From Jiangella muralis (GTDB lineage Bacteria > Actinomycetota > Actinomycetes > Jiangellales > Jiangellaceae): DNA of 64,000 nucleotides. The stretch spans positions 232,322 through 296,321 of the forward strand of contig NZ_KQ434754.1 in NCBI RefSeq assembly GCF_001270745.1. Reading direction: 5' to 3'. The translations under genes and the position numbers were made by a program. The notes under the pieces were generated by a model. It worked only from the letters and a program-made list of their open reading frames with translations, ran no database searches and was not told where the DNA came from. Shown piece by piece: positions 1 to 64,000 of the stretch (the stretch's first letter is position 1; each line of letters starts with the position of its first letter).

Positions 1-90
1 CTCGTCGAACCCGGCCTCTTCGGCGGCGACGGCGGCGGCGACCGCGGACCGGCTCGGCCGGTGCCCCGAGAGGGAGAAAGCCAGCCGCAT
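1..90 (-). CDS. LLM-class (luciferase-like) oxidoreductase, N-terminal fragment cut by window edge
   Basis: Only about 30 codons lie in the window; the gene runs off the left edge. The visible N-terminus (MRLAFSLSGHRP, then an Ala-rich helix and EEAGFDE) is the first strand and helix of a luciferase-like TIM barrel, as in F420- or FMN-dependent LLM oxidoreductases. Its ATG overlaps the TGA of the threonine synthase-like gene by one base (TGATG), so it is probably the fifth or later gene of the same operon. A second LLM protein sits three genes upstream. The assignment rests on a short fragment. Confidence 0.6.
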   Translation of the reverse strand, partial: MRLAFSLSGHRPSRSAVAAAVAAEEAGFDE

Positions 91-1334
91 CAGGGCCCGA
101 TCGCGTCCAGCAGCGCATCCGCCGCCGGCTCGATGACCGGCACCTCAGGCAGCGTGGCCGCCGTCGCGCCCACGTCCTTGAGCCCCGTCGACGTGCCGAT
201 GACGACGACCGACTCGGCCCGGCCGAGCGAGCCCTGCGCCGCCAGCGTCGCGAGAGCCGGCCACGCGGTCGCCGACGCCGCCTCCTGGTACAGGCCGGCG
301 GACGCGGCCAGCTCGCGCTGGGCGGCCAGGATGACCTCGTCGGACGGGACGGCGACCGCGGCGCCGCCGGTCGACCGCAGCGCGCTGAGCCCTTGGAACG
401 TCCCGACCGGCGACGCCGTCGAGAACGCGACCGACGGCTGGTACGGCACCGGCCCGGCGACCTCGGACCCGCTGGCCAGCGCCGCGGCGAGCGGTCCGAA
501 CGGCTCGGCCGCCACCATGCGCGGCGACCGCTCCAGTACGCCCAGCTCGACGAGGTCGGCGAACCCGCGCGCGACGCCCACCAGGCCGTCGGCGTACGCC
601 GACGGGACCACGACGACGTCGGGCGGCGCGTCCAGCTGGTCCACCAGCTCGTAGGCGATGGTCTTGTAGCCGTCGACGCCGTACGGGTTGGAGCCGACGG
701 GCGGGTCGGCGTGGCCGGACATCGCCAGCCAGCCGAACTTCTCGACCAGTTCGCGCATCAGCGTCCACCGCTGCCGCGGCTCCGGCAGCGCGACCACGGA
801 CGCGCCGTACGCCTGCATCAGCGTCTTCATCGTCGACGGCACGCTGGCCACCGTCAGTACGACGCAGCGCAGCCCGGCCCGGGCCGCGTACGCCGCGATG
901 GCCGCGCCGTGGTTGCCGGTGCTCGCGACGACGACGGTGTCGATGCCCAGCTCGACCGCCTTCGTGACGGCGACCGACGCCAGCCGGTCCTTGTACGACC
1001 ACGTCGGGTTGCGGGTCTCGTCCTTGACGACGACGGACGCGACGCCCAGGCGCTCCGCGACGGCCGGCAGGCCGACCACCGGGGTCGCGCCCTCGGCGAG
1101 GCTCACGGCCGGCGTCCCGGCGGCCAGCGGCAGCAGCGACCGGTACCGGAACAGGCCGGGTTCCCCGTCGGACACCGGCACGGCGCCCAGGCCGGCGAGA
1201 TCGTAGACAGGCAGGACGTTGGAAGGCACCCCGTCCGCCTCGCAGGCCGGGCAGCCGCGGCCGACCAGTTCCAGCGACGGGTCCGGGTAGCTCGCCGCGC
1301 AGCGCAGGCACGCGAGCGTCCGTGTGTAGGTCAT
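90..1334 (-). CDS. Threonine synthase-like PLP-dependent enzyme
   Basis: 414-residue fold-type II PLP enzyme. The N-terminus has two CxxC pairs (Cys9/Cys12 and Cys28/Cys31) forming a probable zinc ribbon, as in class II threonine synthases. The segment around Lys115 (TWSYKDR) matches the PLP-Schiff-base motif SxKDR, and STGNHGAA is the phosphate/cofactor loop. Known relatives convert O-phosphohomoserine to threonine, but this copy sits in a catabolic-looking operon with no thrA/thrB. A beta-elimination or beta-replacement role on a pathway intermediate is therefore equally possible (inference). The ATG overlaps the upstream TGA by 4 bases (ATGA), which fixes the start and implies translational coupling. 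Confidence 0.85.
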   Translation of the reverse strand: MTYTRTLACLRCAASYPDPSLELVGRGCPACEADGVPSNVLPVYDLAGLGAVPVSDGEPGLFRYRSLLPLAAGTPAVSLAEGATPVVGLPAVAERLGVASVVVKDETRNPTWSYKDRLASVAVTKAVELGIDTVVVASTGNHGAAIAAYAARAGLRCVVLTVASVPSTMKTLMQAYGASVVALPEPRQRWTLMRELVEKFGWLAMSGHADPPVGSNPYGVDGYKTIAYELVDQLDAPPDVVVVPSAYADGLVGVARGFADLVELGVLERSPRMVAAEPFGPLAAALASGSEVAGPVPYQPSVAFSTASPVGTFQGLSALRSTGGAAVAVPSDEVILAAQRELAASAGLYQEAASATAWPALATLAAQGSLGRAESVVVIGTSTGLKDVGATAATLPEVPVIEPAADALLDAIGP

Positions 1335-2521
1335 GCCGCCACCACCCGCAGGTCGCGGCCGGACCTGGTGAGCAGGTCCACGCCGCCAGAGGTCACGACG
1401 ACCGCGTCCTCGACCATCATCCCGCCCCATCCCAGCTCGTAGTACGGCGTCTCGAAGCAGAACGTCATGCCCTCCGCCAGCTCGGCGCCGACGCCGGGCG
1501 CGACGATCGGCGGCTCGTAGATCGACAGCCCGATGCCGTGCCCGCAGTGCTGCCGACGGTACCGGGGGACGCCGCGCGCGACCGCGTCGAGCCCGATCCC
1601 GAACAGCTCCGACGCGGGTAGTCCCGGCCGCGCGGCGGCCAGCTGCTCGTCCTCGCCGGCCTTGACCGCGGCGTACACGTCGCGCTGCCGGGCCGACGGC
1701 TCGCCGAGCACGGCGGTGCGGCCGATGTCGGACCAGTAGCCGTCGACGACGCAGCCGACGTCGAACCGGGCGATCTCGCCGGGCTGCCAGGCGCGTCCGG
1801 ACGGGACGGCGTCGGCCAGCGCGGACCGCTCGCCGGTGAGCGCGACGACGAAGCGCGGGTCGCCGCCGCCGGCCACCATGGTCCCGGCGACGACGGCGGC
1901 CAGCTCGGCCTCCGTCGTGCCCGGCCCGGCGGCGGCCAGCGCGGCGTCGATGCCGGCCTCGGCCAGCTGGGCGGCGTAGGCCAGCAGCTCGACCTCGGCG
2001 GGCAGCTTCCGCGACCGGACGGCGAACAGCAGGCCGGCGCCGTCCTCGACCACATCGCCGCAGGCCGCGAGCACGTCGGCGGGCAGGTCGCGGGTCTCCA
2101 CCGCCAGCCGCGCCGACGGCGGCAGCGTGGCGACGGCGGCGGCCAGCGCCTGGGCCAGCCCGTCGTGCCGGTCGGCGACCTCGGTGACCGGGTCGGGCGT
2201 CCCGGACTCGACGTAGAACCGGCCGAACGGCGAGATCCGGTCGACGGGAACAGCGGTGGCACCGGCGGCCGGCACGTCGGCCGCCGGCGCCACCAGCCAG
2301 AGGTCGGTGGCGGTGACCAGCGCCGCCATCCGATGGGTGCGGAACACCTGACCCGGCATGCTGCGGTAGCCGGTCGCGTACAGGACGCTCTCCGGCTCGG
2401 TCAGCACGACCGCGTCGTAGGGCTGTTCCGCGAGCCGTGCGCGCAGCCGGGCCAGGCGGTCGCGCGCGAGCGCGGCCAGGTCGACCGCGGGTTTCGTGAG
2501 GACGGTGGTATCGGCCGTCAT
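1331..2521 (-). CDS. M24-family metallopeptidase-like protein (Xaa-Pro aminopeptidase / creatinase fold)
   Basis: 396 residues: an N-terminal creatinase-like domain (about 1-160), then a pita-bread catalytic domain. The five metal ligands of M24 peptidases can be placed: two Asp in FDVGCVVDGYWSDIGRT, His in CGHGIGLSIYEPP, Glu in FCFETPYYELG and Glu in MMVEDAVVV. All are present, so it should bind two metals and cleave Xaa-Pro or a related amide; creatinases use the same fold without needing metals. It lies between an LLM oxidoreductase and a threonine synthase-like gene with 4-base ATGA overlaps on both sides. In this operon it may hydrolyse a cyclic or N-acyl amide released from the imported substrate (inference). 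Confidence 0.85.
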   Translation of the reverse strand: MTADTTVLTKPAVDLAALARDRLARLRARLAEQPYDAVVLTEPESVLYATGYRSMPGQVFRTHRMAALVTATDLWLVAPAADVPAAGATAVPVDRISPFGRFYVESGTPDPVTEVADRHDGLAQALAAAVATLPPSARLAVETRDLPADVLAACGDVVEDGAGLLFAVRSRKLPAEVELLAYAAQLAEAGIDAALAAAGPGTTEAELAAVVAGTMVAGGGDPRFVVALTGERSALADAVPSGRAWQPGEIARFDVGCVVDGYWSDIGRTAVLGEPSARQRDVYAAVKAGEDEQLAAARPGLPASELFGIGLDAVARGVPRYRRQHCGHGIGLSIYEPPIVAPGVGAELAEGMTFCFETPYYELGWGGMMVEDAVVVTSGGVDLLTRSGRDLRVVAA

Positions 2522-3540
2522 CGGCTGCCCTTCGTCTCGACGGCGATGATCGTCTCGCTGAACCCGGCCATCGCGTCGGTCGTCTCCTCGACGGTGTCGA
2601 CGGCGAACAGCAGGCCGGCCAGGGTCGTCACCCCGGCGTCGCGGTAGGCACGGACCTGCGCGGCGACGTCGTCAGGGGTGCCGATGAGGTTGCGGGCGGC
2701 GAGGTCGCCGACGCCCTGGTCCTTCAAGGTGGTCTTGGACAGCGACGCGAGGTGCTTGAACACCTGCGACGACTCGAACCGCCGCCAGGCCTCCTCGCGG
2801 GTCGGCGCGACGCTCACGCCGACCTGCAGCGCGACCTCGAAGTCGGCCGGCAGTTCGCGGCCGTGCTCGGCCGCCTCGGCCGCGATGCCGCCCAGGGCGA
2901 CCCGGACCTCGTCCGGCGTGAGGCAGGCCGGCAGCCAGCCGTCGCCGTGCCGGGCGGCCCGTGACCGCGAGCCGGGCGAGTTGCCGCCGGACAGGATCGG
3001 CAGCCGCCGATCCCGGTACGGCTTCGGGAAGCTCTCGACGTCGGTGAACTCCACCCACGTGCCGTGGAACGACGCCGATCGCTCGGTCAGTAGTGCGCGC
3101 AGCGCCGGGATCGCCTCCTCGGCGTGCTCACCGCGATGCACCCGGCGGCCCGGCTCGACCGCTTCCAGCTCCTCGCGGTACGCGCCGATGCCGACGCCGA
3201 GCACGGCCCGTCCACGCGACAGCTGGTCCAGCGTCGCGGCTTGCTTCGCGGCGACGACGGGGTGCCGGAACGGCAGCACCATCACCGCGGTCGCCAGCCG
3301 GATCCGTTCCGTGACGGCGGCGACGTAGCTCAGGTAGCCGAACGGGTCGTAGTAGCGCGGCGCCTGGTCGAACTCGGCGCGGACGTAGCGCTGCGTCGTC
3401 AGATGGTCGTTGCCCCAGATCGACTCGAAGCCGAGCCGTTCCGCCGTCACGGCCAGCTCGACCGCCTGGTCGATGTCCGCGTACGGGACCGGGTACATGA
3501 GCCCCTCGGTCCCGGTCGGGACGCCGAGTCCGAACCTCAC
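2518..3540 (-). CDS. LLM-class F420-dependent oxidoreductase
   Basis: 340-residue luciferase-like monooxygenase-fold protein. The start VRFGLGVPTGTEG is the first barrel strand. The motif GRAVLGVGIGAYREE and the C-terminal GTPDDVAAQVRAYRDAGV are typical of actinobacterial F420-dependent LLM reductases. Expected role: hydride transfer from F420H2, or flavin-dependent oxidation of a small substrate; the substrate is not visible. GTG at 3540 overlaps the permease stop (GTGA), which supports this start over upstream ATGs. Its stop overlaps the next gene's ATG. The order permease, oxidoreductase, amidase-like peptidase, PLP enzyme suggests uptake followed by stepwise breakdown. Confidence 0.87.
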   Translation of the reverse strand: MRFGLGVPTGTEGLMYPVPYADIDQAVELAVTAERLGFESIWGNDHLTTQRYVRAEFDQAPRYYDPFGYLSYVAAVTERIRLATAVMVLPFRHPVVAAKQAATLDQLSRGRAVLGVGIGAYREELEAVEPGRRVHRGEHAEEAIPALRALLTERSASFHGTWVEFTDVESFPKPYRDRRLPILSGGNSPGSRSRAARHGDGWLPACLTPDEVRVALGGIAAEAAEHGRELPADFEVALQVGVSVAPTREEAWRRFESSQVFKHLASLSKTTLKDQGVGDLAARNLIGTPDDVAAQVRAYRDAGVTTLAGLLFAVDTVEETTDAMAGFSETIIAVETKGSR

Positions 3541-4907
3541 GAGCGCACCTCCGCGGCCGGGGATGAGGAGCGCCATCGGCTGACCGCGGTGCCGACGACG
3601 GCGTACAGGACGAATCCGGCGACCAGGCCCTCGATCGCGTCGGCGATGAGCAGGTCGGCGTACCGGGCGATCAGCGCGCCGGCGACCCAGCAGCCCAGCG
3701 CCTCCCACCGGACCGACGGGGCGGTGCGCAGCAGCTCGGTCGCGTCCCAGCGCCGAACCACGACCCAGAAGTACGCGATCAGCACGCCGGCGAACGGCGG
3801 TACCACCACCGAGATGACGCCGAGGAAGCGCTGGAACTCCGCCGCCAGTCCGACGAACGCGATGAGCAGCGCGATCAGCACCGCGAACACGGTCCACACC
3901 GGCTTCGCGACCTTCAGGCCGAGCGTGTTCGACGCGTTCGTGAACGCCAGCGACGCCGAGTAGATGTTGTTGTCGGCGGTGTTCCACAGCGCGAGGAAGA
4001 GCATGACCGCGGCCGGCGCGAGCAGCCCGAGGCCCTGCATGACGACGACGAAGTTGCTGTTGCCGACCTTCATCGCCGAGACCGTCGCGATGAGCTCGAA
4101 GACCGCGGCGCCGACCGCGAAGCCGCAGAAGGTGGAGATGACGACGTCACGGGCGCGGACGGCGTACCGCTGCACGTCGCCGACCAGGGCGGCGCCGGTG
4201 ACCCACGTCGCGATGACGGCGCCGATCGCCACCGAGAAGCCGATCGGCGCGGCCGGCGCGTAGTTGACGACGTCGGAGAACCCGCCGTCGAGGTCGCCGA
4301 TGCGGACCAGCGCGAACAGCGCGATGGCCACCTGCACGGGCACCGCGATCGCCGAGTACCGCTGCAGGCCCTTGAAGCCGAAGATCGCCGTGGTGAGGAT
4401 CGCCCCGCTGAACGCCACGATGAACGCCCACTTCGGGATCTCCGGGATCAGCTGGTTCACCGCCAGCCCCCAAGTGTCCATCAGCACGCCGATGAAGCCC
4501 ATCGCGACGACGCCGAGGAACAGCGACACGACCACCGCGCCGTGCGTCCCGAACACCGCACGCGAGGTGAGGTAGCTGGTCAGGCCGGTGCGGAAGCCCA
4601 CCATGCCGACCAGGCTGGCGACCACCGCGAGCAGCACGTTGCCGAGCAGGATGGCCAGCAGGCCCTCGGTGAAGGAGGTGCCGCCGCCGACGACGCCGCC
4701 GACGAGGAAGCTGCTGACGCTGATGTTCCAGCCCATCTGGACGACGATCAGCTGGATCAGCGGTTTGCGCCGGTCGGCGGGGACCGGCTCGAGGGCATGG
4801 TCCTCCATGTCCGCGGCCACGGTGCTCTGGACGGCTGTGGTGTCACGCTCGGTGCTCACGAATGCCTCCCCGGTCGCCGACGTCTGTTGGGGTGCCATGT
4901 TGTCCAC
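3537..4907 (-). CDS. NCS1-family nucleobase/cytosine permease
   Basis: About 456 residues with a hydrophilic N-terminus of about 45 residues, then roughly 12 hydrophobic segments. Early segments carry the QMGWNISVSSFLVGGVVGGG and GFRTGLTSYLTSRAVFG motifs of the CodB/NCS1 nucleobase:cation symporters. It probably imports cytosine, a hydantoin or another small N-heterocycle in symport with Na+ or H+. First gene of the operon, 52 bp from the divergent PucR-type regulator. The start is uncertain: GTG at 4907, or ATG at 4898 three codons later. No clear Shine-Dalgarno is seen for either. Confidence 0.87.
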   Translation of the reverse strand: MDNMAPQQTSATGEAFVSTERDTTAVQSTVAADMEDHALEPVPADRRKPLIQLIVVQMGWNISVSSFLVGGVVGGGTSFTEGLLAILLGNVLLAVVASLVGMVGFRTGLTSYLTSRAVFGTHGAVVVSLFLGVVAMGFIGVLMDTWGLAVNQLIPEIPKWAFIVAFSGAILTTAIFGFKGLQRYSAIAVPVQVAIALFALVRIGDLDGGFSDVVNYAPAAPIGFSVAIGAVIATWVTGAALVGDVQRYAVRARDVVISTFCGFAVGAAVFELIATVSAMKVGNSNFVVVMQGLGLLAPAAVMLFLALWNTADNNIYSASLAFTNASNTLGLKVAKPVWTVFAVLIALLIAFVGLAAEFQRFLGVISVVVPPFAGVLIAYFWVVVRRWDATELLRTAPSVRWEALGCWVAGALIARYADLLIADAIEGLVAGFVLYAVVGTAVSRWRSSSPAAEVRS

Positions 4908-4959
4908 AATCCGCCCGTCGCTCTATGGGGTATCCCCGGAAGTTGTCACACTACGTTTT
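4908..4959. promoter_or_regulatory. Divergent promoter region between permease operon and PucR-type regulator
   Basis: A 52-bp AT-richer gap separates the two divergent starts. It contains the imperfect dyad GTTGTCA ... TGACACAAC (about 4942-4975) reaching into the regulator gene, and a second short TTGTCCACAA motif at the permease start. The most economical reading is that the regulator binds here and controls both directions. No classical -35/-10 pair stands out. Confidence 0.4.
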
Positions 4960-6138
4960 GTGGATCTGACACAACGGGCGGAGCTTCTCCTCAACCGCGT
5001 CCCCGAGGTCGCACAGTCCCTCGTCGGCGATGTCTGGGAACGGCTGCCCGGCTACGACGACGCCCGCATGGACCTCGACGACCTCGTCGGCGTCGTCACG
5101 CCGAACCTGCGCGCGCTGCTGGTCGCCGTCGCCGGGAACCGCGGGCTGCGGCCGGACGAGGTGACGCCGGCGGCGCAGCTGGGCGAGCGGCGAGCCGTCC
5201 AGGGCGTGCCGATCGAGGGTGTCGTCGCGTCGTGGCACTCGGCGGAGCGGCGGCTGCTCGACCAGCTGGTCGCCGCGGGCCCGCCGATGCCGCCGGACGA
5301 GTACACGCGGCTCGCCCGGCTGCTGGCCGGCGCGGTCGACGTCATGGTCGCGGTGTCGACGGAGGCGTATCGGCGCACCCGCAGCGAGGCGGCGGCGCAC
5401 CTGGACCAGATCGCCACCGACCTGGTGTCGCGGCTGGCCGGCGGCGAGCCGCTGGACCCGGCGCACGTCGAGGAGCGGGCCCGGCTGATCGGCGTCGCCG
5501 CCCAGGTGCCGCATCGCGCCGTCGCCGTCGGCGGGCCCGGTGACGATCCGCTGCAGGTCGCGCGGGCGCAGCGGGAGATCGTCGACGTGCTGCGGCCGCG
5601 GCTGCGGTCGCGGATCCTGGTCGGCTCGAAGGACGCGACGGTCCTGCTCGTCCTGCCGGACCTGCCGGGGCTCGGCGACATGCTGTCGCGGGCGGCGCGG
5701 CGCCCGGGAGTGGCGGCGGGGACGGTGATCGGGCTGGGCGAGCCGCGTGACCGGCTGGGCGAGGCGGCCGCGTCCTGCCGGGAGGCCGTCGCGGCGCTCG
5801 AAGCCGGCCGGCGCGCCGGGCTGGACCGCGTCGTCGTCCCGTTCGACCAGGTCATCGCGGACGTCATGCTGATCGACAACCCGCTGGACGCCCGTCGGCT
5901 GGCGGCGCGGGCGCTGGAGCCACTGGCGGGGCACGGACAACTGGTCGACACCGTGCGGGCGTATCTGGCGACCGGGCTGTCGGTGCGGCGGACGGCCGAG
6001 CGGCTGGCGGTGCACGAGAACACCGTCTCGTACCGGCTGCGCCGGGTGTCCTCGCTGCTGGGGCTGGCCGGGCCGGACCAGCTGATCCGGGCCGACCTGC
6101 TGCTCGCGCTGCGCGCCGTCGACCTCGGGCTGTACTAG
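4960..6138 (+). CDS. PucR/CdaR-family transcriptional regulator
   Basis: 392 residues from GTG 4960. The middle is a GGDEF-like sensory region of the CdaR type. The C-terminus is the PucR helix-turn-helix (VRAYLATGLSVRRTAERLAV, then HENTVSYRLRR). It lacks the N-terminal purine-catabolism (PucR_1) domain, so the ligand need not be a purine. It is transcribed away from the NCS1-LLM-M24-PLP operon across 52 bp, so it is the likely local activator of that operon. Longer upstream reading is open but overlaps the permease gene and looks like antisense. Confidence 0.85.
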   Translation: MDLTQRAELLLNRVPEVAQSLVGDVWERLPGYDDARMDLDDLVGVVTPNLRALLVAVAGNRGLRPDEVTPAAQLGERRAVQGVPIEGVVASWHSAERRLLDQLVAAGPPMPPDEYTRLARLLAGAVDVMVAVSTEAYRRTRSEAAAHLDQIATDLVSRLAGGEPLDPAHVEERARLIGVAAQVPHRAVAVGGPGDDPLQVARAQREIVDVLRPRLRSRILVGSKDATVLLVLPDLPGLGDMLSRAARRPGVAAGTVIGLGEPRDRLGEAAASCREAVAALEAGRRAGLDRVVVPFDQVIADVMLIDNPLDARRLAARALEPLAGHGQLVDTVRAYLATGLSVRRTAERLAVHENTVSYRLRRVSSLLGLAGPDQLIRADLLLALRAVDLGLY

Positions 6139-6203
6139 GGCGTGCCTCCCAAGGTCACATTCGTCCAAGCCGGGTCCGCCGCCCCGGGTCTAGCGTGGAA
6201 CCC

Positions 6204-6638
6204 ATGGCCACTGTCACTCCGTATCTCTGCGCCAAGGACACCGCGGCCGCGCTCAAGTTCTACGCGGCGGCGTTCGGCGCGGTCGAGACCAGCCGCTGGA
6301 CCGACCCCGCCACGGGCACCGTCGGGCACGCCGAGTTCACCGTGCAGGGCGCCCGCGTCATGATCGCCGACGAGTGGCCCGACGGCGGCGTCTACGCGCC
6401 CTCGCCGGGGCGTTCGTCCGTTTCGCTCGTGCTCGAGGTCGACGACGTCGACGGGCTGTTCGAGCGGGCGGTCGCGGCCGGCGCCACCGTCGACCGTCCG
6501 GTCACCGACTCGCCACACGGCCGCGGCGGCTGGCTGTACGACCCGTTCGGGCATCGCTGGCATCTCTCCACGCCGGAGCCGCCGATCGGGAAGGACGAGT
6601 TGCAGCGGGCCGTCGGCGACGACTACGTGATCAGTTAG
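6204..6638 (+). CDS. VOC-family (PhnB/glyoxalase-like) protein
   Basis: 144 residues with two beta-alpha-beta-beta-beta units of the vicinal-oxygen-chelate fold (VTPYLCAKDTAAALKFYAAAFG ..., then SVSLVLEVDDVDGLFERAVAAGA, and YDPFGHRWHLST at the end). Family members are metal-dependent lyases, dioxygenases or antibiotic-binding proteins; the substrate is unknown. The start ATG follows TAGCGT by 7 bases with no Shine-Dalgarno, a leaderless arrangement that is base-for-base close to the VOC gene at 63.9 kb. The stop overlaps the convergent lipoprotein stop by 4 bases. Confidence 0.85.
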   Translation: MATVTPYLCAKDTAAALKFYAAAFGAVETSRWTDPATGTVGHAEFTVQGARVMIADEWPDGGVYAPSPGRSSVSLVLEVDDVDGLFERAVAAGATVDRPVTDSPHGRGGWLYDPFGHRWHLSTPEPPIGKDELQRAVGDDYVIS

Positions 6639-7381
6639 TACCCCGCGGCCAGCAGCGCCGCGTCGATCGCCCGCGCGACATCGACCAGTTCGGCGCCGCC
6701 GCTGGCGAGGCTGGCCGACACCGACACCGAGACGTCGTCGCGGCGCCAGGCGACCTGCAGGTTCGACGGCGCGCTCAGCGACGCCCACGCCTCCGCCCCG
6801 AGGCCGTCGACGTTCTCGGCGCTGCCGAGCGCGCCGTCCGCGCTGACCCAGTCGTCGAACGTCGACACGCTGACCACCAGTTCGCCGCCCGCGCCGATCC
6901 AGCCGCAGGACGGGCCGAACTCCGCCGGATCGGACATGTCCTCGGGCGTCGGGGCGGCTCCGATCAGCGTGGCGATGGCGTCGGCGCCCAACGTGCACGC
7001 ATCGATCGGCTGGGCGACCGGCGGCGGCGCGTCGCCCTCACCGTCGTCGCCGCCTCCTGGGTCGGGCTGCTGGCCGCCGTCGCTGCTCGTCCCGCCGTCG
7101 GCCGGTGCGCCCGCGGCGTCGCCGCCATCGGCCGGTTGGCCGCCCGGTTCCTCGCCGCCGTCCTGGACCGGCTCGTCGGGCGCGGCCTGCGGATCCTCCG
7201 CTGCCGGCGTCTCGTCCGGGGCGTCCGCGTTCGTCGGCCCCTCGCCGGGCGTCGACTCCCACGCCGGCGTCGGCGTCGCCGCACCGCTCGCGGCGTCGTC
7301 ACCGCCACCACACCCGGCCAGGCTGGCAGCGGACAGAATCACGGCAGCCGCTACCGCGGACCGCTTGGACGAAGTGATCAC
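6635..7381 (-). CDS. Secreted lipoprotein with DUF3558-like domain
   Basis: 248 residues. N-terminal Lys/Arg, hydrophobic stretch and lipobox SLAGC (Cys about 24) indicate a lipoprotein anchored outside the membrane. A low-complexity Pro/Asp/Gly-rich linker follows (about 30-115). The folded C-terminal domain starts at IDACTLGADAIATLIGAAP and contains a second Cys in FGPSCGWIG, resembling the two-Cys DUF3558 domain of actinobacterial lipoproteins (function unknown). GTG 7381 is preferred because GAGG lies 8 bases upstream; an ATG eight codons earlier is possible. It probably sits in the cell wall with the linker spanning peptidoglycan. Confidence 0.75.
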   Translation of the reverse strand: MITSSKRSAVAAAVILSAASLAGCGGGDDAASGAATPTPAWESTPGEGPTNADAPDETPAAEDPQAAPDEPVQDGGEEPGGQPADGGDAAGAPADGGTSSDGGQQPDPGGGDDGEGDAPPPVAQPIDACTLGADAIATLIGAAPTPEDMSDPAEFGPSCGWIGAGGELVVSVSTFDDWVSADGALGSAENVDGLGAEAWASLSAPSNLQVAWRRDDVSVSVSASLASGGAELVDVARAIDAALLAAGY

Positions 7382-7476
7382 CTGCGGAACCTCTCGTGAG
7401 CACATCGAAGCGGTCCGACCCTAGCAACACCCCAGATGGGGGCCGATGTCCGATTTGGTAACGGTCGAGGAACGAC

Positions 7477-8433
7477 TCAGCGCGCCAGCTCGCGCAGGGC
7501 GCCGACGGCTGCGCGGGCGTCCGCGTCCGGTGGCGGGCGCATCCAGGCGTACGCCGAGCGCGGGAAGCGGTGACGGTAGAGGCCGGCGTAGGCGAGCTGG
7601 CTGTCGCGCGCGTTCTGCTCGGGCGTGACGTCCTCGCCGACGAGCAGCCGCGCCTCGTAGGAGAGGGCGATCCGGTCGGCGAGCCATTCCGGGACGTCCG
7701 CACGGGGCGCGGGGTGCGCGTGCGCCGCGGTGAGCAGCCGGTCGGCGAACGCGGGGTCGCGGTGCCGGCGGGCGCGGGCCTTGAAGAGGGTCCAGTAGCG
7801 CCCGAGCGAGCCGGCCCGCTCCCCCCAGCGTTCGGTCGCGACCTCGGCGATCGCGGTTGCGGCCTGCCGGACGACGATCCAGGCGCCGGTGGCGTCCCCG
7901 TCCGCCCGCCGTTCGGCCTCGGCGAGCGACCGGTCCGCGGCGGCCAGCCACGTCGTCACCCGCCGGCCGACGACGGCCTCGTCGAAGCGCCAGCGGGCGG
8001 ACAGCTCCAGCAGGGCCGACGCGACGCCGCCGTCGTCGCGGGCCGGGCGGCCGCCGTAGACCTTGTCGAGGCCATGCAGCCAGCGGTGGTCGTCCATGTG
8101 CCCGGCCGGGTCGCCGTCCACCTCGCCCACCTCGCCCGCGTCGAACGTCAGCCGCCCGGCGTCGACGGCCGTGTAGATGCCGCTGGTCCCCCACATCTCG
8201 CTCAGCTGGTAGGCGCACTGATCGACCTCGGCGGCCACGTCCGCGACCGGCCGCCCGGCGCTGACGACGATGAGGTCGAGGTCGCTGAGCGGCCAATGCT
8301 CGCCGCGCCCGAAGCTGCCGCCGAGCACCACCCCGGCCACGCCCGGGATCGCGCCCACCGCCGTCGCGGCCTCTTCCGCTCGGGCCGCCAGCCGGGTGCG
8401 CCAGTGCCGCAGCCGCGGATCGGTCTCCTGCAC
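7477..8433 (-). CDS. Nucleotidyltransferase-fold protein (KNTase-like)
   Basis: 318 residues. The motif GGSFGRGEHWPLSDLDLIVV near residue 38 is the GSxxxG ... DxD signature of the polymerase-beta/kanamycin nucleotidyltransferase fold, where the Asp pair binds Mg-NTP. A helical C-terminal region follows with no family I can name. Possible roles are nucleotidylation of a small molecule or a toxin-like NTase; no antitoxin is adjacent. GTG 8433 has GAGG five bases upstream. Directly upstream in the same direction is a 14-codon ORF derived from a deleted VOC gene copy (8441-8485), which may supply the promoter. Confidence 0.78.
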   Translation of the reverse strand: MQETDPRLRHWRTRLAARAEEAATAVGAIPGVAGVVLGGSFGRGEHWPLSDLDLIVVSAGRPVADVAAEVDQCAYQLSEMWGTSGIYTAVDAGRLTFDAGEVGEVDGDPAGHMDDHRWLHGLDKVYGGRPARDDGGVASALLELSARWRFDEAVVGRRVTTWLAAADRSLAEAERRADGDATGAWIVVRQAATAIAEVATERWGERAGSLGRYWTLFKARARRHRDPAFADRLLTAAHAHPAPRADVPEWLADRIALSYEARLLVGEDVTPEQNARDSQLAYAGLYRHRFPRSAYAWMRPPPDADARAAVGALRELAR

Positions 8434-8440
8434 GCGGGCC

Positions 8441-8485
8441 TCAGCTCAGCCGGGTGCGGACGAGTTCGGACCTGCGATACGCCAT
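8441..8485 (-). pseudogene. Internally deleted VOC gene remnant, now a 14-codon upstream ORF
   Basis: This segment and its flanks match both ends of the VOC gene at 8986-9357. The 3' part (8436-8460) matches 8982-9006, and the 5' part plus promoter (8461-8507) matches 9333-9379, with only a few substitutions. The central part of the gene, over 300 bp, is missing. The remaining frame is open from a conserved ATG to a conserved TGA and reads MAYRRSELVRTRLS; the intact gene begins MACRMSEL and ends LLRARLS. The TAGCGT -10 box seven bases before the ATG is retained, so the remnant may still be transcribed into the nucleotidyltransferase gene 7 bases downstream. Confidence 0.8.
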
Positions 8486-8669
8486 GGCACTCACGCTACA
8501 AGGGTCTCCAGCCTCCCGCTTTCATGACGGTCAGGTGTGAAGTCACAGTGAAGCAGAAATGAAACACCGCGGCCGTAGATTCGGCTACGAAGGAAACTGA
8601 GAACTCCGCCATCACTGGTGCGGGCGGCGCTACCTTGCTCGCGCCGAAAGCAAAGAGAAAGGATTGACG

Positions 8670-8927
8670 ATGATTCGTAGAGCCCGTAATTGGATGCTCC
8701 TGGTGCTGGCCACTACGCTCGGTGCCGTGGCGCTGACCTTCACCGGAACGCCCGATGCGATGGCTGGGACGGCTAAATACACCTGTCCGGCCGCCACCAT
8801 GACTCCAAGCGAATGCAAGGCCGTGTACAACCGGTTCAAGGCCAATGGGGTGCGGGTATGGGGATACCATTCGCCCTCCTGCACGTATTACTACTGCTAC
8901 GACGGCTACTTCTACTACGCCCGCTGA
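8670..8927 (+). CDS. Small secreted Cys/Tyr-rich protein, unknown
   Basis: 85 residues. A basic N-terminus and about 20 hydrophobic residues ending near AMAG form a Sec signal peptide. The mature part is about 50 residues with four Cys (KYTCPAATM, SECKAVY, SCTYYYC) and a tyrosine-rich tail YYYCYDGYFYYAR, which suggests two disulphides. AAAGGA is well placed six bases before ATG 8670; an in-frame TTG two codons earlier is less likely. The gene is visibly less GC-rich than its neighbours and lies between a VOC gene and that gene's deleted duplicate. No family recognised. Confidence 0.72.
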   Translation: MIRRARNWMLLVLATTLGAVALTFTGTPDAMAGTAKYTCPAATMTPSECKAVYNRFKANGVRVWGYHSPSCTYYYCYDGYFYYAR

Positions 8928-8985
8928 TCTCCGGGCTTGTTCAAAAGAGGTCCCTTCCGGGGGCGGCGATCCTGCACCCGGGGCC

Positions 8986-9357
8986 TCAACTCAGCCGGGC
9001 GCGGAGGAGGCAGAACTCGTTGCCCTCCGGGTCGGCCAGCACCTGCCACGACTCCTCGCCCGTCTGCCCGACGTCGGCCGGGCGCGCCCCGATGGCCAGC
9101 AGCCGTTCCAGCTCGGCGTCCTGGTCGCGGTCGGTGGCGTTGACGTCGAAGTGCAGCCGCAGCGGGCCCAGCTCGGGATCGTCCGTCTGACTGAGGATGA
9201 TGGTCGGCTGCAACCCGCCGAACCCCTCGCGCGGCCCGATCTCGATCCCGTCGTCCTCGGTGTCGAGCACGACGTAGTCGAGCACCTCGCACCAGAACGC
9301 CGCCAGCCGCTGCGGGTCGCGGCACTTGAGGATGAGTTCGGACATGCGACACGCCAT
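8986..9357 (-). CDS. VOC-family (glyoxalase-like) protein
   Basis: About 123 residues of one VOC module: LKCRDPQRLAAFWCEVLDYVV, a LRLHFDV strand, and a closing LADPEGNEFCLLRARLS. The latter pattern is common in actinobacterial 'glyoxalase-like' proteins of unknown substrate. ATG 9357 lies 7 bases after TAGCGT with no Shine-Dalgarno, indicating a leaderless mRNA and an N-terminus MACRMSEL. The internal ATG at 9345 (MSEL) is the alternative. The same promoter, ATG and gene ends occur in the deleted duplicate at 8441-8507. Confidence 0.82.
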   Translation of the reverse strand: MACRMSELILKCRDPQRLAAFWCEVLDYVVLDTEDDGIEIGPREGFGGLQPTIILSQTDDPELGPLRLHFDVNATDRDQDAELERLLAIGARPADVGQTGEESWQVLADPEGNEFCLLRARLS

Positions 9358-9383
9358 GGCACTCACGCTACAAGGGTCCGAAC

Positions 9384-9423
9384 ACACGTCGGGCCGGTCC
9401 TGTCTCGGACCGGCCCGACGTGT
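9384..9423 (-). terminator. Perfect hairpin downstream of tRNA-Ser(GCT)
   Basis: 17-bp perfect inverted repeat (9384-9400 and 9407-9423, arm ACACGTCGGGCCGGTCC) with a 6-base loop. It lies 14 bases beyond the 3' end of the tRNA and before the VOC promoter. There is no U-tract, as is usual for actinobacterial terminators. Confidence 0.75.
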
Positions 9424-9437
9424 TCGTGCTGGTGGTG

Positions 9438-9528
9438 CGGAGGCGGCGGGATTTGAACCCGCGAGAGGGTTTGAGCCCTCAACCCGCTTAGCAGGCGGGC
9501 GCCATAAACCGGGCTAGGCGACGCCTCC
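9438..9528 (-). tRNA. tRNA-Ser: tRNA-Ser (anticodon GCT)
   Basis: Cloverleaf read by eye on the minus strand: acceptor GGAGGCG/CGCCTCC with discriminator G, T-arm GCGGGTTCAAATCCCGC, anticodon stem CCCGC/GCGGG around loop CTGCTAA, and a long variable arm typical of serine tRNAs. The anticodon GCT decodes AGC/AGU. The CCA end is not encoded. A perfect hairpin follows as terminator. Confidence 0.95.
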
Positions 9529-9609
9529 ATGCCCGTTGGAGCACCAGGTGCAACAACCGGGCGACGCAAGGCTACCGTTCCGGCGCGGGAGACGGCAAAG
9601 TCGGGTGGT

Positions 9610-10263
9610 GTGAGATCGCGCGGGCGGGGCTGGCGGGATCGTCGTGAGGCTGGTGAACGGCTGGGGGCGGCGGTCCTGGAGCGGCTCGGCGACGCTGGGG
9701 ACGTGCTGGTGCTGGGGTTGCCGCGCGGGGGCGTAGCCGTCGCGGCGCCGGTGGCCGCGGCGCTGGGCGGCGAGCTGGACGTGCTCGTGGTGCGCAAGGC
9801 GGGCGTGCCGTGGCAGCCGGAGCTGGCGTTGGGGGCGGTGACGGCGTCAGGGCATCGGGTGGTGAACGACGCGGTGGTGAGGGGTGTCCGGCTGCGGCCG
9901 ACCGAGCTCGAGTGGGTGCTCCGCCGGGCGCAGGAGGAGGCAGAGGGCAAGGAACGCCTGTTGCGCGGTGACCGCCCGCCGCCGCGGCTGGAGGGGCGGA
10001 CGGTTGTGCTGGTGGACGACGGCATCGCGACGGGCGCGACGGTGCGGGCGGCGGCCGAGCTGCTGGTGACGGCGGACCCGCGGCCACGCCAGGTGGTCGT
10101 CGCGGTGCCGGTGGGGCCGAGAGAGACGGTGGAGGAACTGGAGCGGGTGGCCGACGTGGTGGTGGTGTTGGAGCGGCCGGCGACGTTCCAGGCGGTCGGT
10201 GAGTGGTACGGCGATTTCACTCAGGTCCAGGACGACGACGTCAGGGCGCTGCTGAAACCGTGA
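9610..10263 (+). CDS. Phosphoribosyltransferase family protein
   Basis: About 217 residues. VLVLGLPRGGVAVAAPVAAALG and VVLVDDGIATGATVRAAAELL are the PRPP-loop features of type I phosphoribosyltransferases (the DDGIATG acidic-turn motif is intact), with LDVLVVRKAGVP between them. Proteins of this group are often called 'predicted phosphoribosyltransferase' and are not tied to a specific base. The start is uncertain: GTG 9610 is used, because the longer frame reaches the tRNA edge at 9529. The gene stands alone between tRNA-Ser and the LCP gene. Confidence 0.82.
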   Translation: MRSRGRGWRDRREAGERLGAAVLERLGDAGDVLVLGLPRGGVAVAAPVAAALGGELDVLVVRKAGVPWQPELALGAVTASGHRVVNDAVVRGVRLRPTELEWVLRRAQEEAEGKERLLRGDRPPPRLEGRTVVLVDDGIATGATVRAAAELLVTADPRPRQVVVAVPVGPRETVEELERVADVVVVLERPATFQAVGEWYGDFTQVQDDDVRALLKP

Positions 10264-10385
10264 CGGTGATCACTTCGGCAACTTATGGGCGGGTTCGGGC
10301 GTCTTGTAACAGAGGTGGTTACGCGGACGTCCGGCTGGGCCGGGCCGAGGTGTGATTATCCTGGCTTCGGCGGATAGAGCGGATC

Positions 10386-12023
10386 ATGAGAGCTGACGAC
10401 GTGAGAGCGAGGAGGGGTGACCGGCCGGTGCAACGCGCCCGACGAGCTCCAGGTGCTCGACGCGCTCGGCTGCAGACGCGCCGGGACGAGCGCAACCAGC
10501 GCTACGGCCGCTTCATCGGGTTCACCGCTCTCGGGTCGCTGATTCCCGGCACCGGGTTAATCGCCGCCGGCAGGCGCCGGCTCGGCACGACCGTCCTGGT
10601 CATCCTCGCCGCACTCGCCATCCTCGCGCTCGCCGTCGTGGTGCTGATCCCGCCGACGGAGCTGGCGTCGTACGGCGGCGACCGGCAGATGATGCTGATC
10701 GTCGGGACGGCGCTCGCGGCCGGCGCGGCGGCCTGGCTGCTCATCGCCGTCGGCAGCCACCGGTCGCTGGAGCCGGACGGCCTGCCTCCCGGCAAGCGGC
10801 TGGCCGGCGCGCTCGTCGTCATCCTCAGCGCGTCGGTGGTGGTCGCGCCGCTGGCGGTCGGTTCGCGGTACGCGTTCACGCAGCGCGACCTCGTCGGCAA
10901 CATCTCGTCCAGCGGCGGCAGCAACACCACGCCCGACGTCGACGTCTCCGACCCGTGGGCCGACAAGCCGCGGCTGAACGTGCTCTTCCTCGGCGGTGAC
11001 GCCGGTGAGGGCCGCACCGGTCTTCGTCCGGACACCCAGATCGTCGCCAGCATCGACACCGAGACCGGCGCCACGACGATGATCTCGCTGCCGCGCAACC
11101 TGTCGCAGATCCCGTTCCCCGACGGCACGCCGCTGGCCGAGGCGTACCCGAACGGCTTCACCGGCAGCGGCGACCCGCTCGAGTGGATGCTGAACGCCGT
11201 CTACGCCAACGTGCCGCGTGACCACCCCGACGTGTTCGAGGGCGTCGGTGACCCCGGCGCCGATGCCACGAAGTGGGCGGTCGAGGGCGCGCTGGGCCTC
11301 GACATCGACTACTTCATCATGGTCGACCTCGCCGGCTTCGAGGCCGTGGTCGACGCGCTCGGCGGCATCACCGTCAACGTGCCGCGCGACATCCCGTGGG
11401 GCAACAAGAGCCTCCCCGACGGCACCTGCACCCAGGCCAACGGCTACATCGAGCAGGGCGACAACCGGCTGCTCGACGGCTTCCACGCGCTCTGGTTCGC
11501 CCGCTCGCGCTGCGGCAGCGACGACTACGAGCGCATGGAGCGGCAGCGCTGCGTCATGAACGCCATCGTCGACAAGGCCGACCCGGCCACGCTGCTCAGC
11601 CAGTACCAGAGCCTCGCGTCGGCGGCTGGCGACATCATCACCTCCGACGTGCCGGCCGACCTGTTCCCGGCGCTGATCGAGCTGATGGTGAAGGTCCGCA
11701 CGCAGCCGCTGGAGAGCCTGACGCTCGACAACGAGTTCTTCGGCAGTATGGGCACCACGTCCAGCGACCCCGACTACGACCAGCTGCACGCGCGCATCCA
11801 GGAGATCCTGGCCGGCACCCCGGCCACGCCCGACGCCGGTGAGACGACGCCGCCCGACGAGGACACCACCGAGGCGACCGGCCAGAACGCCAGCAGCGAG
11901 CGTTCCGGCGCCGCCGTCCAGCAGGCCTCCGGCGAGGCCGAGGAGCCGGCCGACGAGCCCACCGAAGGCACGACGGACGAGCCCGCGGCCGACGAGCCGG
12001 TCGACGCCGGCGCGGTCTGCTGA
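10386..12023 (+). CDS. LytR-CpsA-Psr (LCP) family cell-wall ligase
   Basis: 545 residues. A basic N-terminus is followed by four hydrophobic segments between about 40 and 160, then an extracellular LCP domain from LNVLFLGGDAGEGRTGLRPDTQ through TMISLPRNL to WFARSRCGSDDYERMERQRC. The Asp and Arg residues that bind Mg and polyprenyl pyrophosphate are in these motifs. LCP enzymes move teichoic acid, arabinogalactan-like or capsule polymers from undecaprenyl carriers onto peptidoglycan. The tail after about 480 is a Pro/Glu/Thr-rich low-complexity stretch ending in Cys. A TATCCT -10 box lies at about 10355. Its stop is one base from the convergent lipoprotein stop. Four membrane segments are more than the single one usual for the family. 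Confidence 0.9.
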   Translation: MRADDVRARRGDRPVQRARRAPGARRARLQTRRDERNQRYGRFIGFTALGSLIPGTGLIAAGRRRLGTTVLVILAALAILALAVVVLIPPTELASYGGDRQMMLIVGTALAAGAAAWLLIAVGSHRSLEPDGLPPGKRLAGALVVILSASVVVAPLAVGSRYAFTQRDLVGNISSSGGSNTTPDVDVSDPWADKPRLNVLFLGGDAGEGRTGLRPDTQIVASIDTETGATTMISLPRNLSQIPFPDGTPLAEAYPNGFTGSGDPLEWMLNAVYANVPRDHPDVFEGVGDPGADATKWAVEGALGLDIDYFIMVDLAGFEAVVDALGGITVNVPRDIPWGNKSLPDGTCTQANGYIEQGDNRLLDGFHALWFARSRCGSDDYERMERQRCVMNAIVDKADPATLLSQYQSLASAAGDIITSDVPADLFPALIELMVKVRTQPLESLTLDNEFFGSMGTTSSDPDYDQLHARIQEILAGTPATPDAGETTPPDEDTTEATGQNASSERSGAAVQQASGEAEEPADEPTEGTTDEPAADEPVDAGAVC

Positions 12024-12024
12024 C

Positions 12025-12969
12025 TCACTCGTACAGCACGTAGTCCGGCGTCGGCGCCAGCGCCAGCACCTCGGCGGGCGTCATCAACGGCCCGCGCGCG
12101 GCGTCCTCCTCGAAGAACAGCTTGAAGCCGGCGGCGACGTGCGGCGGCTTGGTGCTCATGAGCGTCGTCCAGGTGCGCTCCTTGTCGGCGCGGCTGCCGA
12201 TGCCGTCGACGCTCTTGACGGCGACGACGCCCGGGTGCGGCCGCAGCGCCGCCTCGTCCTCGACGACCGAGGCGTGCACCTGGTGGAACACCATGACCTT
12301 CTCCGGCAGGTCGCGCTCGGCGACCAGCGCCGACAGGTAGGCGGCGACGGAGTCCAGCTCGGCGCCGGTGGTGCTGCCGTAGACGTCGCCTGGGACCTCG
12401 TCCGGCCCGACCGCCCACTCCGGGTCCAGCGCCAGCCCGACGTCCGGCTCGGTCAGCCACGGCTCCAGCCGAGTCACCTCGTCGAGGAAGCCGGCCCGGC
12501 CGGGTTGGACGTTGAGCAGCAGCAGCGCACCGTGCCGTCGGGCCGCCTCGAGGTATGCCGCGATGACGTCGTCGGGCTCGTGTGTGCGGTACAGCCCGTC
12601 GGCCGCGGGCGAATCGTGCGCGATGACGGTGATCAGCTCGAACACGGGCAGGACGGTGCGGTCGTCGTCGTACTCGGCGGCGATGGCGTCGATCTGCTCG
12701 GCGGCGGCGTCGAGGCCGTCCGGGGTGAGCCGTCCGAACGCCGGTGACCGGCCGCCGGCGAGGCCGACGAGGCGGTGCTCGGGCAGGATCGTCGTCCCGC
12801 CGCCGGGCAACGACGACGGCGTGGGCGCCTCGTCCGGCGGGGGCGACGCGGGCTCCGACATGGACGGCGGCGTCGTCGTGCGCTGTCCGCCGGGCTCGCC
12901 GGCACCGTCGTCGGCGCAGCCGGCCGTCGCCAGCACGGCGATCGTCAGCAGGAGAACAGGTCTACGCAC
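12025..12969 (-). CDS. Lipoprotein with TIM-barrel-like domain, unknown
   Basis: 314 residues. Signal peptide with lipobox TAGC (Cys18), then a Pro/Ser/Thr-rich linker to about 60. The rest alternates strands and helices (LPVFELITVIAH, GALLLLNVQPG, VGLALDPEWAV, VMVFHQVHASVV, GVVAVKSVDGIG) in the rhythm of a beta/alpha barrel. Acidic residues at strand ends (DPEW, FEL) would suit a glycoside-hydrolase-like extracellular enzyme, but no family is recognised. GTG 12969 gives the complete signal peptide; CACACT lies 8 bases upstream as a possible -10 box. Convergent with the LCP gene. Confidence 0.75.
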   Translation of the reverse strand: MRRPVLLLTIAVLATAGCADDGAGEPGGQRTTTPPSMSEPASPPPDEAPTPSSLPGGGTTILPEHRLVGLAGGRSPAFGRLTPDGLDAAAEQIDAIAAEYDDDRTVLPVFELITVIAHDSPAADGLYRTHEPDDVIAAYLEAARRHGALLLLNVQPGRAGFLDEVTRLEPWLTEPDVGLALDPEWAVGPDEVPGDVYGSTTGAELDSVAAYLSALVAERDLPEKVMVFHQVHASVVEDEAALRPHPGVVAVKSVDGIGSRADKERTWTTLMSTKPPHVAAGFKLFFEEDAARGPLMTPAEVLALAPTPDYVLYE

Positions 12970-12990
12970 TCCTGCCTAGTGTGCACCGGA

Positions 12991-13467
12991 TCAGGCGAGG
13001 TCGTCCTGGCCGGAGAGCGGGCGATAGCCGCGGTCGCGGTTGAGCCGGCCGCGCAGCTCGCGGGCCAGCACCCGCGGCTCGACGTCGATGGACGCGGTGC
13101 GGATGAGGCTCTGCCGGCCGCCGGAGAGGTCGACGGAGACGATGGCGCCGTCGGTCTGCACTTTGCGGACGTCGCGCCACGGCACCCGCCGCCCGGCGCC
13201 GAACCCCGTCGCGTTGACGAAGCCGTCGTCGTCGAGCACCAGCCGGGTGCCGCGGCCGAGCACGCGCAGCACGCCGACCAGCAGGATGACCAGCGACACC
13301 GCCGCGGCCAGCGCCAGCAACACCACCAGGGCCGCTTCCAGCCAGCCGGGCAGGTCGAGCGCCAGCACGACGGTCAGCGCGATGGTGACGAGACCGAGAC
13401 CGGCGGCGCCGACTCCGACGCCGCGGACCGCGAGCTGGGTCGGTGGGCCGTAGACCGTGCGTGTCAC
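12991..13467 (-). CDS. Membrane protein with two TM segments and a PH-like C-terminal domain
   Basis: 158 residues. Two adjacent hydrophobic helices (about 15-35 and 42-66) are followed by a cytoplasmic beta-rich domain (RLVLDDDGFVNATGFGAGRRVPWRDVRKVQ ...). The pattern of a conserved VPWRDV in an actinobacterial small membrane protein resembles the bacterial PH-like (YdbT/DUF304-type) group; function unknown. GTG 13467 has CACACT 7 bases upstream and no Shine-Dalgarno, so it may be leaderless. The same CACACT box precedes the lipoprotein gene downstream. Confidence 0.72.
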   Translation of the reverse strand: MTRTVYGPPTQLAVRGVGVGAAGLGLVTIALTVVLALDLPGWLEAALVVLLALAAAVSLVILLVGVLRVLGRGTRLVLDDDGFVNATGFGAGRRVPWRDVRKVQTDGAIVSVDLSGGRQSLIRTASIDVEPRVLARELRGRLNRDRGYRPLSGQDDLA

Positions 13468-13523
13468 GGGACCCAGTGTGTCACGCGTGCGCAGGTCAGC
13501 CCGCGTGGAGGGGTGGCGGCCGA

Positions 13524-13546
13524 CCGCGAGGTCTGACGTCGGTCCC
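13524..13546. repeat. Short repeat C (GAGGTCTGACGTC), copy 1
   Basis: CGCGAGGTCTGACGTCGGTCCC, matching 59147-59168 except one base. It lies between the zinc-ribbon gene stop and the promoter of the PH-like membrane gene. Confidence 0.5.
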
Positions 13547-13556
13547 CGATGTCGAG

Positions 13557-13733
13557 TCAGGCCGTGGAGGCCATGCGGGCGCGGTTCTCGGCGATGATCC
13601 GGCACAGCGGGCAGAGGTCGAGCCCGTGCAGCCGGCTCCAGCCCGAGAGCGTCGCGCGCGCGTGGTGCGGCGTCGATCCGAGATTCCCCAGGTCGCCGCA
13701 TTGGTCGCAGACGATGGCCACCCGTGTGCTCAT
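13557..13733 (-). CDS. Small zinc-ribbon protein
   Basis: 58 residues, MSTRVAIVCDQCG ... LCPLCRIIAENRARMASTA. Two CxxC pairs (Cys9/Cys12 and Cys41/Cys44) spaced by about 28 residues are expected to bind one zinc. Bases AGGAG stand just upstream of ATG 13733. No catalytic residues are seen, and a nucleic-acid or protein-binding role is the default guess. It overlaps no other convincing gene. Confidence 0.68.
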   Translation of the reverse strand: MSTRVAIVCDQCGDLGNLGSTPHHARATLSGWSRLHGLDLCPLCRIIAENRARMASTA

Positions 13734-13825
13734 GGTCTCCTGCCTGTCCGTCGTGCGCCGCCCCCGGCGCGTTCCCACCCTTCCCCAGGATGCCCGACGG
13801 ACAGCGTCGCGGTGGGCGGAAACGA

Positions 13826-15475
13826 TCAATTGGCGGTGACGCCGGCGAGGATCGCCGCGATGCGGTGCGCCGGCAGCTCGACCAGCGGCGACTCGAGCAC
13901 GTGCGGCGGCAGCCCGGACACGTCGACGAGGCGCCGCGCCTCGTCCTTGGTGAGCGGCTCGCCGCCGGTGCGCCGGCCGGCCTTGACCAGGGCGTCGCGC
14001 CAGGCGGTGCTGAGGCGCCGGTGCGCGGTGTCGAGCAGGAACCGCCGGGCGACGTCGGCGGGCGGGAGGTCCGCGGCGTCGACGGCGACGGCCTCGACGA
14101 TCGCGTGCTTCGGGTCGGGGGTGCTGCGCCGGAACCGCAGCCGCCACTTCGCGCCGACCAGTCGTTGCAGCTCCTGCTGCCCGGACTGCGACGTGACCGC
14201 CGGGTGGGTGTTCTGGACGGCGAGCGCGAGGCGCCGCACGTCCAGCGCCAGCAGGGTGCGCAGCAGCCAGGTGTTCGGGTCGCCGACGAGGTGGACGGCG
14301 ACCGCGGCCGTCCGGGCGTGCGGGATGGCCGCCGCGGCCCGTCCGGCGAACACGTCGCCGAGCGCGATGCCGCCGGGCGGTCGCCGCAGCGCGACGACGG
14401 CGCCGACGTCCAGCGACTCGGGTCCGGCGGCGGCGTCGAGCAGCGCCGTCATGACGTCCGGCGCGTCGGGCCGGCCGCTCTCCAGCGACTGCGGCCCGTG
14501 CGTGTAGATCGCCTCCTGGGTCGTGCGCGGCAGCGCCTTCCACGTCGCCGCCGTCGGCTGGAGGACGTAGAGGTCGCTGGCGCTGCCGATGGCCTGGGCG
14601 CCGTCGTAGCGGTTGAAGTGCGGCAGCATCGCCTCGGTGGCCAGCGACAGGCCGACCAGTTCGCGCTGCACCTTCAGGCCCAGCGCCGGCTGGTGTCGGC
14701 CGTGGCCGTAGGCCAGGACCAACCGGCCGTTCGGGTGGTCGCGCAGGCTCTCGAGGCCGCGGGTGAGGAACAGCCGGACGCCCTCGGGGGTGTAGGGCGG
14801 ATCGGTGACGACGAGGTCGCCCACCTCCCGCGCGACGGACGGCAGCCCGGCGCGGAAGTCGGCCCAGACGGTGCGGATCGGCAGGCCGAGCGCGGCGGCC
14901 TGCTCGTCGACGTAGGCCAGCAGGTCCTCGTCGAGGTCCGCGACCACGACCTTCACCCGGGGATTGACCAGGCACAACGCGACGGATGTGAGGTCGTGGT
15001 CGCCGATGCAGACCAGGGTCGCGCCGTCGAGGTCGTACGTGGCGTCGAGCCAGAGCGCGCGGCGCAGCGCGGTGACGGGCGTCGCGGGCACGTGATCGAG
15101 CGCCTGGACGGCGGCCGGCGCGGCGGCGATCACCTCGGCGACCCGGCGGGCGACGTCGTTCGTGGGCAGCGGACCGGCGGGCTCGGGCAGGACGGGCGGC
15201 GTCAGGCGGTCCAGCCCGAACCGGTCGCGGTAGGCCGCCCGCACGTCGTCCCGCACCGTGAACCGTCCGCCGTGCGTCTCGAGGTCGCCGCCCAGCGCGT
15301 CGAGCAGCCGTTCCACCTGGCGGCGTGGCACCGCGGTGCGGCGGACGAGGTCGTCGAGCGGGGCGGCGCCGGCGACGAGCGCGGCCAGCACCTCACGCAA
15401 TGGGCGCGCGCCGACGCCGAGCCCCGACACCAGGTCGGCGACACGGTCGATGGCGTCGGCGTTCAGCGGGTCCAA
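13826..15475 (-). CDS. BpsA-like (branched-chain polyamine synthase family) protein, long form
   Basis: 549 residues. A winged-helix-like N-terminus (about 20-80) precedes a region typical of N4-bis(aminopropyl)spermidine synthases (PF01861): LDHVPATPVTALRRA, then GATLVCIGDHDLTSVAL (about 151-167), then VTDPPYTPEGVRLFL with DPPY at 225-228. Known BpsA proteins transfer aminopropyl groups from decarboxylated SAM to spermidine. Two oddities: the family's acidic GDDD motif reads GDHD, and about 300 extra residues follow the catalytic core, against a usual length of about 350. The start is TTG 15475, two bases from the tRNA 3' end; GTG 15430 is the alternative. Confidence 0.72.
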   Translation of the reverse strand: MDPLNADAIDRVADLVSGLGVGARPLREVLAALVAGAAPLDDLVRRTAVPRRQVERLLDALGGDLETHGGRFTVRDDVRAAYRDRFGLDRLTPPVLPEPAGPLPTNDVARRVAEVIAAAPAAVQALDHVPATPVTALRRALWLDATYDLDGATLVCIGDHDLTSVALCLVNPRVKVVVADLDEDLLAYVDEQAAALGLPIRTVWADFRAGLPSVAREVGDLVVTDPPYTPEGVRLFLTRGLESLRDHPNGRLVLAYGHGRHQPALGLKVQRELVGLSLATEAMLPHFNRYDGAQAIGSASDLYVLQPTAATWKALPRTTQEAIYTHGPQSLESGRPDAPDVMTALLDAAAGPESLDVGAVVALRRPPGGIALGDVFAGRAAAAIPHARTAAVAVHLVGDPNTWLLRTLLALDVRRLALAVQNTHPAVTSQSGQQELQRLVGAKWRLRFRRSTPDPKHAIVEAVAVDAADLPPADVARRFLLDTAHRRLSTAWRDALVKAGRRTGGEPLTKDEARRLVDVSGLPPHVLESPLVELPAHRIAAILAGVTAN

Positions 15476-15476
15476 G

Positions 15477-15569
15477 CGGAGGGCATGGGATTCGAACCCA
15501 TGAGGACGGAGAGGGCCCCGCCCTAGAACTTTTCAAGAGTTCCCCGTTCGGCCACTCCGGCAGCCCTCC
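15477..15569 (-). tRNA. tRNA-Ser: tRNA-Ser (anticodon TGA)
   Basis: Minus-strand cloverleaf: acceptor GGAGGGC/GCCCTCC plus discriminator G, T-arm CATGGGTTCGAATCCCATG, anticodon stem GAACT/AGTTC around loop CTTGAAA, and a long variable arm. The anticodon TGA decodes UCN serine codons. Its 3' end is only one base from the TTG of the BpsA-like gene on the same strand, so the two may share a primary transcript. CCA is not encoded. Confidence 0.95.
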
Positions 15570-15616
15570 AGGCAGGTGCAAGTGTGCCACGTCCGGTCTG
15601 TGGCAGCATCGGGCCG

Positions 15617-16378
15617 GTGAGCGAGGCCGAGACGCCGTTGCCGGGTGGCCGGGTGGGTGGCGCCGTGCGGGTCGGCGGCACCGTGCGGCGGCCTGCCGGA
15701 GCGTGGACGCCGGCCGTCCATGCGCTGCTGGACGGGTTGCGCGCGGCCGGTCTGGACGGCGTCCCGTCGGTGCGCGGGGTCGACGAGCAGGGGCGCGAGG
15801 TGCTCGGGTGGGTCGCCGGCCGGGGTGTTGCCCGCGACGAGATCGTCAGCGACGCGCTGCTGGCTGACGGTGCTCGCTGGCTGCGTCGCTTCCACGATGC
15901 GGTCGCCGGGTACCGGCCGGACGGCGAGGTGACGTGGCGGCACGGCCGGCGGGCGCTGGCTGCCGGGGAGATCGTCTGCCACAACGACCCGGCCGCCTAC
16001 AACTGGATCGCCAACGGCGACCGCGTCGTCGGCGTGGTCGACTGGGACATGGCCGGCCCAGGCGTCGCGCTGGACGACCTGGCGTTCGTCGCGTGGATGT
16101 CGGTGCCGCTGCGTCGTGTGGACGTGCCGGTGGACGTCGTCGCGCGGCGGCTGGTCCTGCTGGCTTCGGCCTACGGCGACGTGACGCCGTCGGCGGTGCT
16201 CGCGCACGTGCACGTCCGGATGAGCATGGCAGCGGACCGCATCGAGGCCGGTCAGCGTCGGGGCGACCCGGGGCTGCTGAACCTCGCGGCGATCGGTGAG
16301 CCGGGTCGCACCCGGGCGGCGCTGGCCGGGCTTGCGGCGCGCGAGCCCGCGATCGTCGCCGCGCTGCGTGCTGGTTGA
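15617..16378 (+). CDS. Aminoglycoside-phosphotransferase-fold (APH) protein
   Basis: 253 residues. IVCHNDPAAYNWI is the catalytic loop (HxDxxxxN: His, Asp, Asn) and VVGVVDWDMAGPG is the metal-binding DxD/'DFG-like' motif of the choline/aminoglycoside kinase fold. The N-terminal lobe is short. The substrate is unknown; many actinobacteria have several such kinases that are not resistance genes. GTG 15617 is chosen because CAGCAT lies 7 bases before it in the leaderless arrangement and the upstream frame runs towards the tRNA. Confidence 0.82.
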   Translation: MSEAETPLPGGRVGGAVRVGGTVRRPAGAWTPAVHALLDGLRAAGLDGVPSVRGVDEQGREVLGWVAGRGVARDEIVSDALLADGARWLRRFHDAVAGYRPDGEVTWRHGRRALAAGEIVCHNDPAAYNWIANGDRVVGVVDWDMAGPGVALDDLAFVAWMSVPLRRVDVPVDVVARRLVLLASAYGDVTPSAVLAHVHVRMSMAADRIEAGQRRGDPGLLNLAAIGEPGRTRAALAGLAAREPAIVAALRAG

Positions 16379-16389
16379 CCGGAGATCCA

Positions 16390-16428
16390 GCCCGCCCGGC
16401 TGGGAGGGGGCCCACCCTACGGGCGGGC
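16390..16428. repeat. GC-rich hairpin repeat B, copy 1
   Basis: GCCCGCCC (16390-16397) and GGGCGGGC (16421-16428) are inverted arms around GGGAGGGGGCCCACCCTAC, followed by GCTGACAAC. The same unit occurs at about 42617-42665 and, diverged, at 38831-38876. Confidence 0.65.
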
Positions 16429-16521
16429 GCTGACAACGTCGGCCGATTGTGGGTCTCACCTGGCGTACCTCGGTGTGACGCACCCTTTCTGACGGTGGAC
16501 GCGCGGCATCGAGGTTGCGGG

Positions 16522-17352
16522 TCAGGGGCCGGTGGCGGCGGGGCGGTCGGGGTCGGCCGACCACTGGGACCAGGAGCCGGGGTAGAGGGTGGCGTCGATC
16601 CCCGCGACGGCGAGGGCGGCGAGCTCGTGCGCCGCGGTGACGCCGGAGCCGCAGTAGGCGCCGACCGGACCCGAGCCGTCGGCGCCGAGGGCGGCGAAGC
16701 GAGCCCGCAGCTCGGAAGCGGGCAGGAAGCGGCCGGTCGCGTCGAGGTTGTCGGCGGTCGGGGCGCTGACGGCGCCGGGGATGTGCCCGGCCCGCGGATC
16801 GACCGGCTCCGTCTCGCCGCGGAACCGCTCCCCCGCACGGGCGTCGAGCAGCACGCCCGAGGCGGCCAGGGCAGCCGCGGACGACGCGGACAGGGTCGGC
16901 AGCGCACCCGCCCGCAGGACCACGTCACCGGCGGGCGGCGTCACGGGCCCGGTCTCCAGCGCGCCGCCGGCCGCCGTCCACGCGGCCAGTCCGCCGTCGA
17001 GCAGCCACACCTCCGGAAGCCCGGCCCAGCGCAGCAGCCACCACGCTCGCGCCGCCGACAGGCCGCCGAGGTCGTCGTAGGCGACGACGGTGTCGCCGGC
17101 GCGCACGCCCCAGCGCCGGGCGGCCGCCTGGAGCACGTCCACCGACGGCAGCGGATGGCGCCCGGCCGAGGCGGACGGCGGGCCGGCCAGCTCGGTCTCG
17201 AGGTCGGCGTACGCGGCGCCGGGCAGGTGGCCGGCCAGGTAGTGGTCGTGGCCGTGCGGGTCGCCGAGCTTCCAGCGAACGTCGAGCAGGACGACGCGCT
17301 CTCCCGCGGCCAGCCGCCGGCCGAGCGAGTCGGTGTCGATCAGTACGCTCAT
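16522..17352 (-). CDS. Two-domain rhodanese sulfurtransferase
   Basis: 276 residues with two rhodanese domains. The N-terminal one contains VVLLDVRW and GHLPGAAYADLE; the C-terminal one carries the active-site loop CGSGVTA. That loop is close to the CG[S]G(V/T)T form of 3-mercaptopyruvate sulfurtransferases and differs from the CRKGVT of thiosulfate rhodanese. Role: transfer of sulfane sulfur to cyanide or thiol acceptors in the cytoplasm. ATG 17352 lies exactly 7 bases after TAGCGT, so the mRNA is probably leaderless. Stands alone. Confidence 0.9.
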   Translation of the reverse strand: MSVLIDTDSLGRRLAAGERVVLLDVRWKLGDPHGHDHYLAGHLPGAAYADLETELAGPPSASAGRHPLPSVDVLQAAARRWGVRAGDTVVAYDDLGGLSAARAWWLLRWAGLPEVWLLDGGLAAWTAAGGALETGPVTPPAGDVVLRAGALPTLSASSAAALAASGVLLDARAGERFRGETEPVDPRAGHIPGAVSAPTADNLDATGRFLPASELRARFAALGADGSGPVGAYCGSGVTAAHELAALAVAGIDATLYPGSWSQWSADPDRPAATGP

Positions 17353-17473
17353 GCCGCCCACGCTACTGACGGGTCGAGACTTGCGAGGGCCCGGCGCCGC
17401 TCCGGGCCTTCGCCTGGAGATTTCCGCGGTGACCGGGTTCGGGGCGGGGAAGTGTGGCGACGTGCCCGGGCTT

Positions 17474-17541
17474 GCGTCCTGGGTCTGGCGCGCGTTTTCG
17501 GGCCGGATCCGGCCGTTTCGTACGCGTCAGACCCAGGACGC
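17474..17541. repeat. 68-bp symmetric palindrome centred on GGATCC
   Basis: Outer arms GCGTCCTGGGTCTG (17474-17487) and CAGACCCAGGACGC (17528-17541), and an inner palindrome GGCCGGATCCGGCC (17501-17514), share one centre at 17507.5. It could form a long hairpin downstream of no gene end on the plus strand; a binding site or a mobile remnant is possible. Confidence 0.7.
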
Positions 17542-17654
17542 GCCCAGACCAGGCCAACGGCCCGCGAGGTGTGCCCAAGAGGCCCCTGACAGCTGCCAAG
17601 ACAACGGGCGGCAGGGGCACGGCCAACTTCAGCTCATCCCGCCCCACGTCCGAC

Positions 17655-17726
17655 GTTGATCTTGGAGAAGTGGCGGCACCAATCAGGCATTTCGCCCGGC
17701 AATGCCGTGGCTGCTCCAAGGTCAAC
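17655..17726 (-). repeat. 72-bp palindromic repeat A, copy 1 (inverted orientation)
   Basis: Ends GTTGATCTTGGAG and CTCCAAGGTCAAC with the asymmetric core GCATTTCGCCC. It is the reverse orientation of the copies at 28077 and 37913, and exactly the same length, 72 bp. Confidence 0.85.
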
Positions 17727-17809
17727 TTGGTGGGCGGCGGCGGTAGCCGGTGGGGCTCATCGCGTGCAGCTGGCGGAACTGGCGGGAGAGGTGGCGCGCG
17801 CAACCCGTG

Positions 17810-17852
17810 AGTTGCACAACGGCCACACCATGTGCAACTCTGTAGTTGCACA
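17810..17852. promoter_or_regulatory. ArsR-type operator upstream of SRPBCC-ArsR-VOC operon
   Basis: A perfect 9-bp inverted repeat (TGTGCAACT at 17831-17839 and AGTTGCACA at 17844-17852, 4-base spacer) stands 15 bases before the first ATG. A third half-site AGTTGCACA lies at 17810-17818. Spacing and position suit autorepression by the ArsR-family product of the second gene. Confidence 0.65.
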
Positions 17853-17867
17853 CAGCAGGAGGATGGA

Positions 17868-18311
17868 ATGACCACTGACAGCATCGAACGCGACATCGTC
17901 ATCGCCGCCGCACCCGAGCGGGTCTGGGCGATCGTCACCCGCGCCGAGCACCTCGGCGCCTGGTTCGCCGACGCCGGCGCGACGATCGACCTGCGCCCCG
18001 GCGGCGAGCTGACGCTGACCTGGAAGGAGTACGGCGTCTCGCGCGGCGTCGTCGAGACCGTCCAGCCGCACACGACGTTCGCGTTCCGCTGGGCGCTCGA
18101 TGACGGCGCGCCGGGCGACGGCAACTCGACGCGCGTCGTGTTCACGCTCACGCCCGACGGCGACGGCACCCGGCTGCGGGTGGTCGAGAGCGGGTTCGAC
18201 GAGCTGGCCGGCGGCGCGGAGCGGCAGGCGACGCACGTCGAGCAGAACACCGAGGGCTGGCGGCTGGAGCTGGACGAGCTGCGCGCCTACGCCGAGTCGA
18301 ACCCGGCATGA
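17868..18311 (+). CDS. SRPBCC-domain (AHSA1/START-like) protein
   Basis: 147 residues beginning MTTDSIERDIVIAAAPERVWAIVTRAEHLGAWF, the first strand and helices of the Bet v1-like AHSA1 family, and ending in the long helix GWRLELDELRAYAESN. It has a hydrophobic-ligand cavity and no catalytic motif. AGGAGG is 5 bases before ATG 17868. It overlaps the ArsR gene by 4 bases (ATGA). SRPBCC-ArsR pairs are a standard actinobacterial module in which the regulator controls its own operon; ligand unknown. Confidence 0.88.
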   Translation: MTTDSIERDIVIAAAPERVWAIVTRAEHLGAWFADAGATIDLRPGGELTLTWKEYGVSRGVVETVQPHTTFAFRWALDDGAPGDGNSTRVVFTLTPDGDGTRLRVVESGFDELAGGAERQATHVEQNTEGWRLELDELRAYAESNPA

Positions 18312-18637
18312 CCCGGACGCTGCTCGACGCCGTGCTGGTGGCGCTGGCCGAACCGACCCGGCGGCAACTGCTCGACCTGCTGGCCGAGCGCGGCGAGGCG
18401 AGCGCCAGCACGCTGGCCCAGGCCCTCCCGGTGACCCGGCAGGCGGTCGTCAAACACCTCGCCGTGCTCGACGACGCGGGCCTGGTGAGCAGCAGGAGGG
18501 CCGGGCGCGAGGTGCGCTATCGGACCCGGCCCGAGCGGCTGGCGGCGGCGGCCCGCGACCTGAGTGAGCTGGCCACCGCATGGGAGACCCGCCTGGCGAC
18601 GATCAAGCGCCTGGCCGAAGAGGAAGAGGGAGTATGA
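18308..18637 (+). CDS. ArsR-family winged-helix repressor
   Basis: 109 residues with a complete winged HTH (LAEPTRRQLLDLLAERGEASASTLAQALPVTRQAVVKHLAVLDDAGLV, then the wing SSRRAGREVRYRTRP). No metal-binding Cys cluster is present, so it is not a metal sensor of the CadC/SmtB type; an organic ligand is likely. Coupled by ATGA overlaps to the SRPBCC gene before and the VOC gene after. The inverted repeat at 17831-17852 is its probable operator. Confidence 0.88.
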   Translation: MTRTLLDAVLVALAEPTRRQLLDLLAERGEASASTLAQALPVTRQAVVKHLAVLDDAGLVSSRRAGREVRYRTRPERLAAAARDLSELATAWETRLATIKRLAEEEEGV

Positions 18638-19005
18638 CGTTCGAGGGCAGCGTGAACATCGCCATGAAGATCCCGGCGGCGCAGTACCCGAAGACGGTCG
18701 CGTTCTACCGCGACGTGCTGGGCCTGCCCACGAAGGACGTCACCGGCACGGACATCGCCGCCGGGGTGACCCGCAGCGTCCGCGTCGAGTTCGGGCCTAG
18801 CGTGCTGTGGCTGGACGAGGTGCCGAACTACAGTCGCTCCGACGTCTGGCTGGAGCTGTCCACCGACGACCTGCCGGCCGCGATGGAGCGGCTGACGGCG
18901 GCCGGCGTCGTGGCCCGGGACGAGCTGGAGCCACTGCCCGACGCCATGCGGGCGCACTGGATCGCCAACCCCGCGGGCGTCGTGCACCTGGTGGCTCAGG
19001 CCTGA
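18634..19005 (+). CDS. VOC-family protein in SRPBCC-ArsR operon
   Basis: 123 residues, one VOC module: MKIPAAQYPKTVAFYRDVLGLP, VWLELSTDDLPAAMERLTAAGV and closing HWIANPAGVVHLVAQA. It is likely to bind or transform the small molecule sensed by the ArsR protein. ATG 18634 overlaps the ArsR stop (ATGA). Its last 10 bases overlap the convergent gene on the minus strand. Confidence 0.85.
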   Translation: MTFEGSVNIAMKIPAAQYPKTVAFYRDVLGLPTKDVTGTDIAAGVTRSVRVEFGPSVLWLDEVPNYSRSDVWLELSTDDLPAAMERLTAAGVVARDELEPLPDAMRAHWIANPAGVVHLVAQA

Positions 19006-19559
19006 GCGTGCCGGGTCCACGTCTCGTGGGTGGCGATGACCGCCGACGAGTGGGCCCGGCCGTCGGCGCCGCCCACCTCCGGCCGCCCGAGCACCCGCGC
19101 GCCGTCGACCTCGAGGGTCGCGTCGGTGCAGAACGTCAGCAGGTTGGTCAGCGTCCACGGCACGCCGCCCAGCTGCCAGGACTCCGCCTCGCCGGGACGT
19201 GTCTCGACCGGCCGGCTGATGGTCGTGACCACCCGGGTGCCGTCGGCGCCGACCACCTTCGCGCGGGCGTGGTCGGAGCCGACGTGCCACTCGACGACGT
19301 CGCAGTCGACCGGTTCGCCGATCTCCGGCAGCCCGTCCAACTCCGGGAACCAGCGGCTGAACGTGTCGGTCAGCCAGCCGCCGAGCGGTGCGTCGGGCGT
19401 GAGCAGCCGGACGACGTCGTCGCCGTCGACCCAGGCGAGCAGCGCGAGCCCGGAGCCCTGCACGCTCCACTCCGCCTCCCAGAGTGAGACGAATCCGGCA
19501 CGGGAGTCCGCTCGCATGAGGGTGGCGCTCGGGTTGGCTCCGATGAACTCGACGGGCAT
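18996..19559 (-). CDS. Hypothetical protein (187 aa)
   Basis: No family recognised. The sequence is a soluble alpha/beta protein with many Trp (LWEAEWSVQGSG, GGWLTDTFSRWFPELDG, EWHVGSD) and long strands (RAKVVGADGTRVVTTISRPV). No signal peptide or membrane segment. The ATG follows directly on the stop of the upstream acyl-CoA ligase gene (TGAATG), so the two are translationally coupled and probably related in function. The C-terminus overlaps the convergent VOC gene by 10 bases. Confidence 0.68.
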   Translation of the reverse strand: MPVEFIGANPSATLMRADSRAGFVSLWEAEWSVQGSGLALLAWVDGDDVVRLLTPDAPLGGWLTDTFSRWFPELDGLPEIGEPVDCDVVEWHVGSDHARAKVVGADGTRVVTTISRPVETRPGEAESWQLGGVPWTLTNLLTFCTDATLEVDGARVLGRPEVGGADGRAHSSAVIATHETWTRHAQA

Positions 19560-21194
19560 TCAGCCGAGCGTAGTGACGTTCAGGTCGTCGTGGGCGTAGG
19601 CCGCGCGAATGATCTTCTTGTCGAACTTGCCGACGCTCGTCTTCGGGATCTCCGGCACGACGGCCCAGCGCTCGGGCAGCTGCCACTTCGCCACCTTCGT
19701 GGCCAGGAACTCACGCAGCTCGGCGACGTCGACCTGCTCGCCCTCCTTGACGACGACGGTGGCCAGCGGCCGCTCGCCCCACTTGTCGTCCGGGACGCCG
19801 ACGACGGCCGCCTCGGCGACGGCGGGGTGCGCGGCGAGGTGGCCCTCCAGTTCGACCGAGCTGATCCACTCGCCACCGGACTTGATGACGTCGCGAGCAC
19901 GGTCGGTGAGGCGCAGGTAGCCGTCTGACGTGATGGTGCCGACGTCGCCGGTGCGCAGCCAGCCGTCGTCGAAGCGCTCCTCGTCGTTGTCCCGGTAGTA
20001 CGAGCCGGTGATCCAGGGGCCGCGGACCTCCAGTTCGCCGACGGACTCGCCGTCCCAGCCGAGCACCTCTCCGTCCGGGCCGACCAGCCGGGCCTCGACC
20101 GGTGCGACGAACCGGCCCTGGGCCAGCCGGTAGCCGTCGACGGCGTCCTCGGCGGCGTCGACCGGTGGTCGCGAGAACGTCCCGAGCGGGCTCATCTCCG
20201 TCATGCCCCACGCGTGCAGGCCGGTGATGCCGCGTGCGTCCAGCCCGCGCATCAGCGTCTCGGACATCGCCGACCCGCCGACGACCAGGCTGGTCAGCGA
20301 CGAGATGTCCGCTTCCGGGTGCGCCTCGAGGTACTGCAGCAGCCCGACCCAGACGGTCGGCACGCCGGCGCCGATGGTCGGCCGCGCCGCGGCGATGAAC
20401 GCGGCCAGCGGCTCCGGCGCGAGGAAACGGTCAGGCATGGCCAGCGACGTGCCGGCGGCGAACGCGGCGTACGGGAGCCCCCACGCCAGCACGTGGAACT
20501 GCGGGACGACGGTCAGCAGCAGGTCGCGTGCGGACAGGTCGAACAGGTCGGGCATCGACTCGGTCAGTGCGTGCAGGTAGATCGACCGGTGGCTGTAGAC
20601 GACGCCTTTGGGGTGGCCGGTGGTGCCGGACGTGTAACACATCGCGGCGGCGGCCCGCTCGTCCACGTCCGGCCAGTCGTACGTCACCGGCTGCGCCGCC
20701 AGCAGCGACTCGTAGTCGTGCACGCCGACGCCGGTGCCCTCCAGGAGGCCGCGGTCGGCCGCGCCCGCCACGATGACGTGCCGCACCGACTTCAGCGACG
20801 GCAGCAGCTTGGCGAACCCGGACAGCAGCGAGCCGTCGACGATGACGACGCGGTCGGCCGCGTGGTTGGCGGTGAACGCGATCTGCTCCGGGAACAGCCG
20901 GATGTTCAGCGGGTGCAGCACCGCGCCCATCGCCGGGATCGCGAAGTACGCCTCGACGTGCCGGTGGTTGTTCCACATGAACGTCGCCACTCGGTCGCCG
21001 GGCCGGACGCCGAGCGACGACAGCGCTCCGGCCAGTCGAGCCGCGGCCCGGGCGACGTCGGCGAACGTCGTCTCGTGGACGCCGGACCCGGTGTCGGTGG
21101 CCGTGACCACCCGGCTGCCGCCGTGGATCGTCGCACCGTGCTCGAGCAGCCGGCGCACCTGTAGCGGTACGTCCATCATCGTGCTGGTGATCAC
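19560..21194 (-). CDS. AMP-dependent fatty-acyl-CoA ligase
   Basis: 544 residues. The AMP-binding P-loop CYTSGTTGHPKGVVYSHRS, the GMTEMSP motif, YRDNDEERFDDGWLRTGDVG and the C-terminal Lys motif PKTSVGKFDKK are all intact. It forms acyl-AMP and then acyl-CoA. The N-terminus MMDVPLQVRRLLEHGATIHG resembles medium/long-chain fatty acid ligases of Actinobacteria. GGAGG lies five bases before GTG 21194, which sets the start. It is coupled to the 187-aa hypothetical gene. Confidence 0.92.
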   Translation of the reverse strand: MITSTMMDVPLQVRRLLEHGATIHGGSRVVTATDTGSGVHETTFADVARAAARLAGALSSLGVRPGDRVATFMWNNHRHVEAYFAIPAMGAVLHPLNIRLFPEQIAFTANHAADRVVIVDGSLLSGFAKLLPSLKSVRHVIVAGAADRGLLEGTGVGVHDYESLLAAQPVTYDWPDVDERAAAAMCYTSGTTGHPKGVVYSHRSIYLHALTESMPDLFDLSARDLLLTVVPQFHVLAWGLPYAAFAAGTSLAMPDRFLAPEPLAAFIAAARPTIGAGVPTVWVGLLQYLEAHPEADISSLTSLVVGGSAMSETLMRGLDARGITGLHAWGMTEMSPLGTFSRPPVDAAEDAVDGYRLAQGRFVAPVEARLVGPDGEVLGWDGESVGELEVRGPWITGSYYRDNDEERFDDGWLRTGDVGTITSDGYLRLTDRARDVIKSGGEWISSVELEGHLAAHPAVAEAAVVGVPDDKWGERPLATVVVKEGEQVDVAELREFLATKVAKWQLPERWAVVPEIPKTSVGKFDKKIIRAAYAHDDLNVTTLG

Positions 21195-21288
21195 GGAGAC
21201 CTCCCCATCGAGGACCCGGCGACGCCGTGTCTGTCGCCCATACCCTGCCGCAGGAATGTCACCGGCGGAAGCCTTGATCGCTTCGGGA

Positions 21289-21304
21289 TTAACGACCTCG
21301 TAAC
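21289..21304. promoter_or_regulatory. Possible GlnR site upstream of ammonium transporter
   Basis: TTAAC-N6-GTAAC (TTAACGACCTCGTAAC) fits half of the known actinobacterial GlnR pattern gTnAc-n6-GaAAc, 46 bases before amt. A GTGAAACG motif follows at 21321. Only the match by eye supports it. Confidence 0.35.
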
Positions 21305-21349
21305 CGCGGACGGCGGCCGCGTGAAACGCCCGGTGGCCACGCTGCCCGC

Positions 21350-22621
21350 ATGGATACCGGAGACACCGCGTGGATCCTCGCGTCCACCGCACTCGTGATG
21401 CTGATGACCCCCGGCCTCGCGCTGTTCTACGGCGGCATGGTCCGGGCGAAGAGCGTTGTCAACATGATGATGATGAGCTTCGGCGCGCTCGGTGTGATCA
21501 GCGTGCTGTGGGTTCTGTACGGCTACTCGATGGCCTTCGGCACCGACGTCGGCGGCGGCCTGCTGGGCGATCCCGGTGAGTTCTTCGGCCTCTCCGGCCT
21601 GATGAGCCCCGACGCGCTGTCCGGCACGATCCCGTCGATGCTGTTCGTCGGGTTCCAGGGCATGTTCGCGGTCATCACCGTCGCGCTGGTGTCGGGCTCG
21701 ATCGCCGACCGTGCGAAGTTCTGGACCTGGCTGCTGTTCGCGGCGGTCTGGGGCACGCTCGTGTACTTCCCGGTCGCCCACTGGGTGTTCGCGTTCGCCG
21801 ACGGCGACGGCGGCTGGATCGCCGACCGCCTGCTCGCGATCGACTTCGCCGGCGGCACCGCGGTGCACATCAACGCCGGCGCGGCCGGGCTCGCGCTGGC
21901 GCTGGTGCTCGGACGGCGCCGCGACTTCGCCAAGGGCGCGCACCGCCCGCACAACCTGCCGCTGGTGATGCTCGGCGCCGGCCTGCTGTGGTTCGGCTGG
22001 TTCGGCTTCAACGCCGGGTCGGCCGTGGGCGCCAACGGCGTCGCGGCGGTCGCGCTGGTCAACACGGTCGCGGCGACGGGCGCGGCGATGCTGGCCTGGA
22101 TCGCGGTGGAGAAGTTCCGCGACGGCCATGCGACGTCGATGGGCGCGGCGTCCGGCGTGGTGACCGGCCTGGTGGCGATCACCCCGGCGTGTTCCGCGCT
22201 GAACCCCGTCGGTTCGCTGATCCTGGGTGTCGTGGCCGGAGCGATCTGCTCGCTGGTGGTCGACCTGAAGTTCCGGCTGCGCTACGACGACTCGCTCGAC
22301 GTCGTCGCGGTGCACCTGGTCGGCGGCCTCGTCGGCACCATCGCGATCGGCTTCCTGGCCACCGCGGACGCGCCGGCCGGTGTCGACGGCCTGTTCTTCG
22401 GCGGCGGCGTCGACCAGCTGTGGCGGCAGGTCGTCGGCGCGGGCGCGGTGCTGGCCTACTCGTTCGTCGTCACGTACCTGATCGGCCTGGTGCTGCAGCG
22501 CACGATCGGATTCCGGGTGGACGACGACCACGAGGTGGTCGGCGTCGACCGGGTGCACCACGGCGAGTCGGGCTACGAGATCGGCTCCGAGGAGGTGTCG
22601 GAGGACGTCGTCACGGCGTAA
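21350..22621 (+). CDS. amt: Ammonium transporter (Amt family)
   Basis: 423 residues, about 11 membrane helices. Motifs: ALFYGGMVRAKSVVNMMMMSFGA, and the Amt signature around IDFAGGTAVHINAGAAGLALALVLG, with the twin-His pore residues in VHINAG and VHLVGGLVGT. Carries NH4+/NH3 into the cell under nitrogen limitation. Unlike many actinobacteria, no glnB/glnD follows. A GlnR-like motif upstream suggests nitrogen control. A strong hairpin terminates it. Confidence 0.93.
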   Translation: MDTGDTAWILASTALVMLMTPGLALFYGGMVRAKSVVNMMMMSFGALGVISVLWVLYGYSMAFGTDVGGGLLGDPGEFFGLSGLMSPDALSGTIPSMLFVGFQGMFAVITVALVSGSIADRAKFWTWLLFAAVWGTLVYFPVAHWVFAFADGDGGWIADRLLAIDFAGGTAVHINAGAAGLALALVLGRRRDFAKGAHRPHNLPLVMLGAGLLWFGWFGFNAGSAVGANGVAAVALVNTVAATGAAMLAWIAVEKFRDGHATSMGAASGVVTGLVAITPACSALNPVGSLILGVVAGAICSLVVDLKFRLRYDDSLDVVAVHLVGGLVGTIAIGFLATADAPAGVDGLFFGGGVDQLWRQVVGAGAVLAYSFVVTYLIGLVLQRTIGFRVDDDHEVVGVDRVHHGESGYEIGSEEVSEDVVTA

Positions 22622-22633
22622 GCCTGACGCGTT

Positions 22634-22672
22634 GTGCCGCGGCCCGGGGTGTCTCGCCCCGGGCCGCGGCAC
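22634..22672 (+). terminator. Terminator of amt
   Basis: Perfect 16-bp stem (22634-22649 / 22657-22672, arm GTGCCGCGGCCCGGGG) with a 7-base loop, 12 bases past the amt stop and 10 bases before the next promoter. No U-tract. Confidence 0.85.
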
Positions 22673-22693
22673 GTCCGTGCTTACGGTGTGCCG

Positions 22694-23980
22694 ATGCAGA
22701 CTGCAGAACTCGGCACCCGTGGCACGGCGTGGTCGCCGGAGACCCGGCTGTACTCCGACGGCGTGGTCATCGGCACCGACGGCGCGCCACTGGTCGTCCC
22801 GCCGGGCAGCGGGTTGCGCCGGCTGCCCGGCACCGGCTACCTCGACCCGTCCTCCGGCGCACTGCCCGGCGCGGCGGTGCCCACCGGCGACGAGGCCGAC
22901 GCGGCGCGCGAGCTGCTGGCGGCGACCGAGTTGCCCGGCCGCGGCACGCCGTACCAGGCGATGGCCGAGGAGGCGCTGATCGACATCGGCGTGCTGACGT
23001 TCCCCAACGGCGCCGCGGTCGCCGCCGGCAGCCCGTACTGGCGCTACGTGTGGCCCCGCGACGTCGGCTACATGGCGGCGGCGCTGACGGTGTGCGGCCG
23101 GTCTGAGCCGGCGTTCGCGCAGCTGGCGTACGTGGCCGCCATGCAGGAGCGCGATGGCACGTGGCAGGCGCGGTACCTGCCCGACGGTTCGCGCGGGGTG
23201 CCTGACGACCGCGGGCTGCAGCTCGACGGCATCGGCTGGACGCTGTGGGCGACGTGGCTGTGGGCCGGCGCGACGGGTGGCGCCGCCGGGCCGCTGGCGC
23301 CGATGGTCCGCTCCGCCGTCGACGCCGCGCTGGCCGCGCTGGACCCGTCGACGGGGCTGCCGCGCGCGTCGCAGGACTTCTGGGAGATGGACCTCGACGA
23401 GGCGACGCTCGGCTCGGCGGCGCCGCTGCTGCTCGGCCTGCGGGCCGGTCGTGAGCTGCTGACGTTGCTCGGCGGGCCGGACGACGCGCGGCTCGCGGCC
23501 CGGGCCGCGGACGGCGCCGAGCGGCTGGCCGCGGTGGTCGCCGCCGGGTTCGGCGCGCACGGCTACGCGCGGCGCATCAGCGGGACCGGCGGCCGCGACG
23601 CGTCCGTCGCGTTCCTGCTGCCGCCGTTCGCCCCGGCCGACGACGCCGTCGCGGCGGCCTGGCGGTCCGCGGTCGACGCCACCACCGTCGGCAACGGCGG
23701 GGTCCGGCCCGGCGAGGAGTGGACCGACGTCGTCACCGCGTGGACGCCGCAGGTGTCGCTGCACGCGCTGACCGCCGCGTCGACCGGCGACACCGCGCTG
23801 GCGCACCGGCTGCTCAGCTGGCTCGACCTGCGCCGCACCGGTCTCGGCGCGCTGGCGGAGAAGGTCACCGGCGACGCCCGCCCGTCCGCCGTCGCGCCGC
23901 TCGGGCTGACCGGCGCAACCGTCCTGCTGGCGCTGGCCGCCCTCGACGGACGCCCGCTCCCGGTGCCGAGCGGGAGATAA
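22694..23980 (+). CDS. Glucoamylase-like (GH15-type) six-hairpin glycosidase
   Basis: 428 residues, cytoplasmic. An (alpha/alpha)6-barrel pattern with SPYWRYVWPRDVGYMAAAL, LQLDGIGWTLWATWLW and SQDFWEMDLDEATLGSAAPLLLGLRAG, resembling bacterial GH15 glucoamylases. The Glu/Asp-rich FWEMDLDEAT and GVRPGEEWTDV segments are where the two catalytic acids would lie. It is shorter than typical GH15 proteins because the N-terminal super-sandwich domain is reduced. Expected to cleave glucose or trehalose from the non-reducing end. TACGGT stands 6 bases before ATG 22694 (leaderless). Confidence 0.8.
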   Translation: MQTAELGTRGTAWSPETRLYSDGVVIGTDGAPLVVPPGSGLRRLPGTGYLDPSSGALPGAAVPTGDEADAARELLAATELPGRGTPYQAMAEEALIDIGVLTFPNGAAVAAGSPYWRYVWPRDVGYMAAALTVCGRSEPAFAQLAYVAAMQERDGTWQARYLPDGSRGVPDDRGLQLDGIGWTLWATWLWAGATGGAAGPLAPMVRSAVDAALAALDPSTGLPRASQDFWEMDLDEATLGSAAPLLLGLRAGRELLTLLGGPDDARLAARAADGAERLAAVVAAGFGAHGYARRISGTGGRDASVAFLLPPFAPADDAVAAAWRSAVDATTVGNGGVRPGEEWTDVVTAWTPQVSLHALTAASTGDTALAHRLLSWLDLRRTGLGALAEKVTGDARPSAVAPLGLTGATVLLALAALDGRPLPVPSGR

Positions 23981-23986
23981 TGCACC

Positions 23987-24862
23987 ATGCGCCGGCTGCG
24001 GTTCGTCCTGGTCCTCGTCGTGACGGTGCTGCTGGCCGGCATCGCGGCGACGGTCGTGGCGCTGACCACGGGCGATGACGACGACGTCGCGGACGGCGTC
24101 GGCGGCGCGACGCCCGACCTCAGCGCCACCGCCGAGATCCGCCGCTCGTTCAACCGGTCCGGCCTGGTCGTCATCGCCGTCACCAACCACGGCGCCGAGC
24201 CGGTCACCGTCACGTCGGCGGAACTGCTCAGCGACTCGTTCGAGGCCACCGGTCCGCAGCCGCGCGACACCACCATCCGGCCCGGCACCATCCCGCTCGA
24301 TCTCCAGGTCGAGTACGGCCCGGCCCGCTGCCCCGACGGCGTCGACTCCGCGGCCGCCGCGTCGCAGGTCCGCCTGACCACCCGCACCGATGGCGGCGAC
24401 GAGCACGAGCAGGTGCTCGACCTCCCGCACCCCAACGGCACGCTGGACCGGCTGCTGCGCACCGACTGCCGCGACGCCGCGCTGGCCGCGGCCGTCACGC
24501 TGGCGATGGGCCCGCTGGAGCCACGCGCCGACGGCACGCTGACCGGCGTCCTCACCGTCACCCGGGTCGACGGCGGCACGACACCGGCCACCGTCACCGA
24601 CTCCCGCGGCAGCGTGTTGTTCACCATCACGCCCGAGGCCGACCCCGCGCTCCCGCCCGGCCAGCTGCGGGTGGTGGCCGACGTGCTGCGCTGCGGCGGC
24701 CACGCCATCGGCGACGCGAAGCGGCCGTACGGCTTCACCGCGTGGATCGACCTCGGCGACGGCGTCGAGATCCCCACCGCGATCCAGGTCGACGACGCCC
24801 ACCGGGCCGCGCTCGACGCCATGCAGCCGATCCGCTGCGCCGGCCACGACAACGACATCTGA
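23987..24862 (+). CDS. Membrane-anchored exported protein, unknown
   Basis: 291 residues: one N-terminal membrane helix (about 5-27) with positive residues before it (Nin-Cout), then an extracytoplasmic part rich in beta strands. VVIAVTNHGAEPVTVTSAELLSDSFEATG looks like an Ig/DUF-type beta-sandwich, repeated loosely later (LRVVADVLRCGGHAIG). Four Cys could form two disulphides outside the cell. It starts 6 bases after the GH15 gene, so it is likely cotranscribed. No enzyme motif seen. Confidence 0.72.
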   Translation: MRRLRFVLVLVVTVLLAGIAATVVALTTGDDDDVADGVGGATPDLSATAEIRRSFNRSGLVVIAVTNHGAEPVTVTSAELLSDSFEATGPQPRDTTIRPGTIPLDLQVEYGPARCPDGVDSAAAASQVRLTTRTDGGDEHEQVLDLPHPNGTLDRLLRTDCRDAALAAAVTLAMGPLEPRADGTLTGVLTVTRVDGGTTPATVTDSRGSVLFTITPEADPALPPGQLRVVADVLRCGGHAIGDAKRPYGFTAWIDLGDGVEIPTAIQVDDAHRAALDAMQPIRCAGHDNDI

Positions 24863-24946
24863 CACCGGTTGTCGAGAACGCCGCGACGGATCCGACCCAC
24901 TGCCGAGAGCGCCCGAGGGCGGCGCGCACGAGACGGGAGCAACCCG

Positions 24947-25302
24947 ATGAAGTACATGCTGATGATGTTCGGCGACGCGGAGTCGATGCTGGCCACGGCC
25001 TCGAAGGAGTGGGTCGAGGAGATGATCGGCTTCATGGTCCAGCTGGACAAGGACCTCGAGGCGTCCGGCGAGCTGGTCTTCCAGCAGGGTCTCGCCGACC
25101 CCGGCACGGCGAAGACGGTGCGGCTGCAGGACGGCCTCCCGGTCTCCACCGACGGGCCGTACGCCGAGACGAAGGAGTCGCTGATCGGCTTCTGGGTGGT
25201 CGACGTCGAGAGCGAGGAGCGGGTGCTCGAGATCGCCGGGCAGATCGTGAGGTATTCCGGCCGGCTGGAGGTCCGCCCGGCGATGGACGCGCCGCCGGAC
25301 CT

Positions 25303-25306
<4 letters not shown>
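24947..25306 (+). CDS. YCII/DGPF-domain protein, partner of ECF42 sigma factor
   Basis: 119 residues: MKYMLMMFGDAESML, then VSTDGPYAETKESLIGFWVVDV, which contains the DGP(F/Y) signature of the YCII-related 'DGPF' family. In many actinobacteria one or more DGPF genes precede an ECF42 sigma gene and are its regulon or partner. The GTGA overlap with the sigma gene here fits that. GGGAG lies before ATG 24947. The biochemical role is not known; some YCII proteins are small-molecule lyases. Confidence 0.88.
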
Positions 25307-26509
<1,203 letters not shown>

Positions 26510-26517
<8 letters not shown>

Positions 26518-27088
26518 CCACGCGGTAGTGGACGTGCGTGGCGGCGTCGGTCGGCACCGTCTCGATGTGCTCCAGCTCGACGTGCTCGGCGCCGGTGCGG
26601 CCGAACAGCCGGACGCCGTCGCCGAACACCACCGGCACGATGTGCAGCGAGATCTCGTCCAGCAAGCCGGCGGCGAGGTACTGCCGCGCGACGTTCGCGC
26701 CGCCCATGACCGCCACGATGCCGTCGCCGGCCGCCGCGCGGGCCTGCGCGAGCGCGTCCTCGATGCCGGTCGTGACGAACGTGTAGACGCCGTTATCCGG
26801 CGACTCCGCCGGCGCCTCGTGCGTCAGCACGATCAGCGGCCGGCGGGCCGGGCCCGTCGGGCCATCGGCGCCCCACCAGGGCAGCGAGTCGTCGTAGTTC
26901 TTCCGGCCGGTGATCAGCGCGCCGAGCCCGCTCACCGAGCGCTCGGTGTACTCGCGGTTCTGCTCGTCGCCGAACGCCCAGGCGTGCAGGCGTTCGCCGC
27001 CCTGGCCGAGGGGCTGGTCGGGGGTCTGCCCGCCCGCCGTGATGAAGCCGTCGAGGGAGATGCTGATGTCCAGTACGAGTGTGTTCAT
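26510..27088 (-). CDS. RibD C-terminal/dihydrofolate-reductase-like protein
   Basis: 192 residues: MNTLVLDISISLDGFITAGG, GLGALITGRKNYDDS, and GIVAVMGGANVARQYLAAGLLDEISLHIVPVVFGDGVRLF, the standard pattern of the RibD-C/DHFR-like reductases found singly in actinobacteria. It binds NAD(P)H; the substrate is not riboflavin-linked by context. ATG 27088; TTACAC precedes it closely. Convergent with the ECF42 gene (8-base overlap) and divergent from the next sigma gene. Confidence 0.88.
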
Positions 27089-27154
27089 GCCCGTGTAACG
27101 ACACCCCGGACGCGAACTCATCGGTCCTGAGCCAACGACTTGCAGAATGTCCCG

Positions 27155-28081
27155 ATGGACGACGTCACCGCCGCCATCGAGGGCCACCGCCGCGAGCTGC
27201 ACGTGCACTGCTACCGCCTGCTCGGCTCGTTCGACGATGCCGAGGAGGTGCTGCAGGAGGCGCTGCTGCGGGCCTGGACCCACCGCGACGCGTTCGAGCC
27301 GGGCACCAATGCGCGCGCCTGGCTGTACCGCATCGCCACGAACGCCTGCCTCGACCTGGTGCGGCAGCGGTCCCGGCGGCCCGAGCAGGTGCGCTCGTTC
27401 GCCGAGGTGCCGTGGCTGCAGCCGTACCCGGACCGGCTGCTCGACCAGGTCGCGCCGAGCGCGGACGAGCCGGAGGCCGTCGTCGTGGGCCGCGAGACGA
27501 TCGAGCTGGCGTTCGTCGCGGCCATGCAGGAACTGCCCGCGCAGCAGCGCGCCGTCCTGGTGATGCGCGACGCGATCGGCTGGTCGGCCGCCGAGACCGC
27601 GGCGATCCTGGAGACGTCGGTGCCGGCGGTCAACAGCGCCCTGCAACGGGCCCGGGCGACGCTGCGCCGGACGCCGCGGCCCGGCTCCGGCCCGTCGCGC
27701 ACCGCGCTCAGCGCCGACGAGCGGGACCTGCTCGACCGCTACGTCGCCCTGAGCGAGCGGCCCGACACCGGCCGCATGGCGGCTCTCGTGCGCGACGACA
27801 TCCGGGTCACCATGCCGCCGCAGCCGGTCTGCTACGACGGCTGGGCCGCGCTCGCGCCGCTCATCGAGCGGGCGGCCGAGCACGGCGACTGGCGGCTGCT
27901 GCCGTCGTCGGCGAACCGGCTGCCGGCCGCCGCCTGCTACCTGCGCCCGCCCGGCGGGTCGACGTACGACGCCTTCAAGATCGACGTGCTCCGGATCGAG
28001 GGCGGCCTGATCGCCGAGATCACCACGTTCGGCCCCGAGCTCTTCCCCGCCTTCGACCTCCCCGCGTCGCTCAGAAGTTGA
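27155..28081 (+). CDS. ECF sigma factor with C-terminal SnoaL-like domain (SigG-type)
   Basis: 308 residues: sigma region 2 (HVHCYRLLGSFDDAEEVLQEALLRAWTHR), region 4 (FVAAMQELPAQQRAVLVMRDAIGWSAAETAAILETSVPAVNSALQRARATLR), then a SnoaL/NTF2-like C-terminal domain (LLDRYVALSERPDTGRMAALVRDDIRVTMPP ...). That architecture is known from SigG/SigJ groups, where the extra domain modulates activity without an anti-sigma factor. ATG 27155 has CAGAAT 6 bases before it. The stop codon is supplied by the first bases of repeat A at 28077. Confidence 0.9.
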   Translation: MDDVTAAIEGHRRELHVHCYRLLGSFDDAEEVLQEALLRAWTHRDAFEPGTNARAWLYRIATNACLDLVRQRSRRPEQVRSFAEVPWLQPYPDRLLDQVAPSADEPEAVVVGRETIELAFVAAMQELPAQQRAVLVMRDAIGWSAAETAAILETSVPAVNSALQRARATLRRTPRPGSGPSRTALSADERDLLDRYVALSERPDTGRMAALVRDDIRVTMPPQPVCYDGWAALAPLIERAAEHGDWRLLPSSANRLPAAACYLRPPGGSTYDAFKIDVLRIEGGLIAEITTFGPELFPAFDLPASLRS

Positions 28082-28148
28082 TCTTGGAGTGCGCGGGCAG
28101 TCGTCGGGCGAAATGCCGGATTGATTCCACGGAAACTCCAAGATCAAC
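28077..28148 (+). repeat. 72-bp palindromic repeat A, copy 2
   Basis: Ends GTTGATCTTGGAGT and ACTCCAAGATCAAC with the internal core GGGCGAAATGCCGGATTG. The TGA inside GTTGATC is the stop codon of the ECF sigma gene. It sits between that gene and the convergent sulfatase gene. Confidence 0.88.
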
Positions 28149-28164
28149 GTGGGTGGGGGCGGGG

Positions 28165-29613
28165 TCAGTGGCGGACGTCGAGGGAGAAGGCCTCGGTGTG
28201 ATAGCCGGGCCAGCCGTTCGCCCGCTGCTCGGCGACGGTGTCGGTCAGGGGCGCGACGGCGGGCAGCGCGCCGTCGTCGAGGTGGTGGGCGCCGCCGGCG
28301 TCGACGATCGCCGCGGTGAGGCGGTCGCGCCAGCCGGCGAGGTCATCAGCGGACGCGGAGCGGGCGAGGTCGTGCCGCTCGTCCGGATCGGAACCCAGGT
28401 CGAACAGCTGCTCGGCCGGCCCTTCCGGGTACCAGACGTACTTGTGCCGCCCGTCCGTCATGGCCAGGTAGTACGGGACGCCCGGCGGCCCGGCGTCGCC
28501 GCTCGCGAGACCCACGACGACGCGCGGCCGGTCGCCACCAGCGGCCAGGGCGACGAGGTCCACGCCGTCGACGTCGTCGGGTGCCGGCCCGCCGGCCGCC
28601 GCCACGAACGTCGGCAGCACGTCGGCCAGCGTCACCGGCGTCCGGACCACCGTGCCCGGCGGGACCGGTGACGTGCCCGCCGCCGGCCGCACGATCATCG
28701 GCACGCCCGCCGACGCCTCGTGGAAGAACACCTTGTTGCCGGTGCGGTGGTCGCCGAGGAACTCGCCGTGGTCGGACGTGAACACGATCGTCGTCCGGGT
28801 CAGCTCACCGGCGTCCTGCAACGCCGCCAGGACCCGGCCGAGGTTGTAGTCCAGCTGCGTCACCAGCCCGTAGTACGCAGCTCGCGCCGCTCGGACCGTC
28901 AGAGGATCCAGCAGGTCGAACGAGCCACGGTGACGCTGCCGCCGGAACGCCGCGGGCGCGTCGTCGCCGGCCCAGTCGCCCACGACCGGCTCCGGCACCG
29001 GCGCGTCGCGGTACATCGAGTAGTACGGCTCGGGCGGGTCCAGCGGCGGGTGCGGCTTGCTGTACGAGAGCCACAGGAACAGCGGCCGGGTCGGGTCGCG
29101 GCGGTACCGGAGGTGCTCGACCGCCCGCTCCGACAGCCATGACGTCAGCGTCTCCGCCTCGGGGACGGTCGCCATGCCCGGCACCAGCTCGTTCTGCCCG
29201 AGCCCGTGCCGCATCGCCGGCACACCGGTCCGGTAGTAGTCGTCGGGCAGGATCAGCTCCTCGAAGCCGTGGTGCGCCCGCGGCGGCGTGAAGTGCATCT
29301 TCCCGATGCCGACGGTCGCGTACCCGAGCGCGGCCAGCCGGGCCGGCAGCGTCGGCGCGTCCGGCGCCAGAACGTCGCACGTCCGGCCGTTGTGCGTCAT
29401 GCCGTGCCGCAGCGCCGACCGTCCGGTGAGCAGCGTGACCCGCGACGGCACGCACACCGGCGTCGACGCGTAGGCGGCGTCGAACCGGATGCCCTCGTGT
29501 GCCAGCTGGTCCAGGTGCGGCGTGCGCAGGAATCCCGGCGCGCCCGGGCCGACGGTGTCGCGGCGCTGCTGGTCGGTGGTGACCAGCAGCAGGTTCGGCA
29601 GCGGCCCGTTCAT
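28165..29613 (-). CDS. Type I (formylglycine-dependent) sulfatase
   Basis: 482 residues, cytoplasmic (no signal peptide). LLLVTTDQQRRDT holds the metal-binding Asp, PVCVPSRVTLLTGR carries the sulfatase motif C-x-P-S-R with Cys54 to be turned into formylglycine, and IVFTSDHGEFLGDH holds the second metal site. All catalytic residues are intact, so it should hydrolyse a sulfate ester (sulfated sugar or choline-sulfate-like). It is the last gene of the ABC transporter operon, overlapping the oxidoreductase by ATGA. No formylglycine-generating enzyme is in the window. Confidence 0.92.
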   Translation of the reverse strand: MNGPLPNLLLVTTDQQRRDTVGPGAPGFLRTPHLDQLAHEGIRFDAAYASTPVCVPSRVTLLTGRSALRHGMTHNGRTCDVLAPDAPTLPARLAALGYATVGIGKMHFTPPRAHHGFEELILPDDYYRTGVPAMRHGLGQNELVPGMATVPEAETLTSWLSERAVEHLRYRRDPTRPLFLWLSYSKPHPPLDPPEPYYSMYRDAPVPEPVVGDWAGDDAPAAFRRQRHRGSFDLLDPLTVRAARAAYYGLVTQLDYNLGRVLAALQDAGELTRTTIVFTSDHGEFLGDHRTGNKVFFHEASAGVPMIVRPAAGTSPVPPGTVVRTPVTLADVLPTFVAAAGGPAPDDVDGVDLVALAAGGDRPRVVVGLASGDAGPPGVPYYLAMTDGRHKYVWYPEGPAEQLFDLGSDPDERHDLARSASADDLAGWRDRLTAAIVDAGGAHHLDDGALPAVAPLTDTVAEQRANGWPGYHTEAFSLDVRH

Positions 29614-30905
29614 AGGTACTCGACGGTGCCGTTCTGGCGGGACCGCTCGGCCGCGAACGCCACCCAGTGGCTCTCCAGGCTCTCCTCGAACGCACTGGGC
29701 GCGGCCTGCACCGGCCGCCCGGCCCGCCGCCGGCGGGTCCGCTCGGCGAAGTCGGCCATCAGCCCGGCGTCGCCGCCGGAGTGCCCGGCGCGGTCGTTCG
29801 ACACCTGCTCGACCTGCCGCTCCGCGGGCGGCAGGCCGGCCACCTCCGGCACCGAGTCGCCGAACCGGACCACCTCGATGCGGCCGGACTCGAGGTCGGC
29901 GTTGAGCTCGCCGTGGCTGCCCATCATCGTGATGACGCGGGTGTTCTGCTCGGTGAACGCCGACACCACCAGCGACGCCGTCACGCCGTTCGCGTAGCGC
30001 AGCGAGGTCGTCTGGTGGTCGACGACGTCGTTGTCCATGCGGTAGACGCAGCGGCCGTAGTCGGTCTCGCGCAGCGCCTTCAGCCGGCCCTCCGGCGACG
30101 GGTCATCGGTGATGACGGAGACCGGCCAGGTCTCGACGCCGGCCAGCTGCTCGACGTAGAACCGGTGCGCGTTGTACGGGCAGGTGGCCGCGACGGCGCA
30201 TCCGTCGACGCAGCGGTCGGTGGAGCCGGGCGGCGCGTTCTCGATGCGGAAGTGCCGCCGGTCGCCGAACGATGACACCGCGATGCACGGCGAGCCGACC
30301 AGCCAGCGCAGGATGTCGATGTCGTGGCACGCCTTGGCCAGCAGCATCGGGCTGGAGTCGGCGGTGCGGTGCCAGTTGCCGCGGACGTAACTGTGCGCGA
30401 AGTGCCAGTACGCGATGTGCTCGGCGTGCTGTATGCCCTGCAGGTCGCCGATGGTGCCGTCGTCCAGCAGCCGCTTCAGCGCGTTGAAGAACTCCGTGTA
30501 CCGCATGACGTGCGAGACGGTGATGGCGCCGGGACGGTCCTTGGCGGCCGCGATCAGCCGGTCCAGCTCGCTCGGCGTCGGCGCGATGGGCTTCTCCAGC
30601 AGCACGTCGTAGCCGTGCTCCAGCGCGCGCAGCGTCGGGTCGACGTGCATGCGGTCCGGCGTGGCGACCACGACGGCGTCCCACGGCCCCTGGCGGGTCA
30701 GCGCGGCCCGCCAATCGGTGTACCGGCGTGTCGCCGGCACGCCGTGCGCGTCGCCGACGCTCGCCAGCCGCCGCTCGTCGGTGTCGGCGATGCCCGTGAC
30801 CACGGCGGCCTCGGGATGCTCGAGGCACCAGCCGGCGTAGGCCTGGCCGCCACGGCTGCCGGCGCCGATCACCAGCAGTCGCACCGGCGCGTCGATGTCC
30901 GTCAT
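29610..30905 (-). CDS. Gfo/Idh/MocA-family oxidoreductase
   Basis: 431 residues. The Rossmann motif LLVIGAGSRGGQAY binds NAD(P); VLLEKPIAPT holds the EKP Lys; the dimerisation/substrate domain contains HDIDILRWLVGSP. A four-Cys cluster (CVDGCAVAATCPYNA) near residue 250 is unusual for the family, occurs in some myo-inositol/sugar dehydrogenase relatives and may bind a metal. It probably oxidises a sugar freed of sulfate by the neighbouring sulfatase. ATG 30905 has AAGGG five bases upstream; GTG 30911 (GTGA overlap) is the alternative. Confidence 0.87.
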   Translation of the reverse strand: MTDIDAPVRLLVIGAGSRGGQAYAGWCLEHPEAAVVTGIADTDERRLASVGDAHGVPATRRYTDWRAALTRQGPWDAVVVATPDRMHVDPTLRALEHGYDVLLEKPIAPTPSELDRLIAAAKDRPGAITVSHVMRYTEFFNALKRLLDDGTIGDLQGIQHAEHIAYWHFAHSYVRGNWHRTADSSPMLLAKACHDIDILRWLVGSPCIAVSSFGDRRHFRIENAPPGSTDRCVDGCAVAATCPYNAHRFYVEQLAGVETWPVSVITDDPSPEGRLKALRETDYGRCVYRMDNDVVDHQTTSLRYANGVTASLVVSAFTEQNTRVITMMGSHGELNADLESGRIEVVRFGDSVPEVAGLPPAERQVEQVSNDRAGHSGGDAGLMADFAERTRRRRAGRPVQAAPSAFEESLESHWVAFAAERSRQNGTVEYL

Positions 30906-30907
30906 GC

Positions 30908-31771
30908 TCACCCTTTCTCGGCCCCGGCGGTGAGGCCCTCGACCAACAGACGCTCGGCGGCGAAGAACAGCGCGATGACCGGCAACGTCAACAGCACCGA
31001 CCCCGCCATCAGGACGGTCGCCGACACGCTGATGTCGTCCAGCTGTGCCAGCCCGAGCGAGACCGTCCAGTTGTCCCGGCTCTCCAGCAGGAAGAGCAGC
31101 GCGAACAGGTATTCGTTCCAGGCGATCATGAACACGTACAGCGAGGTCGCGGCGATCGACGGCATGGCCAGCGGCAGCACGATCCGCACGATCACCTGGA
31201 CCCGGTTACAGCCGTCGACCATCGCCGCGTCCTCCAGCGCCCGCGGGATGGAGCGGAAGTAGTTGCGCAGCATGTACACCGACACCGGCACCGTCGACGC
31301 CAGGTAGATGACGATCAGCGCCGGCAGCTCGCCGCGCAGCCCGAGCCGCGAGAACAGCACGAACAGCGGGATCGCCATGACGATGCCGGGGAACATGTAG
31401 CAGGCGAAGAACGAGATGTTGATGACGTTCTTGCCGGGGAAGCGCAGCCGGGTCGCCGCGTACGCCCCGAGCACCGACAGCAGCACGGTCGCCACCACGG
31501 AGCCCAGCGCGACGATCAGCGAGTTGCCGAAGAACGACAGCAGGCCGTACCCGCCGTCCTCCGGTGAGGCGATGACCTTCCGGTACGCCTCCAGGTTCAG
31601 CTCGCTCGGCGACGGCACGCCGAGCGGGTCCTGCAGCACCGCCTGCAATGGCCGCACCGACAGCAGCAGCATGTAGAGCAGCGGCAGCACGCAGGCGATC
31701 AGCACCACCGTCAGCCAGAGCACCCGCGCGACGCCGAGTACCCGGGTCTCGACCCGTTCCCGCGACGCCAT
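30908..31771 (-). CDS. Carbohydrate ABC transporter permease (MalG type)
   Basis: 287 residues with six membrane helices. The EAA loop RSIPRALEDAAMVDGCNRVQVIVRIVLPLAMP contacts the ATPase. MalG-like ABC permeases move oligosaccharides with a partner permease. No ATPase gene lies in this operon, so a shared MsiK-type ATPase is likely, as is common in actinobacteria. It overlaps the MalF-type gene by one base (TGATG) and is followed by the oxidoreductase. Confidence 0.92.
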   Translation of the reverse strand: MASRERVETRVLGVARVLWLTVVLIACVLPLLYMLLLSVRPLQAVLQDPLGVPSPSELNLEAYRKVIASPEDGGYGLLSFFGNSLIVALGSVVATVLLSVLGAYAATRLRFPGKNVINISFFACYMFPGIVMAIPLFVLFSRLGLRGELPALIVIYLASTVPVSVYMLRNYFRSIPRALEDAAMVDGCNRVQVIVRIVLPLAMPSIAATSLYVFMIAWNEYLFALLFLLESRDNWTVSLGLAQLDDISVSATVLMAGSVLLTLPVIALFFAAERLLVEGLTAGAEKG

Positions 31772-32814
31772 CAGAGCTCCGACTCCTGCTTGAGCACGCC
31801 GTACCGGTAGTAGACGGCGAACGCGATGATCAGCACGACCGACATCAGCAGGCCGAGCGCGGCGGCCCCGCCGACGTCGTTGCGCGCCACCAGGTACTGG
31901 TAGACCTGCACCGCGACGACCTCGGTGCCGGCGGCGCCGCGGGTCAGCAGGTACACGTCGTTGAAGTTCTGGAACGTCCAGATGAACCGCAGCAGCACCA
32001 GCAGCGCGATGACGCCGGACAACTGCGGCGCGACGATGTACCGGAACCGCTGCAGCGGGCTGGCGCCGTCGACGCGGGCCGCCTCCTCCAGGTCCCGGGG
32101 CAGGCCCTGCAACCGGGCCAGGATGAACAGGAACGCCAGCGGGAACGTCTTCCACGCCTCGAACGCGATGACGGAGAGCAGCGCGATCGGGGCGTCGAAC
32201 CCGACGCCGAACAGCTCGATGCGGTGGAACCGCTCGCTGAGGAACCCGATCGGCTGGTCCCAGCCCAGCACGTCGACGCCGAACACGTTGACCGGCCCGA
32301 ACTGCGGGTTCAGCAGCGTCCGCCAGACCAGGGCCGCCGACACCACCGGGATGACGTACGGCACCAGCACGAACGCCCGGATGATCATCCGGCCGGGGAA
32401 CCGCTGCCGCAGCGCCAGCGCCGTCGCCAGCCCGGCGCCGATCGACAGCACGGTCCCGCCGATGCTGTAGATCAAGGTCGTGCGGACCATCACCCACAGG
32501 TCCGCGCTGCCCAGCACCGTCTCGAAGTTGCGCAGTGTCAGCGTGATGTCGAAGACGTTCTGCAGGTCGATCAGCCGCAGCCGCTGGAACGACATGATGA
32601 TCGTCCACAGGAACGGCAGCACGACCACCAGCAGCACGATCAGCACGGTCGGGCTGACCAGCACCAGCCCGGCGCGGCCCTCGCGAACCCGCAGCGACGG
32701 CCCACGCCGGCCGGCACCCGGCCGCCCGCGACGCCCGCGCCGTCCACCGCTGCCGGGCCCGGCGCCGGTCTCGGCCGCGGCGGCGGTGGACGGGGCGATC
32801 GGTCCGGAGGCCAT
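31771..32814 (-). CDS. Carbohydrate ABC transporter permease (MalF type)
   Basis: 347 residues. A charged, Gly/Arg-rich cytoplasmic N-terminus of about 60 residues precedes six membrane helices (from LVLVSPTVLIVLLVVVLPFLWTII). The EAA loop GLPRDLEEAARVDGASPLQRFRYIVAPQL is present. The N-terminal low-complexity stretch (GGRRGRRGRPGAG) is longer than usual. It starts 5 bases after the binding-protein stop. It forms the transport channel with the next permease. Confidence 0.92.
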   Translation of the reverse strand: MASGPIAPSTAAAAETGAGPGSGGRRGRRGRPGAGRRGPSLRVREGRAGLVLVSPTVLIVLLVVVLPFLWTIIMSFQRLRLIDLQNVFDITLTLRNFETVLGSADLWVMVRTTLIYSIGGTVLSIGAGLATALALRQRFPGRMIIRAFVLVPYVIPVVSAALVWRTLLNPQFGPVNVFGVDVLGWDQPIGFLSERFHRIELFGVGFDAPIALLSVIAFEAWKTFPLAFLFILARLQGLPRDLEEAARVDGASPLQRFRYIVAPQLSGVIALLVLLRFIWTFQNFNDVYLLTRGAAGTEVVAVQVYQYLVARNDVGGAAALGLLMSVVLIIAFAVYYRYGVLKQESEL

Positions 32815-32819
32815 GGGCG

Positions 32820-34223
32820 TCAGCTCAGTTCGGACTGGAGCTGGGTGGCGCTCTCGTCCATCTGCGCGGCCGCCTCGGCCGGCGTGAGGGCGCCGTCCAG
32901 CGCGTCGCGCAGGATGTTGGTCAGCTCGAGGTCGCCGTACATCGCGGTGACCAGCGCGCCCTGACCCTGCGGGAAGCCCCAGCGCTCGAATCCGGTGGCG
33001 CCGTCGGTGATGGTCTGCACCGCGTCGTCGCCGTACAGCTCGCCGACGCTGAGCTGCTCCTGCCCGGCGCCGACCGCGAGGCCGGACCAGCCGTCGACGT
33101 AGGACGTGTCGCCGGCCTCGGGGCCGTTGCGCATCGGGAACCGGCCCTCCGGCGAGATGGACAGGAAGCCCATGTACCCGTCCCCGAGCAGGTAGCGGAC
33201 CAGCTCCTTGGACGGCTCGGTGTCGGCCGACGACGTGATGCCCAGGTTGATGGTGAGGCCGAACTGGGTCGGCTGGTCGCCGGACGGTCCCTGGAACAGC
33301 GGCAGGATCGTAGTGCGGTCGACCAGCCACTGCTGGTCGGCGGCGCAGTCGGCGCAGGTCAGCGGCGTGTCCGGGAACAGCCCGGCCAGCTCGTCCAGCA
33401 GGTGCGGCGACCACGACGTCATGGCGGTCTGCCCGGCCAGGTAGTTGGCCCGGGTGGTGTCGACGTCGCCGGCGCCGGCGGGCGCGTACTGCGCGAGGTC
33501 GACGTAGAACTGGATCGCCTCCTCGCACTTGGGGCTGTCCAGCGTCACCTCGCCGTCGTCGTCGACCAGCTGGCAGTCGTTGGCCAGCGCGACGTGCTCG
33601 AAGACCTGCATGGTGAAGCCGTCGCCACCGGTGCTGCCCAGCGCGAAGCCGGAGCCGCCGTCCTGGCCGTTCAGCGCCTCGGCCGCGGCCAGCACGTTCT
33701 CGTAGTCGGTCGGCGGCTCCAGCCCGGCGGCCTCGAACAGGTCGGTCCGGTAGAAGATCATCTGGCCCCAGCCGTCGGACGGGACGGAGGCGTACTCGCC
33801 CTCGGCGTCCTCGACCCGGATGAGGTCCAGCGCGCTCTCGTTGAACGTGTCGGTGCCCAGCTCGTCGATCAGCTCGCTGGCCACGACGGGATCGAGGATG
33901 CCCTCGTCGACCCAGCCGGCGGCCACCTCGACGCCGTGCACGACAACGTCCGGCAGGTCACCGGCGGCGGCCGCGGACACCATGGCCTGCGTGAGGTCGG
34001 GTGCGCTGACGCCGACCAGCTCGACGTCGATGCCGGACTGCTCGGTGAAGTCGGCCAGCACCTGCTGCATCGTCGCCATGCGGTCGGCGGTGTCGTAAAC
34101 CGTCCACAGGGTGATGCTGCCGCCGCCCTCGCCGGAGCCCGCGCTCTCGCCGTCGTCGTCGCCGGAGCAGCCCGCCGCGACCAGGCCGATCACCGCGAGT
34201 GCGGTCAGAGGTCGTCGCCACAT
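32820..34223 (-). CDS. ABC transporter sugar-binding lipoprotein
   Basis: 467 residues. Lipobox VAAGC (Cys19), an acidic/Gly linker, then a cluster-B sugar-binding fold (SITLWTVYDTADRMATMQQVLADFTEQSGIDVELVG; later YLAGQTAMTSWSPHLLDELA). Anchored outside the membrane, it delivers a sugar or sulfated oligosaccharide to the two permeases. GGAGGG lies 8 bases before ATG 34223. First gene of the operon, divergent from the AsnC-type regulator. Two Cys in CADCAAD are unusual in a binding domain. Confidence 0.92.
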   Translation of the reverse strand: MWRRPLTALAVIGLVAAGCSGDDDGESAGSGEGGGSITLWTVYDTADRMATMQQVLADFTEQSGIDVELVGVSAPDLTQAMVSAAAAGDLPDVVVHGVEVAAGWVDEGILDPVVASELIDELGTDTFNESALDLIRVEDAEGEYASVPSDGWGQMIFYRTDLFEAAGLEPPTDYENVLAAAEALNGQDGGSGFALGSTGGDGFTMQVFEHVALANDCQLVDDDGEVTLDSPKCEEAIQFYVDLAQYAPAGAGDVDTTRANYLAGQTAMTSWSPHLLDELAGLFPDTPLTCADCAADQQWLVDRTTILPLFQGPSGDQPTQFGLTINLGITSSADTEPSKELVRYLLGDGYMGFLSISPEGRFPMRNGPEAGDTSYVDGWSGLAVGAGQEQLSVGELYGDDAVQTITDGATGFERWGFPQGQGALVTAMYGDLELTNILRDALDGALTPAEAAAQMDESATQLQSELS

Positions 34224-34345
34224 GATGCCGTCCCTCCTCGTGAAGCGCCTGCCGAATATGGGGCACCATGTTTGGGATCGGTGATTCAAGGTGTCAACGA
34301 ATGGACAAGATGTGCAAGGAATCATGAACGAGAGGCGGTGATCTG

Positions 34346-35365
34346 ATGGAATCGGCGAAGATCGACGACCTCGACCGGCTCGTCATCGGCGCCCTGCTGG
34401 CGCAGCCGCTGGCCACCCACGCGGTCATCGGGCGGGCGGTGCGCAGCTCCGAGGCGACGGTGTCGCGGCGGCTGGCCCGGCTGCGGCGCACCGGCGCCGT
34501 CCGGGTCGTCGGCGCGCTCGACTCGCAGACCAGCCACCGGGCGCGGTCGGTGTTCGTACGGCTGCGGTGCGCACCCGGCGCGGCCGACGAGCTGGCGCTG
34601 CCGCTGGCGCAGTGGGAGGAGACCGGCTCGGTCAAGGTGCTGACCGGCAGCGTCGACTGCGTCGCCGAGATCGCCTACACCTCCAACGAGCACCTCTACC
34701 GGCTGATGATGCACGAGCTGCCACGGTTCGACGGCGTCATGGCGACGTTCAGCAACCAGGTGATCAGGCGGTTCTCGACGCCGCACGGCTGGAACCCCGG
34801 CCTGCTCCCCGACACCGTCGTCGCCGAGCTGCGGGCCGAGCGGCGGGACCGGTGGAACGAGCACCCCGAGCCCGACGAGGCCGCCCCGCTGTCCGAACTG
34901 GACGAGCGGCTCGTCGCCGTGCTCGTCGACGACGGCCGGACCAGCTGGCAGGACCTCGCCGCCCGGTGCGGCGTCACGCCCAGCACGGCGCGCCGGCGCA
35001 CCGAGACGCTGATGGCCCAGGGCGTGCTGCGCATGCGCACCGTCGTCGAGCCGGAGGTGCTGGGGCTGACGGTCAACGCGTTCGTCTGGCTCACCATCAA
35101 CCCGACGAAGATCGGCCTCGCCGGCGAGATCCTGGCCAGGCACCGCAGCGTCGTGATGATCGCGGCCACCACCGGCGACCGGAACCTCTGCGGCGAGATC
35201 GCCGTGGCCAGCGACAGCGCCCTCTACGAGTTCCTCTCCGAGACCGTCGGCCACCTGCCCGGGCTGATCCACGCCGACGTCGCGGTGGCGCTGCGCACCG
35301 TCAAACGGGCCGGCATGATCGACCCCGAGTTGCGCACCGTCGCCAGGTCACCGTCCGGGTCATGA
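34346..35365 (+). CDS. Lrp/AsnC-family regulator with two HTH domains
   Basis: 339 residues, double the usual AsnC length. First HTH at about 8-55 (LDRLVIGALLAQPLATHAVIGRAVRSSEATVSRRLARL), a ligand-binding RAM-like domain, then a second HTH at about 190-235 (LDERLVAVLVDDGRTSWQDLAARCGVTPSTARRRTETLM) and a second RAM domain. Such tandem AsnC proteins occur in actinobacteria near carbohydrate operons. Divergent from the binding-protein gene across 122 bp, so it is the probable regulator of the transport/sulfatase operon. The ATG is preceded by a GGCGGTGATC stretch but no strong Shine-Dalgarno. Confidence 0.87.
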   Translation: MESAKIDDLDRLVIGALLAQPLATHAVIGRAVRSSEATVSRRLARLRRTGAVRVVGALDSQTSHRARSVFVRLRCAPGAADELALPLAQWEETGSVKVLTGSVDCVAEIAYTSNEHLYRLMMHELPRFDGVMATFSNQVIRRFSTPHGWNPGLLPDTVVAELRAERRDRWNEHPEPDEAAPLSELDERLVAVLVDDGRTSWQDLAARCGVTPSTARRRTETLMAQGVLRMRTVVEPEVLGLTVNAFVWLTINPTKIGLAGEILARHRSVVMIAATTGDRNLCGEIAVASDSALYEFLSETVGHLPGLIHADVAVALRTVKRAGMIDPELRTVARSPSGS

Positions 35366-35438
35366 ACACGCCCGGAACTCGGTGCGATCCTGCGAATCTC
35401 ATGCGTCACCACGGGGGTCGGAGGGCTATGGTCGATGC

Positions 35439-35993
35439 ATGCACGAGAGTGAGGCTGCGCACGATGCTGTGCGCCGCGACCCGATAGACATCCATCCATA
35501 CGACACCGCGTGGCCCGAGTCGTTCGAGCAGCAGCGTCAGCAGGTCGAACCGGTCCTGCGTCCGTGGCTGATCGGCTCGGTCGAGCACGTCGGCAGCACG
35601 GCAGTGCCGGGCCTGCCCGCCAAGCCCATCATCGACATGATGGCCATGGTGCCCTCCTACGAACAGGCCCAGGGCGCCGTCGCCGCGATGCGCGAGATCG
35701 GCTGGACCCAGGTGGCCGAGGCCGGCGACGAAGAGCTGCGGCGCTGGTCGTTCTGCTACCCGGAACCGGCCTGGCGCACGCACCACCTGCACGTCGTCGA
35801 GTACGTCTCGCAGCTCGGCCGCGACTGCCTGGCCTTCCGCGACCACCTGCGCCACCACCCCGACGACGCGCAGCGCTACGCCGACATCAAGCAGAGCCTG
35901 GCGGCCGTGCACCACGACGACCGCCCCGCCTACCGTGCGGGCAAGGCGCCGTTCATCGAGGACATCATGCGACGGGCGTCCGTCCAGCACTGA
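35439..35993 (+). CDS. GrpB/UPF0157-family nucleotidyltransferase-like protein
   Basis: 184 residues. IGSVEHVGSTAVPGLPAKPIIDMM is the hallmark GSTxVPGLxAKPxID motif of GrpB (a minimal nucleotidyltransferase fold), and HHLHVVEYVSQ and LAFRDHLRHHPDDAQRYADIK follow as in the family. Function unproven. TATGGT is 6 bases before ATG 35439, so it is probably leaderless. Its 3' end overlaps the DUF389 gene on the other strand by 29 bases. Confidence 0.9.
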   Translation: MHESEAAHDAVRRDPIDIHPYDTAWPESFEQQRQQVEPVLRPWLIGSVEHVGSTAVPGLPAKPIIDMMAMVPSYEQAQGAVAAMREIGWTQVAEAGDEELRRWSFCYPEPAWRTHHLHVVEYVSQLGRDCLAFRDHLRHHPDDAQRYADIKQSLAAVHHDDRPAYRAGKAPFIEDIMRRASVQH

Positions 35994-36915
35994 GCCGGGG
36001 CAGCCGGCCGGAGCTCGCCTTCAACGCGATGAGGGTCAGGGTTCCGGCCAGCACGATCGCGGCCAGGTTGATGCCGAGCTGAGCGGCCGCGCCACCCACC
36101 TCGGCGCCGTCACCGAGAGCCAGGGCCAGCCCCAGGTTCCCGGCGGCGGGCACCGTCGTCACCGAGATGAACACGCCCACCAGCGCGCCCGACTTCGCGG
36201 ACGTGAGCGACAGGATGCCGGCGATCCCGGCGATGAACGCCACGACGAACGACCACCGGTCCGGATGCCAGATGAACCCGGTCAGCGGCCGGTCGGTCGT
36301 CAGCACCGATGCGTCGATCCACCCTGCCCACGACGCCAGCAGGCCGAGCACGGTCGTGACGGTGATCGCGATGATGAACCCCACCACCAGCGTCACCAGC
36401 GCCTGCCGCACGATGCTGAACCGCCGGTGCACCAGCCCGACGGCGATTCCCGCGAGCGGGCCGAACTCCGGCCCGACGACCATCGCGCCGACCACCAGGA
36501 TGGCGGAGTCGAGCACGATCGCGATCGCGGCCAGCACGGCGGCCAGGCTGAGGAACCAGACGAACGTGTTGGACAGCACCGAGTCCTCGTCGGCGCGGCG
36601 CACGACCTGCTCCCAGATGACGGCGTCGGCGCCCTCGCCCGGCGCCTCGTCCTCGGCCCGCTCGGCAGCCGCCGAGACTGACGTCTCGACCGACTCGAGC
36701 GCGATGGTGCCGGTCTGGTCGACGCCCAGCTCGCGCAGCGCGTGGATCATCCCCTCGGCGGACTCGCGGGCCAATTCGGCCAGCACGAGGTCGCCCTCCG
36801 GGCGGACGGACGCGCCGCGCAGGACGGCGATGCTGGCCACGCCCGGGCACTCGTCCAGCAGCTCGACGACGCGGTCGGTCGTCTCCGCCGGCGTCGTCAC
36901 GCGCAGGTGCAGCAC
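35965..36915 (-). CDS. DUF389 membrane protein
   Basis: 316 residues: a soluble N-terminal domain of about 110 residues (VLHLRVTTPAETTDRVVELLDECPGVASIAVLRG), then about six membrane helices (ILVVGAMVVGPEFGPLAGIAVGLV is the DUF389 signature). Proposed, but unproven, as transporters. GTG 36915 has TACGAT 6 bases before it and no Shine-Dalgarno; it is back to back with the leaderless promoter of the next gene. The C-terminus overlaps GrpB on the opposite strand. Confidence 0.88.
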   Translation of the reverse strand: MLHLRVTTPAETTDRVVELLDECPGVASIAVLRGASVRPEGDLVLAELARESAEGMIHALRELGVDQTGTIALESVETSVSAAAERAEDEAPGEGADAVIWEQVVRRADEDSVLSNTFVWFLSLAAVLAAIAIVLDSAILVVGAMVVGPEFGPLAGIAVGLVHRRFSIVRQALVTLVVGFIIAITVTTVLGLLASWAGWIDASVLTTDRPLTGFIWHPDRWSFVVAFIAGIAGILSLTSAKSGALVGVFISVTTVPAAGNLGLALALGDGAEVGGAAAQLGINLAAIVLAGTLTLIALKASSGRLPRLSAGRTPVA

Positions 36916-36960
36916 GGCGCCATCGTAGAGCGTGGAACTCGGGCTTGTACGCTGGCGACC
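36916..36960. promoter_or_regulatory. Back-to-back leaderless promoters
   Basis: Only 45 bp separate two divergent GTG starts. TACGAT (minus, 36927-36922) ends 6 bases before one and TACGCT (plus, 36948-36953) ends 7 bases before the other. The -35 region of each must lie in or near the other's -10, so the two promoters may compete. Confidence 0.6.
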
Positions 36961-37899
36961 GTGACTGACGGCGTGATTCTGCAGGTGGGCGGCCTTCATT
37001 CCACGGCCGAGCGAGGGCTGGCGACGTACGGGGCGCTGCGGTTGCCGTCCGGGCCGCAGCGGGCGGCGTTCCTCGCCGAGCACGGCCCCGACGTCACCGT
37101 CGCGGTCACCGGCGCCGGCATGGACGCCGAGCTGATCGGCGCACTGCCCCGGCTGGCCGCCGTCGTGAACCTCGGCGTGGGCTACGACGCGGTCGACGTC
37201 GCGGCGCTGAAGCCGCGCGGCATCGCGCTCAGCAACACCCCGGACGTGCTCACCGACTGCGTCGCCGACCTCGCCGTCGGCGGGCTGATCGACGTGCTCC
37301 GCGGGCTGTCCGCCGGCGACCGGTTCGTCCGCCGCGGCGCGTGGGCGGCCGGTGACAAGGCCCCGCTGCGGCGCCGGGTCAGCGGCGCCCGGGTCGGCAT
37401 CCTCGGGCTCGGCCGCATCGGCGCCGCCATCGCGCATCGGCTCGAGGCGTTCGGCTGCACGATCAGCTACCACAACCGCCGCCGCGTCGACGACGTCCCG
37501 TACGCCTACGCGGCCTCGCCGGTGGAGTTGGCCCGGTCCGTGGACGCGGTGATCGTCGTGACCCCCGGCGGCCCCGGCACCCAGGCGCTGGTCTCCGCCG
37601 AGGTCATCGCGGCGCTCGGGCCCGGCGGCTACCTCGTCAACGTCGCGCGCGGCAGTGTGGTCGACCAGGACGCGCTGGTGACGGCGCTGGTGTCCGGGGC
37701 GCTGGGCGGCGCCGCGCTGGACGTGTTCACCGACGAGCCGCACGTGCCGGAGCAACTGTTCGCGCTGGACAACGTCGTGCTGCTGCCGCACATCGGCAGC
37801 GCGACGGTCGAGACGCGCGAGGCGATGGCGCAGCTGGTGCTGCGGAATCTGGAGCGGTTCCTGGCCGACGGGACGCTGGTCACGCCGGTGTCGCTGTAA
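36961..37899 (+). CDS. D-2-hydroxyacid dehydrogenase (NAD-binding)
   Basis: 312 residues. VGILGLGRIGAAIAHRLEAFG is the NAD-binding GxGxxG loop. Catalytic Arg, Glu and His are in VNVARGSVVDQ, FTDEP and LLPHIGSATVETR. Similar enzymes reduce glyoxylate, hydroxypyruvate or other 2-oxoacids; NAD versus NADP is unclear, though the N-R-R-R after the beta-2 strand (ISYHNRRRVDD) favours NADPH. TACGCT lies 7 bases before GTG 36961 (leaderless). Followed by a repeat A copy. Confidence 0.9.
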   Translation: MTDGVILQVGGLHSTAERGLATYGALRLPSGPQRAAFLAEHGPDVTVAVTGAGMDAELIGALPRLAAVVNLGVGYDAVDVAALKPRGIALSNTPDVLTDCVADLAVGGLIDVLRGLSAGDRFVRRGAWAAGDKAPLRRRVSGARVGILGLGRIGAAIAHRLEAFGCTISYHNRRRVDDVPYAYAASPVELARSVDAVIVVTPGGPGTQALVSAEVIAALGPGGYLVNVARGSVVDQDALVTALVSGALGGAALDVFTDEPHVPEQLFALDNVVLLPHIGSATVETREAMAQLVLRNLERFLADGTLVTPVSL

Positions 37900-37912
37900 G
37901 CCCGCCGCCCCT

Positions 37913-37984
37913 GTTGATCTTGGAGTAAAGGCGCCGTCGCTGGGCGAAATGTCCGATAGATGGTCGCGTTACTCCAAGATCAAC
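37913..37984 (+). repeat. 72-bp palindromic repeat A, copy 3
   Basis: Ends GTTGATCTTGGAGTAA and TTACTCCAAGATCAAC with core GGGCGAAATGTCCGAT. Here the perfectly paired arms extend to 16 bases. Located between the dehydrogenase stop and the nitrilase-family start. Confidence 0.88.
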
Positions 37985-38021
37985 TTCTGTGGGCGGGTGG
38001 GACGGCGGCTTTAATGGCCGT

Positions 38022-38804
38022 ATGCGGGTAGCACTGGTCCAGTTGGCGGCGGGCACCGACACCGAGGCGAACACGGCGGCGATCCGGCGGCTCACGAAGG
38101 GCGTCGAGGCCGACCTCGTCGTGCTGCCGGAGGCGGTGATGCACGACTTCGGCGCCCCCGGGTTGCCGCTCGGCCCGGTGGCGCAGCCGCTGGACGGCCC
38201 GTTCGTCGCGACGCTGGCGTCGGTGGCGCGGGCGACGGGCGCCGTCGTCGTGGCCGGCATGTTCGAGCGGTCCGGCGACCCCGACCGGCCGTACAACACG
38301 CTGGTCGCGGTCGGCCGCGACGGCGCCGTGCTGGCGACGTACCGCAAGGCGCACCTCTACGACTCCTTCGGCTACCGCGAGTCCGACCGGCTGCGCGCCG
38401 GTGACCCCGTGCCCGCGGTGCTCGCCGTCGACGGCGTCCGGCTCGGCCTGCTGACCTGCTACGACCTGCGCTTCCCGGAACAAGGCCGGGCGCTGGTCGA
38501 CGCCGGCGCCGACGCGTTCGTCGTCCCGGCGGCGTGGGTGCGCGGGCCGCTGAAGGAGGACCACTGGCAGACGCTGCTGCGGGCGCGGGCGATCGAGAAC
38601 ACCGTCTACGTCGCCGCGGCGGCCCAGAACGGGCGGGCGTACTGCGGGCTCAGCCAGCTGGTCGACCCGCTCGGCGTGGTGGTCGCCGGTCTCGGTGACG
38701 ACGAGGGCCGGCTGGTCGCCGAGCTCGACCCGGACCGCGTCGCGGCCGCCCGCGAGCGCAACCCCGCGCTACGGCACCGGCGGAGCTGGCCGTCGCCGTC
38801 GTGA
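38022..38804 (+). CDS. Carbon-nitrogen hydrolase (nitrilase superfamily)
   Basis: 260 residues. The catalytic triad is visible: Glu in VVLPEAVMHD, Lys in ATYRKAHLYDSF and Cys in LLTCYDLRFPEQGRALVDAGAD. The pattern YRKxHLYDxFGYxESDRxxxG is that of omega-amidase/Nit-type amidases, which hydrolyse deaminated glutathione or 2-oxo-omega-amides. TTTAAT lies 6 bases before ATG 38022. It overlaps mobA by GTGA, though the functional link is not obvious. Confidence 0.91.
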   Translation: MRVALVQLAAGTDTEANTAAIRRLTKGVEADLVVLPEAVMHDFGAPGLPLGPVAQPLDGPFVATLASVARATGAVVVAGMFERSGDPDRPYNTLVAVGRDGAVLATYRKAHLYDSFGYRESDRLRAGDPVPAVLAVDGVRLGLLTCYDLRFPEQGRALVDAGADAFVVPAAWVRGPLKEDHWQTLLRARAIENTVYVAAAAQNGRAYCGLSQLVDPLGVVVAGLGDDEGRLVAELDPDRVAAARERNPALRHRRSWPSPS

Positions 38805-39436
38805 CCATGCCGGCTGACGACGTGGACACGCCCCGCCCGGACCGGGTGGGACCGACCCTAGCGGCTGGCACCGACAATTGGGCGGCAGTGATCCTTGCGG
38901 GCGGGGCTGGGCGGCGGCTCGGCGGGACGGACAAGCCTGGGCTCGTCGTCGGCGGGCAGACGCTGCTGGACCGCGCGGTCGCCGCGGCGGACGGCGCCGG
39001 CGCGGCGCAGGTGGTCGTCGCGGGCCCGCGACGCGACACGTCCACGCCGGTCACCTGGACCCGTGAGGACCCGCCCGGCGGCGGCCCGCTGGCTGGGCTC
39101 ACCGCCGGCCTGGCCGCCCTGGACGTCGCGCCGGACGCCGTCGTCGTCCTCGCCGCGGACCTGCCGCGGGTGTCGTCGGCGCTGGTCGGACGGCTGCTCG
39201 CCGGGCTGGCGCAGAACGTCGACGCCGTCGCCGTCGTCGATGCCTCCGGCTGGGTACAGCCGCTGGTGGCGGCGTACCGGATCGAGCCGCTGCGGGCCGC
39301 CCTGGACGCCGTCGGCGACCCGCGGGACCGGCCGGTCCGCGCGCTGCTGGACCGCCTGCGCGTGGCGACGCTCCCGGACGACGACGGCGCCGCGGACATC
39401 GACACGCCGGGCGACCTGGCCCGATGGCGGCCATGA
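38801..39436 (+). CDS. mobA: Molybdenum cofactor guanylyltransferase
   Basis: 211 residues. AAVILAGGAGRRLGGTDKPGLVVGGQTLLDR is the nucleotide-binding loop of MobA (LAGGxxxRxGxDK), and PLAGLTAGLAAL and VVVLAADLPRVS follow as in the family. It attaches GMP to molybdopterin. GTG 38801 overlaps the amidase stop (GTGA); ATG 38807 is the alternative. Codons about 10-26 are written by a diverged copy of intergenic repeat B (38831-38876), so this N-terminal extension is probably an insertion ahead of the original start. Confidence 0.85.
   Translation: MTMPADDVDTPRPDRVGPTLAAGTDNWAAVILAGGAGRRLGGTDKPGLVVGGQTLLDRAVAAADGAGAAQVVVAGPRRDTSTPVTWTREDPPGGGPLAGLTAGLAALDVAPDAVVVLAADLPRVSSALVGRLLAGLAQNVDAVAVVDASGWVQPLVAAYRIEPLRAALDAVGDPRDRPVRALLDRLRVATLPDDDGAADIDTPGDLARWRP
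38831..38876. repeat. GC-rich repeat B, diverged copy 2 inside mobA 5' end
   Basis: CCCCGCCCGG, ACCGACCCTAGCGGCTGGCA and CCGACAA line up with the copies at 16390 and 42617, but the hairpin arms are less complete. It is read as codons of the mobA N-terminal extension. Confidence 0.5.
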
Positions 39437-39478
39437 TCAGTGGAGGATGGGCCGGACGGCGGGAGGAAGGTACGTGAC

Positions 39479-39742
39479 ATGGACAGCTGGGTGAGCGCGT
39501 TGTGCGAACGACTGGGGGTGCCGGTCGACGACGTCGACGTCGGCGGGATCCTCGACCTCGCCCGCGACGCCGCGCACACGGTGGAGCGGCCGGCCGCGCC
39601 GGTGACGGCGTTCATCGCGGGCTACGCGGCGGCGACCAAGGGCGGCGGCGCGGCCGCCGTCAACGCCGCCCTCGACATCGCCGGCGAGCTGGCCCGCGAC
39701 TGGAACGACGGTCCCGACGTCACCACGCCGACGCTGCAGTGA
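39479..39742 (+). CDS. DUF6457-type small protein, MobA neighbour
   Basis: 87 residues, MDSWVSALCERLGVPVDDVDVGGILDLARDAAHTVERPAAPVTAFIAGYAAAT ... It is an all-helical small protein that commonly follows molybdopterin genes in actinobacteria (DUF6457, from memory). GGAGGAAGG lies about 8 bases before ATG 39479. A role in molybdenum cofactor handling is inferred only from position, 42 bases after mobA. Confidence 0.82.
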   Translation: MDSWVSALCERLGVPVDDVDVGGILDLARDAAHTVERPAAPVTAFIAGYAAATKGGGAAAVNAALDIAGELARDWNDGPDVTTPTLQ

Positions 39743-39766
39743 GCCGCGTCCGCTAGCGTCACGGCT

Positions 39767-40867
39767 GTGCAGACCAAGAGCTCCGTCCACCTGCCGGCGC
39801 CCGCCGATGTGGTCGACCCGCTGCGCCTGCTGACCCAGCGGGTCATCATCGCGTTGTCGGTGCTGGTGCTGACGGCGCTGCTCGTCTACCTCGACCGCGA
39901 CGGGTACACCGACAACTCCGACGGATCGGTCGACCTGCTGGACGCGTTCTACTACACCACCGTCTCGCTCTCGACCACCGGCTACGGTGACATCACGCCG
40001 ACGTCGGACACAGCGCGGCTGGTCAACATCGTGCTGATCACGCCGCTGCGGGTGCTGTTCCTGATCATCCTCATCGGCACGACACTGGAGACCCTGACCA
40101 CCCGCAGCCGGGAGCAGGTGCGGCTCAACCGCTGGAGGAGAAAGTTGCGCGACCACACCGTCGTGATCGGCTACGGCGTCAAGGGGCGCAGCGCGGTGGC
40201 CACCATGCTCGCGAACGGCATATCGACGGACACGCTGGTGGTCGTCGACCCCGACCCGGCCGCGATCGCCGAGGCGAACGAGCAGGGGCTGGTCGCCGTC
40301 ATGGGCGACGCCACCCGCACCGAGGTGCTGCGCCGGGCCGGCGTCCCGGCAGCCAACCGCATCGTCATCACCACGGCCCGCGACGACGCCAGCGTGCTGG
40401 CCACGCTCACGTGCCGGCAGCTCAACCAGACCGCCAACATCGTCGTGTCGGTCCGCGAGGCCGACAACCTCGCGCTGGTCCGGCAGGGCGGCGCGAACGA
40501 GGTCGTCACGTCGTCGGACGCGGTCGGCCGGATACTGGGCCTCGCGACGGTCAGCCCCGCCCTCGGCCACGTGCTCGAGGACCTCACCACGTCCGGCGTC
40601 GGCCTCGAGGTGGCCGAGCGGCTGGTGTCGCCGCGCGAAGAGGGCAAGCAGCCGCGGCAGGTCACCGACCTCGTCGTGGCGGTCGTCCGCGACGGCGACG
40701 AGCTGCCGTTCCACTCGCCGGCCATCGGGCACCTCGTCCGCGGCGACCGCCTCATCGTCATCCGCCCGTCCGAGGAGTACCCGTGGGCCCGGCGCGAGGA
40801 CGCCCACGAGCCGCCGCCGGTGGAGGAGCCCGAGGACCCGGCGGACCGTCCGCCGGGCGGCGTCTGA
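39767..40867 (+). CDS. Two-TM potassium channel with RCK (TrkA-N) domain
   Basis: 366 residues. TM1 (about 25-42), pore loop with selectivity filter TTGYGD (70-75), TM2 (about 88-106), then a cytoplasmic Rossmann RCK domain with GYGVKG (135-140) and a C-terminal TrkA-C-like part. A tetrameric K+ channel gated by nucleotide or Ca2+ is expected. GTG 39767 follows TAGCGT by 7 bases, the leaderless signature. Ends in a Pro/Glu-rich tail. Confidence 0.92.
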   Translation: MQTKSSVHLPAPADVVDPLRLLTQRVIIALSVLVLTALLVYLDRDGYTDNSDGSVDLLDAFYYTTVSLSTTGYGDITPTSDTARLVNIVLITPLRVLFLIILIGTTLETLTTRSREQVRLNRWRRKLRDHTVVIGYGVKGRSAVATMLANGISTDTLVVVDPDPAAIAEANEQGLVAVMGDATRTEVLRRAGVPAANRIVITTARDDASVLATLTCRQLNQTANIVVSVREADNLALVRQGGANEVVTSSDAVGRILGLATVSPALGHVLEDLTTSGVGLEVAERLVSPREEGKQPRQVTDLVVAVVRDGDELPFHSPAIGHLVRGDRLIVIRPSEEYPWARREDAHEPPPVEEPEDPADRPPGGV

Positions 40868-40880
40868 GCGGAGGGGTCAC

Positions 40881-41858
40881 GTGCACGCGGTCGTCATCAC
40901 CGAGCCCGGCGGGCCGGAGGTCCTGCGCTGGACGGAGGTGCCCGACCCGGTCTGCGGGCCGGGCGAGGCGATCGTCGACGTCGTCGCGTCCGCCGTCAAC
41001 CGGGCCGACCTGCTGCAGCGCATGGGCAAGTACCCCGTCCCCGCAGGCGCCGTGGCCTGGCCGGGCCTCGAGTGCAGCGGCACCATCAGCGAGGTCGGCG
41101 AGAGCGTCACCGGCTGGAAGGCCGGCGACCAGGTGTGCGCGCTGCTGACCGGCGGCGGGTACGCCGAGCGGGTCGCGGTACCGGCCGGCCAGCTGCTGCA
41201 GGTCCCGCGTGGCGTCGATCTCGTCACGGCGGCCGCACTGCCCGAGGTCATGTGCACGGTCTGGTCGAACCTCGTCATGACCGCCGGGCTGCGCGCCGGC
41301 GAGGTGCTGCTGGTGCACGGCGGCGCGAGCGGCATCGGGACGGCTGCCATCCAGATCGGGCGCGCGCTGGGCGCCCGGGTCGCGGTGACGGCGGGCTCGG
41401 CGGCCAAGCTGGAACGGTGCGCCGACCTGGGCGCGGAGATCCTGGTGAACTACCGCACCGACGACTTCGTGGAGGTCGTGAGATCCGCGACGGGCGGCCA
41501 CGGCGCCGACGTCGTCCTCGACATCATGGGCGGCCCGTACCTGGCGCGGAACATCGACGTGCTCGCGATGGACGGCCGCATCACCATCATCGGGACGATG
41601 GGCGGCCGGCGCGCCGAGCTGGACCTCGCCGCCGTCATGGAGAAGCGGGCCCGCGTCACCGGCTCGTTGCTGCGCCGCCGCACGGTGGCCGGCAAGGCCG
41701 CCGTCGTCGCCGAGGTGTGCGAGCACGTGTGGCCGCTGATCGAGTCAGGCGCCGTCCGCCCCGTCGTCGACCGCGTCCTCCCGATGCCCGACGCGGCCGA
41801 GGCACACCGCGTCGTCGCCGACGGCGAGCACGTCGGCAAGGTGCTGCTCAGCACCTGA
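40881..41858 (+). CDS. NAD(P)H:quinone oxidoreductase (zinc-independent MDR family)
   Basis: 325 residues: MHAVVITEPGGPEVLRWTEVPDPV, VNRADLLQRMGKYPVP, and the NADPH loop VLLVHGGASGIGTAAIQIGRALGARVAVTAGSAAKLE. No catalytic zinc Cys/His pattern. The family (PIG3/Qor) reduces quinones with one electron using NADPH. GGAGGGG is 4 bases before GTG 40881 and 13 bases after the channel gene, so cotranscription with it is likely. Confidence 0.92.
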   Translation: MHAVVITEPGGPEVLRWTEVPDPVCGPGEAIVDVVASAVNRADLLQRMGKYPVPAGAVAWPGLECSGTISEVGESVTGWKAGDQVCALLTGGGYAERVAVPAGQLLQVPRGVDLVTAAALPEVMCTVWSNLVMTAGLRAGEVLLVHGGASGIGTAAIQIGRALGARVAVTAGSAAKLERCADLGAEILVNYRTDDFVEVVRSATGGHGADVVLDIMGGPYLARNIDVLAMDGRITIIGTMGGRRAELDLAAVMEKRARVTGSLLRRRTVAGKAAVVAEVCEHVWPLIESGAVRPVVDRVLPMPDAAEAHRVVADGEHVGKVLLST

Positions 41859-41949
41859 GATCGCGATCACCAGCAGCGATGATTCGCCGCTGATGACTCG
41901 ATGCGACATCGGCGGTCACGGTGCCCGAACGGGGCGTACCCTGGCGAAC

Positions 41950-42501
41950 GTGGTCATGTCGCTGGAGTCCGAACTCGATCGGCCGGTCACTCACCGCCGC
42001 ACCGCCCGGGTGCTGCTCCTCGAGCCCGGCGGCCGCATCCTGCTGTTCGAGGACAGCGATCCGTCCGCACCCGGCGCGCCCACCTTCTGGATCACCCCCG
42101 GCGGCGGCGTCGACCCCGGCGAGACCCTGCTCGACGCCGTCGTCCGCGAGGTCGAGGAGGAGACCGGCCTCCGCCTCACGCCGTCGTCCGTCCGCGGCCC
42201 CATCGCCGAACGCACCGTCGTGCACGCCTACTCCGACAAGATCGTCGTCCAGTCCGAGACCTTCTTCGTCGCCGACGCGCCCGGCCAGGAGATCGAGCCG
42301 GCCGGGCTCACCGAAGAGGAGCAGCTCACCGTCATCGGCCACCGCTGGTGGAGCCTCGACGAGCTGGCCCGCACCGAGCGGCCGGTCTGGCCGGTCGGGC
42401 TGGCGGGGCTGGCCGGCGCCGTGGCTGCTCCGGCCCGCTGGCCGGTCGCGCTGAGTGCCGCCGAGGAGTCGACGGTGCCGACCAACCACTTCGCCCGCTG
42501 A
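41950..42501 (+). CDS. Nudix hydrolase
   Basis: 183 residues. The Nudix box GGGVDPGETLLDAVVREVEEETGLRL matches GX5EX7REUXEEXGU exactly. It hydrolyses a nucleoside diphosphate linked to another moiety; substrate unknown. TACCCT lies 7 bases before GTG 41950, leaderless; the first possible ATG (VVMSLE) is two codons later. Confidence 0.88.
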   Translation: MVMSLESELDRPVTHRRTARVLLLEPGGRILLFEDSDPSAPGAPTFWITPGGGVDPGETLLDAVVREVEEETGLRLTPSSVRGPIAERTVVHAYSDKIVVQSETFFVADAPGQEIEPAGLTEEEQLTVIGHRWWSLDELARTERPVWPVGLAGLAGAVAAPARWPVALSAAEESTVPTNHFAR

Positions 42502-42748
42502 CCCTGCCCGTCCTCGCCGCGGGGTTGCTGGCTCGCCGCCGGTCGCGGTTCGGCGGGGTGCGGTGCGCGGTCGCGGTTTCGGCGGTGCGCGGTGGCGGTT
42601 TCCGCCGGGTACGGTCCCCGCCCGGCCGGGAGGGGGCCCACCTCTACGGGCGGGCACCGACAACCTCGCGTCGCTTGCCGCACCGTTTGCCGCCGCCGCG
42701 CTGACCGTCCGTCGGCGCCGCTCTGACCAGCGCCGGCTTGACGGGCCA
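42502..42748. other. Intergenic region with imperfect tandem repeats and repeat B
   Basis: Between Nudix and padR. It holds about three imperfect copies of a GGTCGCGGTTTCGGCGG-like unit (42540-42600), then repeat B copy 3 (42617-42665). No gene seen. Confidence 0.6.
42617..42665. repeat. GC-rich hairpin repeat B, copy 3
   Basis: CCCCGCCCGG ... GGGAGGGGGCCCACCTCTAC ... GGGCGGGCACCGACAAC, nearly identical to the copy at 16390. Confidence 0.7.
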
Positions 42749-42770
42749 TACTGGGTATGCATACTTGGTA
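42749..42770. promoter_or_regulatory. PadR operator
   Basis: 22-bp dyad: palindrome GTATGCATAC (42755-42764) flanked symmetrically by TAC (42749-42751) and GTA (42768-42770). It ends 3 bases before the padR ATG and fits the ATAC/GTAT-type dyads bound by PadR repressors. Confidence 0.7.
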
Positions 42771-42773
42771 GCC

Positions 42774-43379
42774 ATGTCGATTCGTCACGGTCTGCTGGCG
42801 TTGCTGGAGCGGTCCCCGATGTACGGCTACCAGTTGCGCCACGAGTTCGAACGGTCCACCGGCGCCACCTGGCCGCTGAACGTCGGGCAGGTGTACACCA
42901 CGCTGGCGCGGCTGGAACGCGACGGCCTGGTGGAGCAGACCGGCGAGTCCGATGAGGACGGCAAGGTCGTCTACCGACTCACCGACGCCGGGCACGCGGA
43001 GCTGACCGGCTGGTTCGCCACGCCGCTCGGCGGCAGCGACCGGCCCCGCGACGAGCTGGCGATCAAGGTCGCGCTCGCGTTGACGACGCCCGGCGTCGAT
43101 GTGCGGTCGGTGTTGCAGACGCAGCGCACGGCCACGCTGCGGCACCTGCAGGAGCTGACCCGGCTCAAGGCGGTCGCCGACGGGTCCGAGGACACCGCGT
43201 GGCTGCTGGTGCTCGATTCCATGATCTTCCGGGCCGAGGCCGAGGTGCGCTGGCTCGACCACTCCGAGACCCGGCTGGCGCGGCTGGCCACGACGCCCCG
43301 CCCGGCGACCCCGGCCACCCCCGGCACCCCGGCGCCGCCCGTCCACGCGACCGAGACCGATCGGGCCGTGCGGCGATGA
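42774..43379 (+). CDS. PadR-family transcriptional regulator
   Basis: 201 residues: MSIRHGLLALLERSPMYGYQLRHEFERSTGATWPLNVGQVYTTLARLERDGLVEQ is the PadR winged helix, and a C-terminal coiled helix follows for dimerisation. The Pro/Thr-rich tail (about 178-198) is extra. It overlaps the ABC ATPase gene by ATGA and has a dyad over its own promoter, so it should repress the efflux operon until a toxic ligand is present. Confidence 0.92.
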   Translation: MSIRHGLLALLERSPMYGYQLRHEFERSTGATWPLNVGQVYTTLARLERDGLVEQTGESDEDGKVVYRLTDAGHAELTGWFATPLGGSDRPRDELAIKVALALTTPGVDVRSVLQTQRTATLRHLQELTRLKAVADGSEDTAWLLVLDSMIFRAEAEVRWLDHSETRLARLATTPRPATPATPGTPAPPVHATETDRAVRR

Positions 43380-44107
43380 CCACCGACCCGGTCCTCGAGC
43401 TGCGCGCCGTCGACCGCGTACACGGCGACGGCGCCACGGCGGTGCACGCGCTGAGCGACGTCAGCCTGACGCTGCGGACCGGCGAGCTGATCGCCGTCAT
43501 GGGGCCGTCCGGTTCGGGCAAGAGCACGCTCCTGCATCTGGCCGGCGGCCTCGACACCCCGACCACGGGCGCCGTCCTCGTCGAGGGTATCGACCTCGCC
43601 ACGCTGAGCCGCGCCGAGCTGGCCGCCGTCCGCCGCCGCAGCCTCGGCTACGTCTTCCAGGACCTCAACCTCATCCCCGCGCTCACCGCCGCCGAGAACG
43701 TCGCGCTCCCTCGTGAGCTGGACGGCGTCCGCGTCCGGGCCGCCCGGAGCGAGGCGCTCGAGGCGCTGGCGGAGGTCGGCGTCGGCGACCTCGCCGACCG
43801 GTTCCCCGACGAGATGTCCGGCGGGCAGCAGCAGCGGGTCGCCATCGCCCGCGCGCTGATCGGGCCGCGGCGGCTGGTGCTGGCCGACGAGCCGACCGGC
43901 GCGCTGGACTCCCAGACCGGCGAGGACGTGCTGCGGGTGCTGCGGGCCCGCTGCGACGCCGGCGCGTCAGGGCTGCTGGTGACGCATGAGGCCCGGCATG
44001 CCGCCTGGGCCGATCGCGTCGTGTTCCTGCGCGACGGCGCGCTGGTCGACGACACCGGCGCGGCGCCGCCGCCCGAGGTGCTGCTGAGCGCGGACGGGTT
44101 CGGGTGA
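43376..44107 (+). CDS. ABC transporter ATP-binding protein (MacB-type)
   Basis: 243 residues. Walker A GPSGSGKST (43-51), Q-loop VFQDLNL, signature MSGGQQQR (147-154), Walker B LVLADEPTGAL and H-loop VTHE are all present. The LolD/MacB/FtsE subgroup pairs with FtsX-like permeases, which is the next gene (GTGA overlap). It powers export or membrane extraction of a substrate. Confidence 0.94.
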   Translation: MTTDPVLELRAVDRVHGDGATAVHALSDVSLTLRTGELIAVMGPSGSGKSTLLHLAGGLDTPTTGAVLVEGIDLATLSRAELAAVRRRSLGYVFQDLNLIPALTAAENVALPRELDGVRVRAARSEALEALAEVGVGDLADRFPDEMSGGQQQRVAIARALIGPRRLVLADEPTGALDSQTGEDVLRVLRARCDAGASGLLVTHEARHAAWADRVVFLRDGALVDDTGAAPPPEVLLSADGFG

Positions 44108-46842
44108 GGCGCCCCGGGCGCGGATGGCGGCCAGCGCTGCGGATCGCACGGCGGCAGGTCCGCCGCAACCTCGGCCGCTCGCTGCTGATCGCGGTGCTGG
44201 TGGGGCTCCCGGTGGCGGGCGCGACCATCGCCGATGTCCTGTACCGCAGCGCCGACTCCCCCGAGCGCACCGCCTACGCCCGCATGGGTGACGCCGACGT
44301 GATCCTCGAGGTCACGCCGTGGGCCGAGCTCCCGATGCCCGCCAACGGCCGGCTGCCGCTGGTCGACATCTCGTACAACGCGATGCCGGAGGGCCTGCCG
44401 GCCCGCGACTCCGGCGCCGTCGACCTGCCCGCGCTGCTCCCGGCGGGCACCGTCCTGGAGCCCGAGCGCCGGATCCAGGGCATCCGGCCGCGCCACGGCG
44501 ACACCGTGCTGCGCAACGTCCTGCTCGACGTCGGGACCCAGGGCGGCCCGCTGACCGACCACGCGTTCCGGCTCGACGGCGGCCGCTGGCCGGAGGCGCG
44601 CGACGAGGTCGTGGTGACACCGCGGCTGGCCGAGCGGCTGGACCTGCTCGACGACGGTGACCTTCGGCCCGACGCCACGATGACGTTGGACGACGGGCCG
44701 CGGATGCGCGTCACCGGGCTCGTCGTCGACCCGTTCCACCTCGACGCCGAGGTCGTGAGCGCCGCACCGGGCTCGGTCACCGCCGAGTTCGCGGCCACCC
44801 TGGAGACCGCCTGGGGCAACCTGTCCTTCACCGGCGGCGAGGCCTATCTGGCCGACCTGCCGGCCGGGACCGACGTCGACGAGCTCGGCCGCCGGCTGGC
44901 CGCCGACGGCGTCGGCCTGATGCCGCGCGACGCCGTCGCCAATCCGGAGCAGTTCTACGAGACCACCGGCGGTCCGACCGTCGACCAGGTGCAGCGGGCC
45001 GCCCTCGTCGCGCTCGTCGTCGGGCTGGGGCTGCTGGAGGTCGTGCTGCTGGCCGGCGCCGCGTTCGCCGTCGGCGCCCGGCGACAGGTTCGCGACATCG
45101 GCCTGCTGGTCGCCGGCGGCGCGTCCGCCGGGCAGGTGCGGCGGACGGTGCTGGCCCAAGGGCTGGTGCTGGGCGTCATCGGCGCGGTGCTGGGGATCGT
45201 CGCCGGTGCACTGCTGGTGCCGGCGGTGGCGCCGCTGTGGGAGTGGTTCCTCGGCGAGCTGATCGACGACTGGACGTTCGGCTGGGTCGAGCTGGTCGTG
45301 GCCGCCGCCGTCGGGGTGCTGTCGGGGGTGGCCGCCGCCGTGGTGCCGGCGATCGGCGCGGCCCGGATGAAGCCGGTCGACGCGCTGGCCGAGCGGTTCC
45401 GGACGACGCGGCTGGCGGCGCGGCTGCCGATGGTCGGGCTGGTGCTGTTCGTCGTCGGCGCCGGCGGTGCGCTCATCGCCAGCCGGATCATGTCCGGGAA
45501 CCTGGCCGACTACGGCCGGCGGCTGGAGCAACTCTCCGGCACCGGCGCCTTCGTCCACCAGCCCTCGACGGCGCCCTACATCGCCATCCAGCTGGCCGGG
45601 GCGCTGGTGGCGACGGCCGGCATCGTCGTGCTGCTGCCCGGGCTGATCTCCGCGCTGGCCCGCGGCGCGCACCGGCTGGGCCTCTCGGCCCGGCTGGCCG
45701 TCCGCGACGCCGCGCGGCACCGGCACCGCACCGCGCCGGCGGTCGCGGCCATCGCGATCGTCGTGGCGGGGACGACGGCGGTCGCGTTCGGCGCCGGCGG
45801 CTCGGCCAAGGCCGACGAGCTGCGCTACACGCCGATGCTGCCCGACAACGTCATCCGCATCGACATCGACTGGTACGGGCTACCCGACGACGAGGCCACG
45901 GCCCAGCTCGTCGCCGCGGAGGAGGCACTCGCCAGAACCCTGCCCGCCGCCGTCCCGCACCGGCTCACCGAGGCGACGCTGCGGTACACGGCGGACGACG
46001 CCTACAACGTCGCGTGGCTGCAGGGATCGCCCGACTGCACCGGCTGCGCGGGGTGGACCAGCGGATCGGCATCGGCCGCCGTCGCGGACCCGGCGATCAT
46101 GGCCATCGCCGCGGGCGGCGCGCCCGACCAGGCCACGCTCGACGCCGTCGATGGCGGCGCCATGGTCGTCTACGACCGCTCGTTCCTCGGCGACGGCGGC
46201 GACATCGCCATCGAGACCTTCCCCACGGACGACACGCCGACGTCGGTCCGCTTCCGCGGGCACCTGGCCGAGCGCGACCTCGCCTACTCCAGCCTGCCCG
46301 GCGCGTTCGCCGCGGCGGAGACGTTGACCGCGCGCGGCTTCGAACTGAGGGTGACGGGCAGCCTCGTCACCTTCGAGGACGCCACACCCGAGCAGCTCGA
46401 CGCCGCCCTGCAGGCCATCGAGTCGACCGGCGCCTGGGTCTCCGTCGAGACCCCGTTCGAGACCGAGCGCGACCCCGCGGTGCTGGCGCTCACCGCCGGC
46501 GCGGCGTTCGTGACGCTGGTCGGCGTGGCCATCGCGGTCTCGCTGGCGGCCGCCGAGGGCCGGGCCGACCTCGCCACCCTGGCCGCCGTCGGGGCACCGC
46601 CCCGGCGCCGGCGCGGGCTGGCCGGCGCCCAGGCGTTGGTCGTCGGCGGAATGGGGGTACTGATCGGGTCCGGATTGGGTATCTATTTCGCGTATCTGGT
46701 GTGGCCGGCGCTCGGAGCGCCGGACTTCATCTGGGCCTGGGACAGCCTCGTCCTCACCGGTGTCGCCGTCCCTGTCCTGGCCGTCCTCGTCGCGGTGATC
46801 TTCACCCCGAGCCGGTTGCCGATGATCAGGAGGGTCGAGTGA
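44104..46842 (+). CDS. FtsX/MacB-like ABC permease, fused two-module type
   Basis: 912 residues. One N-terminal helix (about 24-44) and a 230-residue extracytoplasmic domain; then three TM helices from about 300 (AALVALVVGLGLLEVVLLAGAAFAV), two more near 440-520, a second extracytoplasmic region, and a C-terminal three-helix FtsX module (about 790-905). This double-FtsX layout matches single-chain MacB/YknZ-like exporters of actinobacteria that expel antibiotics or lipoproteins. Coupled to the ATPase before it and the small ORF after it. Confidence 0.9.
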   Translation: MRRPGRGWRPALRIARRQVRRNLGRSLLIAVLVGLPVAGATIADVLYRSADSPERTAYARMGDADVILEVTPWAELPMPANGRLPLVDISYNAMPEGLPARDSGAVDLPALLPAGTVLEPERRIQGIRPRHGDTVLRNVLLDVGTQGGPLTDHAFRLDGGRWPEARDEVVVTPRLAERLDLLDDGDLRPDATMTLDDGPRMRVTGLVVDPFHLDAEVVSAAPGSVTAEFAATLETAWGNLSFTGGEAYLADLPAGTDVDELGRRLAADGVGLMPRDAVANPEQFYETTGGPTVDQVQRAALVALVVGLGLLEVVLLAGAAFAVGARRQVRDIGLLVAGGASAGQVRRTVLAQGLVLGVIGAVLGIVAGALLVPAVAPLWEWFLGELIDDWTFGWVELVVAAAVGVLSGVAAAVVPAIGAARMKPVDALAERFRTTRLAARLPMVGLVLFVVGAGGALIASRIMSGNLADYGRRLEQLSGTGAFVHQPSTAPYIAIQLAGALVATAGIVVLLPGLISALARGAHRLGLSARLAVRDAARHRHRTAPAVAAIAIVVAGTTAVAFGAGGSAKADELRYTPMLPDNVIRIDIDWYGLPDDEATAQLVAAEEALARTLPAAVPHRLTEATLRYTADDAYNVAWLQGSPDCTGCAGWTSGSASAAVADPAIMAIAAGGAPDQATLDAVDGGAMVVYDRSFLGDGGDIAIETFPTDDTPTSVRFRGHLAERDLAYSSLPGAFAAAETLTARGFELRVTGSLVTFEDATPEQLDAALQAIESTGAWVSVETPFETERDPAVLALTAGAAFVTLVGVAIAVSLAAAEGRADLATLAAVGAPPRRRRGLAGAQALVVGGMGVLIGSGLGIYFAYLVWPALGAPDFIWAWDSLVLTGVAVPVLAVLVAVIFTPSRLPMIRRVE

Positions 46843-47000
46843 ACAGCACGACAGTGCGCCGCGCGCGTCAGGCCGCGCGCCGCCGGACGTTGGAGCTGCT
46901 CGCCCTGCGCAGGGCCGAGGCGGCCAGCCGGCGACCGGCGGAACGACGGCCCATGCGTCAAGTTCGACCCGGAGGTGCCGACACGGGGGCCGAGGGGTGA
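46839..47000 (+). CDS. Small basic protein coupled to FtsX permease (candidate)
   Basis: 53 residues: VNSTTVRRARQAARRRTLELLALRRAEAASRRPAERRPMRQ ..., about one third Arg. GTG 46839 overlaps the permease stop (GTGA), exactly as the other gene pairs in this operon do. That is the main support. The amphipathic Arg/Leu/Ala repeat predicts a positive helix. No homolog family known. It could still be a chance frame in a GC-rich tail. Confidence 0.42.
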   Translation: MNSTTVRRARQAARRRTLELLALRRAEAASRRPAERRPMRQVRPGGADTGAEG

Positions 47001-47010
47001 AGATGGTTCC

Positions 47011-47592
47011 ATGACGGAGCCCAACCAGAACGCCGAGTCCCACGACACCCATGAGGACGACGAGCAGCGCGTCGTCGTCGTCGGCCCCGGCGGCATGGCC
47101 GTCGAGTCCGCGCCAGGGGGCCAGGAGGAGCAGCGCTCGCTCACCGACCTCGTCGAACAGCCGGCCAAGGTCATGCGCATCGGCAGCATGATCAAGCAGT
47201 TGCTCGACGAGGTGAAGGCCGCGCCGCTCGACGAAGCGAGCCGCCGCCGGCTGGGCGAGATCCACCGGGCCTCCATCGACGAGCTCGAGGACGGCCTGGC
47301 GCCGGAACTGGTCGACGAGCTCGAGCGGCTCGCGCTCCCGTTCGACGACGACAACGTGCCCACCGACGCCGAGCTGCGGGTCGCGCAGGCCCAGCTGGTC
47401 GGCTGGCTGGAGGGGCTGTTCCACGGCATCCAGACCACGCTGTTCGCGCAGCAGATGGCGGCGCGGGCGCAGCTCGAGCAGATGCGCCGGGCGCTGCCCC
47501 CGGGCGTGCAGCTGGCGCCCGGTCAGGCGATGCCGGGTCAGCCGCCGGCGCCCGACGAGGGCGATCAGCGCGGCAGCGGGATGTACCTCTGA
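47011..47592 (+). CDS. bpa: Bacterial proteasome activator
   Basis: 193 residues of the DUF2587 family. A disordered N-terminus, then a four-helix bundle (LTDLVEQPAKVMRIGSMIKQLLDEVKAAPLDEASRRRLGEIHRASIDELEDGLAPELVDELERL) that forms a ring. The C-terminus MYL follows Gly, giving GMYL against the known GQYL that docks into the 20S proteasome. In Mycobacterium the ATP-independent activator Bpa/PafE feeds unfolded proteins (including HspR) to the proteasome. A leaderless start after TGAAGAT is possible. Confidence 0.93.
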   Translation: MTEPNQNAESHDTHEDDEQRVVVVGPGGMAVESAPGGQEEQRSLTDLVEQPAKVMRIGSMIKQLLDEVKAAPLDEASRRRLGEIHRASIDELEDGLAPELVDELERLALPFDDDNVPTDAELRVAQAQLVGWLEGLFHGIQTTLFAQQMAARAQLEQMRRALPPGVQLAPGQAMPGQPPAPDEGDQRGSGMYL

Positions 47593-47683
47593 CGATCCTG
47601 CCGCCGGACGACTCGGGCCGGCCCGCCTGGCCGAGCGGCTCGACGACGTCGATCCAGCTCGGCCACGCGGGTGAGTCAGCCCG

Positions 47684-48139
47684 TCAGGCGGCGGTGCGGG
47701 CGTGGCTCTCGATGACGCCGGCGAGTCGCGGCAGCGCCTCTTCGACGTGCTTCTGTGCCTGCGGGCGCAGCTTGCCGTAGACCTTCTTGACGCTGTCGCG
47801 CTGCGACGCCGCGGCGCGTGCGTCGGACACCCCGAGCAGGGCGTCGGCCACCTCGGTGCGGCGGCCCTCGAAGTAGTCGGCGAGCGAGCCGCCACCCGTG
47901 GCCTGGAAGTCGGCGTAGAACGGCTCGGCCTGCTCGACGAACGAGTCGAGCATGTTGTCGATGGTCTCCGGTACGAACCCGGAGTTGATCTTCTTCAGGA
48001 CCGCGTAGCCGCCCTTGACGGCCATCCCCGAGACGCCGCTCTTGTCGGAGACCTCGGCGTCGACGAGCTGGTGGAGGTCCTTGACGACGGCGGGCCGGCG
48101 GGCCGGGTCGAGAAGGATCTCGCGGAGTGTGTCAGCCAT
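47684..48139 (-). CDS. DUF6918-like helical protein
   Basis: 151 residues, all helical: MADTLREILLDPARRPAVVKDLHQLVDAEVSDKSGVSGMAVKGGYAVLKKINSGFVPETIDNMLDSF ... It matches a small actinobacterial family (DUF6918, from memory) of unknown function. GATAAT lies about 25 bases upstream and GAGGGG 10 bases before ATG 48139, a conventional leadered promoter. Convergent with bpa. Confidence 0.8.
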   Translation of the reverse strand: MADTLREILLDPARRPAVVKDLHQLVDAEVSDKSGVSGMAVKGGYAVLKKINSGFVPETIDNMLDSFVEQAEPFYADFQATGGGSLADYFEGRRTEVADALLGVSDARAAASQRDSVKKVYGKLRPQAQKHVEEALPRLAGVIESHARTAA

Positions 48140-48352
48140 GTGGGAAGTGCCCCTCATTATCGAATTTGATCAGGTGTGACGGACGTGCTCCGCCACTGTA
48201 GAACACGAAGATCGGTGCGGCGAAGAGTGGTATTTGTCCGGTTTGATGCGCGTGTGTCCTGGTGGGATCAGAGTGGTCTGAGTGGCGGGGCTGCGGCGGG
48301 GTGCTGCGCTGGCTCCGCTTCGCGGCGAGCGGAGGCGGAGTGTGCTGCGCTA
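48140..48352. promoter_or_regulatory. Promoter of the DUF6918-like gene and hairpin of the serS-HAD operon
   Basis: Contains TTCGATAATG on the minus strand for the DUF6918-like gene. Near 48300-48345 a stem (GCTCCGCT / AGCGGAGG) lies between two copies of GTGCTGCGCT, probably the terminator of the HAD/serS operon. Confidence 0.45.
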
Positions 48353-49171
48353 CTACTCGGGGACGTCTGGGAAGTAGGTGGTGAGGAGGGCGGCGAGGCC
48401 GTTGGACTCGACGTCCCCGCAGATGGTGTCGGCCACGGCCTTGACGTCGTCAGGGGCCTGGCCCATCGCCACGCCGACAGCGGCCCAGCGCAGCATCTCG
48501 AGGTCGTTGTGACCGTCGCCGGCGGCGAGGGCGCCGTCCGCCGTCACACCGAGGCGGGCGGCCACCTTGGCCAGCCCGGACGCCTTCGAGACGCCGACCG
48601 GCATGATGTCCAGCCACGCCGTGAAGCCGATGGCGTAGTCGACGCTGGGCAGGCCGGAGTCGCGGGCGATGGCCCGCAGCCGCTCGCGGTCGCCGTTGGG
48701 CCAGCGCACCACCAGCCGCGTCACCGGCTGGGCGACCAGCTCGTCGTGGTGGACGACGGTGACGTCGCCGTCGAGGTCGCCGGCCGGGAACTCGCCCGTC
48801 ACCCGGTGGCCGCGGCCCAACTCCTCGACCGCCAGGACGGCGTCGGGGATCTGCTCGGTGAAGTAGCGGACGGTGTCGGTGATGTCGAACGTCTCGATGT
48901 CGATCGGCGCCCGCTCGGCCACGTCGACCACCACCGCGCCGTTCGAGCAGACCGCGTACCCGTCCTCGAGCCCGAGCTGGTCCAGCAGCGGCAGCGTCGA
49001 GTGCATCGACCGCCCGGTCGCGACGACGATGTGCGCGCCGGCGTCGTGCGCCCGCCGCACCGCGTCGAGGACCGGTGGCCGCGGCGGCTGGTGGAACTCG
49101 GCGTATGTCACCAGGGTGCCGTCGACGTCGAGCGCCACCAGGGCCGGGCGCCAGCTGTCGGTCACCGTCAC
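48353..49171 (-). CDS. HAD-superfamily Cof-type phosphatase
   Basis: 272 residues. HAD motif [12 protein letters not shown] (both catalytic Asp), motif [10 protein letters not shown], Lys in GVSKASGL and motif [14 protein letters not shown] are intact. A C2 cap lies between I and II. Dephosphorylates sugar phosphates or nucleotides such as FMN or PLP. GTG 49171 overlaps the serS stop (GTGA). The serS-HAD pair is conserved in actinobacteria. Confidence 0.92.
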
Positions 49172-50430
49172 CGCGCGACCGGTTCCAGCAGTTCGCGGCC
49201 GCCGAGGAACGGCCGCAGCGCCTTCGGCACGTACACCGAGCCGTCGGGCTGCTGGTGGTTCTCGAGCAGCGCCACGATCCACCGGGTGGTGGCCAGCGTG
49301 CCGTTGAGCGTCGCGACCGGGCGGGTGCCGCCGTCGGTGCGCTCGCGGACGCCGAGCCGCCGGGCCTGGAACGTGGTGCAGTTCGACGTGGACGTCAGCT
49401 CCAGGTAGCGGTCCTGCGATGGCAGCCACGCCTCGCAGTCGAACTTGCGGGCCGCGCTCGACCCGAGGTCGCCCGCCGCGACGTCGATGACGCGGTACGG
49501 CAGCTCCATGTCGCCCATCATCTGCTCCTCCCAGCCGAGCAGGCGCGCGTGCTCGTCGGCCGCGTCCTCCTCGTGGCAGTAGCAGAACATCTCGACCTTG
49601 TGGAACTGGTGAACGCGGATGATCCCGCGGGTGTCCTTGCCGTAAGAACCTGCCTCGCGGCGGTAGCAGGCCGACCAGCCGGCGTAGCGCAGCGGCCCGT
49701 CGGAGAGGTCGACGATCTCGCCGGCGTGGTAGCCGGCCAGCGCGACCTCGCTGGTGCCGACCAGGTAGAGGTCGTCGGCGTCGATGCGGTAGACCTCATC
49801 GGCGTGCGCGCCGAGGAAGCCGGTGCCGCCCATGATCTCCGGCCGCACCAGTGTCGGCGTGATGACCGGTGTGAACCCGGCGGCGACGGCGGTGGCCATG
49901 CCGTGGTTGAGGATGGCCAGCTCGAGCTGCGCACCCACCCCGGTGAGGAAGTAGAACCGGGCGCCGGAGACCTTCGCGCCGCGCTCGGTGTCGATGGCGC
50001 GCAGTCCTTCGCCCAGTTCGAGGTGGTCGCGGACGAGGTCGAGGGACGGCTTCTCGCCCACCTCGCGGAGCACGGTGTAGTCGTCCTCGCCGCCCGCCGG
50101 CACGCCGTCGAGCACGAGGTTCGACGGCACCCGCGCCAGTTCGTCGAGCGTCGCCTGCGCGGCGTCGGCGGCGGCCTCGGCGCTCTTCACCGCGGCGGCG
50201 AGCTCGCGGGTGGTGGCGAGCAGTTCCTGCTTCTCCTCGGGCGCGGCCTTCGGGATGAGCTTGCCCAGGCGCTTCTGCTCCGCGCGCAGCCGCTCGAACT
50301 CGGCCAGGGAGGACCGCCGCGACTCGTCGGCGGCGAGCAACTCGTCGACGACGGTCTCGCTCTCGCCGCGCGCTCGCTGCGACGCGCGGACACGGTCGGG
50401 GTCTTCCCGGATCAGGCGCAGATCTAGCAC
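49168..50430 (-). CDS. serS: Seryl-tRNA synthetase
   Basis: 420 residues. N-terminal coiled-coil arm (about 30-100, [48 protein letters not shown]) that grips the long variable arm of tRNA-Ser, then class II motifs: motif 2 around [27 protein letters not shown] and motif 3 around [19 protein letters not shown]. Charges both tRNA-Ser genes in this window. GTG 50430 follows TACCCT by 6 bases (leaderless) and gives the expected start [12 protein letters not shown]. Confidence 0.96.
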
Positions 50431-50572
50431 CACCCGAGGGTATCGGGCGGGCGGACGGTGGCGCGCGGGGGTTTCGGCCCGGGCACGAGCCGCGAGCGGT
50501 GTTCCAGGGCGTGGCTCCCGGGTCCCGTTGCCTCCTGCGCGGCGTCCGGGCGCCGCCGCTGCTGCTGCCGAT

Positions 50573-50620
50573 GATCAGGTGACGTATCGCTCAGATTCGC
50601 TGCGCCTTCGTCACCTGATC
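50573..50620 (-). terminator. Hairpin downstream of gntR-like gene
   Basis: 12-bp arms GATCAGGTGACG (50573-50584) and CGTCACCTGATC (50609-50620) with a 24-base loop, in the gap between the GntR stop and the serS promoter. Terminator or binding site. Confidence 0.5.
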
Positions 50621-50677
50621 GTTCTCGTCAGCCGTCCTTCCTCGCACCTTGCGAGTCATCCACCTGGACGGCGCTCG

Positions 50678-50986
50678 CTAGCCGGACTGCGCTCCGTCGT
50701 CGGCGGGTGGTGGGCCGATCACGAAGGTGCCCTTGACCGGCACCGTCCGGACGACGCCGCGGTCGCGGAGGACGGCCAGTGCACGGCGGACCGTCGTGAG
50801 CGAGACACCGTACTCGCCGACCATCTCGTCCTCGCCGAGGAAACGGCCACCGGCAGGCGGTCGTCCGGCCCTGATCTCGTCCACCAGGAAGTCGGCGAGC
50901 TGGACGTAGACGTAGACGTCCGCCGTGTGATCCGGCACGAAATCAGGCACGGCGCTGGAATCTAGGCCACGGTTCGCGCTGGTCAT
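50678..50986 (-). CDS. Minimal GntR-family regulator (DNA-binding domain only)
   Basis: 102 residues: VYVYVQLADFLVDEIRAGRPPAGGRFLGEDEMVGEYGVSLTTVRRALAVLRDRGVVRTVPVKGTFVI is a complete GntR winged helix. No effector domain follows, only a short acidic tail. Expression level or a partner protein must then control it. A 24-bp perfect palindrome stands just upstream of its start, between it and the divergent hypothetical gene. Confidence 0.85.
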   Translation of the reverse strand: MTSANRGLDSSAVPDFVPDHTADVYVYVQLADFLVDEIRAGRPPAGGRFLGEDEMVGEYGVSLTTVRRALAVLRDRGVVRTVPVKGTFVIGPPPADDGAQSG

Positions 50987-50994
50987 CGTAGAGA

Positions 50995-51018
50995 CGCGTC
51001 GGTACGCGTACCGACGCG
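50995..51018. promoter_or_regulatory. 24-bp perfect palindromic operator
   Basis: Perfect dyad centred on GGTACGCGTACC with flanks GCGTC/GACGC, starting 9 bases upstream of the gntR ATG. It is the best candidate site for the GntR protein and could also act on the divergent gene at 51106. Confidence 0.75.
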
Positions 51019-51105
51019 CTGCATAGCAATTGTCCGAGGGGTGTGTCATCTTGGAGCTTTGCCGCTCTGCCCACTCACGACCCTTTCCCAGGGATCGGAG
51101 CCATC

Positions 51106-51840
51106 ATGCTGCCTGGTCACCGCCTGATCGCCGTCCAGCTACCGTCCCGCGATCCGGCCCGCCCCCAGCCGCTCATCCAGATCCGCACGCAGGACGGCCG
51201 GTTGCGCACCGAGCTGCGCGACCGCTTCGTCATGCCCGGCCCGCGCGGCTGGACCGAATGCGTGCGCCTGATGGGCTACCAGCCGATCAGCCGCTGGCGT
51301 CCCGTGCCCGTCGATAGCGGTCCGCAGGTACCGCCCGGCGCACAACACCTCTGCAAGGTCGAACCGACGCCCGTGGTGGCCACGGACGGCCGGCACGCGG
51401 TCGCCCGGCTGGCGGCCGGGCTGCTGCCCACGTGCTCGGCCGCGACCACGCTCAGCAGGGCGCATGCCGACCGGCTCGGCGACTGGCCCTGGAGCGCCCG
51501 GGCCGGCGACGTCATCGTCTGCGAGCTCGGCGCCGGCCATCGGATGCCGCACACCGGTCTGGGCCAGCCCAGACCTCACGACGACGTCGACGAACGGTCG
51601 ATGCCGTGGTGGTGGCTGCTGTGGACCCGCGCCGACGAGCCCGGCCTGTTGTCCGAGGCGCTGCTCTGCGGTGTCCCGGGCCGCGTGCCGGGCGCCGCCC
51701 ACGATCCCGACCCGTGCGCGCTGCCCCGTGGCCACGACGACGCCGGCAATCCGCCGCACACCTGGCAGCTCACCGCGTTCTCGCCGTTCCGGCCGGGTGT
51801 CACCCGCGCAACTGCGCCAGCCACTCCGCGGCGTCGGTGA
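51106..51840 (+). CDS. Hypothetical protein divergent from minimal GntR
   Basis: 244 residues, no family recognised. It begins MLPGHRLIAVQLPSRDPARPQPLIQIRTQDGRLRTELRDRF and has several Cys (HLCKVE, LPTCSAA, VICELG, LLCGVPG, PCALPRGHDD) that could bind metal or form disulphides, though no signal peptide is seen. GGAG lies 5 bases before ATG 51106. The last 41 bases overlap pheA on the other strand, so the C-terminus is less certain. Confidence 0.65.
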   Translation: MLPGHRLIAVQLPSRDPARPQPLIQIRTQDGRLRTELRDRFVMPGPRGWTECVRLMGYQPISRWRPVPVDSGPQVPPGAQHLCKVEPTPVVATDGRHAVARLAAGLLPTCSAATTLSRAHADRLGDWPWSARAGDVIVCELGAGHRMPHTGLGQPRPHDDVDERSMPWWWLLWTRADEPGLLSEALLCGVPGRVPGAAHDPDPCALPRGHDDAGNPPHTWQLTAFSPFRPGVTRATAPATPRRR

Positions 51841-52735
51841 AGTCGCTGTTCGAGGTGCCGGGAAGGACGGGCGGCCGGATGCCGTCGGCGCGCGGGTAGG
51901 AGCCGAGGAAGCGCACCGTGGCGCACACCCGGCGCAGGCCCATCATCGCCTCGCCGACCCGGGCGTCGGCGACGTGGCCTTCGACGTCGATGGCGAAGCA
52001 GTAGCGGCCCATGCCGTTGCCGGTGGGCCGCGACTCGATGCGGGTGAGGTTCACGCCACGGGCGGAGAACTGCTCCAGGATCTCCAGCAGCGCGCCGGGG
52101 TGGTCGTCGCGGATGAAGGCGACGAGGGTGGTCTTGTCGGAGCCGGTGGGCCGGCCCGGCCGCCCCGGCGACGTGACGAGGACGAAGCGGGTGACGGCGT
52201 CGGAGTCTTCACCGATGTCGACGGCGAGGGCGTCGAGGCCGTAGCGCTCGCCGGCCAGCGGCGCGGCGATGGCGGCGTCGGCGACCGTGCCGTCGGGGCC
52301 GGGCGTCCGGCCGGCGACGGACGCGGCGGCGGCGGCCGTCGACGGGCCGAGGGAGATGACGGCGTCGGGCAGCTTCGCCGTGACCCACGCGCGGCACTGA
52401 GCCTCGGCCACGGGGTGCGTGACGATGCGCCGGACGCCGGCGAGGTCCGTACCGGGGCGGGCGAGCAGTGTGAACGTGACCGGCAGCAGCACCTCGGCGG
52501 TGATGGCGAGCGGCTCGCCGCGGATCAGCTCGTCGAGCGTGGCGTTGACCGACCCTTCGACGGAGTTCTCGACGGGGACGACGGCGCCGGTGACCTCGCC
52601 GGTACGCACGGCATTGATGGCGGCGTGGACCGTCGGCGACGGCTCCAGCGTGGCGCCGGCCAGGGCGGGAAACCGCAGGGCGGCCGCCTCGGTGAACGTC
52701 GCCTCCGGGCCCAGGTAGGCGTAGCGGTCGGTCAT
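51800..52735 (-). CDS. pheA: Prephenate dehydratase
   Basis: 311 residues: AYLGPEATFTEAAAL at the start, VVPVENSVEGSVNATLD, and DAVTRFVLV (the catalytic Thr-Arg-Phe), then an ACT domain (TTLVAFIRDDHPGALLEILEQFSARGVNLTRIESRP) that binds phenylalanine for feedback control. Makes phenylpyruvate in phenylalanine synthesis. TAGTCT lies 7 bases before ATG 52735 (leaderless). Confidence 0.95.
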   Translation of the reverse strand: MTDRYAYLGPEATFTEAAALRFPALAGATLEPSPTVHAAINAVRTGEVTGAVVPVENSVEGSVNATLDELIRGEPLAITAEVLLPVTFTLLARPGTDLAGVRRIVTHPVAEAQCRAWVTAKLPDAVISLGPSTAAAAASVAGRTPGPDGTVADAAIAAPLAGERYGLDALAVDIGEDSDAVTRFVLVTSPGRPGRPTGSDKTTLVAFIRDDHPGALLEILEQFSARGVNLTRIESRPTGNGMGRYCFAIDVEGHVADARVGEAMMGLRRVCATVRFLGSYPRADGIRPPVLPGTSNSDFTDAAEWLAQLRG

Positions 52736-52817
52736 GTTCAGAAGACTAGTGTGTCAGCCTGGCCACAATTAGCGCCGTCGTTGGCGTGAGATCGGCCCGC
52801 TACGGATACGGTCGTGC

Positions 52818-55133
52818 ATGATGGATGTGGAGCGCGCAGGCAGCAGCGGCACGCATCCCGGCGCCGCACGGCGCCGGGTGCGGGCGGGCCGGGCTCGTCT
52901 CGTAGGGCTCCTCGTGGCTTTCCTCGCCGTCCTCGCCCCGCTCCTGACCGCGTCCCCCGCGGCCGCCGAGACTCCGGCGCCGGCCACCACGTCCGACCCG
53001 CAACAGCGCGTCGTCCTCCTCGGCATCCCGGGCCTGTCCTGGCCCGACATCACCCCCGAGGGCATGCCGACGCTGTACGACCTGGCGGGCTCCGAGGCGG
53101 CCGGCTCGCTGACGGTGCGCACCGTCCGCACCCGCACCTGCGTGGTCGACGGCTGGCTGACGGTGAGCTCGGGGCGCCGCTCCACCGACCTCCAGGACAT
53201 CGACGCCGACGGCGGGGGCGACCGCTTCTGCCGCCAGCCGCCGGAGCCGACGTCCGCGCCGGACGGGCCGGGCGTCGTCGTGCCGGGCTGGGAACTGCTG
53301 CAGCAGCAACAGGAGGACAACTCCTACAACGCCGAGATCGGCCTGCTCGGCGACCGCCTGGCCGAGGCCGGGGTGTGCGCGACGGCCGTCGGCCCGGGCG
53401 CGGCGCTGGCGCTGGCCGACTCCACCGGGCGGGTCCCGTCGTACCACCAGAGCTCCGGCGACATCGGCGCCGGGCTGCTGAACGAGTGCCCGGTCACGGT
53501 CGTCGACCTCGGCGGGCTGCCGAACCCGGCCCCGAACGGCAGCGACGAGTTCGCCGACCAAGCCGCCCTCGACGCCCGCGCGCAGACCGCGGCCGTGATC
53601 GACCAGCAGGTCGAGCGCATCATCGACCAGCTGCCGCCCGACACCGCGCTGATGATCGCGGGTCTGTCCGACAGCGTCGGCACCACCATCCCGCTGCCGG
53701 ACGAGCCGACGCCGATCCCGCCGGCCGGGCTGCGGGCCGCGCTCGCCATGGGCCCGGTCGCCGACGGCGGCACCTTCGGGCCGAACTGGCTCACGTCGTC
53801 GTCCACGCTCTGGCCGGGCCTGGTGCAGCTGACCGACATCGCGCCGACGCTGCTCGCCTACGCCGGCGTCGAGGAACCGGCGAAGGACGTCGTCGGACGG
53901 CCGTGGCGGCCGGCCGGCCCGCACCCGGGCAGCTCCGCGGGCACGGTGTCCGAGCTGAACGGCGTCGACCGCGCGTCGGCGATCTACCGCGACCAGTCCG
54001 GGCCGTTCTTCCAGATCCTCGGCGGGCTGCTGGTGGTCGTGTGCGCGGCGGCGCTGCTGGCGCTGCTGCGCGGGGTCTCGTTCCGTCCCGCCGTCCTGCG
54101 CGTCGTGCAGGTGGTGGCCGTGCTCGTGGCGGCGGCGCCGGTGGCGTCGTACCTCGCCAACATCACCCGGTGGTGGCGCTACGACCAGCCGAACACCGTC
54201 CTGTGGACGTCGATCGTGGTGAGCACGCTGGCGTTGACGATCGTCGCGCTGGCCGGGCCGTGGCGGCGCCGGGCCTACGGTCCGCCGGGCGTGGTGGCCG
54301 GTGTCACGGCGACGGTGCTGGCGGTCGACGTCGCCAGCGGGTCGAGCCTCCAACAGTCCAGCCTGCTGGGGCTGTCGCCGCTGGTGGCCGGCCGGTTCTA
54401 CGGATTCGGCAACATCCCGTTCGCGATCTTCGTGGTGGCCAGCCTGGTGGCCGCGGCGGCGCTGGGCCAGTGGCTGCTCGACATCGGCAAGTCCCGCCGG
54501 CTCGCGGCGGGCGCGGTCGCCGCCGTCGGCATGATCGCCGTGGTCATCGACGGCGCGCCGCAGGCCGGCGCCGACGTCGGTGGCATCCTCGCCGCCATCC
54601 CCGGCTTCGCCGTCCTCGTGCTCGGCACCCTCGGCGCGCGCATCACCATCGCGAAGCTGGCGCTGGCCGCGCTCGGCGCGACGGCGCTGTTCGGCCTGTT
54701 CGCGTTCCTCGACTGGCTGCGCCCGCCCGGCTCGCGCACCCACTTCGGCAGCTTCTTCGCCGACCTGCTCTCCGGCGACGCGCTGACGGTGATCTTCCGC
54801 AAGGCCGAGGCGTCGCTCGGCACGCTGGAACGCTGGCCGATCTACGGCTGGCTGGTGCCGCTGGCGTACCTGCTGATCCTGTGGCTCATCCGGCCCGACG
54901 GCGAGAACGCGGTCAGCCGCACGGTGCAGCACTGGTCGCTGTTCCGGTACCTGGTGTGGGCGGCGCTGCTGACCGGCGCGGCCGGGTTCGCCGCCAACGA
55001 CTCCGGCATCATCGTGCCGGCGCTGCTGCTGACGGTCGGCGTGCCGCTGGGCATGGCGGCGGTGGCCGCGTCGCAAGGGGCGACGCCGGTGCCGTCACCC
55101 GCCGAGCGCGAGCTGCTGTCGCCGTCACCCTAG
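52818..55133 (+). CDS. Large membrane protein with alkaline-phosphatase-like exported domain
   Basis: 771 residues. A signal-anchor (about 27-48) is followed by a 350-residue extracytoplasmic domain of alkaline-phosphatase-like topology (VVLLGIPGLSWPDI, VDGWLTVSSGRRS, ALMIAGLSD, LVQLTDIAPTLLAYAG). About nine to ten membrane helices then run to residue 745. The metal-binding residues of true phosphatases are only partly recognisable, so catalysis is uncertain. Position next to pheA/serS recalls a conserved membrane protein of unknown function in other actinobacteria. TACGGT is 5 bases before ATG 52818; ATG 52821 is the alternative. Confidence 0.85.
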   Translation: MMDVERAGSSGTHPGAARRRVRAGRARLVGLLVAFLAVLAPLLTASPAAAETPAPATTSDPQQRVVLLGIPGLSWPDITPEGMPTLYDLAGSEAAGSLTVRTVRTRTCVVDGWLTVSSGRRSTDLQDIDADGGGDRFCRQPPEPTSAPDGPGVVVPGWELLQQQQEDNSYNAEIGLLGDRLAEAGVCATAVGPGAALALADSTGRVPSYHQSSGDIGAGLLNECPVTVVDLGGLPNPAPNGSDEFADQAALDARAQTAAVIDQQVERIIDQLPPDTALMIAGLSDSVGTTIPLPDEPTPIPPAGLRAALAMGPVADGGTFGPNWLTSSSTLWPGLVQLTDIAPTLLAYAGVEEPAKDVVGRPWRPAGPHPGSSAGTVSELNGVDRASAIYRDQSGPFFQILGGLLVVVCAAALLALLRGVSFRPAVLRVVQVVAVLVAAAPVASYLANITRWWRYDQPNTVLWTSIVVSTLALTIVALAGPWRRRAYGPPGVVAGVTATVLAVDVASGSSLQQSSLLGLSPLVAGRFYGFGNIPFAIFVVASLVAAAALGQWLLDIGKSRRLAAGAVAAVGMIAVVIDGAPQAGADVGGILAAIPGFAVLVLGTLGARITIAKLALAALGATALFGLFAFLDWLRPPGSRTHFGSFFADLLSGDALTVIFRKAEASLGTLERWPIYGWLVPLAYLLILWLIRPDGENAVSRTVQHWSLFRYLVWAALLTGAAGFAANDSGIIVPALLLTVGVPLGMAAVAASQGATPVPSPAERELLSPSP

Positions 55134-55946
55134 GGCGGTCACCCGCTCCAGCAGCCGGGTCTGCTCGTCCGCGGCGAGCGGCACCTCGAACAGCCGCAGC
55201 CACTCGGCCAGCTCACCGTCGCGCAGCTCCCGGTGCTCCGTGGCCTCGCCGGGACGGCGGACGGTTACCGTGCGGTGCGTGACCATGACGTGCCGGCCGG
55301 GCAGGTGCTTGCCGACCATGAGGCCGGTGCGGAAGTGGATGCCCGGGAACGTGCTGGTGTAGTGGTGCGCCATGACGACGTCGATCGGCTTCACGTCGTA
55401 CTCGTCCGTCGTGTGTGCCAGCTCCCAGCCCGCCTCGCGGTAGCGCTGCAGCCCCCAGAGGCCGGGACCGGCACTGACGACGCGGTACGGCCAGCCGTCC
55501 TGATCGGACTCGGCGCCGTCGGCCAGCGGCGTCGGCCGCAGCAGGCCCATCCCGAACCCGGGGTCGCAGAGCAGCCGGTCACCGTCCAGCACGACCTCGA
55601 CGACCATGTGGCTGCGGCCCTGCTGGGTGCCGGCCGCGGGGTCGCCGACCCGGCCGAGGTGACGGACGACGTCGTAGCCGAGCCGCTGCAGCGCCGCGGC
55701 GACGATGGTCGAGTGCTCGAAGCAGTAGCCGCCGCGGCCGCGGCCGGCGAACTTCTCCTGGACGGCGGCCAGCCCCACCCCCGCGTGCTGGTCGAGCAGC
55801 ACGTCGATGTTGTCGAAGGTGAACGTGCGGACGTGCGCCTCGTGCAGCTCGTCCAAGGCCGCCCGGCTCGGCGGGCGCTGCGCGATGCCCAGCCGCGTCA
55901 GGTAGCCGGCGAGGTCGAGCCGATCGGTCTCCCAGGGGTCAGACAC
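55125..55946 (-). CDS. Arylamine N-acetyltransferase
   Basis: 273 residues. The catalytic triad is complete: Cys75 in RGRGGYCFEH, His113 in GRSHMVVEV and Asp128 in LLCDPGFG. NAT enzymes acetylate arylamines or hydrazines, and in actinomycetes some close macrolactam rings. It starts at GTG 55946 overlapping the glycosyltransferase stop by 8 bases, and its end overlaps the convergent membrane protein by 9 bases. Confidence 0.93.
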   Translation of the reverse strand: MSDPWETDRLDLAGYLTRLGIAQRPPSRAALDELHEAHVRTFTFDNIDVLLDQHAGVGLAAVQEKFAGRGRGGYCFEHSTIVAAALQRLGYDVVRHLGRVGDPAAGTQQGRSHMVVEVVLDGDRLLCDPGFGMGLLRPTPLADGAESDQDGWPYRVVSAGPGLWGLQRYREAGWELAHTTDEYDVKPIDVVMAHHYTSTFPGIHFRTGLMVGKHLPGRHVMVTHRTVTVRRPGEATEHRELRDGELAEWLRLFEVPLAADEQTRLLERVTALG

Positions 55947-56694
55947 GGCGGAACCTGGCCGGGGCCGACGGGCGGATGCCGCGGGTAACCAGCGCGCGCA
56001 TGACGTGTGCGTACTGCTTGCCGCGGTGCAGCTGGTCCTTGAGGTCGGTGCCGGTGACGCGGTGATGGAACTCGACGTCGACCTCGACGACGCGGAAGCC
56101 GGCCCGCAGCAGGTCGATGGTCAGGCCGGTCTCGACGCCGAACCCCTCGGCCAGCGGCAGCGCGGCCTCGAACGCGGCCCGGGTGAGGCAGCGCTGGCCG
56201 GACAGCGGCTGCGTGGCCGTCCAGCCGGTGGCCCGCTCGATGCCGGTGCGGGCGAGGTCGACCACGAGCCCGCGGCCGCCGCCGTCGGTGCGCTGGGCGG
56301 GCAGCACGCCGATGGTCATGTCGGCCTCGCCGGACAGCACGGGGCCGATCAGCGGCCGCGCGTTGCCCGCCGTCGACTCGAGGTCGGCGTCGAGGAAGAG
56401 CAGCGCGCGCGGCGCCGTGCGGCCGGTCTCGCGCGCCTCGATGGCGGCCAGCGCCGTGGCGCCGGTCTCCATGGCGGCGGCCTTCCCGCGGTTGCGGGCG
56501 TGCCCGACGACGATCGCGCCGGCTTCGGTGGCCGTGGCGGCCGTGCGGTCGGTGGAGCCGTCGTCGACCACGACGACGAGATCGACCCCCGGAATGCTCG
56601 TGGTGGCCTCGACGGTGGCCGCGATGCGGTCCTGCTCGTCCTTGGCCGGGATGATCGCGGCGACGCCGTCGGCCCGGGGGTCCTCGGTGGTCAT
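55939..56694 (-). CDS. Family 2 glycosyltransferase
   Basis: 251 residues: VAAIIPAKDEQDRIAATVEATTSIPGVDLVVVVDDGSTDRTA (GT-A nucleotide-binding), FLDADLEST (DxD metal), and TQPLSGQRCLTRAAFEAALPLAEGFGVETGLTIDLLRAGFRVVEVDVEFHHR. It resembles the glucosyl-3-phosphoglycerate synthase/GT2-like group. No membrane helix. Coupled to NAT. TAAGCT lies 8 bases before ATG 56694 (leaderless). Confidence 0.85.
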   Translation of the reverse strand: MTTEDPRADGVAAIIPAKDEQDRIAATVEATTSIPGVDLVVVVDDGSTDRTAATATEAGAIVVGHARNRGKAAAMETGATALAAIEARETGRTAPRALLFLDADLESTAGNARPLIGPVLSGEADMTIGVLPAQRTDGGGRGLVVDLARTGIERATGWTATQPLSGQRCLTRAAFEAALPLAEGFGVETGLTIDLLRAGFRVVEVDVEFHHRVTGTDLKDQLHRGKQYAHVMRALVTRGIRPSAPARFRRV

Positions 56695-56769
56695 GGGCGC
56701 CAAGCTTAGAGGGGCCCGCGTCGTGGCGAGAGGGCAACCGGCACGCCGCTCGCGTAACCTCGGCTCACG

Positions 56770-57996
56770 ATGACCACACCCGCGTCCACCACCGTCGACG
56801 CCGCCGACTCCGAGGTCGGGCGGCTGCGCACCGTCATGCTGCACCGGCCCGGCCCGGAGCTGAAGCGGCTCACGCCGCGCAACAACGACAAGCTGCTGTT
56901 CGACGGTGTCCCGTGGGTGGGCCGCGCACAGGACGAGCACGACGCGTTCGCCGGCACGCTGCGCGATCACGGTGTCGAGGTGCTGTACCTCGCCGACCTG
57001 CTGACGGAGACCCTGGCCGGCGACGACGCGCGGCACGCGTGCGTCGAGGCGGCGCTGGCCGACCCGCGGCATGGCGACACTCTGCGCGACGTGCTGCGCT
57101 CGCACCTCGGGGGGCTGCACCCCGACGACCTCGCCCAGGTGCTCATGGCCGGGCTCGCGCACGAAGAGCTGCGGTCCGGTCGCGGGCTCACCTACCGGCT
57201 GATGGACCCGCACGACTTCGTCATCGACCCGCTGCCGAACCTGCTGTTCACCCGCGACTCCAGCGTCCGCATCGGCGACCACGTGGCGGTCACCAGCCTC
57301 GCCATGGCCGCGCGGCGCCGCGAGACCAGCCTGACGTCGGCGATCTACCGGCACCACCCGCGCTTCGCCGGCGTGCCGGAGGTATACGGGCCGCAGCTGG
57401 AGAACCTCGAGGGCGGCGACGTGCTGCTGCTCGGGCCCGGTGTCGTCGCGGTCGGCACCGGCGAGCGGACCACGCCGGCCGGCGTCGAGCGGCTGGCCCG
57501 CAACGTGCTGAGCGGCGGCCTCGCGCACACCGTCCTGGCGGTCCCGATCGCGCAGGACCGCGCCACGATGCACCTCGACACCGTCCTCACGATGGTCGAC
57601 CACGACGCGATCGTCATGTACCCGAACCTCGCCGACGAGCTGACCGCGGTCGCGCTGCGGTGGTCCGGCGACGACCTCGTCATCGACGGCGAGCCGGCGC
57701 CGTTCGTCGAGGCGGCCGCGGCGGCCATGGGCATCGACGCGCTGCGCATCGTCGAGACCGGCCTCGACCCCGTCACCGCCGAGCGCGAGCAGTGGGACGA
57801 CGGCAACAACACGCTGGCCATCGGGCCGCGGCTGGCCGTCGCCTACGAACGCAACACCGAGACCAACGCCCGGCTCGAGGACGCCGGCATCGAGGTGCTG
57901 CGCATCGCCGGCAGCGAGCTGGGTTCGGGCCGGGGCGGGCCGCGGTGCATGTCGTGCCCGATCCGGCGCGACTCCGCGGCGTCGCGCGGTCGCTGA
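56770..57996 (+). CDS. arcA: Arginine deiminase
   Basis: 408 residues: FTRDSSV, the catalytic His region MHLDTV, and [10 protein letters not shown] near the end with catalytic Cys393; the family normally reads CMSMP. Converts arginine to citrulline and ammonia. No arcB or arcC lies nearby, so this copy is not part of a fermentative ADI operon. TAACCT is 9 bases before ATG 56770. Followed by a long hairpin. Confidence 0.94.
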
Positions 57997-58067
57997 CGCC
58001 GGCGTACCTCGCGCCACGGCACGGTTACGACAATGGTACAGACCGGTCGAGACCGGACCGTAACGGT

Positions 58068-58121
58068 ATGAATCTCAAGAAGTCGCCGATCGGTGGAACT
58101 TCCACCCCTGGTAGGCGGTAA
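58068..58121 (+). CDS. Candidate 17-residue ORF
   Basis: ATG 58068 to TAA: MNLKKSPIGGTSTPGRR. It lies in the AT-richer gap after arcA and directly before the terminator hairpin. No clear Shine-Dalgarno. It may be a small peptide or noise. Confidence 0.25.
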   Translation: MNLKKSPIGGTSTPGRR

Positions 58122-58129
58122 GCTCCAAA

Positions 58130-58176
58130 GAGGCCCCGGTCGCTCGTGTTCCCCCGTCGTGAGCGGTCGGGGTCTT
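58130..58176 (+). terminator. Terminator after arcA
   Basis: 16-bp stem with several G-U pairs that only form in plus-strand RNA (58130-58145 / 58161-58176), loop about 15 bases, then TCT-rich sequence. Ends the arcA unit. Confidence 0.75.
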
Positions 58177-58199
58177 CTCTGCGCCGGCCCTCGGTGACG

Positions 58200-59117
58200 T
58201 CAGCGGATGGTGACCTGACGGTTCGCGAGGCCGGCCCGCGCGCGGCGCTGCTCGGACGTCAGCGGGGCCTTCTCGGCCACCGCCTCGGCCAGCCGTTCGC
58301 CCAGTGCGGCGGCGGGTTCCTCGACGGCGTCGGAGGGCGTGCCGTCGACCAGATCCCACACCGGGACGAGTAGGCCGGCGGCGCGGAACGTGCCGAGCAG
58401 CCGGGTGCCCTCGCCGAGCGTGTCGTCGCCGGCGGCGTGCAGCCGGGCCAGCCCGTCCAGCAGCGGCTCCTCGTCGTACGGGAGCACCCAGCGGACCTGG
58501 TCGCGGTCGCCGAGGCTGCACCAGTAGGCGGCCTCGACGGACGTCAGCCTGGCCGCCGGAACGACGGCCGAATTGGCCTCCTCGAGCGCCGCCTTGGCCT
58601 CCGATCCGGTGTCCGACTCGGGATCCAACCAGTAGTCGAATCCGTCGTGAACCGTCACCTGGAATTCCGCGTCGGTGTCGATGAGGTCGTGCAGCCGCGG
58701 TGTGCCGGACGTGCGCGGCTCCGGGCTCACCGTCGAGCCGGGCTCGGCCTCGAGCGCCGCGGCCAGCGTGTGCCCGAGGTCGGCGGCGGGGTCGCCGGTG
58801 GACGTCATGGTCTGCAGCGCCAGCAGGATCTCGCCGTTCTCGCGCACCAGCGCCGGGAACGCGCCCGGCAGCAGCGTGCAGACGATGACGGAGCGGTCGT
58901 CGCCGGAGGCCGGCCGCAGCGGCGCCGTCGCGGCGGACACGATCTCGCGCATGGCCACCCAGTCGCACTCGCCCGGCAGTCCGGCGAACGGGCGGACGAC
59001 GTACTGCCGCTCGGCCTCGCGGGCCTTCTTTCCGTGGCAGACCTTGTAGCGCTTCCCCGAACCGCACGGGCAGGGCTGGCGGGGGCCGACGACGGGAACC
59101 TCGGTAGTGGCACTCAC
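58200..59117 (-). CDS. SEC-C motif protein (DUF5926-like)
   Basis: 305 residues. An N-terminal SEC-C zinc motif, RQPCPCGSGKRYKVCHG, as on the SecA tail, is followed by a mostly helical/beta domain of about 270 residues with no enzyme signature. Matches a conserved actinobacterial family (DUF5926, from memory) kept near pheA and this GT2 gene. TACTCT is 8 bases before GTG 59117 (leaderless). Confidence 0.85.
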   Translation of the reverse strand: MSATTEVPVVGPRQPCPCGSGKRYKVCHGKKAREAERQYVVRPFAGLPGECDWVAMREIVSAATAPLRPASGDDRSVIVCTLLPGAFPALVRENGEILLALQTMTSTGDPAADLGHTLAAALEAEPGSTVSPEPRTSGTPRLHDLIDTDAEFQVTVHDGFDYWLDPESDTGSEAKAALEEANSAVVPAARLTSVEAAYWCSLGDRDQVRWVLPYDEEPLLDGLARLHAAGDDTLGEGTRLLGTFRAAGLLVPVWDLVDGTPSDAVEEPAAALGERLAEAVAEKAPLTSEQRRARAGLANRQVTIR

Positions 59118-59139
59118 GACAGGCGAGAGTAACACCGGT

Positions 59140-59168
59140 TGGCGGCCGCGAGGTCTGACGTCAGTCCC
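59140..59168. repeat. Short repeat C (GAGGTCTGACGTC), copy 2
   Basis: CGCGAGGTCTGACGTCAGTCCC with the palindrome CTGACGTCAG. The same unit, with one change, is at 13524-13546. Both lie just upstream of a minus-strand leaderless gene. Confidence 0.5.
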
Positions 59169-59214
59169 GAAGGGACACAGCCGGTTCCGGTCGCCGGGTG
59201 TGAGCCGGACGGCG

Positions 59215-59667
59215 TCAGGCGCCGGAGTTCCACGGGCCGACGACGGCGTGCACCGTCACCCGGCCGGGCTCGGACCGCACCCGCCACTCGCGGGCGATGG
59301 CGTCGACGATGGACAGCCCGCGGCCTTGGTCCTCGGTGGAGGTGGGCTGACGCACGCGCGGGCGCTCGGAGCCGCCGCCGTCGCTGACCTCGACGAGGAC
59401 GTCGTCGCCCAGGACCGCCCACTGCAGCACGACTCCGGTGCGGGTGCCGCTGAGCGGCAGCGGCTGCGCGTGCAGGATGGCGTTGGTGACGAGCTCGGTG
59501 ACGACGATGAGCGCGTTCTCGATGACCGTGGGTGAGACGTTGGTGTTGCGAAGGTCTTCGGCAACCAGATGGCGAGCGTGCGGCACGTTGCTGACCTCGC
59601 CGGTCAGCTCGACGGAGCGTGCGCTGTTGGATCGGGCCTCACGCCTCGTGGCCACGACTCGACCCAC
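59215..59667 (-). CDS. RsbW/SpoIIAB-like ATP-binding (anti-sigma) protein
   Basis: 150 residues of the HATPase_c fold: ENALIVVTELVTNAILHAQPLPL (N box) and VEVSDGGGSERPRVRQPTSTEDQGRGLSIVDAIAREW (G1/G2). This is the stand-alone serine-kinase/anti-sigma family common in streptomycetes. GGGAG lies 8 bases before GTG 59667. No sigma or anti-anti-sigma gene is adjacent, so its partner is elsewhere. Confidence 0.85.
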   Translation of the reverse strand: MGRVVATRREARSNSARSVELTGEVSNVPHARHLVAEDLRNTNVSPTVIENALIVVTELVTNAILHAQPLPLSGTRTGVVLQWAVLGDDVLVEVSDGGGSERPRVRQPTSTEDQGRGLSIVDAIAREWRVRSEPGRVTVHAVVGPWNSGA

Positions 59668-60013
59668 TGGTTGATCTCCCTTCACCGGACCCACGCCACC
59701 CGCATCCAGTGGTGCCCACTGCACGACTCTGCCAAACCTCCCGACAGTGAACCATTCGCCACCCGATCACGTCCATATGTTGAGATGTGAGTTCTCCGGC
59801 TCTCCGGTTTCACGGCCGACTGTGCAGGTGGCCGGGCTGTCGCCGCCGCACCGTAGATCACCAGCGCGTTTACCTGATCTTGCGCTGCCGGCGCGTGCGC
59901 GGGCGGGTGCGCCGGGATGCCCCCATCGCGCGGATATGTCCGTCCGTGGCTCGTCCTTCCGTGCCGAAGTGGCGGATCGACCGCTAGGTTAGGGCGGGGC
60001 GGAGAGGATGACG
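59668..60013. other. 346-bp promoter-containing intergenic region
   Basis: Divergent between the anti-sigma-like gene and the globin gene. TAGGTT stands at 59985-59990 ahead of the globin start. Nothing else gene-like seen. Confidence 0.5.
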
Positions 60014-61471
60014 ATGTGGACTCACTCCCGGTCTTCGGGACAACGTGGGGCGGAAGGGGATCGGACCGGGGGAGCGTCGGGCGACGCCATGGTCGACGCT
60101 ACTGGCGACGATGTGCCCGGCCCCGCCAACACGCGCGGCAACGTGTCGTGGTTCGAACCCGGCGTTCCAGTATCGCCGGCACAGGCGCGACAGAACGGCG
60201 CGGCCGCGGTTGCGGATGCCGGCCAGGAGAGTGACACTCGGTCGGGTCCGGCCGGCGAGGACGTCCCGTCACCCGACGGCGAGTCAGGAGCAGGTGCGGC
60301 AGCAGGTACCGAGGCAGAGCCGGAGCGAGCACTGGAACCTCAGCCAGCCAACACCACAGGCCTCGACGAAGAGGCGCTGCGGGAGAGCCTGACCTTCGTC
60401 GAGGACCATCTCGACGCGGTTGGCACCGACTTCTACGCTCAGTTGTTCACCATCGCGCCGGAGACCCGCGAGATGTTCGGCGCGGGCATGGCGGTGCAGC
60501 GGTCGCGGCTGGTGGGCGCGCTGGTGCGCATCGTCGGCAACGCCGGTGACCGCGAGTCGTTGCAGCCGTACCTCGAAGGGCTCGGCCGCGACCACCGCAA
60601 GTTCGGCGTCATCGACCAGCACTACGCGCCCGTCGGCACGGCGCTGGTCCTCGCCGTCCGCCGGTCGCTCGGCGACGCGTGGACGCCGCGGCACGAGAAG
60701 GCGTGGATCGACGCGTACGACTACATCGCCGGCATCATGGTCGGCGCCGCCCGCCGCGACGCCGTCATCTCGCCGCCGTGGTGGGACGCCGAGGTCGTGT
60801 ACCACCGGCGCATCCTCGACGACCTCGCGATCATGCAGGTCCGCCCGCACACGGACTATCCGTACCGGCCCGGCCAGTACGCGTACGTCACGACGCCGCG
60901 GCGGGCGAAGATCTGGCGGGCCTACTCCATGGCCTCCGCGCCGCGCGACGACGGCCTGCTCGAGTTCCACGTCCGCACCGTCGGCGCCGGCTGGGTCAGC
61001 AGCGCGCTGGTCTGGCGCACCGAACCCGGCGACGTCCTGCACCTCGGCGCGCCGCAGGGGCACGACGTCGCGACGCCGCGGTCCGAGCACGACCTGCTCT
61101 GCATCACCGGCGGCACCGGCATCGCGCCCGTGCTGGCCACGCTGCAGGAGTTGGAGCAGCGCCAGGACGGCCGCCGTGTCCACGTCTTCTACGCCGGCCG
61201 CGACCGCGACCACCTGTACGCGCTGCCGCACCTCGAGTCGATCGGCGTGCGCTACCGGCGGCTGACCGTCGTCCCGGTGGTCTCGCCGGACGGGCCGACC
61301 GACCGCAGCCCCGACCTCATGGGCAACATCGTCTCCGCCTACGGCGACTGGCGAAAGCACCGCGTCTACGTCGCCGGCCCGACGGGCATGGTCTCGACCA
61401 GCCTCGAGCGGCTACGCCAGCAGGGCGTGCCCGCCGAGCAGATCGTCGTCGACGATTACGGTCTCTGGTGA
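60014..61471 (+). CDS. Flavohaemoprotein-like globin-reductase with long disordered N-terminus
   Basis: 485 residues. About 110 disordered, Gly/Ala/Glu-rich residues come first. A globin domain (about 118-245) carries the proximal His in GRDHRKFGVIDQHY. An FAD domain (RPGQYAYVTTPRRAKIWRAYSMASAP) and an NAD domain (DLLCITGGTGIAPVLATLQELE) complete it. Expected to use NAD(P)H and oxygen to detoxify NO or to act in redox sensing. The FAD motif RxYSM is intact. GAGAGG lies 6 bases before ATG 60014; ATG 60008 is in frame. Confidence 0.88.
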   Translation: MWTHSRSSGQRGAEGDRTGGASGDAMVDATGDDVPGPANTRGNVSWFEPGVPVSPAQARQNGAAAVADAGQESDTRSGPAGEDVPSPDGESGAGAAAGTEAEPERALEPQPANTTGLDEEALRESLTFVEDHLDAVGTDFYAQLFTIAPETREMFGAGMAVQRSRLVGALVRIVGNAGDRESLQPYLEGLGRDHRKFGVIDQHYAPVGTALVLAVRRSLGDAWTPRHEKAWIDAYDYIAGIMVGAARRDAVISPPWWDAEVVYHRRILDDLAIMQVRPHTDYPYRPGQYAYVTTPRRAKIWRAYSMASAPRDDGLLEFHVRTVGAGWVSSALVWRTEPGDVLHLGAPQGHDVATPRSEHDLLCITGGTGIAPVLATLQELEQRQDGRRVHVFYAGRDRDHLYALPHLESIGVRYRRLTVVPVVSPDGPTDRSPDLMGNIVSAYGDWRKHRVYVAGPTGMVSTSLERLRQQGVPAEQIVVDDYGLW

Positions 61472-61477
61472 GGTCTA

Positions 61478-61517
61478 GGGCCTTCTAGTCCTCACGCTAG
61501 ACATCGCTAGAAGGCCC
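61478..61517 (+). terminator. Terminator of flavohaemoprotein gene
   Basis: Inverted repeat GGGCCTTCTAG (61478-61488) and CTAGAAGGCCC (61507-61517), loop 18 bases, starting 6 bases after the stop. Confidence 0.75.
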
Positions 61518-62044
61518 GATTCACCGCTTGATGAGTGAGTCCGATTGATCGGGTGGACGTTTCGTCGGCTGCTCGCGGCGTTGGCCGTCCCCCTGCTGCC
61601 CATCGTCTTAGCCGCGCCCGCGCGCCTCAAGTCCGCGCCGCTGTGGTTGGCGTTCGCTGGGCTTGGGGGCTTGGGGGCTTGGACTTGACCCGCACGCGCG
61701 CGGCCAAGTGCGGGCAGTTATCAGGGGAACGGGGGAAGTGCGGGCAGAGCCCGCCCGGGTGCGCCGTCGGCTGGCCGGCTGGCGTTCGTCGTTGCTGCCG
61801 GTGCACCGTTGGTCGTCCTCGACTCCCGGAGCCGTCTTCGATGGCGAGAGTCGTGTTCCGGGCGCCGTTGGACGATTCTGGCCATCGAAGACGGCCCAGG
61901 GCATCGACGTCACTCGCGTGGTGGGCACTTCACCCGCCGCAGCACCGGATGACGGGTCGTCATCGGCGGTCATGCGGTGCTTGCGCGGGTGAGGTGCACC
62001 CGCCGCGCGTGAACTGGCCGCCCAGGGCTGCGTAGATCAAGAGG
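61518..62044. other. Non-coding, palindrome-rich region
   Basis: No supported gene. It holds three near-tandem copies of GGGCTTGG (61659-61682), a 12-bp direct repeat AAGTGCGGGCAG (61706-61717 and 61736-61747) and a 65-bp dyad (61831-61895). Open frames here have no start signals. Confidence 0.6.
61831..61895. repeat. 65-bp dyad
   Basis: Arms GCCGTCTTCGATGG (61831-61844) and CCATCGAAGACGGC (61882-61895), with further pairing of AGAGTCGT with ACGATTCT and a GGCGCC centre. Confidence 0.65.
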
Positions 62045-62277
62045 CTAGGGACCCTGGCCGACTCCGCGCTCGTGCAGGGCATCGGCGAGCGCCCGGCTGA
62101 CCTTCGCCGCGCCGGTGACGTTCTTCGGCGACATGGACGCCCAAGGCGCCGGGCGGGCACGGGCCGAGCTTGCTCAGCTGCGCGAACCCGTAGACGTACG
62201 CGGAGCCCGACGCGGACTCCAGGCGGACCGTCCGGCTTCTCGTCAGCCGGCCCGGCGCCCGGACGAGCCGCCGACCG
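62045..62277 (-). pseudogene. Possible decayed gene fragment downstream of AAA ATPase
   Basis: On the minus strand one frame reads RTVRLESASGSAYVYGFAQL and another, shifted, reads MSPKNVTGAAKVSRALADAL down to a TAG at 62045. Both look like protein, but they are in different frames with a stop between, as in a frameshifted remnant. No parent family recognised. Confidence 0.25.
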
Positions 62278-63474
62278 TCAGACGGTGGCGTGTTTGCGCA
62301 GGTAGATGCCGAAGTGCGGGACGGTGAACGCGATGGTGCCGCGCTCGGCGGAGTAGACCAGCCCCTTCTTGATCAGTGAGTCGCGGGCCGGCGACAGCGA
62401 CGACGGCTTGCGGCCGAGGTAGGTGGCGACGTCAGAGGTGGGGACGACGCCGTGGGTGTCGTCGGAGAGGGCGGCCATGGCGCGCAGGTACTCGCGTTCG
62501 GCCGGCGTGGCCCGCTCGTACCGCGAGCCGAAGAAGCCGACCGCCAGCTCGGCCTCGGCCTCCGGCGCGGCCATGCGGACGTCGTCGGCGCCGATCGGGT
62601 CGGTGGGCGCGTTGTCCCACGTCACCTTGCCGTAGGCCTGCACGAAGTACGGGTAGCCCTCGGTGGCCGCGTACAGCGCGTCGAGCGCCGCCGCCTCGTA
62701 CGTCACCCCCTCGTCCTCGGCCGGCGCGACCAGCGCGCGGTCGGCGGCTTCGCGGTCCAGCCGGTCGATGCGCACGTACCGGAACAGCCGCTCCGAGTAC
62801 GACTTCGACGCGGACAGGACGGCCGGCAGGTGCGGCAGCCCTGCCCCGACGACGACCAGCGGCAGGCCCTGCTGGGACAGCTCGTGGCAGGCGGCGCACA
62901 GCGCGGACACGTCCGGTGCGGGGATGTCCTGCATCTCGTCGACGAACAGCGCGATGCCGACCCCGACGTCGCGCGCGACCCCGGCCGCGTCGACCAGCAA
63001 CTCGACGAGGTCGACCTCGATGTCGCCGGTGTCGGCCCGCCCCGTCGCCGCCGGCGCGTCGATGCCCGGCTGCCAGCGGTCGCGCAGCTTCGCGTCGTTG
63101 CCGGCCGAGCGCAGCGCGAACGCCTTCAGCACTCCGAGGAATCCGTCGACGCGGTCGGGGTCGCGGTGCCGCGGGGTCAGCTCGCGGACCGCCATGTGCA
63201 GCGCGCTGGCCAGCGGGCGGCGCAGCGACTGGTCCGGCCGCGCCTCGATCTTCCCGGTGCCCCACATGCGCCCGATGGCCTGTGACCGCAGCGCGTTCAG
63301 CAGCACCGTCTTGCCGACACCGCGCAGCCCGGTCAGCACCAGCGACCGCTCCGGGCGGCCCCGCGCGATGCGCTCCAGCACGACGTCGAACTGCTGCAGC
63401 TCGCGGTCGCGGCCGGCCAACTCGGGCGGACGCTGACCGGCGCCGGGAGCGTAGGGGTTGCGCACCGGGTCCAT
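62278..63474 (-). CDS. AAA ATPase (STAND/ORC-like) with C-terminal winged helix
   Basis: 398 residues. Walker A GLRGVGKT (49-56), Walker B IALFVDE (174-180), sensor-1 LVVVGAGLP, and a C-terminal winged helix (TSDVATYLGRKPSSLSPARDSLIKKGLVYSAERGTIAFTVPHFGIYLRKH). This pattern belongs to ATPases sometimes linked to nucleotide-dependent switches or toxin/defence loci, with a bound-DNA tail. TAGAGT is 6 bases before ATG 63474 (leaderless). A 17-bp hairpin lies just upstream. No effector gene beside it. Confidence 0.85.
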   Translation of the reverse strand: MDPVRNPYAPGAGQRPPELAGRDRELQQFDVVLERIARGRPERSLVLTGLRGVGKTVLLNALRSQAIGRMWGTGKIEARPDQSLRRPLASALHMAVRELTPRHRDPDRVDGFLGVLKAFALRSAGNDAKLRDRWQPGIDAPAATGRADTGDIEVDLVELLVDAAGVARDVGVGIALFVDEMQDIPAPDVSALCAACHELSQQGLPLVVVGAGLPHLPAVLSASKSYSERLFRYVRIDRLDREAADRALVAPAEDEGVTYEAAALDALYAATEGYPYFVQAYGKVTWDNAPTDPIGADDVRMAAPEAEAELAVGFFGSRYERATPAEREYLRAMAALSDDTHGVVPTSDVATYLGRKPSSLSPARDSLIKKGLVYSAERGTIAFTVPHFGIYLRKHATV

Positions 63475-63484
63475 GATCGGACTC

Positions 63485-63532
63485 TATGGGGTCGTCTAGC
63501 GGTATCCGTAGATTTCGCTAGACGACCCCATA
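63485..63532 (-). terminator. Terminator between VOC and AAA genes
   Basis: Perfect 17-bp arms TATGGGGTCGTCTAGCG (63485-63501) and CGCTAGACGACCCCATA (63516-63532), 14-base loop. Downstream of the VOC stop and partly over the ATPase promoter. Confidence 0.75.
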
Positions 63533-63555
63533 GGCGTGTCGCGGATCGGGGCGAA

Positions 63556-63963
63556 TCAGGTGTGCTGGTTCACCCGGATCTGGTTGCCGAACGGGTCGCG
63601 CAGCGTGCAGTTGATGCCGTACGGCTGCTCGGTCGGCTCCTGGGTGAACTCCACCCCATTGGCCGACAGCTCCGCGAACACCTTGCGGCAGTCGTCGGTG
63701 GTGAGGACGCACACCACACCGAGCGCTCCCTTTGTCAGCAGGTCCCGGACCTGACCGGCGACCTCCTCGCTGAGCGCGGGCGGGCCGGGCACCTCGAGGA
63801 GGAGATGCCGTTGGGGGTCGTTGGGCAGGGCGACGGTCAGCCAGCGCGTGAAGCCCATGTCGACGTCGTTGGAGACCTTGAAGCCGAGCTTGTCGACGTA
63901 GAAGGCGACCGCCTCGTCCTGATCGAGGACCTGGACGGTGGTGATGTTGATGGCGTTGAACAT
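63556..63963 (-). CDS. VOC-family glyoxalase-like protein
   Basis: 135 residues: MFNAINITTVQVLDQDEAVAFYVDKLGFKVSNDVDMGFTRWLTVALP, then LRDPFGNQIRVNQHT at the end, a standard VOC module. ATG 63963 follows TAGCGT by 7 bases, and the promoter-to-start stretch is nearly identical to that of the VOC gene at 6204. Substrate unknown. Confidence 0.88.
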   Translation of the reverse strand: MFNAINITTVQVLDQDEAVAFYVDKLGFKVSNDVDMGFTRWLTVALPNDPQRHLLLEVPGPPALSEEVAGQVRDLLTKGALGVVCVLTTDDCRKVFAELSANGVEFTQEPTEQPYGINCTLRDPFGNQIRVNQHT

Positions 63964-64000
63964 GGATTCCACGCTAGGGGCCGGCGACGGCGGCCGCTTC
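63964..64000. promoter_or_regulatory. Leaderless VOC promoter at right edge
   Basis: Minus-strand TAGCGT (63976-63971) 7 bases before the VOC ATG. The rest of the window is GC-rich with no further gene visible. Confidence 0.6.

Follow-up and report, generated by a model that had tools for sequence, protein, structure and literature searches.

A 14-codon ORF located directly ahead of a nucleotidyltransferase (NTase) gene in Jiangella muralis is an internally deleted copy of a VOC gene, both ends of which are retained while the middle is absent, and a related species (G004) carries the intact VOC gene at that very position. In the reading we prefer, with a probability of about 0.6, the VOC gene at the head of a VOC–NTase operon collapsed to a mini leader cistron, and selection for NTase expression kept its promoter, its start and its junction of stop codon and Shine–Dalgarno (SD) sequence. 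The features of the locus are listed in Table 1; the window denotes the whole stretch of DNA analyzed, 64,000 nucleotides in length, and 12 genomes of the genus were compared, with J. muralis as G000.

Table 1. Features of the VOC–NTase locus of J. muralis (positions in the window).
Feature	Position	Strand	Evidence or remark
NTase gene, 318 aa, GTG start	7477–8433	minus	Pfam NTP_transf_2, 4.4e-6, above cut-off
Stop/SD junction TGAGGCCCGC	8434–8443	minus	TGA overlaps GAGG; GAGG 5 nt before NTase GTG
14-codon VOC remnant MAYRRSELVRTRLS*	8441–8485 (8485 -> 8441)	minus	330-bp in-frame internal deletion vs. VOC; candidate leaderless leader cistron
-10 element TAGCGT of the remnant	8493–8498	minus	7 nt before ATG; identical to the -10 of VOC
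Low-GC insert between the two VOC copies	8507–8969		58.6% GC vs. 73% in the window; borders from alignment
Orphan small peptide gene	8664–8927	plus	ORF; opposite strand to VOC and NTase; secretion-signal-like N-terminus by eye
NTase-start footprint (..GTGCAGGA) behind the intact VOC stop	8970–8985	minus	TGAGGCCCCGGGTGCAGGA vs. TGAGGCCCGCGTGCAGGA
Intact leaderless-type VOC gene, 123 aa	8986–9357	minus	Pfam Glyoxalase_6 PF18029, 6.5e-24
-10 element TAGCGT of the intact VOC	9365–9370	minus	sequence; 23-mer search
tRNA-Ser(GCT)	9437–9528	minus	ARAGORN; upstream edge of the variable segment

When the remnant region was aligned with the intact VOC gene, minus-strand positions 8426–8506 matched both ends of the gene, with 330 bp (110 codons) missing in frame between them. 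The alignment scored 109, far above the maximum of 44 obtained in 500 first-order Markov randomizations, confirming the preliminary description, which had reported a match of 8436–8507 to both VOC ends with more than 300 bp of the middle lost and with TAGCGT, ATG, frame and TGA all kept. In detail, the 5′ match comprised GACCCTTGTAGCGTGAGTGCCATGGCGT (28/28 identical) followed by two mismatches up to the deletion, and the 3′ match extended over ~39 columns with four mismatches and one 1-nt gap, reaching the beginning of the NTase gene at 8426 and, in the intact copy, passing the VOC stop as far as 8970, which is farther at this end than previously described. Outside the identical 28 bases, six mismatches and the 1-nt gap were thus found in ~53 columns; the difference between promoter plus start (0/28 changed) and the rest (6/53) was not significant (p ~0.07, our own arithmetic on the alignment). 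The remnant peptide sequence looks unconstrained, because both substitutions among its first eight codons are nonsynonymous. As previously described, the mini-ORF ends 7 nt before the NTase GTG (8433) on the same strand.

The genome was then searched for further copies. A 141-bp query retrieved only itself and the VOC gene at E<=1e-3 (VOC match, E=7e-15), and the promoter-plus-start 23-mer CTTGTAGCGTGAGTGCCATGGCG, with up to three mismatches allowed, occurred exactly twice in 7.27 Mb, with no control hits. These searches rule out a common motif shared by many unrelated promoters as the source of the match.

The intact VOC protein scored 85.1 bits against Glyoxalase_6 PF18029 (cut-off 23.6), placing it in the VOC superfamily, and is 90% identical to the VOC of G004. 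The range of 8982–9379 formerly given for this gene holds for the homologous block (8970–9378), which includes the promoter and the NTase-start footprint, but not for the coding sequence, which is shorter (Table 1). Behind its own stop codon the intact copy carries the first 8 nt of the NTase gene, and the duplication therefore spanned everything from the promoter to the beginning of the NTase; the block extends from GACCCTTG upstream of the -10 element to the NTase start (8970–9378 and 8426–8506). The intact VOC looks native, since VOC and NTase share the same synonymous distance to G004 (dS of 0.20 and 0.21, respectively); a foreign origin of this gene was considered and is needless, its dS being equal to that of the NTase. 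Judged by position, the remnant stands in the place of the former operon-head gene, and it is the intact VOC that has been displaced. The 3′ end of the remnant is identical to that of the G004 VOC over CCGCACCCGGCTGAGCTGAGGCC, and the intact J. muralis copy differs at two of these places. Upstream of the remnant, GGAGACCC resembles GGAGACCG of the NTase, sharing a GACC microhomology; with a chance probability of ~2–4%, this is only suggestive of a tandem-duplication junction formed via GACC.

The two copies are separated by the low-GC insert with the small peptide gene, whose location between them had been pointed out before and was verified here. The predicted peptide has 85–87 aa and a Tyr/Cys-rich C-terminus, and its gene has a GC content of 59% within the 73% window. 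No homologue was detected in the 11 other genomes of the genus or in 394 other genomes of the class, and no Pfam family scored above the cut-off.

Orthologues of the NTase (84–91% identity) are present in three of the 11 other genus genomes, that is, in 4 of 12 including J. muralis, and none was found in the family beyond these four. Among contigs of other genomes, the only relative was a partial one in Actinopolymorpha alba, lacking a readable start region, and a sequence search of the PDB yielded no homologue. With a dN/dS of ~0.25 relative to its two nearest orthologues, the gene is under purifying selection. Its reading frame is closed five codons upstream of the GTG, and the NTase must therefore initiate internally.

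The three relatives carrying the NTase differ in what precedes it. In G004, the NTase is immediately preceded by an intact leaderless VOC gene, with the VOC TGA 8 nt before the NTase GTG and TGAGG at the junction as in J. muralis. The NTase therefore stood second in an operon led by VOC, and no promoter was captured; the earlier proposal that the NTase had acquired a duplicated promoter is thereby ruled out, since the gene already stood behind that promoter, and the history of the remnant is better explained by the collapse of an operon-head gene. In G010, the NTase is preceded by TAGCGT, 6 nt and a GTG, followed by 50 bp of VOC sequence (90% identity; L044:10590–10760). The frame is open from this upstream GTG into the NTase, giving an open frame of 341 aa with a predicted leaderless extension of 22 codons, of which about a dozen retain the frame of VOC (IGARPADVGQ.GE), and the VOC breakpoints differ from those in J. 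muralis. In a tree of the 8-kb flank, G004 and G010 grouped together with G000 outside (support 1.0; 135 sites vs. 24 and 28), and therefore the VOC genes of G010 and J. muralis collapsed independently, after an operon-bearing ancestor. The TAGCGT promoter was kept in both collapsed lineages. In the outgroup G008, the NTase directly follows the tRNA-Ser terminator and carries a leaderless-type start of its own (TAGGCT, 7 nt, ATG).

In actinobacterial leaderless genes, TANNNT has been reported ahead of the start codon (PMC3160421). Taking as a leaderless promoter a TANNNT whose first T lies ~12 bp before the start, the remnant carries such an element, TAGCGT being followed by 7 nt and ATG with the first T at -13. 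Across these genomes TANNNT is over-represented 6–7 nt before candidate starts, with 5 and 9 cases in the window, compared with ~1.5 at other spacings, and 8 and 10 cases in a larger set, in agreement with the published leaderless genes. A scan of 8350–9600 detected no sigma-70 consensus promoter that includes a -35 element. The -35 regions of the two VOC copies are not common to both, which probably matters little given that mycobacterial -10 motifs occur without a conserved -35 motif (PMC3898074).

The following course of events is proposed. The ancestor would have had an operon of two genes, leaderless VOC followed by NTase, located behind tRNA-Ser(GCT), an arrangement that persists in G004. 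In the J. muralis lineage, a block of ~410 bp that began at the VOC promoter and ended within the first codons of the NTase was probably duplicated, yielding the copies that the low-GC peptide gene now separates. The VOC copy heading the NTase would have been redundant beside the intact upstream VOC and may then have lost its 330 bp in frame, while the parts presumably of use to the NTase were kept, namely the -10 element, a start codon coinciding with the predicted 5′ end, and a stop codon overlapping the SD-like GAGG. A transcript predicted to start at the ATG (A at 8485) could immediately be translated as a 14-codon leaderless leader cistron, whose translation would most likely deliver ribosomes to the NTase start, either by termination–reinitiation or by local SD capture. 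A ribosome-delivering role towards the following gene has been proposed for short uORFs (PMC4633059; PMC12548453), and the role of leader minicistron for the NTase, already suggested in the preliminary description, is a plausible one for the remnant. As a caveat to the putative coupling, GAGG by itself could permit NTase initiation; further, a deletion has a 1/3 chance of an in-frame outcome, and this counts against the leader-cistron model, as do the occurrence of this exact remnant in a single genome and a leader RNA no more stable than shuffled sequences.

That caveat leads to the main rival explanation, a possibility we take seriously without thinking it likely: the remnant may be kept only as a promoter, with the transcript starting from TAGCGT, the NTase being translated from its own GAGG/GTG, and translation of the 14 codons being irrelevant. 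Such a role is consistent with the nonsynonymous nature of both early substitutions, with the GAGG 5 nt ahead of the GTG and with the situation in G008 and G010, which reach the NTase without a separate minicistron. However, the start codon, the reading frame and the stop codon have all survived a deletion of 330 bp, and the overlap of stop and SD seen in the G004 operon has been preserved, which argues against a promoter-only role. The mini-ORF could also be neutral debris that is merely not yet erased, the NTase using another promoter or being barely expressed. The exact 14-codon remnant was indeed found in one genome only, and the insert could hold promoters missed by the consensus scan, which found none; but the purifying selection on the NTase, its reading frame closed five codons upstream of the GTG, the position of TAGCGT as the nearest leaderless-type -10, and the retention of the promoter in both independently collapsed lineages make this quite improbable.

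Most improbable of all seems an attenuator uORF with codons sensing a substrate or an antibiotic. Arg accounts for 4 of the 14 codons, one of them being AGG, presumably a rare codon in the GC-rich J. muralis genome, but three of the four Arg codons were inherited from VOC. The stability of the leader RNA was no greater than that of shuffled sequences, giving no signal of an unusual fold, and no terminator-like site was found, both of which speak against attenuation; cysteine-rich leaderless uORFs in mycobacteria provide a precedent for it (PMC4633059).

The collapsed VOC gene, read as a leader cistron, resembles the leaderless uORFs and small proteins at mycobacterial operon heads (PMC4633059) in its TANNNT-type promoter, its start at the predicted 5′ end and its position as a short ORF just upstream of a longer gene. 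It differs from them in that its origin as a collapsed copy of a full-length operon-head gene is visible. With translationally coupled gene pairs and ribosome-delivering short ORFs, including engineered bicistronic designs (PMC12548453), it shares a short first cistron, a small stop-to-start distance and an SD overlapping the upstream cistron, whereas the J. muralis case is natural, was made by internal deletion, and its coupling is putative. MIRU, a mobile repeat, inserts at start codons and couples its own ORF to the next gene with overlapping stop and start (PMC12548453); here too a small ORF stands ahead of a gene whose expression is not abolished, but MIRU joins by insertion and the J. 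muralis mini-ORF is the remnant of a deletion. As in the ordinary duplication and decay of a redundant copy, an intact and a decayed copy lie near each other in the same orientation; in contrast to such decay, the parts spared were precisely those ends that can serve the gene downstream, and the same gene collapsed differently in a related species. A literature search on bacterial uORFs as gene remnants found no matching report among the papers listed.

Many leaderless mini-ORFs are predicted before longer genes in actinobacteria, and their origin is rarely visible. The four related genomes offer a candidate series of a full first gene, a 14-codon in-frame collapse, an in-frame fusion and a directly leaderless next gene, and thereby outline a testable path by which a real gene can turn into a leader ORF, on the scale of one locus. 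Should the route be general, it would be a way of birth for many leaderless uORFs of actinobacteria. We consider it rather unlikely, however, that this is a rule, whereby leaderless genes at operon heads would tend to disappear by shrinking to mini leader cistrons or by becoming N-terminal extensions of their downstream neighbor, because promoter, start and stop/SD junction serve the latter.

The surroundings of the locus are variable. The tRNA-side flank was matched in all 12 genomes of the genus, and tRNA-Ser(GCT) occupies the same position in G008 and G010, but the stretch from this tRNA gene to the conserved genes beyond the NTase contains a HIT protein gene in G004, a GNAT gene in G010, the peptide and VOC genes in J. 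muralis, and nothing in G008. Almost every genome of the genus has a different set of genes downstream of tRNA-Ser(GCT) (loci L053–L060), which marks a variable hot spot; genes come and go here, making a duplication followed by decay unsurprising. In G004 (C4:1065850–1081930; loci L050 and L043), tRNA-Ser(GCT) is split by an element of ~15 kb with a tyrosine-recombinase (Phage_integrase) gene; a 60-bp exact tRNA repeat lies at its far end, and RelE/HigB-like and HTH-like ORFs were recognized by eye at its VOC-side end. A second tRNA-Ser(GCT) was predicted by ARAGORN on the plus strand of the window at 54020–54096; at 77 nt it is shorter than a usual serine tRNA and is possibly a partial copy or a misidentification.
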